Below are positions 1 to 42,997 of a stretch of DNA of 42,997 bases, piece after piece (positions within the stretch are counted from its first letter, which is position 1; every line of letters begins with the position of its first letter). Origin of the DNA: Candidatus Dadabacteria bacterium (GTDB lineage Bacteria > Desulfobacterota_D > UBA1144 > Nemesobacterales > UBA2774); assembly GCA_020849425.1 (NCBI GenBank), contig JADLGH010000070.1:1-42997 (forward strand), read 5' to 3'. Under the pieces are notes generated by a model that did not search any database, had not been told where the DNA came from, and saw only the letters and a list, made by a program, of their open reading frames with translations. The position numbers were made by a program, and so were the translations under genes.

Positions 1-10
1 CGAGGCGTGC

Positions 11-72
11 GCGAATTTTGACGGCCCGGGAATGTATTGCTGCGCCGCGCATGCGGCTTGCAATATGATGGA
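11..72. repeat. Degenerate interspersed repeat, type A, copy 1
   Basis: gcgaattttgacggcccgg...tattgctgcgccgc-gcat-gcggcttgcaata matches 600-661 at about 53 of 62 positions by eye. Contains inverted repeat gccgc/gcggc at 44-57. Confidence 0.8.
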
Positions 73-254
73 TTGGGATGAGAGTATAGGGGTGCTCTTC
101 AATCAAATTCGAGTTCATTGCCTTTACGAACCCTTTAACGGAAAAGGCAAAAGTAAAGGATCAACTGCAACTGCGAAAGCTGATGGAGGCTGTGTGGTTG
201 GCGTCCTTGCGGGGGACGTACAGTGGTGGCTGGTAGGTCTGGAGAAGGGGTTTT

Positions 255-278
255 CTACTTTTGACTGACCAAAAGTAG
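255..278. repeat. Perfect hairpin, 9-bp stem and 6-nt loop
   Basis: ctacttttg-actgac-caaaagtag, immediately before the first type B repeat unit. Confidence 0.75.
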
Positions 279-279
279 C

Positions 280-391
280 ACACACGTAGTGTGTTTCTCG
301 GCGAATCACATTCGGAGGCATATGCAGCGGGAGCGCGTTTGGAGATGATAGCGGAAGGCAGCTACTTCGATTGCGTGCGGCTGCGAGCCGC
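280..391. repeat. Hairpin-bearing repeat type B, unit 1
   Basis: Starts with acacac-gta-gtgtgt (280-294), then ...ctacttcga..., and ends with gcggct-gcg-agccgc (377-391). Confidence 0.7.
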
Positions 392-399
392 CGGGCCGG

Positions 400-511
400 G
401 GACACGTAGTGTCTTTTTCGGCATAGCACAGGAGGTGCTAAAATTACGTGAAGCGCGGCTGGTGGCAATGGCAAAGCGCTGCTACTTCGAATGTCAGCGG
501 ACACAGTCCGC
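400..511. repeat. Hairpin-bearing repeat type B, unit 2
   Basis: Starts with gacac-gta-gtgtc (401-413), internal tagcac-aggag-gtgcta (424-440), ctacttcgaa, ends with gcggac-aca-gtccgc (497-511). Lies exactly 120 bp after unit 1. Confidence 0.75.
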
Positions 512-599
512 CTAAAAATCATCGTTCCTTTGCTAAATCCTCCACCGGCCCACAGCCCCAAGTCGGATTTTTAACGCTCATCCGCTCGATTTTCTTAAC

Positions 600-661
600 G
601 CGAATTTTGACGGCCCGGAGGGGTATTGCTGCGCCGCACGAGCGGCTTGCAATATTATGGT
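600..661. repeat. Degenerate interspersed repeat, type A, copy 2
   Basis: Same as 11-72. The loop of the gccgc/gcggc hairpin (633-646) differs (acga versus gcat) while the stem is conserved. Confidence 0.8.
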
Positions 662-695
662 CAAGGAATTCTTGATGGATTGCTGGTGGAAATGG

Positions 696-720
696 ATTCC
701 CTATACAAGCATTAGGGAAT
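696..720. repeat. Inverted repeat attcccta-N9-tagggaat
   Basis: 8-bp perfect arms. A second gattcc-N10-ggaatc pair follows at 735-756. Together they resemble ATTCCC...GGGAAT-type intergenic repeats. Confidence 0.6.
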
Positions 721-769
721 GACAGAAGGGTGGTGATTCCTCGCTCGCTCGGAATCGTTGGGAATGACT

Positions 770-882
770 GATACGTAGTGTCTTTTTTCGGCGTAGCGCC
801 GAAGTTGCTAAAACCACCTGAAGCGCAGCTGGTAGTAATGGCAAGGCGCTGTCACTTCGAATTCCTGCACGCGTGGCGTGCA
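770..882. repeat. Hairpin-bearing repeat type B, unit 3
   Basis: Starts with gatac-gta-gtgtc (770-782; one G.U pair if RNA), internal ttcggcg-tag-cgccgaa (787-803), shares gctaaaa...gaagcgc.gctggt.g.aatggcaa..gcgctg with unit 2, ends with tgcacgc-gtg-gcgtgca (866-882). Confidence 0.75.
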
Positions 883-995
883 CACGTATGTGTGTTTCTC
901 GACGTAGCATAGGCGGAGATATCGACAAGAGGGACCTGCGCTCGTCGATATTGGCAGGGCCGCCGCTACGCCGGATTCCAGCGGACGTTGTCCGC
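881..995. repeat. Hairpin-bearing repeat type B, unit 4 (diverged)
   Basis: Starts with cacac-gtat-gtgtg (881-894), internal atatcgac-N17-gtcgatat (919-951), ends with gcggac-gtt-gtccgc (981-995). Confidence 0.6.
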
Positions 996-1029
996 CGGAT
1001 ATCGTTTGGGTAATATTTCTCTAATAACC

Positions 1030-2103
1030 ATGAACGACAAGAGAATAGTAGTGGCGATGTCGGGCGGAGTGGACAGCACGACGACGGCGGCGCTGCTCAA
1101 GAAAGAAGGCTGGGACGTTATCGGCGTCACCATGCAGCTCCTCGACTACAAGGACGCCGAGGGCGGATGCTGCTCGTTCGACCACGTCATCGACGCCAGG
1201 CGCGCCGCCGCACAGATAGGCATCCCGCATTACGTCGTGAACTTCGTCGACCAGTTCAAGACGCACGTCCTCGGGGATTATATCGACAAGTACAAGTCCG
1301 GGAAGACGCCGATACCGTGCGTCATGTGCAATAAATACGTAAAATTCGACCTCCTCATGACGAAAGCGCTCGAGCTCGGGGCCGCGCGCCTCGCGACCGG
1401 GCACTACGCGCGAATAGTCGAGGAGGATGGACAGCTCGCGCTCAAAAAGGCGCTGGACGAATCGAAGGACCAGTCCTATTTCCTCTACACGCTCACGCAG
1501 AGGGAGCTTTCGAGGCTCATGTTCCCGCTGGGCTCCCTGTCCAAGGAGGAGGTGAGGGGCATAGCTCGCGGGCTCGGACTCATACCCGCCGAAAAGCCGG
1601 ACAGCACCGGTGTGTGTTTCGTCCCGGGCGGGGACTACCGCGAATACCTTGCCGCGCAGGCGAGTCTCGTCCCCGAAGAGGGGGAGATAGTAGACGACGA
1701 AGGCAAGGTTCTCGGGAAGCATAACGGCATATTCTCCTTCACCATCGGGCAGAGAAGGGGCCTCGGCATTGCCGTCGGGAAGCCTGTTTACGTAACGGGC
1801 ATCGAGCCCGGCAAGAACCGCATAGTAGTCGGCGGCCAGGACAGGCTCTACGGGACAAAGCTAGTCGCCGAGAACATAACATGGATTAATGACGGCCACT
1901 TAGACGATACATTTCAAGTAAAAGCCAAGGTCAGGTACAGGCACCGGGAAAGCTCGGCGGAGGTCCACATGAGCTCGGAAACGGACGCCACGGTCGAATT
2001 CCGCGAGCCCCAGAGGGCCATCACGCCGGGGCAGGCCGTGGTTTTCTACAAGAACGACAGGGTGCTCGGCGGGGGATGGATAAAAGAGGTGGTCCGGCAG
2101 TGA
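1030..2103 (+). CDS. mnmA: tRNA-specific 2-thiouridylase MnmA
   Basis: VVAMSGGVDSTTTAALLKKEGWDVIGVTMQLLDY P-loop; PCVMCNKYVKFD and TGVCFVPGG catalytic cysteines; GQRRGLGI. The ORF extends to 988 (TTG); the ATG at 1030 fits family starts better. Confidence 0.95.
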   Translation: MNDKRIVVAMSGGVDSTTTAALLKKEGWDVIGVTMQLLDYKDAEGGCCSFDHVIDARRAAAQIGIPHYVVNFVDQFKTHVLGDYIDKYKSGKTPIPCVMCNKYVKFDLLMTKALELGAARLATGHYARIVEEDGQLALKKALDESKDQSYFLYTLTQRELSRLMFPLGSLSKEEVRGIARGLGLIPAEKPDSTGVCFVPGGDYREYLAAQASLVPEEGEIVDDEGKVLGKHNGIFSFTIGQRRGLGIAVGKPVYVTGIEPGKNRIVVGGQDRLYGTKLVAENITWINDGHLDDTFQVKAKVRYRHRESSAEVHMSSETDATVEFREPQRAITPGQAVVFYKNDRVLGGGWIKEVVRQ

Positions 2104-3392
2104 AAAGCATCTCGGTCGTCACGCTCGGCTGCAAGGTCAATCAATACGACACCGCGGCCATACTGAACAGGCTCCCGGAAAGCAGGTATAAGACCGTCCC
2201 TTTCCCCGAAAAGGCGGACATATACGTCATCGATACGTGCACCGTAACCCACAAGGCCGACTCCGAGGCGAGGCGGTGCATATCGCGCGCCCGGAGGTCT
2301 AACCCGGACGGCGTCGTGATCGTGACCGGGTGCTACGCCCAGGTCTCGCCGGACGAGATAAGGGAGATCGAGGGCGTGGATTACGTAATCGGGAACTCGC
2401 ACAAGTTTTCATCCCTCTTAAAAGCCATAAGGGAAGGGCGGGCGCAGGAAGAGCCCCGGCTCTTCATATCGGACATCTTCAGGGAGAAGAAAAAGAGCTT
2501 CGAGACGCCGGGCATAGAGCGCGTCCCCGGGCGGACGAGGGCGTTTTTGAAGGTGCAGGACGGGTGCAACTATGCGTGCACGTTCTGCATAATCCCGAGG
2601 GCGCGCGGACGCTCGCGGAGCCTCGAGATAGACGAGATAATAAAGCGGATGCGAACGCTGGCAGAGGCGGGCTACAGGGAAATCGTCCTCACGGGTGTTC
2701 ACATCGCGAGCTACGGCCGCGACATAGGGACGACATTCCCCGAGCTCATACGGCGGATAGACGAGGCCCGCGTCGTCGGGCGCGTCAGGCTGACGTCGCT
2801 CGACCCGGCCGACATGGACGAGGCCCTCGTCGAGCAGATAGCGGCGTCGGAGACGATATGCCCGCAGTTCCACGTCGCCCTTCAGAGCGGCGACGCCAAC
2901 ATACTCAAGAGAATGCGCCGGCGCTACGCCCCGGAAAGATTCCTCAGGATGACGGACCTCATAAGGGAAACGATGCCCGACGCGGCGATAGGCTCGGACA
3001 TAATGGTCGGGTTCCCGGGCGAGACGGACGAGGAATTCGCCAACACCTGCGAGACGGCGGGCGAGTCCGCGCTCACATATTTCCACGTGTTCCCGTACTC
3101 GCGCCGGAGGGAAACCCCCGCTGCAGCCATGCCCGAACAGGTCAGGCCCGACGTCATCCGCGAGAGGAGCAGGGCCCTCCGCGCCATAGGCGTCCGGAAG
3201 AAAAAGGAATTCTACTCCACGTTCATAGGAAGAACGCTCCCCGTGCTCGTCGAATCCGGCAACACAGGGACGACGCCCAACTACATTTCAGTCCGCATCG
3301 CCGGGGGCGGCTTCGATACCGGGGACGAGGTCCCGATGACCATAACGGGGCTCGACGGAGAGGAAGCGCTCGCCGTCCCCATCCGGGAATGA
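2100..3392 (+). CDS. mtaB: tRNA (N6-L-threonylcarbamoyladenosine(37)-C2)-methylthiotransferase MtaB
   Basis: VVTLGCKVNQYDT N-terminus, DTCTVTHKADSEARRCI, radical SAM CNYACTFC. GTG at 2100 overlaps the mnmA stop (GTGA); the ORF track also allows a start at 2076. Confidence 0.92.
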   Translation: MKSISVVTLGCKVNQYDTAAILNRLPESRYKTVPFPEKADIYVIDTCTVTHKADSEARRCISRARRSNPDGVVIVTGCYAQVSPDEIREIEGVDYVIGNSHKFSSLLKAIREGRAQEEPRLFISDIFREKKKSFETPGIERVPGRTRAFLKVQDGCNYACTFCIIPRARGRSRSLEIDEIIKRMRTLAEAGYREIVLTGVHIASYGRDIGTTFPELIRRIDEARVVGRVRLTSLDPADMDEALVEQIAASETICPQFHVALQSGDANILKRMRRRYAPERFLRMTDLIRETMPDAAIGSDIMVGFPGETDEEFANTCETAGESALTYFHVFPYSRRRETPAAAMPEQVRPDVIRERSRALRAIGVRKKKEFYSTFIGRTLPVLVESGNTGTTPNYISVRIAGGGFDTGDEVPMTITGLDGEEALAVPIRE

Positions 3393-3418
3393 CGCAACCG
3401 ACGTATATTTTAAGTGTC

Positions 3419-4402
3419 ATGACGCGAGCCTTACTGCCATTCATTGCGGCGATCCTCATCCTCGGGTCGTCCTGCCGCATCGGATATACTTCCGGGAAGG
3501 AAATGCTCGAAGCCGACTGGTTCGACCCGGTAAACACGCTCACGGTGTGGGTGCTCGCCGACATACAGCCGACGAAAAAGAGCCACAGGAAGGCGTGGGA
3601 AGAAGCTGTACGCGACATGAACGAGAACGTCCCGGGGATAGATTTCGCGATCGTCGCCGGGGACATCGTGAACGACACCGAGGAGGAGACCTTCGACTGG
3701 TACATAAACACGCGGAACGGCTCTTACGTCGAGGAATGGTACGAGATAATCGGGAACCACGACCTCAAGACCGACAAGGGGAAGCTCTTCAGGGAAAAGC
3801 TCCGGGAGGAGACGGATTACGCGGTCCTCAAGGGGAACATCCTCTTCATATTCATGTCGGATTCCGAAAGGGGAAAATCGACGGAGATAAGCGACGAGAC
3901 GTTCGAGTGGTGGAAGGACCTCGTAGTTAACAACCAGGACAAGATAATAGTCGTCGTGACGCACGCGCCTCTCAAGGGGAGCGGGATATCTTTTTCCGCC
4001 TGGAAGGGGAGGAACATCGTCGGCTCGCGAAGGTTCAGGCAGGTGCTAAAGGATTACAGGGTCGATCTCTGGTTCTCGGGCCACCTCCACATCCCGCACG
4101 GCATGCTGAGCACCACGGCCAAGAAGGAGAGCCTCGGGGGGACGGTGTTCATTCACGTCTCGTCGATACGCCCGGAGATGGCGGGCATGAAGGAATCCGA
4201 ATCGCGTGTGCTGACGTTCGTATGCGGCTCGGACAAGGTGCTTGTGAGAGTCAGGAACCATAAGCGGCATGAGTACGTCACGCACCTTGACGAAGTCTTC
4301 ACGCTCTCGAAGCCTTACGAATGCGGGGACGTCAAACCCGTCGTGGGGCCGCTTTCGCCGGGCGGGACCGCGAGGACCGTCACTCACGAAGCCGCTCCCT
4401 AG
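3419..4402 (+). CDS. Metallophosphoesterase, predicted lipoprotein
   Basis: Signal peptide with lipobox (MTRALLPFIAAILILGSSC), VLADIQ, IVAGDIVND, IIGNHD, VVTHAP, FSGHLHIPHG metallophosphoesterase motifs. An alternative ATG at 3389 overlaps the mtaB stop. The longer 2330-4402 ORF is an off-frame extension through mtaB. Confidence 0.85.
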   Translation: MTRALLPFIAAILILGSSCRIGYTSGKEMLEADWFDPVNTLTVWVLADIQPTKKSHRKAWEEAVRDMNENVPGIDFAIVAGDIVNDTEEETFDWYINTRNGSYVEEWYEIIGNHDLKTDKGKLFREKLREETDYAVLKGNILFIFMSDSERGKSTEISDETFEWWKDLVVNNQDKIIVVVTHAPLKGSGISFSAWKGRNIVGSRRFRQVLKDYRVDLWFSGHLHIPHGMLSTTAKKESLGGTVFIHVSSIRPEMAGMKESESRVLTFVCGSDKVLVRVRNHKRHEYVTHLDEVFTLSKPYECGDVKPVVGPLSPGGTARTVTHEAAP

Positions 4403-6000
4403 AGCACCTTCTTTTTTCTCTTGAGATAATCGACGAGGAGATACTTGCCGAGCTGGGTGGGAGTGGTGAAGAACGCACGGCCCTTGTTTATGCGCGTCAT
4501 CTCCTCGACGAACCGCCGGAGCGACGCGCTGTCATCGAGCATGAATGTGTTTATCTTGATCCCCATCCCCGTGACGCGCTTTACCTCCTTGAGCGTTTCG
4601 AACGTCGCCCTCGGCGAGAGGCCGCCGAAGAACATAGGGAGCTCCACCTGAAGGTAGCCGTCCATGTAGTACGCCGTCGGCTGGCCGTCCGTGATGAGTA
4701 TTATCTGGCGGTTCGAGCTCCGTTGCCTGGATAGCAGCTTGGCCGCCGCCGAAAGCGCCTCCTGGATGTTGGTGAAGGGGTCGTTCGAGTCCCAGGCCGT
4801 GACGGCGAGCTCGGGGGTAGTGAGCCTCCGCGCGCCGGTCGAGAACCCGATTATATACAGCTCGTCGCGGGGGTAGTTCGTGCGTATGAGGTGGTCGAGC
4901 GCCAGCGCCACCCTCTTGGCCGCGGGGAACCGCCCCTGAAAGCTCATCGACCAGGAGAGGTCGAGCAGAAGAGCCGTCGCCGCGTGCGTGTGGTACTCGG
5001 TGTCGTAGACCTCGAAGTCCCCGGGCTCTATCCTGAGCCCGTTCCCCCCGGCCTCGCGGGCGAGGGACTTCTTGAGGGTGTTCACGATGTCGAGATTGAA
5101 CGGGTCGCCGAACTCGTACTGCTTCGTGTCCTCGGGCCGGGCAGAGCCGGTGCCCCTTTGCCCCGTTTCGTGCTCGGAGAGCTTTTTGCGGTCGAGTGAC
5201 GAGAATATGTCGGTGAGCGCCGTCTCGCCGAGCTTCCTTATGCCCTTGGGGGTGAGCTCCGTCCGCTCGCCCCTCGTCGCGACGAGCCCCGATTTTTCGA
5301 GCTCGGATTTGAGACCCTTCAGAAGCACGAGCGAGTTCACTCCGTCGGGGTTCAGTATATCCTTCACGTCGTCCGGGCTTATGTCGTCGAGGCTCCCCGA
5401 TGAAAGCAGCTTCTCCATGCGCTCCAGGTGATCGAGCTGTTCCATGAGATCGAGTAGCCCTTCGAAATCGACCTCGTTCCCGCCCGTAAACCTCTCGCCG
5501 TAACGCTTGACGAACCTCTCGGCCTTCCTGATGTCTTCGAGGACTTCGGCGAGGCTGTCGAAGCGCATCTTCGCCTCGGCGTCTGTAAAGTCGTAACCCG
5601 AAAGGGCTTCGATGGCGAGGCTGAGCCTTCCCTCGAGGCCCTTTAAGAATTCTTCCCTTCGCCTCAGCTCTTGAGAGCCCCCGGGGAACCTCGCCCTCAG
5701 GCTTTCGAGCTCCTTCTCTATTATTTCGGCGAGCTCGTCCCGGAGGCCCGAGAGCGAGCTCTTAAGGCTCGCCGAATCGTAGAGGCTCTGCCTGTAGGAC
5801 GATACGCGCGAGCGGAGATCTTCGAGCCCCATGATACGCGATTCCTTGCCGCGTATGCCCTGCTTCAGTATCCACTGGTACGCCTCGTCGGGCGACCATC
5901 CTTCCATGAGGTAATCGGACAGCCCGTCGAAGAGGTCGCCCGTCCCGACGTCGAACCCCTCCTGCGCGCCGTCCCAGCGTTTGTACCTGTAGAGCGTCAT
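4399..6000 (-). CDS. VWA domain protein (partner of a MoxR/ChlI-like ATPase)
   Basis: TALLLDLSWSMSFQGRFPAAKRVALALD (MIDAS DxSxS), IILITDGQPTAYY, coiled-coil N-terminal half. ATG at 6000 overlaps the upstream ATPase stop (ATGA). Confidence 0.85.
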   Translation of the reverse strand: MTLYRYKRWDGAQEGFDVGTGDLFDGLSDYLMEGWSPDEAYQWILKQGIRGKESRIMGLEDLRSRVSSYRQSLYDSASLKSSLSGLRDELAEIIEKELESLRARFPGGSQELRRREEFLKGLEGRLSLAIEALSGYDFTDAEAKMRFDSLAEVLEDIRKAERFVKRYGERFTGGNEVDFEGLLDLMEQLDHLERMEKLLSSGSLDDISPDDVKDILNPDGVNSLVLLKGLKSELEKSGLVATRGERTELTPKGIRKLGETALTDIFSSLDRKKLSEHETGQRGTGSARPEDTKQYEFGDPFNLDIVNTLKKSLAREAGGNGLRIEPGDFEVYDTEYHTHAATALLLDLSWSMSFQGRFPAAKRVALALDHLIRTNYPRDELYIIGFSTGARRLTTPELAVTAWDSNDPFTNIQEALSAAAKLLSRQRSSNRQIILITDGQPTAYYMDGYLQVELPMFFGGLSPRATFETLKEVKRVTGMGIKINTFMLDDSASLRRFVEEMTRINKGRAFFTTPTQLGKYLLVDYLKRKKKVL

Positions 6001-7394
6001 TTGTATACCATCTTCCCGCCGACGTTTTCCTTGTTGAGTTTGTTGCTGAGATGGAGCCCTTCGAGCGTGAATTCCACGGCCGACGCGATCTCGGCCGGCG
6101 AGTCCCCCGCACAGAGCACCTCGACGCATTTACGGAGCCCCGGCACCTCGCCGAGCCCGGTCATGTATTCCTCGGAGTGCATGTAATCGGCCACCTCGAC
6201 ATAGCCCTTTTCGAAGCTCTTTACGAGGTCGGCCATGACGTCGAGCGAGGGGAAATAGGAATCGAAGACCGTCTTGACGGCGCGCTTTATGAGCTTGTCC
6301 ACGACGCCCGCCTCGGAGACGTCCTCGCCCAGGTATTCGAGCTCGATCTTGCCGGTAGTGGACGGAATCATCGACGGGAAGTCCGTAATCCTGGGGGAGA
6401 CGACCCTTTCGCCGAGCCTTATCGCGCGCTTGCCCGAGGCTGCTATCACGCTCTCGTAGTTGGCGATGGTCGTCCTCACGCTGACGCCCGCGCGCTGGTT
6501 GATGTCGGGCGAGGTGCGCGCCTGGAACGATATCTCGGCTACTATTTCTTTAATGAACGGGGGGACGCTGTAAGTGCAGCCGTCTATCTCGGGGACGTCG
6601 GCCTCCTGCTCCATTATCGAGATTTCGACGTCCCTCGATTTCGGGTAGTGGGTGGCTATCTGGGCCTGGAACCTGTCCTTGAGCGGCGTGATTATGCGGC
6701 CCCTGTTGGTGTAGTCCTCGGGGTTGGCCGTAGCGACGATGCAGATGTCGAGCGGAAGCCGGATCTTGTAGCCCTTAATCTGGATGTCCTTTTCCTCCAT
6801 GACGTTGAAGAGACCTACCTGCACCTTCTCGGCCAGGTCCGGGAGCTCGTTGATGGCGAATATGCCGCGGTTCGTGCGCGGGATGAGGCCGAAGTGTATA
6901 GTGAGCTCGTCCGAGAGGTAGCGCCCCTCGGCGACCTTTATCGGATCGACCTCGCCGATGAGGTCGGCCACCGAAACGTCGGGAGTGGCGAGCTTTTCGC
7001 TGTAGCGCGAGTCGCGCAATATCCATTCGATCTCGGTGTCGTCGCCGTGCTTAAGAACGAGGTCGCGGCTGGAGCGTGATACCGGGTCGTACGGGCTGTC
7101 GTTGAGCTCGCCGCCCTTGACGACCGGGACCTCATCGTCGAGGAGATTCACGAGCGCCCGTATGAGCCTCGATTTGGCCTGGCCGCGCTCGCCGATAAAG
7201 ATGAGGTCGTGCCCGGCGAGCACCGCCGTTTCGACCTGCGGCAAGACCGTTTCCTCGTATCCGAGTATGCCGGAAAAAGGCTCTTCCCCGCTCCGGAGCT
7301 TTAAGATGAGATTCTTCCGCATCTCGTCCTTCACGGAAAGTACCCTGTATTCACTCGCCTTGAGCTCGCCGATCGTACGGGGTTTCGCTTGCAT
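5997..7394 (-). CDS. MoxR/magnesium-chelatase ChlI-like AAA+ ATPase
   Basis: LIFIGERGQAKSRLIRAL (Walker A variant), GIFAINELPDL (Walker B), DICIVATANPEDYTNRGRIITPLKDRF, typical of ChlI/MoxR-type AAA+ proteins. Confidence 0.85.
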   Translation of the reverse strand: MQAKPRTIGELKASEYRVLSVKDEMRKNLILKLRSGEEPFSGILGYEETVLPQVETAVLAGHDLIFIGERGQAKSRLIRALVNLLDDEVPVVKGGELNDSPYDPVSRSSRDLVLKHGDDTEIEWILRDSRYSEKLATPDVSVADLIGEVDPIKVAEGRYLSDELTIHFGLIPRTNRGIFAINELPDLAEKVQVGLFNVMEEKDIQIKGYKIRLPLDICIVATANPEDYTNRGRIITPLKDRFQAQIATHYPKSRDVEISIMEQEADVPEIDGCTYSVPPFIKEIVAEISFQARTSPDINQRAGVSVRTTIANYESVIAASGKRAIRLGERVVSPRITDFPSMIPSTTGKIELEYLGEDVSEAGVVDKLIKRAVKTVFDSYFPSLDVMADLVKSFEKGYVEVADYMHSEEYMTGLGEVPGLRKCVEVLCAGDSPAEIASAVEFTLEGLHLSNKLNKENVGGKMVYK

Positions 7395-7447
7395 GGATAA
7401 AATCCCTCCGGACAGGTTTTGGCGGCCTGGGAGCGGCTTCCGGGGGG

Positions 7448-7473
7448 CGGGGCGCGGCGGGAATCGCGCCCCG
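7448..7473. other. Strong GC-rich hairpin in divergent intergenic region
   Basis: cggggcgcg-gcgggaat-cgcgccccg, 9-bp perfect stem. Confidence 0.5.
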
Positions 7474-7717
7474 GCAATCTACATACCCGGGCGGAAAGCC
7501 CCATCACCGCTTCAGGTAAAGTGTACTCGGAAATTATAGCAGTATCGGGTTTTATTTTGAACCGGCTGCGTCAGGGCCCGTAAAAACGGGGCAAGCCTTT
7601 AAAAAGGGGAGCCCCGGATATATAATAAAATTCCCGGATATAAGGTTATCCGAGTCCCGGAGCCTTTTATTTCATCTAACTGTTACAGGCAGGCAGCTAG
7701 AGGAGATTGCTACAGAC

Positions 7718-7957
7718 ATGGTCATATGCAGGGATGTGGTAGAGAACATCATGGATTACATAGACAACGAGCTCGACCTGAAGACGCTCCGGGAGCTCGA
7801 AAAACACATGGGGGAGTGTCCGGAGTGTAAGACGTTCGTCGATACATACAGGCGCATGCTCGACCTTTCGGGGAAGATGAAGGAGCAGACATTCGTCACG
7901 CCCGAGGTGAGAGAGCGGCTGAAGAACCTTTTAAAGTCCAGAATGAAACCCTGCTGA
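7718..7957 (+). CDS. Anti-sigma factor-like zinc-finger (zf-HC2) protein
   Basis: 79 aa; CRDVVENIMDYIDNELDLKTLRELEKHMGECPECKTFVDTYR, with HxxxCxxC. Confidence 0.75.
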   Translation: MVICRDVVENIMDYIDNELDLKTLRELEKHMGECPECKTFVDTYRRMLDLSGKMKEQTFVTPEVRERLKNLLKSRMKPC

Positions 7958-8089
7958 ACCCTCCGCGTATGCGCCGCGCAATCCGCACGCACCCCCGGTC
8001 GATGCGTACGTTTCTCCGTTTTTCCTCCTTTATTTCTTACCCGGATGTAATATAATTGTTACGGGTCCTCCGGGCCTGGAGAAAGGGAT

Positions 8090-9442
8090 ATGGAAAACGA
8101 TACCGCTCAGGAGAGCGTCAGAAGGATTTCTGCGAACTTTGAGCTGGAGCTCCTCCGGCTTATTAAAACACTCAACCTCATTTCCCAGTCGAAAGAGCTT
8201 TTCCGCACACAGGCCGCGGGAATGGAAGCCTTCACCGCCGGGCACAGGATACGGCTTGGCGATCTCAAGGCGAAGCTGGCCCGGGACAGTGAAACGGGAG
8301 CCGCGCCGGGCGACCCGTTCACGGCCCCCGCCGAAAGGCCGCCCGTGCCCGATTACATTTCCGGCATAACGGAAGACATCGGAAACTATCTCGACGAGAT
8401 AGGCTCCGACCTCGAAAAGCTGAAAGCCGAGTATCTCGGAAAGCTCGATACGGTCTACTCGGTATATAATATCGAGCTCGGCGCATCGCAGACCGACCTC
8501 GACACGCGGCTGAGGGATCTCGAAAGGGAGCTCCTGGGCGTCCTGTCCGAAGCGCGGACCGCAAAAGCGCCCGAACCCGGGCCCGACGCCGGAGAAGCGT
8601 TCACACCCCCCCCCGCCCCCGAGGAGAAAGCCCCCGAGCCGGCGTTCGTGCCGAGGGTCGATTACATAGGCCCCGACCCTACTGTAGACAACATTACGAC
8701 CGTCATACCGGCCGAAAAGAAGCCCGAAGAGCCGGAAACGAAGGCCCCCGAAAAAAAAGAGGTGAAGGCGGCTAAGCCGTCGGGACATGCCGCACAGGCC
8801 GGGTTCAAGAGCCCCTACGTTATGAACGCGGTGCTTCTTTTCATGGGGCTTATACTGGGCGTCATCTTCTACGACGCCCTCATGAGAACGTGGGGCATAC
8901 AGGACTACACGAACGGGAAGAAGGCAGAGGCCCCTGCCGGAGCGCCCGTACAGGCGCCTGCGCCGGCCGAGCCTGCGGCCGAAGAGGGGAGGGCGGCCGT
9001 CACTGCAGGGCAGCCCAAAGCGCCGATGACCGCACCCGGGCCCGCCGCACCTGCCGCCGACGAGGAAACCCAAGCCGAGGCCGCGCCCGGGGTAAAGGCC
9101 CCGTCCTCACCCGCGCCGGAAAAAGCGCAGCCCGGGACGGCCGCCGAAGCGGGCGGCGCAGCGCAGCCCGCGGGGACCGCCACGGGAACCACGCCCGGGG
9201 AAACGCCTTCCGCCGCATCCGCCGCATCTGCTATCACGGGCGCGGCGGCCGTGTACACGGTGACAGGGCCCGGCGCCAACATCAGGAGCGGGCCGGGGAT
9301 GGGATACGACGTCGTGACCGAAGCCAGGGGAGGGGAGACCCTCGCCTCTACCGGCGAGGTACGGGGACGGTGGATAAAGGTCTCAGTGCCGGGCGGCGGC
9401 GAAGGATGGATATCCTCGAAGCTCCTCAGGGAAGCGCAGTAA
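8090..9442 (+). CDS. SH3-domain membrane protein with Pro/Ala-rich linker
   Basis: Coiled N-terminus, one TM segment (SPYVMNAVLLFMGLILGVIFYDAL), long PAE-rich linker, C-terminal SH3b (YTVTGPGANIRSGPGMGYDVV...GWISSKLL). Confidence 0.8.
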   Translation: MENDTAQESVRRISANFELELLRLIKTLNLISQSKELFRTQAAGMEAFTAGHRIRLGDLKAKLARDSETGAAPGDPFTAPAERPPVPDYISGITEDIGNYLDEIGSDLEKLKAEYLGKLDTVYSVYNIELGASQTDLDTRLRDLERELLGVLSEARTAKAPEPGPDAGEAFTPPPAPEEKAPEPAFVPRVDYIGPDPTVDNITTVIPAEKKPEEPETKAPEKKEVKAAKPSGHAAQAGFKSPYVMNAVLLFMGLILGVIFYDALMRTWGIQDYTNGKKAEAPAGAPVQAPAPAEPAAEEGRAAVTAGQPKAPMTAPGPAAPAADEETQAEAAPGVKAPSSPAPEKAQPGTAAEAGGAAQPAGTATGTTPGETPSAASAASAITGAAAVYTVTGPGANIRSGPGMGYDVVTEARGGETLASTGEVRGRWIKVSVPGGGEGWISSKLLREAQ

Positions 9443-9448
9443 TCCCAG

Positions 9449-9466
9449 AGGGAGGGCCCTCTCCCT
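9449..9466. terminator. Possible bidirectional terminator between convergent genes
   Basis: agggag-ggccct-ctccct between the convergent stops at 9442 and 9498. No strong U tract. Confidence 0.35.
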
Positions 9467-9497
9467 TCATTTCAGATATCGATAATACAGGAACGGG

Positions 9498-10169
9498 CTA
9501 TTCCGCGGGAGCGGGGTTCGTGCTCACGGCGGAGATACCGGGCTGGGGAATGAATCCCGTGCCGTAGAGGTTCCGGTAAATCTCCCCGGCTTTTTCATGC
9601 TGCCCCATTTCCTCGTAGGAGAGGGCGGTCTGGAGCCTCGATTGGGAACCGTACGGACTCGACGGGTCGTTGTTTATGATCTCGAAGTAGTCTATGGCCT
9701 CCTGCCATCTTCCCTGCCTGTAGCGGGCTATGCCTTTCTTTAAAACGGCGGCCTGGACCAGAAGACGCTCGGCGTTCCCGGAATTCGTGTACGTGTCCAG
9801 CATCGCGACGGCTTCGTCGTAATTCCCGCTCTCGTACTGTATCAGCCCGGAGTAATAGGCGGCGAGGGACGCAGCCGGGGTGTTCGGGTATTCGTCCCTT
9901 ATGGCGGCGAACTCCGAAAGGGCTTCTTCGCTCGCCCCGGAGTTGTACTGCGCGACGGCTGCGGAGAACCTCTCACCGGCTATGTCGCCCTTCTTGCCCG
10001 ACATCCCGGCGGCTATGTATCCGATGACGATCAGGGCGATGATAATAACGACCCCGATCACTATTTTTTTCGAATGGTCGGCGAAATATTCGAAGCCCGA
10101 AACGACCGTTGAAACGAACTTGTCGGGCCCTTTAAGCTCTTTTTCAGTGTACTTGATACGTTTTGCCAT
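9498..10169 (-). CDS. Tetratricopeptide (YfgM/TPR_21-like) membrane protein
   Basis: N-terminal TM (KKIVIGVVIIIALIVIGYIAAG) followed by TPR-like repeats (AASLAAYYSGLIQYESGNYDEAVAMLD, KKGIARYRQGRWQEAIDYFE). Confidence 0.75.
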   Translation of the reverse strand: MAKRIKYTEKELKGPDKFVSTVVSGFEYFADHSKKIVIGVVIIIALIVIGYIAAGMSGKKGDIAGERFSAAVAQYNSGASEEALSEFAAIRDEYPNTPAASLAAYYSGLIQYESGNYDEAVAMLDTYTNSGNAERLLVQAAVLKKGIARYRQGRWQEAIDYFEIINNDPSSPYGSQSRLQTALSYEEMGQHEKAGEIYRNLYGTGFIPQPGISAVSTNPAPAE

Positions 10170-10296
10170 GCGGGAAATTATAATCGGGGGCCCGGGAAAT
10201 TCAAGCGGAGGAAACGCGCCTGCGGGCGCATTCGGGAAAGAGGCTTTCCTTGCGATTGACGGGTACTGTGGCTAAACTTGTCTCTACTCCTTTACC

Positions 10297-11727
10297 ATGA
10301 CGAGAACAGTATCGCTGTCGCTTATAATCCTTTCTTTTTTCGTTTTTTTCGCCGGGAGGGCGCTCACCCAGGGTCCGCCTCCGGAGAGGGACGAATACAC
10401 ACCCGCCGAAAGCCGTACGCCCGGAGAGGTGATAGTCCTCGAGATAAACGGGACGATAAACCCGGCCACGCTCGATTACATAAGGACGGGACTGGATACG
10501 GCCGAGGCGAGCTCGGCGGAGGCCCTCGTCATACTCCTCGATACGCCGGGCGGCCTTCTGACATCAACTAAAGAAATCGTAAAGCTGATATTGAACTCCC
10601 CCGTGCCGGTAGTCGTGTACGTTTCGCCCAGGGGCGCGTCGGCGACGTCGGCAGGGGTCTTCATAACCCTTTCGGCGAACATAGCCGCCATGGCCCCCGG
10701 AACCAGCATAGGCGCGGCGCACCCCGTATCCCTCGGGCCCGGAGGGGGCGAGGAAAAGAAGGAAAGCCCCGGGGAGAAGCCGGCGGAGGACGACAAGAAG
10801 CCCGGCGGCGAAAAGGAGCCTTCTTCCGGAGATAAATCGAACGACGGCATAATGGGAGAGAAGCTCGAGAATTACGCCTCGTCTTTCATAGAGAGCATAG
10901 CCGAGGAAAGGGGGCGGAACGTCGAGTGGGCCGAGGAGGCCGTAAGGAAGAGCGACTCCATAACGTCGAGCGAGGCCCTCGAGCTGAACGTCATAGACAT
11001 CATCGAGCCCGACCTGCCGGCGCTGCTCGCGTCGATAAACGGATGGAAGGTCAGGGTTTCGGACGGCGAGAGGACGCTCCTTACGAAGGACGCCCCCGTA
11101 AGGAACGTGGGCATGACGGCCAAGCAGAAATTCATAGACATCATCAGCACGCCCGATATAGCGTTCCTTCTGCTATCCCTGGGCTCGCTCGGGCTGCTGC
11201 TCGAATTCTATAACCCGGGGCTTATATTCCCGGGCGTGGCCGGCGTGGTGTGCCTGCTGATGGGGTTCGTATCGTTCCAGGTGCTGCCGTTCAATTACGC
11301 CGGCATAGCGCTCCTCGCCGTGGGTATAGCGCTCTTCATCGCCGAGGTGTACGTCACGGGATACGGGCTCCTCGCCGTGGGTGGGCTCGTCAGCTTCGCG
11401 CTCGGAGCGCTCCTTCTTTTCGACACTCCGGAGTCCGACGTCCGCGTGGGATTCGACGTCGTCATAGCATCGACGCTCGCATTCGGCGCATTCTTCGCAT
11501 ACGTTATATTTTATTTGATAAAGGCGCAAAGGCTCGCGCCGCGCCTGGGGATGGAAGGCCTCACGGGCGAGGCGGGCGACGCCGTATCCGACATACACGC
11601 ATCGGGTAAGGTGTATATAAACGGAGAGTACTGGGACGCCGTCAGCGACGAGCCCATAGGGAAGGGCGAGAGGGTAAGGGTCGAGGAAGCCCTCGAAGGC
11701 TTTAGGCTCAAGGTCAGAAAGGCTTGA
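10297..11727 (+). CDS. NfeD-family membrane-bound serine protease (ClpP class)
   Basis: Signal peptide, [60 protein letters not shown]-terminal multi-TM region and NfeD OB-fold ([33 protein letters not shown]). Confidence 0.88.
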
Positions 11728-11752
11728 TCAAATTTTCACAGGAGGCCCGCAC

Positions 11753-12502
11753 ATGTTTTCACCGGTCGTAATATTCGTAGTGATAATCGCGATACTCATT
11801 CTATCCGGCGTCAGGATCCTCAACGAGTACGAAAGGGGGGTCGTGTTCAGGCTCGGGAGGATCGTCGCCCCGAAAGGCCCCGGCTTTAAGTGGATAATCC
11901 CGATGGTGGACAAGATGATAAAGATAAGCCTCAGGATTATCACCATGGACGTCCCGCCGCAGGACATCATCACGAAGGACAACGTTTCGGTTAAGGTGAA
12001 CGCCGTCGTTTATTTCCGCGTCGTCGATCCGGTAAAGGCCGTCATACAGGTCGAGAATTATCTCTACGCGACGTCGCAGCTCGCGCAGACTACGCTCCGT
12101 AGCATACTCGGTCAGGTGGAGCTCGACCAGCTCCTTGCCGAAAGGGAGACGCTCAACATAAAGCTCCAGGAGGTCCTCGACAAGCAGACCGACCCCTGGG
12201 GGATAAAGGTTACGCTCGTGGAGGTGAAGTACGTGGACCTCCCGCAGGAGATGCAGCGCGCCATGGCGAGGCAGGCCGAGGCCGAGAGGGAAAGGCGGGC
12301 GAAGGTCATCGCGGCCGAGGGCGAATACCAGGCGGCGGCGAAGCTGTCGGAGGCGTCCGACATACTGTCGAAGAACCCGATGGCTCTTCAATTGAGGTAC
12401 CTCCAGACGATGTCCGAGATGGCGTCCGAGAAGAGCTCGACGATAGTGTTCCCGCTCCCGCTCGACCTGATTACGCCGCTCTTGAAGAAGCTGTCCGACT
12501 AA
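11753..12502 (+). CDS. Slipin/stomatin (SPFH domain) protein
   Basis: [73 protein letters not shown]; adjacent to NfeD as in known NfeD-slipin pairs. Confidence 0.92.
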
Positions 12503-12535
12503 GCGCATAAGAGAAACCGGACAAGGAGAACAGCC

Positions 12536-14194
12536 TTGAGAACAGCACCCCTTTACGCAGCCCTTATTTCGATACTCCTGCTCGCGGCCGTTTCGTGCAA
12601 GTCGGGCGGCGAAGAGAACGAGACCGCAACGAACGAAGACGCCGCCACCCGGGAGAGCCCCGGTGCGGGCGAGCCCGTGGATGGGGACTGGCTCATTTAT
12701 CACCTCGGCGCCGAGCCCGGGACGCTGAACCCGATCGTCGCGACGGACGCTTACGAAGGGGTTATCAACGGCGGCAACGTATACGAAACCCTCATCGAGC
12801 GCGACAACGAGACGCTCGAGTTAAAGCCCCTCCTTGCGGAGTCGTGGGAGATATCCGAGGACAAGCTCACGTATACGTTCAAGATAAGGGAAGGCATAAA
12901 GTGGCACGACGGGACTCCTTTCACGTCGGCGGACGTGGTGTTCTCGTACAAGACAATAATGAACCCCAAGGTGGACGCGCCGCAGTTAAGGAGCTACTAC
13001 CAGGAGATAAGGGACGTCGAGGCGATAGACGACTACACGGTGAAGTTCACGTACGCGAGGCCCTATTTCCTCGCGCTCGAATTCTGCGGGGGGATGCCGA
13101 TAGTCCCGAAGCACATATTCGAGAAAGGGGACTTCAACACCAACCCCGCCGGCAGGAGCCCCGTCGGAACGGGCCCGTTCAAGTTCGTGAAGTGGACGAC
13201 CGGGAGGGAAGTCGTCCTCGAAAAGAACCCCGATTACTGGGGCGAGAAGCCCCACATCAACAGGATAGTCTTCAGGATCATCACCGACTCTTCCGTGGCG
13301 CTCCAGGTGCTTAAGCGCCAGGAGCTCGACGTCGCGAGCCTGTCCCCCATCCAGTGGGAGAAGCAGACCGGCTCGCCCGACTTCGAAAAGCACTTCGACA
13401 AGTTCAGCTACTTCACGCCCAACTACAGCTATATAGGATGGAACTCGAGAAGGCCCTATTTCGCCGACAAGCGCGTGAGAACGGCGCTGGCCCATCTCGT
13501 TAACAGGGAGCTCATACTGGACAAGGTCATGTACGGCCTCGGGGCCATCGTGACGAACCCCTTCTACATAAACAGCCCCGAGTACGATAAATCCATCGAG
13601 CCCATACCCTACGACCCGGCGGCGGCGAGGAAGCTCCTCGAAGAGGCCGGGTGGCTGGACCACGACGGCGACGGCATAAGGGACAAGGACGGCGTTAAGT
13701 TCTCGTTCGAGTTCCTGATACCGGGAGGCTCGGAGACGGGCGAGAAGATAGCGACGATCCTCAAGGAAGAGCTCGACGGGATGGGTATCGACATGACCAT
13801 CAGGAAGACGGAATGGGCTGTCTTCACGACGAGGCTCAACGAGAGGAACTTCGACGCCGTGACGCTCGCGTGGTCGATGGGCATCGAATCCGACCCCTAC
13901 CAGATATGGAGCTCGACGCAGGCCGAATCGGGCTCGAACTTCATAGGGTTCAAGAACGCCGAAGCGGACAGGCTGATCGAAACGGCCCGTAAGGAATTCG
14001 ACAGGGACAAGCGCATCAAGCTCTACAGGCGGTTCTCGGAGATCATACACGAGGAGCAGCCCTACACGTTTCTCTTCTGCCGGAAGGCCACAGTGGCCGT
14101 GAACAAGCGGTTTGAGAACGTAACGGTCTACCCCCTCGGCATAGAGCCCACCGAATGGTACGTGCCGCTCCCGCTCCAGAGATACAAGGAATAG
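12536..14194 (+). CDS. Peptide/oligopeptide ABC transporter substrate-binding lipoprotein (SBP family 5)
   Basis: Lipobox LLAAVSCKSG; EPGTLNPIVATDAYEG, LAESWEISEDKLTYTFKIREGIKWHDGTPFTSADVVFSY. TTG start with aaggag upstream. Confidence 0.93.
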   Translation: MRTAPLYAALISILLLAAVSCKSGGEENETATNEDAATRESPGAGEPVDGDWLIYHLGAEPGTLNPIVATDAYEGVINGGNVYETLIERDNETLELKPLLAESWEISEDKLTYTFKIREGIKWHDGTPFTSADVVFSYKTIMNPKVDAPQLRSYYQEIRDVEAIDDYTVKFTYARPYFLALEFCGGMPIVPKHIFEKGDFNTNPAGRSPVGTGPFKFVKWTTGREVVLEKNPDYWGEKPHINRIVFRIITDSSVALQVLKRQELDVASLSPIQWEKQTGSPDFEKHFDKFSYFTPNYSYIGWNSRRPYFADKRVRTALAHLVNRELILDKVMYGLGAIVTNPFYINSPEYDKSIEPIPYDPAAARKLLEEAGWLDHDGDGIRDKDGVKFSFEFLIPGGSETGEKIATILKEELDGMGIDMTIRKTEWAVFTTRLNERNFDAVTLAWSMGIESDPYQIWSSTQAESGSNFIGFKNAEADRLIETARKEFDRDKRIKLYRRFSEIIHEEQPYTFLFCRKATVAVNKRFENVTVYPLGIEPTEWYVPLPLQRYKE

Positions 14195-14424
14195 CCGCCG
14201 AGCCTCAGTCCCGCGCGGTTTGCGGCGGGGGGATGAGGCGGACTATAGAGTTGTGCGGGCGGACTGTAGAGGTGCGGGCGGGTTACAGGCGCGCGCGCCG
14301 CGAGCCCGCAGCACGGGGCGGAATCTCGAAAACCCTATATCCGCCGGGCCGGGAATAAGTATAATTGTATTCTGTATGTCGAAGCAGTACGGTTTAAACG
14401 CATACAATTCCCTTTGACCCGGAC

Positions 14425-15426
14425 ATGAGAGATTATTTAATAAAGCGGCTCTTCCTTCTTATACCCACTATGCTGGGTATCACCATCATTACGTTCTTTA
14501 TAATCCAGCTCGCGCCCGGAAACCCCGTCGAAAGGAAGCTCCAGCTCGACGAGGGGATAAAATCGGAAGCGATAACGCAGCAGATAGTCGAGGAAACGAA
14601 GAAGCTCTACGGGCTCGACAAGCCCATATACGAGCGGTACGGGATATGGCTCAAGCAGATAGTGACGCTCGACTTCGGGAGGTCCTACAAGGACCACAGG
14701 CCCGTCATCGACAAGATAGCCGAGCGCCTGCCCATTACAATAACCCTCAATATATTATCCATATTTATTATATACCTTATAGCCATTCCCCTGGGGGTGT
14801 ATTCCGCCGTCAGGACGGGATCGTTCATGGAGAGGTCGAGCACGTTCTTCCTCTTCATATTGTATTCGATACCGAGCTTCTGGATGGCCATGATACTGAT
14901 ATTCTTTCTCGGGGGAGGGGAATACTGGAACGTCTTCCCCGTTTACGGGATACTGTCGCCGGGGGCCGAGACCTACCCGTTTTATAAAAAGGCCCTCGAC
15001 TTCCTCTGGCACATCGTTCTCCCCGTGTTCTGTCTCACGTACGGGAGCTTCGCCTATCTTTCGAGGTTCCAGAAGGGGAGCCTCCTCGAAGTGCTGAGGG
15101 AGGATTTCGTGAGGACCGCGACGGCGAAGGGCCTTCCCCCGTCGAAGGTGATTCTCCGGCACGCCCTCCGTAACGCCCTCATCCCCATAATCACGATACT
15201 CGCCGGGATACTGCCCGCGATGATAGGAGGGAGCGTCATAATCGAGACGATATTCTCCATACCCGGCATAGGTCAGCTCGGGTTCGAGTCCGTCCTCGCG
15301 AGGGACTACCCAATGATAATGGCCATCGCCACGATATCTGCCTTCCTCACCCTTCTCGGGATACTGTTTTCCGACATCGTCTACGTCCTCATCGACCCGA
15401 GGATAAGCTTCGGAGGCAGGCGTTGA
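14425..15426 (+). CDS. Dipeptide/oligopeptide ABC transporter permease (DppB-like)
   Basis: MRDYLIKRLFLLIPTMLGITIITFFIIQLAPGNP; EDFVRTATAKGLPPSKVILRHALRNALIPIITI. Confidence 0.93.
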   Translation: MRDYLIKRLFLLIPTMLGITIITFFIIQLAPGNPVERKLQLDEGIKSEAITQQIVEETKKLYGLDKPIYERYGIWLKQIVTLDFGRSYKDHRPVIDKIAERLPITITLNILSIFIIYLIAIPLGVYSAVRTGSFMERSSTFFLFILYSIPSFWMAMILIFFLGGGEYWNVFPVYGILSPGAETYPFYKKALDFLWHIVLPVFCLTYGSFAYLSRFQKGSLLEVLREDFVRTATAKGLPPSKVILRHALRNALIPIITILAGILPAMIGGSVIIETIFSIPGIGQLGFESVLARDYPMIMAIATISAFLTLLGILFSDIVYVLIDPRISFGGRR

Positions 15427-16427
15427 GCGAGCCGAAGAGCCCCGGATTCTGGGGGAGCGTCTGGGAGAAGTTCAAGCGCGACAGGTTCGCGCTGGGCGCT
15501 CTCGTCGTCATCGTCGTTCTCTTCGGCATCGCGGTCTTCCAGGACTTCCTGGCAGGCAGCAGGCCGATAGTTCTCAAATACGAGGGTGAATATTACTTCC
15601 CGGTCCTCTTCCAGTACCCCGAATTTTTCCAGACGGATTTCAAGGACCTCGTGAAGGAGCTCCCCGGGGGGGACTTCGCAGTGTTCCCGCCCGTCAGGTA
15701 CAGCCCGACGGAGAACGACCTCCTGTCGATCCTGGTCCCGCCGTCGTCCGAGCACTATTTCGGCACGGACGACCGCGGCAGGGACGTTCTCTCGCGACTG
15801 ATACACGGGGCCCGCATATCGCTCTCCATCGGATTCATAGCCGTCGGCATATCGGCGATCATCGGAATCATACTGGGCGGCATAGCGGGGTATTACGGCG
15901 GGAAGACGGACTTCATCGTCTCGCGGCTTTTCGAGGTGATGATGACGTTCCCGGTTTTCTTCCTGATACTGACGATCCTCGCCTTCAGGGACCCGAGCAT
16001 ATACAACATCATGATAGTGATAGGCGTCACGAGCTGGACGGGCGTAGCGAGGCTGATAAGGGGCGAGTTCCTCCGGCTCCGGAAGTACGGGTACGTGGAC
16101 GCCGCCATAGCCCTCGGCGGGAACGACGCCCGTGTGATGACGAAGCACATGCTCCCGAACGCGCTCGCCCCCGTGCTGGTCGACTGCACGTTCGGAATCG
16201 CGGGCGCGATACTGGTCGAATCGGCGCTCAGCTTTTTAGGGTTCGGCGTGCCGCCCCCCGACCCTAGCTGGGGCGACATACTCTCGCAGTCCCAGAGGTA
16301 CGTGGATTTCGCATGGTGGCTTGTCCTATTCCCCGGCGCGGCTATATTTTTAACTGTGACGGCTTTTAACCTCGTGGGCGAAGGATTCCGTAACGCGGTC
16401 GATCCGAAATTCACCGGAGACGGCTGA
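15423..16427 (+). CDS. Dipeptide/oligopeptide ABC transporter permease (DppC-like)
   Basis: HYFGTDDRGRDVLSRLIHGARISLSIGF; AAIALGGNDARVMTKHMLPNALAPVLV. TTG start overlaps the dppB-like stop. Confidence 0.93.
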   Translation: MSEPKSPGFWGSVWEKFKRDRFALGALVVIVVLFGIAVFQDFLAGSRPIVLKYEGEYYFPVLFQYPEFFQTDFKDLVKELPGGDFAVFPPVRYSPTENDLLSILVPPSSEHYFGTDDRGRDVLSRLIHGARISLSIGFIAVGISAIIGIILGGIAGYYGGKTDFIVSRLFEVMMTFPVFFLILTILAFRDPSIYNIMIVIGVTSWTGVARLIRGEFLRLRKYGYVDAAIALGGNDARVMTKHMLPNALAPVLVDCTFGIAGAILVESALSFLGFGVPPPDPSWGDILSQSQRYVDFAWWLVLFPGAAIFLTVTAFNLVGEGFRNAVDPKFTGDG

Positions 16428-16482
16428 CATGTAGATCAAAACGAAGGTATAAACGAAACGAGACATACGAGAAGACATATAA

Positions 16483-17466
16483 ATGGACAGTGCGCTCGAA
16501 ATAAGGGATTTGAGGATTTCATTCTCGGCCAGGGGTAAAAAGCTCGAGGTCGTAAGCGGCGTTTCGCTGACAGTGCCGAAGGGGAAGATCATAGGCGTCG
16601 TCGGGGAGAGCGGCTGCGGGAAGACCGTGACGGCGCTCTCGGTCATGCGTCTCATCCCCGAGCCCCCAGGCAGCATAGACTCGGGCGAGGTTATATTCGA
16701 CGACGGGAACCTCCTAGAATATAGCGAGAGGGACATGCGCGCCGTCCGCGGGAACAGGATATCCATGATATTCCAGGAGCCGATAAGCTCGCTCAACCCC
16801 GTTTTCACGGTCGGCGACCAGATAGGCGAGGCGCTCAGGACGCATCTTAAAATCTCGAAGCGGGAGGAGAGGCAGAGGGTCGTAGAGCTCCTTAAGCTCG
16901 TCGGCATCCCGGCCCCCGAGAGGCGCATGAAGAACTACCCCCACGAGATGAGCGGCGGGATGTCGCAGAGGGTGATGATAGCGATGGCGCTCGCGTGCAG
17001 TCCCGAGGTGCTCATCGCGGACGAGCCGACGACCGCGCTCGACGTGACGATACAGGCGGGGATACTCGAGCTCATAGACGACCTCCGCGTGAAGATGGGA
17101 ATGGCCGTGCTCCTGATTACGCACGACCTAGGCATAGTCGCCGAGGTGGCTCACAAGGTGTACGTCATGTACGCGGGCAAGGTCGTCGAGGACGCCGCGA
17201 CGAAAGACCTCTTCGCCGACCCGAAGCACCCCTACACCGTCGGGCTCCTGCATTCGATCCCCGACTTAAGGGACAGTAAAGAGAAGCTGGACGCGATTCC
17301 GGGCGTCGTGCCGAGCCCGGGCGACTTCCCGCCGGGATGCAGGTTCCAGGACCGCTGCCCGCTCGTCATAGACAAGTGCAGGGCGGAAGAGCCGCCCCTC
17401 GCCGAGCACGCCCCGGGGCATCTATCGGCATGCTGGCGGGCGGACGACGTCGAGCTCAAGGTATGA
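16483..17466 (+). CDS. Oligopeptide ABC transporter ATP-binding protein (DppD/OppD-like)
   Basis: Walker A GESGCGKT, signature MSGGMSQRV, Walker [17 protein letters not shown]-terminal GCRFQDRCP. Confidence 0.94.
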
Positions 17467-17473
17467 CAGGCGT

Positions 17474-18436
17474 ATGAAAGAACTGCTCAGGATAAACGGT
17501 CTCAAAAAATATTTCCCCATAACCTCGGGGATACTCTCGCGCGTGTCGAACTACGTGAAGGCCGTCGACGGAATCGATCTCGCGATAGGCCGCGGCGAGA
17601 CCGTAGGGCTCGTCGGCGAGAGCGGCTGCGGCAAGACCACGCTCGGGAAAACTATAATAAAGCTCCACGAGCCGACCGGCGGCGAGATAATCTTCGAGGA
17701 GAGGGACATCACGAACCTTTCGACCTCGGGCATGCGCCCCGTGAGGAAGCGTATGCAGATCGTGTTCCAGGACCCGTACGGCTCGCTCAATCCCAGGATG
17801 AAGGTCGAGGACATCGTGTCCGAGGGGCTCGTCATACACGGCGTCTCCTCGAACGCGGAGAGGAGGGAGGCCGTAAGGGAAACGATGCGGACGGTCGGCC
17901 TCAGGGAAGACGCCCTCGCGCGCTATCCGCACGAGTTCTCGGGCGGGCAGAGGCAGAGGATAGCCATCGCCCGGGCCATAGCGCTCCGGCCCGACTTCAT
18001 CGTATGCGACGAGCCGATATCGGCGCTCGACGTTTCCGTTCAGGCGCAGATAATAAACCTCTTCATAGAGCTGCAGGAAAGATTCGGCCTCACTTATCTA
18101 TTCATATCCCACGACCTCCGGGTCGTAAAGCACATAAGCGACAGGGTTGCAGTCATGTACCTCGGGAAGATAATCGAGCTTGCGGCGAGCAGGGAGCTTT
18201 ACGAAAACCCCCTCCATCCGTACACGAAAATCCTCATATCTTCCGTCCCGGTGGCCGACCCCACGCGCAAAAGAGAGGCGGCCGTCTTAAAGGGCGACGT
18301 GCCGAGCCCGATCGATCCGCCCGGGGGCTGCGCCTTCCATCCCCGCTGCCCCATAGCCGTCGAGAAGTGCAGCCGGGAAGAGCCCGCGCTCCGCGACGCG
18401 GGCGGCGGGCACATGGTCGCCTGCCACCTCGTCTGA
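17474..18436 (+). CDS. Oligopeptide ABC transporter ATP-binding protein (DppF/OppF-like)
   Basis: Walker [50 protein letters not shown]. Confidence 0.94.
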
Positions 18437-18455
18437 CCCCCCGGTCATCCTTAAC

Positions 18456-18483
18456 TTGCAAATGGATTATCTTGTATTATTAT
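18456..18483 (+). promoter_or_regulatory. Predicted sigma70-type promoter for the yceD-rpmF-fab operon
   Basis: ttgcaa, 16 bp, tattat. Confidence 0.45.
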
Positions 18484-18529
18484 TTAGTTCCGTTAAATTC
18501 GAGGTAGTTTTCTTCGGCGAGTTCGGGCA

Positions 18530-19042
18530 ATGAAAATCAGGGTATCGGATATTGGGGACGAGGGTCTACACATTGAAACACACAGGGACCCTCGGTGGCT
18601 GAACAATATCCCCGAGCTCTGGTCGGGCGACGAAGAAATGAGGCTCGTCTCCGGTATAGACGTCGATATCGAGCTGACGAAGGTGCTGAGGGAAGTGTCC
18701 GTCCTGGGCAACGTCTCTTTTACGATAGAGGCCCCCTGCGCGCTTTGTCTCGAGCCTGTAAGGCTTGACATAAGCCCGGAGATTAGGCTTATACTTTCGC
18801 CGTCCGAAAAGGTGGAAGACGACGACGATCTCGAACACGAAACGTACAGGGGAGAGGACGTCGATCTCGGGGATTATCTCAGGGAGCTTATAGCCGTATC
18901 GCTCCCGGTGAAGGTGATATGCCGGGACGACTGCAGGGGGCTTTGCCCCGAATGCGGCACGAACCTCAACCGCGAGACGTGCGAGTGCAGCAAGAAGTGG
19001 AAAGACCCGAGGTTCGAGGGGCTCGAAAAATTTAAACTTTGA
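18530..19042 (+). CDS. yceD: YceD/DUF177 family protein (large rRNA subunit accumulation)
   Basis: APCALCLEPVRLDI, CRDDCRGLCPECGTNLNRETCEC...DPRFEGLEKFKL; directly upstream of rpmF as is typical. Confidence 0.88.
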   Translation: MKIRVSDIGDEGLHIETHRDPRWLNNIPELWSGDEEMRLVSGIDVDIELTKVLREVSVLGNVSFTIEAPCALCLEPVRLDISPEIRLILSPSEKVEDDDDLEHETYRGEDVDLGDYLRELIAVSLPVKVICRDDCRGLCPECGTNLNRETCECSKKWKDPRFEGLEKFKL

Positions 19043-19064
19043 GAAGGTAAGGGAGATATAGATT

Positions 19065-19259
19065 ATGGGACTGCCGAAAAGAAAACACTCCAAGTCCAGA
19101 TCCAGAAAGAACAGAACCCACTACAAGATAGCGGCTCCCGGCGTATCCGTATGCCGGAACTGCGGCGAGCACAAGCCGCCGCACAGGGCGTGTCCGAGCT
19201 GTGGCTTCCACAAGGGCAGGACGTTCATAAAAGAAAAGCAGGAAGAGATCCAGTCCTGA
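19065..19259 (+). CDS. rpmF: 50S ribosomal protein L32
   Basis: MGLPKRKHSKSRSRKNRTHYKIAAPGVSVCRNCGEHKPPHRACPSCGFHKGR. Confidence 0.96.
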   Translation: MGLPKRKHSKSRSRKNRTHYKIAAPGVSVCRNCGEHKPPHRACPSCGFHKGRTFIKEKQEEIQS

Positions 19260-19290
19260 ACGGCGGCGGCCGTAAAGGAATAAGGTTTAC

Positions 19291-20223
19291 ATGATTGCAT
19301 TCGTGTTCCCCGGACAGGGCTCCCAGTACGCGGGCATGTGCAAGGAGCTATACGACGGCTTCAGCGCCGCAAGGGAGGCCTTCGACGAGGCGGGAGAAGC
19401 GCTCGGCATCGACATGGCGACGCTGTGCTTCGAATCGCCGCAGGAGGAGCTCTCGCTCACGGCTAACGCCCAGCCGGCTATTCTGACGGCGAGCGTCGCG
19501 TGCCTGAGGGTCCTCGTGCGGGAGACCGGCCTTACGCCGGACTTCGTGGCCGGGCACAGCCTCGGCGAGTATTCGGCCCTCGTGGCCAACGGCGGGATGG
19601 ATTTCGCGGACGCCGTGAGGGTAGTGCGAAAGAGGGGCGAGTACATGCAGGAAGCCGTGCCGGTAGGGGTAGGCGCCATGTCCGCCGTCCTCGGCCTCGA
19701 TATAGAGAACGTGGAAGAGATATGCAGGCAGGCGTCGGGCGACAGATTCATAGTAAGCCCGGCCAATATGAACGCCCCGGGGCAGATCGTGATATCGGGT
19801 AACAAAGAAGCCGTCGATGCGGCCGCCGACGCGGCGAAGTCGAAGGGGGCCAGGAGGGTGGTGCCGCTCGACGTGAGCGCGCCGTTTCACTGCCCGCTCA
19901 TGAGGCCCGCCGCTGAGAGGCTCGCCGAAACGCTCTCGGAAATAAATTTTTCTCCGATGTCGGTCCCGATTGTGATAAACTGTGACGCCGCGGTCAATAA
20001 AGACCCGGGGAAGACGATGGACATACTCGTACGGCAGGTAACGAGCCCCGTAAGATGGTACGAATCGGTGGAAACCCTCGGGAGGGAAGGGACGACGAGG
20101 TTTATAGAGATCGGCCCGGGCAACGTCCTCTCGGGGCTTATCAAGAGAACGCTCCCTAACGTGGAAATCGGCAACATCGAAAATACAGCACAACTGGAGT
20201 CACTCAAAAATGGCAGAAAATGA
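19291..20223 (+). CDS. fabD: Malonyl CoA-acyl carrier protein transacylase
   Basis: MIAFVFPGQGSQYAGM, GHSLGEYSALVANG, VSAPFHCPLM. Confidence 0.96.
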   Translation: MIAFVFPGQGSQYAGMCKELYDGFSAAREAFDEAGEALGIDMATLCFESPQEELSLTANAQPAILTASVACLRVLVRETGLTPDFVAGHSLGEYSALVANGGMDFADAVRVVRKRGEYMQEAVPVGVGAMSAVLGLDIENVEEICRQASGDRFIVSPANMNAPGQIVISGNKEAVDAAADAAKSKGARRVVPLDVSAPFHCPLMRPAAERLAETLSEINFSPMSVPIVINCDAAVNKDPGKTMDILVRQVTSPVRWYESVETLGREGTTRFIEIGPGNVLSGLIKRTLPNVEIGNIENTAQLESLKNGRK

Positions 20224-20956
20224 GCAAAAGGTAGCGCTCGTGACCGGGGGCTCGAGGGGCATAGGGAGAGCGATAGCACTAAGGCTCGCGGCGGAGGGCG
20301 CATACGTCGTGGTCAATTACGCAAAAAACCGCCAAGCGGCGGAGGAGGTGGTTTCCTCCATCGAGAAGGCGGGAGGGCGCGCCAGGGTGAGCGGTTTCGA
20401 CGTCTCCGATTTCGACACCGTACAGGAAGAAATCGAAAACATCGTAACCGAGCTCGGTGGTATACACATACTCGTCAATAACGCCGGCATCACGCAGGAC
20501 ACCCTCATAGTCCGCATGAAAAAAGAGGACTGGGACAGCGTCATGACCACCAACCTCGACGGCGTATTCAACTGCACGAAGGCCGTTGCGAGAATAATGA
20601 TAAAACAGAGGCAGGGAAGGATAATCAACCTCACTTCCGTCGTCGGCGAAATGGGGAACTCGGGACAGACCAATTACGCAGCCTCCAAGGCCGGGATAAT
20701 CGGATTCACCAAGGCCGCGGCCAGGGAGCTCGCGTCGAGGGCGATAACGGTAAACGCCGTCAGCCCCGGCTTCATAGAAACAGACATCACGCAAAACCTT
20801 ACAGACGAAATCAGAAAGCAGTACATAGACAAAATTCCCCTCCAGAGGTTCGGCTCACCGGAGGACGTGGCGGGTGTAGTGTCGTTCCTCGCGTCCGACG
20901 AAGCGTCGTACATCACGGGGGAGGTGTTAAGGGTTAACGGCGGTATCTATACATAA
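20210..20956 (+). CDS. fabG: 3-oxoacyl-ACP reductase
   Basis: [47 protein letters not shown]; overlaps the fabD end by 14 nt. Confidence 0.96.
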
Positions 20957-20984
20957 AAATCGAACTCGAAAGGAGGTATTTGAA

Positions 20985-21230
20985 ATGGCTCAGGAACAGG
21001 AAATACTCGCCAAGGTCAAGGAGATGGTCGCAAGCCAGCTCGGAAAGACCGAAGATGAAATCGCACCGGAGTCTTCTTTTATAGAGGATCTCGGAGCGGA
21101 CTCGCTCGATCTCGTCGAGCTCATAATGTCGATGGAGGATGAGTTCGGCCTCGAGATATCCGACGAGGACGCGGAATCCATAATAACGGTTCAGGATGCG
21201 GTAAACTTTATACTGGAGCGCAAAAAGTAA
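20985..21230 (+). CDS. acpP: Acyl carrier protein
   Basis: [31 protein letters not shown] (phosphopantetheine Ser). Confidence 0.97.
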
Positions 21231-22462
21231 TGAGAAGAAGGGTAGCGGTTACGGGCATAGGCCTTGTGACCCCCGTCGGCATAGGGAACGACGCCGCGTG
21301 GCGGGCCGTTTGCGAGGGGCGCTCGGGTGTGCGCAGGGTCACGAAGTTCGATCCGACCGAGCACAAGACGCAGATAGCGGCCGAGATAAACGGCTTCGAT
21401 CCCGAGCTCTACATGAACGCCAAGGAGGCGAGAAAGACCGATACTTTCATACAGTACGCGGTCACGGCGGCGAAGTTCGCCCTCGAGAACTCCGGGCTCG
21501 AGATCACCGAGGAGCTCTCGCCCAGGATGGGCACGATAATCGGATCGGGCATCGGCGGCATGGAAACGTACGTCAACACCGTCCTCACGATGCACGAAAA
21601 GGGGCCGGGACGCCTTTCGCCCTTTTTCATAACCAACATCATCAACAACATGGCCGCCGGATACGTATCCATATTCTTTAACGCCCGGGGGCCCAACTGC
21701 TGTACGACCACGGCCTGCGCCGCGAGCGCTCACGCCATAGGCTACGCGGCCCAGGCGATACGTAACGGCGAGGCGGACGCCATGTTCGCGGGCGGCACCG
21801 AAGCCCCCGTGATACCGCTCACCTTCGCCGGGTTTAACGCCATGAGGGCGCTCTCGACGCGTAACGACGAGCCTTCGAGGGCCTCGCGCCCGTTCGACAG
21901 GGAGCGCGACGGCTTCATCATAGGCGAGGGGGCCGGGATGCTCATACTGGAAGAGCTCGAATCCGCGAAGAAGAGGGGGGCCCGCATTTACGCCGAGATA
22001 GTCGGCTACGGCATGAGCAGCGACGCTAGCCACATAACGGCGCCGTCTCTCGACGGGCCGGAGAGGTGCATGAAGGCCGCCCTCCACGACGGCGGGGTGA
22101 ACACGGACGAGATCGATTACATAAACGCCCACGGCACGTCGACGCCGCTCAACGACTCCAACGAGACTAACGCGATTAAAGCCGTCTTCGGCGAAAGGGC
22201 GTACAAGGTACCCGTGAGCTCGACGAAGTCGATGACCGGGCATCTCCTGGGCGCTGCGGGGGCCGTCGAGGCGGCGTTCAGCGTGCTTGCGATCGAAAAC
22301 GGCATACTTCCGCCTACTATAAACTACGAATTCCCCGACCCGGAATGCGATCTCGACTACGTCCCCAACGAGGCGCGGGAGGCCTCGATAAGGACGGTCC
22401 TGAGTAATTCGTTCGGGTTCGGCGGAACCAACGCCTCGCTTATATTCAGGAAAATTGATTGA
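21230..22462 (+). CDS. fabF: 3-oxoacyl-ACP synthase II
   Basis: [31 protein letters not shown] active-site Cys, [29 protein letters not shown]. Confidence 0.96.
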
Positions 22463-22467
22463 AATCA

Positions 22468-22509
22468 CGGGCCGCTACCGCCCCCCGGGGGCTCACTCAA
22501 TGCGGCCCG
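22468..22509 (+). terminator. Possible terminator/hairpin after fabF
   Basis: cgggccgc ... gcggcccg inverted repeat (8-bp arms) around cccccgggggc. Weak T tract. Confidence 0.4.
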
Positions 22510-22514
22510 CATGC

Positions 22515-22542
22515 TTGATTTGTCCCCATTCAACTGTACAAT
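22515..22542 (+). promoter_or_regulatory. Predicted sigma70-type promoter for acnA
   Basis: ttgatt, 16 bp, tacaat. Confidence 0.5.
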
Positions 22543-22590
22543 GATTGGGGAGAGAACCTTCCTTTTAACCATCAGCTAAGGAGAATTTGT

Positions 22591-25293
22591 ATGAGTGAAA
22601 TAAGAGATGATCTGAAAGCGGTTTCTACGCTTAAAACCAGCTCGGGTGACGTAAAATACTATTCCTTAAAGGCCATCGAGGCTCGCCTGGGGGTGGATAT
22701 TTCGCGCCTCCCCGTGTCTATAAAGATACTCCTCGAGAACGTCGCCAGGAACTACGACGGCGCCGTCATACACGACGGGCACCTAAAGGCGCTCGCGTCG
22801 TGGAACCCGAACAGCGAATCCGCCGAGGAGATACCCTACTGCCCCGCGCGCGTCATCCTGCAGGACTTTACGGGAGTGCCCTGCGTCGTCGACCTCGCGG
22901 CCATGAGGACGGTGGTGAACGGGCTCGGAGGAGACCCGGACAAGATCAACCCCATCGTTCCCGTGGACCTCGTCATCGACCCCTCGGTGCAGGTCGATTT
23001 CTTTGCGAGCGACAGGGCGTTTACGCTGAACGTCGAGCGCGAATACGAGAGGAACGGCGAGAGATACGCGTTTTTGAGGTGGGCCCAGAAGGCCTTCGAT
23101 AACTTCAGGGTCGTCCCTCCCGGCACAGGCATCGTGCACCAGGTCAATCTCGAATGCCTGGCGAGCGTCGTCGGGTCCCGGGTCGTTAGCGGCGAGACGC
23201 TGGCGTTCCCGGACACGCTCGTAGGCACGGACTCGCACACGACGATGATAAACGGGCTCAGCGTGCTCGGATGGGGCGTCGGGGGTATAGAGGCCGAGGC
23301 CTGCATGCTCGGCCAGCCGCTCTACATGCTCGTCCCCGAAGTCGTCGGGTTCAAGCTCCACGGCCAGCTCGCCGAGGGAGTGACGGCCACGGACCTCGTG
23401 CTTACGGTCACCGAGATGCTGAGAAAAAAGGGCGTCGTCGGGAAGTTCGTCGAGTTCTACGGCCCGGGGCTTTCGCAGCTCGCGCTCTCGGACAAGGCGA
23501 CCATCGCGAACATGGCCCCCGAATACGGCGCGACGATGGGATTCTTCCCCGTCGACGAAGAAACGCTCAGGTACCTCAAAACGACTGGCAGGGACAGAAA
23601 GCTCGTCGATCTCGTCGAGGCCTACACGAAAGAGCAGGGCCTCTTCAGGACGGACGACACGCCCGACCCCGTATACACGGACACCCTGGAGCTCGACATC
23701 TCGACAGTCCAGCCTTCGATGGCGGGGCCGAGCCGCCCGCAGGACAGGGTCCCGCTCAAGGATCTTAAAGAATCGTACGAAAACGTGCTTAAAAAGAAAA
23801 CGAACGACCCCGAGGGAAAGGGCATCGACAAGAAGGTCACCGTCAAATTCGAGGACGGGGCCGAGGCCGAGCTCGGAAACGGCTCGGTCGTAATCGCGGC
23901 CATTACGAGCTGCACCAACCCCTCGAACCCATCCGTCATGGTGGGTTCCGGGCTCGTGGCCAAGAAGGCCGTCGAGAAGGGGCTCACCGTAAAGCCGACA
24001 GTCAAGACCAGCCTCGCCCCAGGGTCGAGGGTCGTTACGGACTACCTCGACGCCGCCGGCCTCACGCCCTACCTCGACGAGCTCGGCTTCGACCTCGTCG
24101 GATACGGCTGCACGACGTGTATCGGCAACAGCGGTCCGCTTCCCGCCCCGGTGGAGGAGGGCATAAAGGCGAACGACCTTACGGCCGCCGCCGTGCTCAG
24201 CGGCAACAGGAACTTCGAGGGCAGGGTGCATCCGCTCGTAAAATTCTCATACCTCGCCTCGCCGCCGCTCGTCGTGGCTTTCGCCCTCGCGGGCACCGTG
24301 GACATAGACGTCTACAGCCAGCCGCTCGGGACGGGCAAGGACGGCGAGCCCGTATTCCTGAGGGACATATGGCCGACGCAGAAGGAAATCAGGGACACCG
24401 TCAACAGCGTGCTCAACCCCGAGATATTCAGGGCGCAGTACAAGTCCGTTTTCGACGGCGACGACACGTGGAAGAGCCTCGATATCCCCGAGGGGAACCT
24501 CTACAAATGGGACAAGTCCTCGACGTACATACAGAACCCGACGTTCTTCGAAACGTTCGGGCTCGACCTTCCGGAAACGGGCGACATCGAGGGGGCATAC
24601 GCGCTGGCGCTCCTGGGCGATTCCATCACGACGGACCACATCTCGCCCGCGGGCTCCATACCGAAGGACGGCCCGGCAGGGAAGTACCTCATAGGGCACG
24701 GGGTCGAGCAGAGGGACTTTAACAGCTTCGGCTCCCGCCGCGGGAACCACGAGGTCATGATTCGCGGCACGTTCGCCAACATCAGGATAAGAAACCAGAT
24801 GCTCGACGGCGTCGAGGGCGGGTATACGAGGCACGTCCCGTCCGGAGAGCAGATGTCGATATTCGACGCCTCGATGAAGTACCAGGAGGAAGGGCTCCCG
24901 CTCGTGGTTATAGGCGGGAAGGAATACGGCACGGGGAGCTCCCGAGACTGGGCCGCCAAGGGCACCGTCCTTCTCGGGGTCAGGGCCGTCATAACCGAGA
25001 GCTACGAGAGGATCCACAGGAGCAATCTCGTCGGAATGGGGGTTCTTCCGCTCCAGTTCAGGCCCGGGGAGAGCAAGGACACCTACGGGCTTACGGGGTA
25101 CGAGCGCTACGACATAGGCGGCATAAGCGAAGGGCTCACGCCGGGCAAGGACATAACCGTGAAGGCCACCAGGCCCGACGGCAGCAGCTTCGATTTCCAC
25201 GTGATCTGCCGCCTCGACAGCCCCATAGAAGTCGAGTATTACAAAAACGGGGGAATTCTGCAGACGGTCCTCCGTCAGATGATGAAGTCGTAA
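22591..25293 (+). CDS. acnA: Aconitate hydratase AcnA
   Basis: [87 protein letters not shown]. Confidence 0.97.
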
Positions 25294-25327
25294 TACCCGC
25301 CCCCGGGGAACGGGTATTACGACTTCA
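25283..25327. other. Perfect 17-bp inverted repeat (11-nt loop) spanning the acnA stop codon
   Basis: tgaagtcgtaatacccg - cccccggggaa - cgggtattacgacttca; TAA stop is 25291-25293. No T-run follows. Confidence 0.85.
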
Positions 25328-25393
25328 GGAAGCAGTGATAATCGGCCGATACGGGCTGCGCCGGAAACCTGCGCGATCTGGGTGCAAAAGGGC

Positions 25394-25407
25394 CGGCGGG
25401 CCCGCCG
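25394..25407. promoter_or_regulatory. 14-bp perfect palindrome upstream of the icd promoter (possible operator)
   Basis: cggcgggcccgccg, 4 bp upstream of the predicted -35. Confidence 0.4.
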
Positions 25408-25411
25408 AAAG

Positions 25412-25440
25412 TTGAATTCTGCTCGTTTTTTATTTATATT
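25412..25440 (+). promoter_or_regulatory. Predicted sigma70-type promoter for icd
   Basis: ttgaat, 17 bp, tatatt; 32 bp upstream of the icd ATG. Confidence 0.6.
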
Positions 25441-25472
25441 TCAGACCAAATTTTTATATAGGAGTTTCAACA

Positions 25473-26735
25473 ATGTCATCCCGCAAACCCGCTTCGGGTG
25501 AGAAAATTCAGATAGATACAGCCAGCGACAGATTAATCGTGCCGGACAATCCGATCATCCCTTTCATCGAGGGAGACGGCACGGGACCCGACATCTGGAA
25601 TGCGTCACAGATAGTATTCGACGCCGCCGTCGAGAAGGCTTACGGCGGAAAAAGGAAGGTGGTCTGGCACGAGGTGCTGACCGGGGAAAAGGCCTTCAAG
25701 GAGAAAGGCGAATGGCTCCCCGACGAAACGCTCGAGGACCTGAAGGAGTACGTCGTCTCCATAAAGGGGCCTCTCACCACCCCCATAGGGGGCGGCATAA
25801 GGAGCCTTAACGTCGCGCTCAGGCAGATACTCGACCTTTACGCATGCGTAAGGCCGGTCAAGTACATAAAGGGAACACCCTCGCCCATAAAAAAGCCCGA
25901 GGACATGGACATGATAATCTTCCGTGAAAACACGGAAGACGTTTATTCCGGCATCGAATGGCAGAGCGGCTCGAAAGAGGCGACCGATATAAGAAACTAT
26001 CTCGTCGAAAAATACGGCGTGAACATAAGGGAAGGCTCGGGCATAGGTATAAAGCCCATAAGCCCCTTCGGAACGAAGAGGCTCATGAGAAAGGCCATAA
26101 GGCACGCCATCGACAAGGGAATAGAGACTGTCACGATAGTGCACAAGGGGAATATCATGAAGTTCACCGAGGGCGCTTTCAGGGACTGGAGCTACGAGGT
26201 GGCCAGGGAGGAATTCGTCGACGGAGCGATAACCGAGGACGAGCTCTGGGACAAGTTCGGCGGCAAGGCCCCGGCGGGAAAGGTCGTGATAAACGACAGG
26301 ATAGCCGACAACATGCTCCAGCAGATCCTCACGAGGACGAGGGAATACAACGTCATCGCCACGTCGAACTTAAACGGCGACTATCTCTCCGACGCCTGCG
26401 CCGCCCAGGTGGGCGGGCTCGGAATGGCCCCCGGCGGCAACATCGGCGATTATCTCGCGCTCTTCGAGGCGACGCACGGCACGGCGCCGAAGTACGCGGG
26501 GCAGGACAAGATAAACCCGAGCTCTGTCATACTCTCGGGCGTTATGATGTTCGAGTATCTCGGCTGGCAGGAAGCGGCCGACCTTATCGTCAAGGCGATG
26601 GAGATAACCATCCTCGACAAGACAGTGACCTACGACCTCGAGCGCCAGCTCGAAGGGGCCACGCTCCTTAAGTGTTCCGAATTCGGCAAGGCTATAGCGG
26701 CCAACATGGACAGGGTAGAAAAAGAGCGGGCTTAA
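25473..26735 (+). CDS. icd: Isocitrate dehydrogenase (NADP+)
   Basis: [75 protein letters not shown]. Confidence 0.96.
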
Positions 26736-26873
26736 TAAGAAGGCAAGGGCGGGGGAGACTTACCTTTGCCCCCGCGAGGCGGTACCGGAAGCGAGCTAGA
26801 AATCCCCGAAAATTACGAACCGGCAAAAAATACAATAACGAGAAATACAATAATACGCGTAAGGAGTGATTAA

Positions 26874-27815
26874 ATGAGCAGACCGAAGATTTCAGTTATA
26901 GGCGCAGGGAACGTGGGCGCAACGACCGCGCTCATGATCGCGCAGCAGGAGCTCGGCGACGTCGTCCTCGTCGACATCGTGGAAGGAATGCCGCAGGGCA
27001 AGGCGCTCGACATGATGGAAATGAACCCGGTTTACGGTTACGACGTGAACATAACGGGCACGAACGGCTACGAAGAGACGGCGGGCTCGGACGTCGTCGT
27101 CATCACCTCAGGCATACCGAGAAAGCCCGGAATGAGCAGGGACGACCTCATCGCGACCAACACCGCGATAGTAACGGAGGTCACGAAGAACGTTGCGGCC
27201 AAGTCGCCGAACGCGATACTGATACTCGTAACGAACCCACTGGACGCGATGGTTTACGTCGCGCATAAAGTCAGCGGATTCCCGAAGGAGCGCGTAATGG
27301 GCATGGCCGGGGTGCTCGATGCCGCGAGGTTCAGGGCGTTCATCGGGATGGAGCTCGGCGTATCCGTCGAGAACATCCACGCCTTCGTCCTCGGCGGACA
27401 CGGCGACGACATGGTGCCGCTCACGCGCTGCACGACGGTTGCCGGGGTACCCGTGACGGAGCTCATACCGGCGGAGAGGCTCGAGGAGATCGTCAAGAGG
27501 ACCCGCGGCGGCGGCGGCGAGATAGTCGCCCTTCTCAAAACCGGGAGCGCCTTCTATGCGCCGGCCGTATCGGCTGTCGAGATGGTCGAGGCCATACTCA
27601 GGGACAAGAAGAAGATCCTCCCGTGCTGCGTTCTCGCAGAGGGCGAATACGGCGTTGACAACACCTTCGTCGGCCTGCCGGTAAAGCTCGGCAGAAAGGG
27701 CATCGAAGAGATATTCCAGGTCGCGCTATCGGACAAGGAAAAAGAAGAAATAAAGATTTCCGCGAGCCACGTAAAAGAGCTCTGCGACCATATAGACAAG
27801 ACTGCCAAAAACTGA
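26874..27815 (+). CDS. mdh: Malate dehydrogenase (LDH-like type)
   Basis: [88 protein letters not shown]. Confidence 0.96.
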
Positions 27816-27850
27816 AGGCGATTTCGGCCCCGGGCGGACGGGTCAATTCC

Positions 27851-27879
27851 TTGACTAGCCCGGGGCATTCATATAATAT
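27851..27879 (+). promoter_or_regulatory. Predicted promoter for the sdh operon
   Basis: ttgact at 27851, overlapping -10 options tataat (27872, 15-bp spacer) or taatat (27874, 17-bp spacer). Confidence 0.4.
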
Positions 27880-27965
27880 TACACGCACCGATTTTCCCCG
27901 ATCGATGACGGCGACCCCGTGCAACCAATAAGAATAAGATTAGAGGCAAGTTAGGAGACACAGAG

Positions 27966-28697
27966 ATGGCGAATGGAACTGCTCAAAGCTCGATTACCAT
28001 GCGTAAGGACGCGTGGTGGGTTGGGCCGCTTGTGACAGCGACGATTCTCACGGTTTTCGGTATTTACTCGACGTGGCGCGCGTTCGCCAACGTCGATTTC
28101 CTCGTCGAGCCCTATATCTCCCCGTTTTACTCCCCGTATATTCTGGCATCGTGGTGGCCGCTTTCGCCGGCGCTTCTCATACTCTGGGCCCCGCTCGGGT
28201 TCAGGGCGACCTGTTACTATTACAGAAAGGCGTATTACAGGTCGTTCTTCATGGCGCCTCCAGGATGCGCGGTGCGCCCGCTCGCCAAGGAAGGCAGCTA
28301 CGTCGGGGAAACGAAGTTCCCCTTCATCCTGCAGAACCTGCACCGTTATTTCTTTTACGCCGCCACCGTAATACTTCTTTTCCTGTGGATAGACGCGCTT
28401 TACGCATTCAAGTTCGAAGACGGGTTCGGCATCGGGGTAGGCACGATAATCCTTATTCTGAACGCCGCCTTCCTCAGCATGTACTCGTTCTCCTGCCATT
28501 CCTTCCGCCACATAGTGGGCGGGAAGCTCGACGTATTCTCGAAGTGCCCGACGCGCTTTCGGATTTGGGGGAGGGTCAGCGTGTGGAACGAGCATCACAT
28601 GTCCTGGGCCTGGGTGAGCCTGTTCAGCGTTGCTCTCGCCGACCTTTACATTCTCCTTCTTGCGAAGGGGATCATTACCGACATCAGGATCATATAA
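27966..28697 (+). CDS. Succinate dehydrogenase single membrane-anchor subunit
   Basis: 243 aa, about five hydrophobic segments, conserved-looking His (LHRYFFYA, CHSFRHIVGG, NEHHMSWAW); directly upstream of the SDH flavoprotein. Confidence 0.75.
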   Translation: MANGTAQSSITMRKDAWWVGPLVTATILTVFGIYSTWRAFANVDFLVEPYISPFYSPYILASWWPLSPALLILWAPLGFRATCYYYRKAYYRSFFMAPPGCAVRPLAKEGSYVGETKFPFILQNLHRYFFYAATVILLFLWIDALYAFKFEDGFGIGVGTIILILNAAFLSMYSFSCHSFRHIVGGKLDVFSKCPTRFRIWGRVSVWNEHHMSWAWVSLFSVALADLYILLLAKGIITDIRII

Positions 28698-28710
28698 GAG
28701 GTAACGATAA

Positions 28711-30438
28711 ATGGAGATCGAAACACATACACACGACGTAATCGTCATAGGCGCCGGGGGAGCGGGGCTCAGGGCGGCTATAGAGGCATCGGCCAGGGGG
28801 GCGTCGGTAGGGCTCGTATGCAAGTCTCTTCTGGGAAAGGCGCACACCGTCATGGCCGAGGGAGGCGTCGCCGCCGCTCTGGCCAACGTGGACACCAAGG
28901 ACGACTGGAAGACCCACTTTCACGACACGATGCACGGCGGAAAGCTGCTCAACAACTGGCGCATGGCCCAGCTCCACGCACAGGAAGCCCCCGACAGGGT
29001 GAAGGAGCTCGAGCACTGGGGAGCGCTTTTCGACAGGACGAAGGACGGCAAAATAATGCAGCGCGCCTTCGGCGGACACACCTGGAAAAGGCTCGCCCAC
29101 GTCGGCGACCGCACCGGCCTCGAAATGATAAGAACCCTCCAGGACAAGGGCATACATTCCGGTATCGACGTATACATGGAATGCACCATTACTCACCTTC
29201 TTAAAGACGGCGAGAGGATCTCGGGCGCCTTCGGCTACTGGAGGGAGAGCGGCAGGTTCGTTCTCTTCAAGACGAAGGCCATCGTCCTCGCGACGGGCGG
29301 CGTAGGGAAATCCTACAAGGTCACGTCCAACTCCTGGGAATACACAGGCGACGGGCAGGCGCTGGCCTACGAGGCCGGGGCCGAGCTCATAGACATGGAG
29401 TTCGTACAGTTCCACCCGACGGGCATGGTCTGGCCGCCGAGCGTAAGGGGCATACTCGTCACCGAGGCCGTCCGCGGAGAGGGCGGCATCCTCACCAACC
29501 GTAACGGCGAGAGGTTCATGGAAAAGTACGACCCCGAGAGGATGGAGCTTTCGACGAGAGACGTCGTCGCAAGGTCCATATACACCGAGGTCATGGAAGG
29601 GAGGGGCTCGCCCCACGGCGGCGCTTTCCTCAACATAGCCCACAGGGGCGCTGACTACGTCAAGAAGAAGCTCCCGAGCATGTATCACCAGTTCATGGAG
29701 TTCGCGCTCATAGACATCACGAAGGAGCCGATGGAAGTTTTCCCGACGACGCACTACATCATGGGCGGCGTAAGGGTGGACGCCGACACGACCGGAACGA
29801 CCGTCCCCGGGCTTTTCGCCGCGGGAGAGGTAGCGGGCGGTATGCACGGCGCAAACAGGCTCGGCGGCAACTCGCTCTCGGACCTCCTCGTTTTCGGTAT
29901 GAGGGCCGGCATGGGCGCCGCGCAGTACGCGAACGAGATCAAGGACAATGCACTTAAAATAGACGACAAGGACCTCGAGCTCGGGACGGAGGAGATGTTA
30001 AGGCCGTTCGAGAGCGAGGAGGGCGAAAACCCCTACACCATCCACCAGGCGCTCCAGGAAACGATGGGCAAGTTCGTAGGCGTTTTCCGCATAAAGGAAA
30101 AGCTCCAGGAAGGACTCGACGAGCTTCAGGTGCTGAAGGAAAGGGCTTCTGACCTCAAGATCGAGGGCTCGCGCATGTATAACCCCGGCTGGCATCTCTG
30201 CAAGGACTTAAAGTCCATGCTCATAGTCTCGGAAGCCATAGCCAGGTGCGCGCTCCAGAGGGAAGAGAGCAGGGGGGCGCACAGCAGGGTCGACTTCCCC
30301 AAGTATAACGACGAGGTATGGGGCAAGGTGAATTCCGTTATATCGGTCGACGGCAGCGGCGAAATGCGGCTGGGAACGTCTCCGCTTCCGCAGATGCCGG
30401 AAGAGTTAAGGAAAATAGTAGAGGGAGGTTATAAATAA
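28711..30438 (+). CDS. sdhA: Succinate dehydrogenase/fumarate reductase flavoprotein subunit
   Basis: DVIVIGAGGAGLRAAIEA, KAHTVMAEGGVAAAL (FAD-linking His region), EFVQFHPTGM, EAVRGEGGILTNRNGERFM, GLFAAGEVAGGMHGANRLGGNSLSDLLVFG. Confidence 0.95.
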   Translation: MEIETHTHDVIVIGAGGAGLRAAIEASARGASVGLVCKSLLGKAHTVMAEGGVAAALANVDTKDDWKTHFHDTMHGGKLLNNWRMAQLHAQEAPDRVKELEHWGALFDRTKDGKIMQRAFGGHTWKRLAHVGDRTGLEMIRTLQDKGIHSGIDVYMECTITHLLKDGERISGAFGYWRESGRFVLFKTKAIVLATGGVGKSYKVTSNSWEYTGDGQALAYEAGAELIDMEFVQFHPTGMVWPPSVRGILVTEAVRGEGGILTNRNGERFMEKYDPERMELSTRDVVARSIYTEVMEGRGSPHGGAFLNIAHRGADYVKKKLPSMYHQFMEFALIDITKEPMEVFPTTHYIMGGVRVDADTTGTTVPGLFAAGEVAGGMHGANRLGGNSLSDLLVFGMRAGMGAAQYANEIKDNALKIDDKDLELGTEEMLRPFESEEGENPYTIHQALQETMGKFVGVFRIKEKLQEGLDELQVLKERASDLKIEGSRMYNPGWHLCKDLKSMLIVSEAIARCALQREESRGAHSRVDFPKYNDEVWGKVNSVISVDGSGEMRLGTSPLPQMPEELRKIVEGGYK

Positions 30439-30439
30439 T

Positions 30440-31180
30440 ATGGCAACAGCCAAGATGAGGGTATACCGCGGGGACTCGAGCGGGGGCGGGGAAGTTGAAT
30501 ACGATGTACCCGTTGAGGAGGGGATGGTCGTCCTCGACGCGATACACTTCATACAGGCGAATTACGACGGGGACCTTGCCGTAAGATGGAACTGCAAGGC
30601 GGCCAAGTGCGGCTCGTGCAGCGCCGAAATAAACGGCATGCCCAAGCTCACCTGCAAGACCCGCATGGATTCCCTCCCGCTGGATAAACCGGTTACCGTT
30701 TATCCGATTAAAGCCTTCCCCATCATAAAGGACCTCGTCACGGACGTTTCATGGAACTACAAGGTAAGAAAGACCATACCGCCTTTCAAGCCTGCAAAGG
30801 ACACGAAGTGGATCATGTACCAGGAGGACGTCGAGAGGAGCCAGGAATTCAGGAAATGCATCGAATGCTGTCTCTGCCAGAACGTCTGCCACATCCTGAG
30901 AAACCACGACAAGAAGGACGCATTCGCGGGCCCGCGGATGCTGATCAAGATAGCTGAGCTCGAAATGCATCCGCTCGACACCGACGACAGGCAGGCGTTC
31001 CTCAGGACGGACGCCGGACTCGGGTACTGCAACATCACGAAGTGCTGCACGGAAGTCTGCCCGGAGCACATACACATCACGGACAACGCTATAATCCCAC
31101 TCAAGGAGAGGGTGGCCGACACCTACTTCGACCCGCTCCAGTGGCTCTTGAAAAAGTTCAGTGGAAGCTCGAAGCAGTAA
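30440..31180 (+). CDS. sdhB: Succinate dehydrogenase/fumarate reductase iron-sulfur subunit
   Basis: [49 protein letters not shown]. Confidence 0.95.
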
Positions 31181-31217
31181 CAGGCGAAGGCGTTTTTTAT
31201 CAAGGAGGATTTACGAA

Positions 31218-32381
31218 GTGAACATACACGAGTATCAGGCAAAGGAACTTTTATCCCTCTACGGCGCGGCGACGCCGACGGGCAAGGTCGCGTTCAACGA
31301 AGACGAAGCGCACCAGATAGCGCAGGATTTAAACTCGGGCAAATTCGTGATAAAGGCGCAGATCCACGCCGGCGGCAGGGGCAAGGGCGGGGGCGTAAAA
31401 CTCGCGAGCCTGCTCGACCAGGTAAAGGAAATAGCCTCCGAGATACTGGGAATGATACTCGTCACGCACCAGACCGGGCCAGACGGTAAGCTGGTGAAGA
31501 AGGTCCTCGTCGAAGAGGCCTCCGACATAGACAAGGAATTTTACCTCGGGATGGTAATCGACAGGTCGAGGGAAGAGATAGTAATCATGGCCAGCCGCGA
31601 GGGCGGCGTCGAAATCGAGGAGATAGCCCGCACCAATCCCGAAAAGATACTCAAGGAATATATAGACCCCGTCGTCGGGCTCCAGCCCTTCCAGTGCAGG
31701 AAGATCGCTTACTTCCTCGGGCTCGAAGGGAAGAGCGTGGGCAAGGCCGTGAAGTTCGTATCGGCCCTTTACCAGCTCTTCACCGACAAGGACTGCTCCC
31801 TTGCGGAGATAAACCCCCTCATACTCACCAAGTCGGGCGACCTCATTGCGCTCGACGCGAAGATGAACTTCGACGACAACGCCCTTTTCAGGCACCCCGA
31901 CGTCGAGAAGTACCACGATCCGGACGAGGAAGACCCGACGGAGCTCGAGGCCAAGAAGTGGGGCATCAGCTACGTCAAGCTCGACGGCAACATAGGCTGC
32001 CTCGTAAACGGGGCCGGACTCGCAATGGCGACGATGGACATCATCAAGTACCACGGCGGCGAGCCGGCCAACTTCCTCGACGTGGGCGGCGGCGCCAGCA
32101 CGGAGCAGGTTACGCAGGCCTTCAAGATGATCCTCAGCGACCCGAACGTGAAGGCGATATTCGTCAACATATTCGGCGGCATCATGAAATGCGACACCAT
32201 AGCCGAGGGCATAATCGCGGCGGCAAAGGAAGTGGGCATACAGGTCCCCCTCGTCGTAAGGCTCGAAGGGACCAACGTCGAGCTCGGAAGGAAAATGCTC
32301 TCCGAATCCGGCCTGAACATCATCACAGGCGGCGACATGAGAGAGGCCGCGGCCAGGGTCGTGGAAGCGGCCGGCGCCTGA
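31218..32381 (+). CDS. sucC: Succinyl-CoA synthetase (ADP-forming) beta subunit
   Basis: [84 protein letters not shown] at 31218 with aaggagg; the ORF track starts upstream at 31161. Confidence 0.94.
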
Positions 32382-32398
32382 CCGCAACCCGGGCCCGC

Positions 32399-32427
32399 GG
32401 CCCGTTTGACTGGAAAACGGGCCTTTT
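32399..32427 (+). terminator. Intrinsic terminator after sucC
   Basis: ggcccgttt-gactgga-aaacgggcc-tttt. Confidence 0.7.
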
Positions 32428-32577
32428 GAGGCTCTATCCGTCCAAATCAGAAGAAATACATCAGCAATTAGCACATAACCATCTGAAAACTCTCTAATTT
32501 CTTGTATCTATCATAATGCCTCCTCCCCCTTGACATTTCCCGGATGATGATTAGTTTTCCAAAAGGAGGTATGAAAA

Positions 32578-33459
32578 TTGACGAATGCGATGGCAGTCAG
32601 AGAGCCGATGGGAATATTTCTCAGGGAGATCGAGAAATACCCGGTTCTGAGCAGGGAAGAGGAACGCGCCCTGGCCCTGAGATACTATGAAGACAATGAT
32701 CTCGAAGCTGCGAACCAGCTCGTGGTGTCCAACCTTAGATTCGTCGTCAAGATAGCGTCGGAGTACGTTTCATACGGATTCCCCTTGACGGACCTGGTCC
32801 AGGAAGGCACGCTCGGGCTCATGAAAGCCGTAAAGAAATTCAACCCGCACAAGGGCTACAGGCTCATATCCTACGCGGTGTGGTGGATACGTGCGGGAAT
32901 ACAGAACCACATCATGAAATTCTGGAGCCAGGTGAAGATCGGCACGACGCAGACCGAAAGGAAGCTCTTCAACAAGATAGGAAGGGCCAGGAGGCAGCTT
33001 CATCTGGTGGACGGCGGAGCACTGTCCGAAGAGGACGCGGGCAAAGTGGCCGAGCTCTTCGGTGTAAGGGAGAAGGACGTCATGGACATGGAGCTCCGTA
33101 CAGCGGCAAGGGACTTTTCGCTGGACTCCACCGTCACCGACGACAACTCGATAACCTACGTCGACACACTGGCCGTGGAAGGCCCGTCGCAGGAGGAAGT
33201 CCTCGAGAATATCGAGACGAACGTCCTTGCGCAGAGGGGCCTCGAAGAGGGCCTGACGAAGCTCTCGCCGCGCGAGAAGCGCGTCATAGAGAGCAGGTAT
33301 CTTTCGAGCCCGCAGGGCAAGCTCCGCGAGCTGGGCGAGGAGCTCGGCATATCCAAGGAACGGGTGCGCCAGATAGAAGTGCATGCCCTGAGAAAGCTAA
33401 AGGGCGAAGTCGAAAGCTCCATAGATGCGGGGGAAGCGGGACGGGCTCCCGCCCGCTGA
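32578..33459 (+). CDS. rpoH: RNA polymerase sigma-32-type (RpoH) factor
   Basis: NLRFVVKIASEYVSYGFPLTDLVQEGTLGLMKAVKKFNPHKGYRLISYAVWWIRAGIQNHI, RpoH-box-like QTERKLFNKIGRARRQL, LRELGEELGISKERVRQIEVHALRKLK. TTG start 8 nt after aaaaggagg; next in-frame ATG is 32590. Confidence 0.88.
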   Translation: MTNAMAVREPMGIFLREIEKYPVLSREEERALALRYYEDNDLEAANQLVVSNLRFVVKIASEYVSYGFPLTDLVQEGTLGLMKAVKKFNPHKGYRLISYAVWWIRAGIQNHIMKFWSQVKIGTTQTERKLFNKIGRARRQLHLVDGGALSEEDAGKVAELFGVREKDVMDMELRTAARDFSLDSTVTDDNSITYVDTLAVEGPSQEEVLENIETNVLAQRGLEEGLTKLSPREKRVIESRYLSSPQGKLRELGEELGISKERVRQIEVHALRKLKGEVESSIDAGEAGRAPAR

Positions 33460-33494
33460 AACGAACATAAAAAGCACAGGAGGTATTAAACATA

Positions 33495-35438
33495 ATGGCA
33501 ACAAGCGGAAAAATTATAGGTATCGACCTCGGAACGACCAACTCGGTCGTGGCGATAGTCGAAGGCGGCGAGCCCAAGGTTATAATCAACGAGGAAGGGG
33601 CCCGTACGACGCCCTCCGTCGTCGCTTTCACGAAGGACGGTGAAATACTCGTGGGCGGGCCGGCCAAGAGGCAGGCCGTCGTGAACCCGGAGAACACGAT
33701 CTTCTCCGTAAAGAGGCTCATGGGACGGCGCTACGACGAGGTCCAGGACGAGGCCAAGAGGCTCCCTTACAAGGTGGTCAAGGCGAAGAACGGCGACGCG
33801 TGGGTCGAGGCGATGGGCAAGCAGTATTCCCCGCCCCAGATTTCCTCGCACGTGCTGATGAAGCTCAAGAAGGCGGCCGAGGATTACCTCGGCGCGGAAG
33901 TGAAAGAAGCCGTCATCACGGTGCCCGCATACTTTAACGACAGCCAGCGCCAGGCGACCAAGGACGCCGGCAAGATAGCCGGGCTCGAAGTGAAACGAAT
34001 CATAAACGAGCCCACGGCGGCTGCGCTTTCGTACGGGTTCGACAAGAAGAACGAGGGCACCATAGCGGTGTACGACCTCGGCGGAGGAACGTTCGACATA
34101 TCGATTCTCGAAGTCGGCGACAACGTCATAGAGGTCAAGTCCACGAACGGCGACACGCACCTCGGCGGAGACGACCTCGACAGGATACTCATGGAATATA
34201 TAATCGCCGAATTCAAAAAGGATTCCGGCATCGACCTCGGGAACGACAAGATGGCGCTCCAGAGGCTCCGCCAGGAGGCCGAGAAGGCGAAGATAGAGCT
34301 TTCGAACACTCTGGAGACGGAAGTCAACCTGCCGTTCATAACCGCGGACGCGACGGGGCCCAAGCACCTCGTTATGAAGATCACGCGCTCGAAGTTCGAG
34401 CAGCTCATCGAGGACAAGGTCAAGGGAACGCTCGAGCCCTGCAAGCAGGCGCTCAAGGACGCCGGGCTCAAGGCTTCGGACATCAGCGAGGTCATACTCG
34501 TCGGCGGCTCCATCAGGATACCGCTCGTACAGAAGGTGGTTACGGACTTCTTCGGAAGGGAGCCCCACAAGGGCATAAACCCCGACGAGGTCGTGGCCAT
34601 GGGCGCGGCGATTCAGGGTGCGGTCCTCGGCGGAGAAGTGAGGGACGTTCTTCTTCTGGACGTCACCCCGCTCTCGCTCGGTATCGAGACCCTGGGCGGA
34701 GTCATGACGAAGATAATCGAGAGGAACACCACGATACCGACGAAGAAGAGCCAGGTGTTCACGACGGCCGAAGACAACCAGACGTCCGTAGAGATACACG
34801 TCCTCCAGGGCGAAAGGCAGATGGCGGGCGACAACAGGACGCTCGCGAGGTTCATACTCGACGGCCTGCCGCCCGCATCGAGGGGAGTGCCGCAGATAGA
34901 GGTCACGTTCGACACGGACGCCGACGGCATACTCCACGTCTCGGCCAAGGACATGGCCTCGGGCAAGGAGCAGAAGGTCAGGGTCGAGGCGTCGAGCGGG
35001 CTCGCCAAGGACGAAGTCGATAAGATGGTCAGGGAAGCCGAAGAGAAGGCCGACGACGACCGGAAGCGCCACGAGCTCGTGGAGAACCGCAACAAGCTCG
35101 ACGAGCTTATATACAGGACCGAAAAGAGCTTTAAGGAATTCGAGAACAAGCTCGAAGAGTCCGACAGGAAAGAGCTCGAAGAGGCGCTCGAAGAGGGCAG
35201 GAGCGCCATAAAGGGCAGCGACGCAGACGCCATAACGGCGGCCACGGACAAGATAACCAAGGCCTCGCACAAACTCGCCGAGCTCATGTACAAGCAGCAG
35301 CAGGCCGAGGGCGGCGCGCAGGAGCCGGGCGGAGACGGCGCCCAGCCGGGGGATTCCGAGCCCGCGGAGGATTCCGGGGACGAGGGCCCGAAGGACGACG
35401 GCGACGACGTCATAGACGCCGAATTCACAGAAAAATAA
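33495..35438 (+). CDS. dnaK: Chaperone protein DnaK (paralog 1)
   Basis: [94 protein letters not shown], acidic [11 protein letters not shown] tail. Confidence 0.97.
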
Positions 35439-35482
35439 GAACGAGAACCGGATTTTCGGCGGTTAACCCCCGCTGAACGCGA

Positions 35483-35515
35483 AAAAAGGCGGCTATATGG
35501 CCGCCTTTTTCGTTT
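35483..35515 (+). terminator. Intrinsic terminator after dnaK paralog 1
   Basis: aaaaaggcggc-tatatg-gccgccttttt followed by cgttttt. Confidence 0.85.
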
Positions 35516-35631
35516 TTCATGGCCCGGCTCCACTTGCTGAACCGCCATTTAAATGTTAATTTACTATTAATAGACAGGGGCTTAATTTAATTCATCATAC
35601 CCTACGTATTCACGTAAACAGGAGGCTGTAA

Positions 35632-35835
35632 ATGAAGGCGGATATACATCCGGAATATAAAGATGTCACCATAAGCTGCTCTTGCGGAGCGGTGTACAAC
35701 ACTAAATCGACGCGTTTTGAAGACTTCACGGTGGAAGTTTGCTCGAACTGTCACACGTTTTACACAGGCAAGGAAAGGGCTGCGGAAGCGAAGGGCAGGG
35801 TAGAAAGGTTCAGGAAGAAGTACAACAAGAATTAA
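35632..35835 (+). CDS. rpmE: 50S ribosomal protein L31 (cysteine-containing form)
   Basis: [49 protein letters not shown]. Confidence 0.96.
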
Positions 35836-35950
35836 GCCTTTCGCGGAGTAAATCGGAACACGTTCACCTTAGAGCCGGAATTTGTCTATAGAGGAGACGA
35901 ACAAGTTGACAAGGATTGCCGTCAATAACAGATTAAGGAGGTAACTCCAC

Positions 35951-38044
35951 ATGAAGGAGTACAGTAGAGACTGTATAAGGAATATCGCGCTCGTCGCACC
36001 CCACGGAGCCGGTAAAACATCTCTGGCTGAGGCTATACTCTACACCCACGGCGCTACCGACAAGCTCGGCAAGGTCGACGACGGGTCTTCGGTGCTGGAC
36101 TACGAACCGGAAGAAAAGCACCGCAAGATGTCCATTAATTCCCACATTACCTTCTACGAGACCAGGAGCCACCTGGTAAACCTCATAGATACACCCGGAT
36201 TCCTGAATTTCCTGTACGAAGCCGAAAACGCCGTAAGGGCGGTCGACGGTGTCGTGCTCGTCGCCGGCGCCGTCGGCAGCGCCGAATCCGGGCTCCAGCT
36301 GAAAAAATACTGGGACATTGCGGGCGGGCTGCCCTGCATGGTCTTCGTCAACAAGCTCGACAGGGAGAACACGAGCTACGAGGCGACGGTGAGCGCCGTC
36401 GCGAAGGAGCTCGCCGGCGTGAAGGTCATACCGCTCACGCTCCCGATAGGCGGGCAGCATAACTTCAAGGGATTGGTAGACCTCGTCGACATGAAGGCGT
36501 ACGCCTACGACGGGTCGGGCGGGGCCCGGGAGATACCCGTTCCGGACGACATGATGGACGCCGCCGCGGCCTCGAGGGAAGAGATCATCGAGACGGTAGC
36601 CGAGCTCGACGACGACCTTCTCGAAAAGTACCTCGACGGCGAGCCCGTGGACGAGGACAGGATTACGAGCCTCCTTCACGAAGGGATCCTCGACGGACGC
36701 GTCGTGCCGGTGTTTTTCGGCTCGGCGACGGGGCTCGTCGGGCTCAATGTCCTGTCGGGAGCGATCACCAGATACATGCCGTCCCCGCTCGAAAGAAAGC
36801 CGATGAAGGGGATGCTGCCCGAGGGAGGCGAGACCGATATCGCCCCCGGGGAAAAGGGGCCGTTCTCGGCGTACGTGTTCAAGACCATTTCCGACCCGTA
36901 CGCGGGCAAGATAACCGTTTTCAGGGTGTATTCCGGCACGCTCAACGGCGACGGCGGGGCTTATAACGCGACAAAGGGGAGCAAGGAGAAGCTCGGCCAT
37001 TTCCACAGGCTCCTCGGGAAGAAAGAATTCCCGCTGAGCCCGGCTTCGTGCGGAGACATAGTAGCCGTAAACAAGCTCAAGGACGCCTCGACGGGCGACA
37101 CGCTGACGGACGAGGCCCATCAGATGATAATCCCCTCGGTGCCTCTTCCGGCCGCTGTGCTGTCTTACGCGATCGAGGCCAGGACGAGGAACGACGAGGA
37201 CAAGCTTATGTCGTCACTCGCCCGGATCCACGAGGAAGACCCGACGATACATTACAGGATAGACGAAGAGACGAAGGAGTTCCTGCTTTCGGGGACGGGG
37301 CAGTCCCACGTCGAGGCCACGGTGAACAAGCTCAGGGATTCGTACGGGGTCAACGTCGAGCTCAAGACGCCGCGCGTCCCCTACAGGGAAACCATACGCG
37401 GCAGGGCCAAGGCCGAAGGCAAGTACATAAAGCAGACCGGCGGAAAGGGACAATACGGGGACGCCTGGGTCGAGGTCGAGCCGCTGCCGCGAGGCGGGGG
37501 GTTTGAGTTCGTCAACAACATCGTCGGCGGCGCGATACCGAAAAACTTCATCCCGTCCGTCGAGAAGGGCGTCGTCGATTCGATGAGGAAGGGCATACTC
37601 GCCGGTTACCCCGTGGTGGACGTAAAGCTGACGCTCTTCGACGGGAAGTACCACACCGTGGATTCCTCGGACATGGCGTTTCAGATCGCGGGCTCGATGG
37701 GCTTCAGGAAGGCGATGGAAGACGCATCGCCCGTGCTTTTAGAGCCGGTAATGAAGATGGAGATAACGATACCGGACGAGTGCATGGGGGACGTCATAGG
37801 CGACATCAACGCCCGGAGGGGTAAAGTATCCGGGTTCGATTCGCTCTCCGGCACGAATATCATAAATGCGCTCATACCGATGGCGGAGATTCTGACCTAC
37901 GCGCAGGACCTAAGGGCCATAACGAGCGGACGCGGGACGTTCTCGATGGATTTCTCTCATTACGAGGAGCTTCCGGACCATATCGCGTCGAAGATAATCG
38001 AGAAGGAGCAGACCGTAGCTGCCGAGGCGCACGCCGGGCATTAA
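35951..38044 (+). CDS. Elongation factor G-like translational GTPase (EF-G II type)
   Basis: IALVAPHGAGKTSLAEAILY, NLIDTPGFLNFLYEAENAVRAVDG, VFVNKLDRE, C-terminal VVDVKLTLFDGKYHTVDSSDMAFQIAGSMGFRKAM and GDINARRGKV. Confidence 0.9.
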   Translation: MKEYSRDCIRNIALVAPHGAGKTSLAEAILYTHGATDKLGKVDDGSSVLDYEPEEKHRKMSINSHITFYETRSHLVNLIDTPGFLNFLYEAENAVRAVDGVVLVAGAVGSAESGLQLKKYWDIAGGLPCMVFVNKLDRENTSYEATVSAVAKELAGVKVIPLTLPIGGQHNFKGLVDLVDMKAYAYDGSGGAREIPVPDDMMDAAAASREEIIETVAELDDDLLEKYLDGEPVDEDRITSLLHEGILDGRVVPVFFGSATGLVGLNVLSGAITRYMPSPLERKPMKGMLPEGGETDIAPGEKGPFSAYVFKTISDPYAGKITVFRVYSGTLNGDGGAYNATKGSKEKLGHFHRLLGKKEFPLSPASCGDIVAVNKLKDASTGDTLTDEAHQMIIPSVPLPAAVLSYAIEARTRNDEDKLMSSLARIHEEDPTIHYRIDEETKEFLLSGTGQSHVEATVNKLRDSYGVNVELKTPRVPYRETIRGRAKAEGKYIKQTGGKGQYGDAWVEVEPLPRGGGFEFVNNIVGGAIPKNFIPSVEKGVVDSMRKGILAGYPVVDVKLTLFDGKYHTVDSSDMAFQIAGSMGFRKAMEDASPVLLEPVMKMEITIPDECMGDVIGDINARRGKVSGFDSLSGTNIINALIPMAEILTYAQDLRAITSGRGTFSMDFSHYEELPDHIASKIIEKEQTVAAEAHAGH

Positions 38045-38259
38045 ACGGATCGCCCGCGTTCGGCTGGGGCCGGTACGCGAGCCGGGCGGAACGGGGCGCT
38101 CTCCGGGCGGCTTTTTCCGGGCCCGCGTAATACCGCTTTATTTAGCCGCATTTCGTGGTATAAATCTTGTCATATCCAGAACGCCCGGTGGGGCGGACAG
38201 GAATTTTTTATCACCCCTCACCCGGGACGCCGAATAGCTGTAAAATTGAACATACGCCA

Positions 38260-39183
38260 ATGAGAATAGCTTCCATAGACATAGGGACGAACACATTCAG
38301 GCTCCTCGTCACCGAGCCGGGCGAGGGGAATTCTCTCCATAAACTATACGTCGGACGCGAGATAACGCGGCTCGGCGAGGGCTCGGGCAACGGAACGAGG
38401 CTCATAAAGCCGGGAGCGATAGAGAGATCGCTCAAGGCCCTCTCGGGATTCTCCGAGATAATACGCGACCTCGGCGTCGAGAAGATGCGGGCCGTGGCGA
38501 CGAGCATGGTAAGGGAATCCCGGAACGGGCTCGATTTCGTGAACCTGGTGAAATCGCAGACGGGCCTCCCCGTCGATGTGATATCGGGAGAAGAAGAGGC
38601 CCTCCTGACAGTCAGCGGGGTCATGAAATCCGTCACCTTCGACACGCCCGACTGTCTCATATTCGACATAGGCGGCGGCAGCACGGAATACATATACGTA
38701 AAAGAAGGGACCGTGGCCAACCTTACGAGCACGCGGCTCGGCGTCGTCTGCCTTACGGAGCGTTTCCTTCCCGAGGAGAAGGAATCCGAAGCCGCCCTCT
38801 CGGCCCTCGGCGCACATATAGAAAAGACCCTCGCCGAGGGGCTTTCAGGCTTCCCCCCGGGCGGGGAAGGGCTTACGGTCATAGGCACGGCCGGCACGCC
38901 GACGAGCCTTGCGGCGGTCGAGCTCGGCCTCGTAAAATACGACGCGAACCTCGTAAATAACTACACGCTCACGCGGGACGGAATAGTCGATATCCTGGAC
39001 AGGATACTGCGCACTCCGAGGGCGGAAAGGGCCGCCATTCCGGGCCTCGAAAAGGGGCGGGAGGATCTTATAGTCTCGGGGACGGAGGTGGTTCTCAAAA
39101 CCCTGGGCAGGTTCTCCGTAGGCGGCATGGTCGTAAGCGACGCGGGGCTCCTGGAAGGGGTGGCCTACGGGCTCCTCCCCTGA
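38260..39183 (+). CDS. Ppx/GppA family exopolyphosphatase/phosphatase
   Basis: MRIASIDIGTNTFRLLVTEP, VATSMVRESRNGLDFV, VISGEEEALLTVSGV, LIFDIGGGSTEYIYV. ATG at 38260; the ORF extends to 38167. Confidence 0.93.
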   Translation: MRIASIDIGTNTFRLLVTEPGEGNSLHKLYVGREITRLGEGSGNGTRLIKPGAIERSLKALSGFSEIIRDLGVEKMRAVATSMVRESRNGLDFVNLVKSQTGLPVDVISGEEEALLTVSGVMKSVTFDTPDCLIFDIGGGSTEYIYVKEGTVANLTSTRLGVVCLTERFLPEEKESEAALSALGAHIEKTLAEGLSGFPPGGEGLTVIGTAGTPTSLAAVELGLVKYDANLVNNYTLTRDGIVDILDRILRTPRAERAAIPGLEKGREDLIVSGTEVVLKTLGRFSVGGMVVSDAGLLEGVAYGLLP

Positions 39184-39229
39184 CCGTTCGGCCGCCGGAA
39201 AAGGCCGGCCGGCACGGCGCGGCGCATCG

Positions 39230-39258
39230 TTGACAAACCACCCGCCGATTATTATATT
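39230..39258 (+). promoter_or_regulatory. Predicted sigma70-type promoter for grpE-dnaK-dnaJ
   Basis: ttgaca, 17 bp, tatatt. Confidence 0.6.
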
Positions 39259-39378
39259 TGCCAGTGAGCGGGACCAATAGCCCATATTTCATACAAAAGC
39301 TTAACTATCACTCTTAACCGGAGTATAATTATCATAAATTTTTACGCCTTGCGTGTGATTTAATATCAGGAGACAATA

Positions 39379-40014
39379 ATGAATTCCGAAGACAAGAATG
39401 ACAGGACAGGACAGATCGAGATCAACGAAGAGGACGGGATGAACGAAGGGGCGGAGGACGTCCGCGCCGAGGCCGGGGACGAGAAAAGCTACAAGGAGCT
39501 TTACCAGAGATATATCAGGCTCGCGGCCGACTTCGAAAACTATAAAAAGAGACTGGCCAGGGAAAAGTCCGACATAATCACGTATGGAAACGAGGAGCTC
39601 ATAAAGGCTCTTCTGAACGTGCTCGACAACCTGGAGAGGGCGCTCTCGCATTCCGAAGGGCCCGAGGAAGACGCCAGGGCCGTCCTCGAAGGCGTCAAGC
39701 TGGTCCACAAGCAGTTTTTGAGCCTCCTGGAGAAGTTCGGCGTCGAGCCCGTGCCGGCCGACCGCGGGCTGGAGTTCGACCCGAGGGTCCACCAGGCCAT
39801 AGAGCGCGTCGATTCTGCGGACGTCGATTCCGGGCGCATAATTTCCGAGATGCTGCGCGGTTATACGCTGAAAGAGAGGCTTCTCAGACCGGCGCTGGTC
39901 TCCGTATCGAAGGGCAGGGGGGAGCCGCGGGATAACGGCTCTCCGTCAGATAAAAACAATGGAGGGGACGGCGGCGATTCCAGCGGGATATTCGACCTGA
40001 CCGACGAGGGATAA
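39379..40014 (+). CDS. grpE: Nucleotide exchange factor GrpE
   Basis: YQRYIRLAADFENYKKRLAREKSDIITYGNEELIKALLNVLDNLERAL, FDPRVHQAIERV, GYTLKERLLRPALVSVSKG. Confidence 0.94.
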   Translation: MNSEDKNDRTGQIEINEEDGMNEGAEDVRAEAGDEKSYKELYQRYIRLAADFENYKKRLAREKSDIITYGNEELIKALLNVLDNLERALSHSEGPEEDARAVLEGVKLVHKQFLSLLEKFGVEPVPADRGLEFDPRVHQAIERVDSADVDSGRIISEMLRGYTLKERLLRPALVSVSKGRGEPRDNGSPSDKNNGGDGGDSSGIFDLTDEG

Positions 40015-40035
40015 GTCCGCGCGTAATACAATCAT

Positions 40036-41871
40036 ATGGCTATAGTAGGAATAGACCTCGGTACGACCAACTCCTGCGTCGCGATAATCGAGGGCGGGGG
40101 CCCGGTCGTAATCCCCAACGAGGAGGGGAGCAGGGTGACGCCGTCGGTCGTGGCGTTCACGGAAGACAATTCGAAGTTCGCCGGGGCGGTCGCCAAGAGG
40201 CAGGGGGTGGTGAACCCGACTACCACGATATTCGGGGTGAAAAGGCTCCTCGGCAGGCGCTGCGACGCACCCGAGGTGAAAAAGGCCATGGACTTCGCCC
40301 CCTACAGCATAGTCCCCAACGAATCGGGCGACGCATGGATAAACATCAACTCCCGCACTTACAGCCCGCAGGAAATCTCCTCGATAGTCCTTTCGAAGAT
40401 GAAGCAGGTGGCCGAGGAATACCTCGGGTACGAGGTGACGGACGCCGTAATAACGGTGCCCGCGCACTTTAACGACCTCCAGCGCCAGGCGACGAAAGAC
40501 GCCGGCAAGATAGCCGGTCTTAACGTCAGGAGGATAATCAACGAGCCCACGGCGGCCGCGCTCGCATACGGCTTCGACAAAATAGGCGACAAGAGGATAG
40601 CCGTATTCGACCTCGGCGGGGGCACGTTCGATATAACTATTCTCGAGATAGCGAACGGCGTTTTCGAGGTGAAGTCCACGAGCGGGGATACGTTCCTCGG
40701 CGGCGACGACTTCGACCAGAAGCTCGTCGAGCTTGTCCTAGAGGATTTCCGGAAGCAGCACGACATCGACCTCCGCGAGGACAAGATGGCCCTTCAGCGC
40801 ATAAGGGAGACCTGCGAGAAGGCCAAGCACGAGCTGTCGTCCGTCGAGGAAACGGTTATAAACCTCCCGTTTATCGCCGTCGACCAGGCGGGGCCTAAAC
40901 ACCTTAACTATAGAATCACGAGGCCCGAATTCGAGGAGCTGGTCTCGGACCTCATCGACAGGCTCGAAATACCGTGCAGGCAGGCCATAGAGGACTCGCG
41001 GCTCGACGTCTCGCACATAGACGAGGTCGTCCTCGTCGGCGGCATGACGAGGATGCCGAGGATCCAGGGTAAGGTGAGGGAGATATTCAAGAAAGAGCCG
41101 CAGACGAGGATAAACCCCGAAGAGGTAGTCGCTATAGGGGCCGCGGTGCAGGGCGGGGTCCTCGAAGGCAAGGTGGACGAGGTTCTTCTCCTGGACGTGG
41201 TGCCTCTTTCGCTCGGCGTCGAAACCAAGGGCGGCCTTTTCACCAAAATCATCGAAAGGAACACCACCATCCCCACGAAGCGGAGCCGGGTATTTACGAC
41301 CGCCTTCGACAACCAGGACTTCGTCGGCATACACGTCCTCCAGGGCGAAAGGGAGATGGTGGACGACAACATCTCGCTCGCCAACTTCAACCTCATCGGC
41401 ATCCCGCCCGCGCCGAGGGGCATGCCGCAGATCGAGGTATCGTTCGAAGTAGACGCCGACGGCATACTGCACGTCTCGGCGAAAGACCTCGGAACAGGGA
41501 AGAAGCAGGCGATAAACGTCGTCACTTCGGGCGGGCTCTCGGACAGCGAGATACACAAGATCATAGAAGAGAGCAGGGAAAGCAGCGACGCCGACAAGAG
41601 AAAGCGCGACCTCGCGGTTTTGAAGAACGAGGCCGAGGGGCTCTTGTATTCGGTGAAGAAAACCCTGGATTCTTACAGCGACAAGATCGACCCCGAGCTC
41701 AGGGAGCATATAGAGGGATCGGTAAGGGATATGAGGGAGTCGCTCGAAAGCGACGATTACGCCTACGTAAAGGACATGCTCGACCGCCTCAAGAACGCAT
41801 CCTATAAATTCGCCGAAGTCATATATTCCCGGCACGAGAGCTACTCCGAAGCCTTTAACGAAAACGAATAG
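40036..41871 (+). CDS. dnaK: Chaperone protein DnaK (paralog 2)
   Basis: [93 protein letters not shown]; shorter C-terminus than paralog 1. Confidence 0.96.
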   Translation: MAIVGIDLGTTNSCVAIIEGGGPVVIPNEEGSRVTPSVVAFTEDNSKFAGAVAKRQGVVNPTTTIFGVKRLLGRRCDAPEVKKAMDFAPYSIVPNESGDAWININSRTYSPQEISSIVLSKMKQVAEEYLGYEVTDAVITVPAHFNDLQRQATKDAGKIAGLNVRRIINEPTAAALAYGFDKIGDKRIAVFDLGGGTFDITILEIANGVFEVKSTSGDTFLGGDDFDQKLVELVLEDFRKQHDIDLREDKMALQRIRETCEKAKHELSSVEETVINLPFIAVDQAGPKHLNYRITRPEFEELVSDLIDRLEIPCRQAIEDSRLDVSHIDEVVLVGGMTRMPRIQGKVREIFKKEPQTRINPEEVVAIGAAVQGGVLEGKVDEVLLLDVVPLSLGVETKGGLFTKIIERNTTIPTKRSRVFTTAFDNQDFVGIHVLQGEREMVDDNISLANFNLIGIPPAPRGMPQIEVSFEVDADGILHVSAKDLGTGKKQAINVVTSGGLSDSEIHKIIEESRESSDADKRKRDLAVLKNEAEGLLYSVKKTLDSYSDKIDPELREHIEGSVRDMRESLESDDYAYVKDMLDRLKNASYKFAEVIYSRHESYSEAFNENE

Positions 41872-41902
41872 CCTCCCCCGAGACGGGTATTATATTACTC
41901 TT

Positions 41903-42997
41903 ATGAGCACCATAGATTATTACGAGATTCTCGAAGTCGGGCGCAGCGCCACGACCGACGATATAAAACGGGCCTATAAGCGCCTGGCCTTCGAATGGCA
42001 CCCGGACAGAAACCCCGGCAGCCGCGACTGCGAGGAGAGGTTCAAGGTTCTAAACGAGGCCTACCAGGTTTTGAGCAACCCTGACAAGAGGGCCCGGTAC
42101 GACAGCTTCGGGCACATATCGTCCGAGGGGCTCTTCACCGAATTCGACTTCGAGGCCGGTTTCGGCGACATATTCGGCGACCTCATCAACGAGGTCTTCA
42201 GCGGGGCCGCGAGGGGGAAATCACGGAGGGGGAAGGATCTCAGGTATTCGATAGACCTCACGTTCGACGAGTCGCTCACGGGATGCGGGAAGACGATACA
42301 AGTCCCGAGACGGACAGAATGCCCCGAGTGCGACGGCAGCGGCGCCGCCCCGGGCGGAGACATCCCGTGCCAGTCGTGCGGCGGCAGGGGCGAGCTGCAA
42401 TACTCCCAGGGCCTTTTCGCCATACGGCGCACCTGTCCCACGTGCGGGGGCTCGGGAAGGCGCATCGTCAAGGGCTGCATCGAGTGCAACAGCCTCGGAT
42501 ACGCGATTATAGAGCACGATATAACCGTAAAGGTCCCGGCCGGCATTTCCGACGGTGCGCGGCTCAGGATGAGGGGCGAGGGTGACGCCGGGTACATTGG
42601 CAGCGCCAACGGCGACCTTTACATCGACGTTCACGTCGAGGAGCACCCGCTCTTCAGGCGTGAAGGCGACGACCTTCACTGCACGGTGCCTATAAGCTTC
42701 GTGCAGGCGGCCCTCGGCGACGAGATAGAGATACCCGTGCCGGGAGGAAAGAGCACCATAACGATTCCCGCGGGCACGCAGTCGGGACAGACTTTCAGGA
42801 TGAAGGGCAAGGGCGTTCCGAGGCTCGAAGGGCGCGGTGCGGGCGACCTTTACCTGGACATACACGTCGAGGTTCCCGTTAAGCTGAACAGGACCCAGAG
42901 GCTCCTGCTCGAAGAATTCGCCCGGGCGAGCAAAGAGGAAAACGTCCCCATGGCGAAAAGGTTCGTCTCCAGGCTTCAGGAGCTTATCAACAAATAA
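41903..42997 (+). CDS. dnaJ: Chaperone protein DnaJ
   Basis: YYEILEVGRSATTDDIKRAYKRLAFEWHPDRNP; zinc motifs CPECDGSG, CQSCGGRG, CPTCGGSG, CIECNSLG; C-terminal substrate-binding domains. Confidence 0.95.
   Translation: MSTIDYYEILEVGRSATTDDIKRAYKRLAFEWHPDRNPGSRDCEERFKVLNEAYQVLSNPDKRARYDSFGHISSEGLFTEFDFEAGFGDIFGDLINEVFSGAARGKSRRGKDLRYSIDLTFDESLTGCGKTIQVPRRTECPECDGSGAAPGGDIPCQSCGGRGELQYSQGLFAIRRTCPTCGGSGRRIVKGCIECNSLGYAIIEHDITVKVPAGISDGARLRMRGEGDAGYIGSANGDLYIDVHVEEHPLFRREGDDLHCTVPISFVQAALGDEIEIPVPGGKSTITIPAGTQSGQTFRMKGKGVPRLEGRGAGDLYLDIHVEVPVKLNRTQRLLLEEFARASKEENVPMAKRFVSRLQELINK

Follow-up and report, generated by a model that had tools for sequence, protein, structure and literature searches.

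The four hairpin-bearing units near the start of the window, which is one entire contig (42,997 bp) of the 113 that make up a 2.02 Mb Candidatus Dadabacteria MAG (78% complete), are members of a dispersed, non-coding and modular intergenic repeat family that probably functions much as mobile, non-autonomous palindromic elements of the REP/BIME or MITE kind do. Copies are numerous, lie between genes, share a three-hairpin layout, exchange modules and occupy sites that are empty in relatives. The units lie between genes, in many cases directly after a stop codon, and accumulate with other palindromic modules into mosaic islands; their outer hairpins are exchanged between copies as entire blocks, and a putative trans-acting enzyme may move the repeat by recognising its hairpins in DNA. 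Repeats of this kind are already known, and the novelty lies in the lineage that hosts it, in a unit of three hairpins and in the exchange of whole blocks. It adds to known repeats a high-copy modular palindromic example from an uncultured lineage, seemingly spreading without a REP-type transposase.

The unit of ~112 bp is made up of three successive hairpins: ACAC-GTA-GTGT at the 5' end, a long and imperfect one in the centre and a 6-bp triloop hairpin at the 3' end. The consensus passes from ACAC-GTA-GTGT(G) through a T-rich stretch, the core (TCGAnGTAGC...CACC TGAAGCGCGGCT GGTG...GCTACnTCGA) and a short spacer to the 6-bp hairpin with its three-base loop, and GTAG is found within stems at the 5' hairpin and at each core end (GTAGC...GCTAC). 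The four units of 112-116 bp described in a first-pass annotation of this DNA, all on the forward strand, were borne out, as were their outer and internal hairpins. Unit 1 has the 5' hairpin ACACAC-GTA-GTGTGT (280-294), at a position conserved in the family, a core forming a long imperfect palindrome (295-376) and the 3' hairpin GCGGCT-GCG-AGCCGC, of the GCG/GCT loop type (377-391). In unit 2, GACAC-GTA-GTGTC (401-413) is followed by a core (414-496), with an internal hairpin at 424-440, and by GCGGAC-ACA-GTCCGC, of the ACA/ACG loop type (497-511). Unit 3 opens with GATAC-GTA-GTGTC (770-782), which includes one G.T pair, and continues through its core (783-865), with an internal hairpin at 787-803, to TGCACGC-GTG-GCGTGCA, of the GTG loop type (866-882). 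The last of these overlaps by 2 nt the 5' hairpin of unit 4, CACAC-GTAT-GTGTG (881-894), whose diverged core (895-980) has an internal hairpin at 919-951, where the inner stem is swapped for ATATCGAC/GTCGATAT (919-926 with 944-951) and is still fully paired; the unit closes with GCGGAC-GTT-GTCCGC (981-995). Across the 96 units aligned from this genome and a congener, the trinucleotide 5' of the 3' hairpin (alignment columns 101-103) tracks the triloop (112-114), of which it is often the reverse complement (TGT:ACA, AGC:GCT, AGT:ACT).

Between and around these units lie further modules on the same strand, each of which recurs elsewhere in the genome. The linker GAATTTTGACGGCCCGG...GCGGCTTGCAATAT is present twice (10-71 and 599-660, 87% identical) and, like a linker with GGGAATCC/GTCATTCCC-type palindromes (691-766), is found again in other islands. 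So is a leading hairpin module, CTACTTTTG...CAAAAGTAG, ahead of unit 1 (250-283), while the linker TAAAAATCATCGTTCC...TTTTTAACGCTCATCC (512-598) recurs 3' of other 3' hairpins; both of these have counterparts in the sister genus. Palindromic repeats of the GTCATTCCC...GGGAATCC type and the GAGATTGCCGCG type are intermixed in the same islands, at 691-766 and at many other loci. Outside the repeat, the downstream neighbour is a gene predicted from sequence motifs to be mnmA-like (1030-2103, forward strand). A protein-coding role for the repeat was rejected, as no ORF overlapping an island passes a codon-usage score trained on the 42,997-bp contig.

In 43 kb of sequence, one 6-bp stem closed by a 3-nt loop would attract no notice, and it is the recurring arrangement that counts. 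Taken singly, units 1 to 4 fold only moderately better than shuffled sequences (z of -2.2, -1.0, -0.8 and -3.1, respectively). When RNAalifold was applied to the 96 units, aligned with MAFFT and without reference to structure, all three hairpins were recovered, and equally so on the reverse complement; in an earlier alignment of 63 units, just one of the three, the 3' hairpin, had emerged, along with a short stem. The named structure leaves 81.4% of cells paired, against 28-44% when the partners are slid, a control that flatters this structure because it was taken from that very alignment, and more weight attaches to the alignment made without structure.

Further copies of the units, as the first-pass annotation had anticipated for a repeat family, are present in number. 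A blastn search with positions 270-530 gave 59 matches across many contigs of the genome, an iterated profile search of selected stretches of the genome gave 84 non-overlapping units, and matches to a covariance model numbered at least 101 in the 2.0 Mb genome, with 109 of 587 candidates scored. The same model made 36 matches in the sole congener found and one weak match in each of three sister-genus genomes. A pattern scan of genome contigs returned Ca. Dadabacteria isolate SW_59 and three unrelated matches, about the chance expectation from the length of the pattern. There were no matches in the viral contigs scanned or in the phages and plasmids scanned, an Rfam search of the region gave none up to E=5, and no paper on Dadabacteria repeats was recognised in the literature searched. 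As judged from these searches, the family appears to be clade-restricted. Many islands lie at contig ends of the MAG and the genomes of the genus are incomplete (78% for this MAG, 59% for the congener), such that assembly may have distorted the structure of copies. The position of islands at contig ends implies that short-read assemblies probably underestimate both copy numbers and intergenic content.

All copies checked lie in intergenic DNA and frequently next to a stop codon. Islands, each consisting of one to six units mixed with recurrent linkers and other palindromic modules, are in many cases no more than ~20 bp from such a codon. Where a cluster has gene calls to its left and right (14 cases), the gene pairs are tandem in eight, convergent in five and divergent in one; for comparison, neighbouring genes in the 42,997-bp contig form 30 tandem, two convergent and two divergent pairs, with gene calls being crude and numbers small. 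For the other 24 of the 38 clusters, a gene call is missing on one side, almost invariably on account of a contig end.

The comparison of individual loci with their counterparts in relatives reveals both filled and empty sites, the empty ones being in the congener and in other genera. On contig C52, a two-unit array is absent from an otherwise alignable spacer in the congener; within this diverged spacer, ~90 bp (ACGCCCTTCACCGACTGCACAGGAGCCCATACAGTACTGC...) are identical in the two species (G000 C52, L013; G001 C252, L120). The array on C94 adjoins a neighbouring gene at its stop codon and is absent from the relatives G003 and G004. On C9, a triple array takes the place of the last part of an MFS transporter gene: the orthologues end in ..EDA* or ..EDG*, and here the protein continues into repeat-encoded VHHVHGKPK*; G004 and G010 have a similar lipoprotein gene downstream and no such array. 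The VHHVHGKPK terminus is encoded by the 3' hairpin of the repeat (L038, G000 C9:3150-3216), so this insertion appears to have extended a protein. The C107 locus has units in both species, but these are differing units with differing modules, and only for the unit adjoining the downstream gene does the array on C35 have a clear congener counterpart. Taken together, the five comparisons reveal turnover. For C94 and C9, insertion is the more economical reading, because the outgroups are without the element, and some of the empty sites could be deletions. No consistent direct repeats that might represent a target-site duplication were found at islands. The sole case is C107, where the final 22 bp of the upstream alpha/beta-hydrolase gene (GAATTCATGGAAAACATTTAGG; L012) stand in one copy on each side of the island, a repeat that has a diverged form in the congener (G001 C177, L134) and that no other island possesses. 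Among the possibilities raised by the first-pass annotation, that of a REP/MITE-like mobile repeat is hence the one supported, by the ~100 intergenic copies and by the filled and empty sites.

That annotation had also emphasised that the stems change while remaining paired, and had taken such compensatory change to suggest selection on structure. Covariation was assessed against a null of the R-scape type, in which changes were placed at random on the branches of a FastTree tree with the count for each column kept; as the 60 simulations allow a minimum E of ~0.017, the E values are rough. In the 96-unit alignment, three pairs exceed this null at E<0.05, two of them Watson-Crick: 110-116, within the 3' stem, and 61-95, which joins the apical loop of the core to the position of the outer-stem mismatch and is paired in 98% of units (A-T 68, C-G 19, T-A 5). 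The third, 102-113, links the loop of the 3' hairpin to a base that precedes this hairpin and is paired in only 45%. Covariation above the tree-based expectation is therefore present, but for two Watson-Crick pairs only.

Most of the differences between stems separate a few recurring 3' hairpin types, in which TTC or ATC accompanies a GTG loop, TGT an ACA or ACG loop, and TGC or AGC a GCG or GCT loop. At core identities of 55-85%, the fraction of unit pairs sharing a 3' type is 0.40-0.43, against 0.43 expected at random from the type frequencies, and it is higher only above 85%. This independence of hairpin type from core similarity implies that whole hairpins have been swapped between copies. 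The core of unit 3, for instance, is 93% identical to one on contig C38, yet their 3' hairpins are unrelated; some cores have other modules in place of the 3' hairpin, and some a linker module in place of the 5' hairpin. Within the GTG class, the stems GCGGG, GCACG, GCGCA, GCAGG, GCGGA and GTGGG are all still paired around CGTGG, so some genuine paired change is present too. The core of unit 4 offers a parallel, with an inner stem of another sequence that has kept its full pairing. The observation that stems differ and stay paired was consequently real, and includes paired variants within one type, but it mostly reflects the exchange of whole blocks between types, and selection for compensation base by base survives only in part. 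More generally, apparently compensatory stems may come from hairpin swaps, and covariation among paralogous repeats does not by itself prove a structured RNA. A distinctly unlikely extension is that the hairpins constitute a pairing code for a putative recombinase, which would cut and join single-stranded hairpin DNA and so shuffle cores and outer hairpins; the hints in this direction are the match between triloop and upstream trinucleotide (TGT:ACA, AGC:GCT, AGT:ACT, TTC:GTG) and the pairing of 61 with 95 in nearly all units.

A possible, though less probable, account of the paired changes is that they reflect mutation and not selection, with template switching in quasi-palindromes re-copying one arm from the other, such that stems stay perfect and the repeat is passive. 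This is a documented mutational route by which perfect stems that carry compensatory changes of several bases arise and persist (PMC8794818), and it agrees with the lack of strand preference in the repeat and with the stem variants around the constant CGTGG centre, most of which pair completely, intermediates being few. However, block swaps that alter spacer, stem and loop jointly need exchange between copies and not the re-copying of an arm, the inverted loops that template switching predicts are rare here, and the dispersal of the repeat is left unexplained. The absence of strand preference bears equally on whether the units form a structured RNA, such as a cluster of 3' UTR hairpins that stabilises or terminates transcripts. 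Mismatches within helices are nearly equally G.U (177) and A.C (140), which gives no RNA strand signature; folding energies relative to shuffles are alike on either strand (mean z of -1.23 and -1.31); and, with respect to the genes alongside, units point either way. Selected RNA should favour one strand, hence this equality is read as structure at the level of DNA or a passive property of palindromes, and strand-equal pairing is more in keeping with a DNA element than with an RNA. Proximity to stop codons would accord with an RNA element, as would the predicted intrinsic terminators in the region (four against 1.6 expected), which lie mostly antisense to the units, and a parallel exists in REPs, which Di Nocera 2013 (PMC3733652) describes as being mostly downstream of genes and in many cases plausibly transcribed. 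With no G.U excess and no Rfam match, the structured-RNA reading of the first-pass annotation is disfavoured and can be considered unlikely.

A mobile palindromic element, the preferred reading, invites comparison with known systems. BIMEs are said to be made of REPs, in work attributed to Gilson in 1991, and the clustered intergenic palindromes with linker motifs that characterise a BIME in the general sense are found here. The islands are likewise mosaics of palindromic units and linkers in which modified copies keep their palindromes, as slightly modified REPs within BIMEs do (Nunvar 2010, PMC2817692); they differ in their ~112-bp, three-hairpin unit, in that no RAYT/Y1 was found, and in the exchange of hairpin types against a longer core. 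Resemblances to GTAG/CGTC-tagged REPs (PMC3733652) include GTAG at hairpin bases, CGTC at some core ends, sites between tandem and convergent genes and, for the CGTC REPs, spread without a dedicated transposase; by contrast, such REPs are 20-40 bp with an unpaired tag, and here GTAG is inside stems. None of the REP families listed in the text consulted was recognised as a match, and Dadabacteria are not among the phyla it names. The GTAG motifs, the BIME-like clustering between genes and the precedent of palindrome-keeping modified REPs could all suggest that a RAYT, a Y1 tyrosine transposase, mobilises the repeat as in classical REP/REPIN families, and the Y1 transposase suggested at the outset was sought with PF01797, the profile to which the transposase search was confined. 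It had no matches in this genome or in the congener (78% and 59% complete), in which controls matched, nor in the module-bearing relatives G004, G007, G010 and G012, with a single match in G003; this Y1 search identified no transposase or autonomous parent, and a gene may have been missed given that the genomes of the genus are incomplete. The putative moving enzyme is not a detected Y1/RAYT transposase, and with a unit that is not a single 20-40 bp palindrome bearing an unpaired GTAG/CGTC tag, the repeat works like BIME and MITE repeats but lacks the marks of a REP, making the classical REP/REPIN account very improbable.

Bacterial MITEs such as RUP, NEMIS and ERIC are short, foldable, non-coding repeats with no transposase of their own; the BOX elements of Streptococcus pneumoniae are modular intergenic repeats with exchangeable sub-blocks; and the integron attC site is a long imperfect hairpin with a conserved outer-stem mismatch and a variable inner part. 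The Dadabacteria repeat is like BOX in being modular and intergenic with exchangeable sub-blocks, and is set apart, by description only, through its unrelated host and other anatomy. It shares with attC the long imperfect hairpin, the conserved outer-stem mismatch and the variable inner part; its consensus is without RYYYAAC/GTTRRRY boxes, however, and no gene cassettes or ORFs lie between tandem units. The dispersed copies and the filled and empty sites (C52, C94, C9) are those of a MITE. The likeness extends to the size of 70-300 bp, the foldable non-coding sequence, the position beside genes and the lack of an own transposase described for these elements (see also PMC3733652), but neither a consistent target-site duplication nor a 15-30 bp terminal inverted repeat matching a known IS was found.

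In the sister genus, G003 contains a different element of ~200 bp, with ~11 long copies, which has the same 5' hairpin sequence, an unrelated central hairpin (e.g. TTACGATTGTTA...TAACAATCGTAA) and the 3' hairpin GCGGGTG..CACCCGC. The leading hairpin module of this element also occurs on its own, scattered through G003, G004, G007, G010, G012 and both genomes with the ~112-bp unit, and its CTAAAAATC module is dispersed through the genus of G003. The presence of the layout and modules in both genera implies that they are older than the genus, with a replaceable core. A leading hairpin precedes many units (250-283; L181-L191), reading CTACTTTT...AAAAGTAG here and, in the sister genus, CTTCTTTT...AAAAGAAG or CTTCTTTG...CAAAGAAG, so the sequence of its stem differs between genera and the pairing is kept. 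The exact GCGGACACAGTCCGC hairpin also occurs alone, without a core, in another genus (L053, G008 C23:6855-6878).
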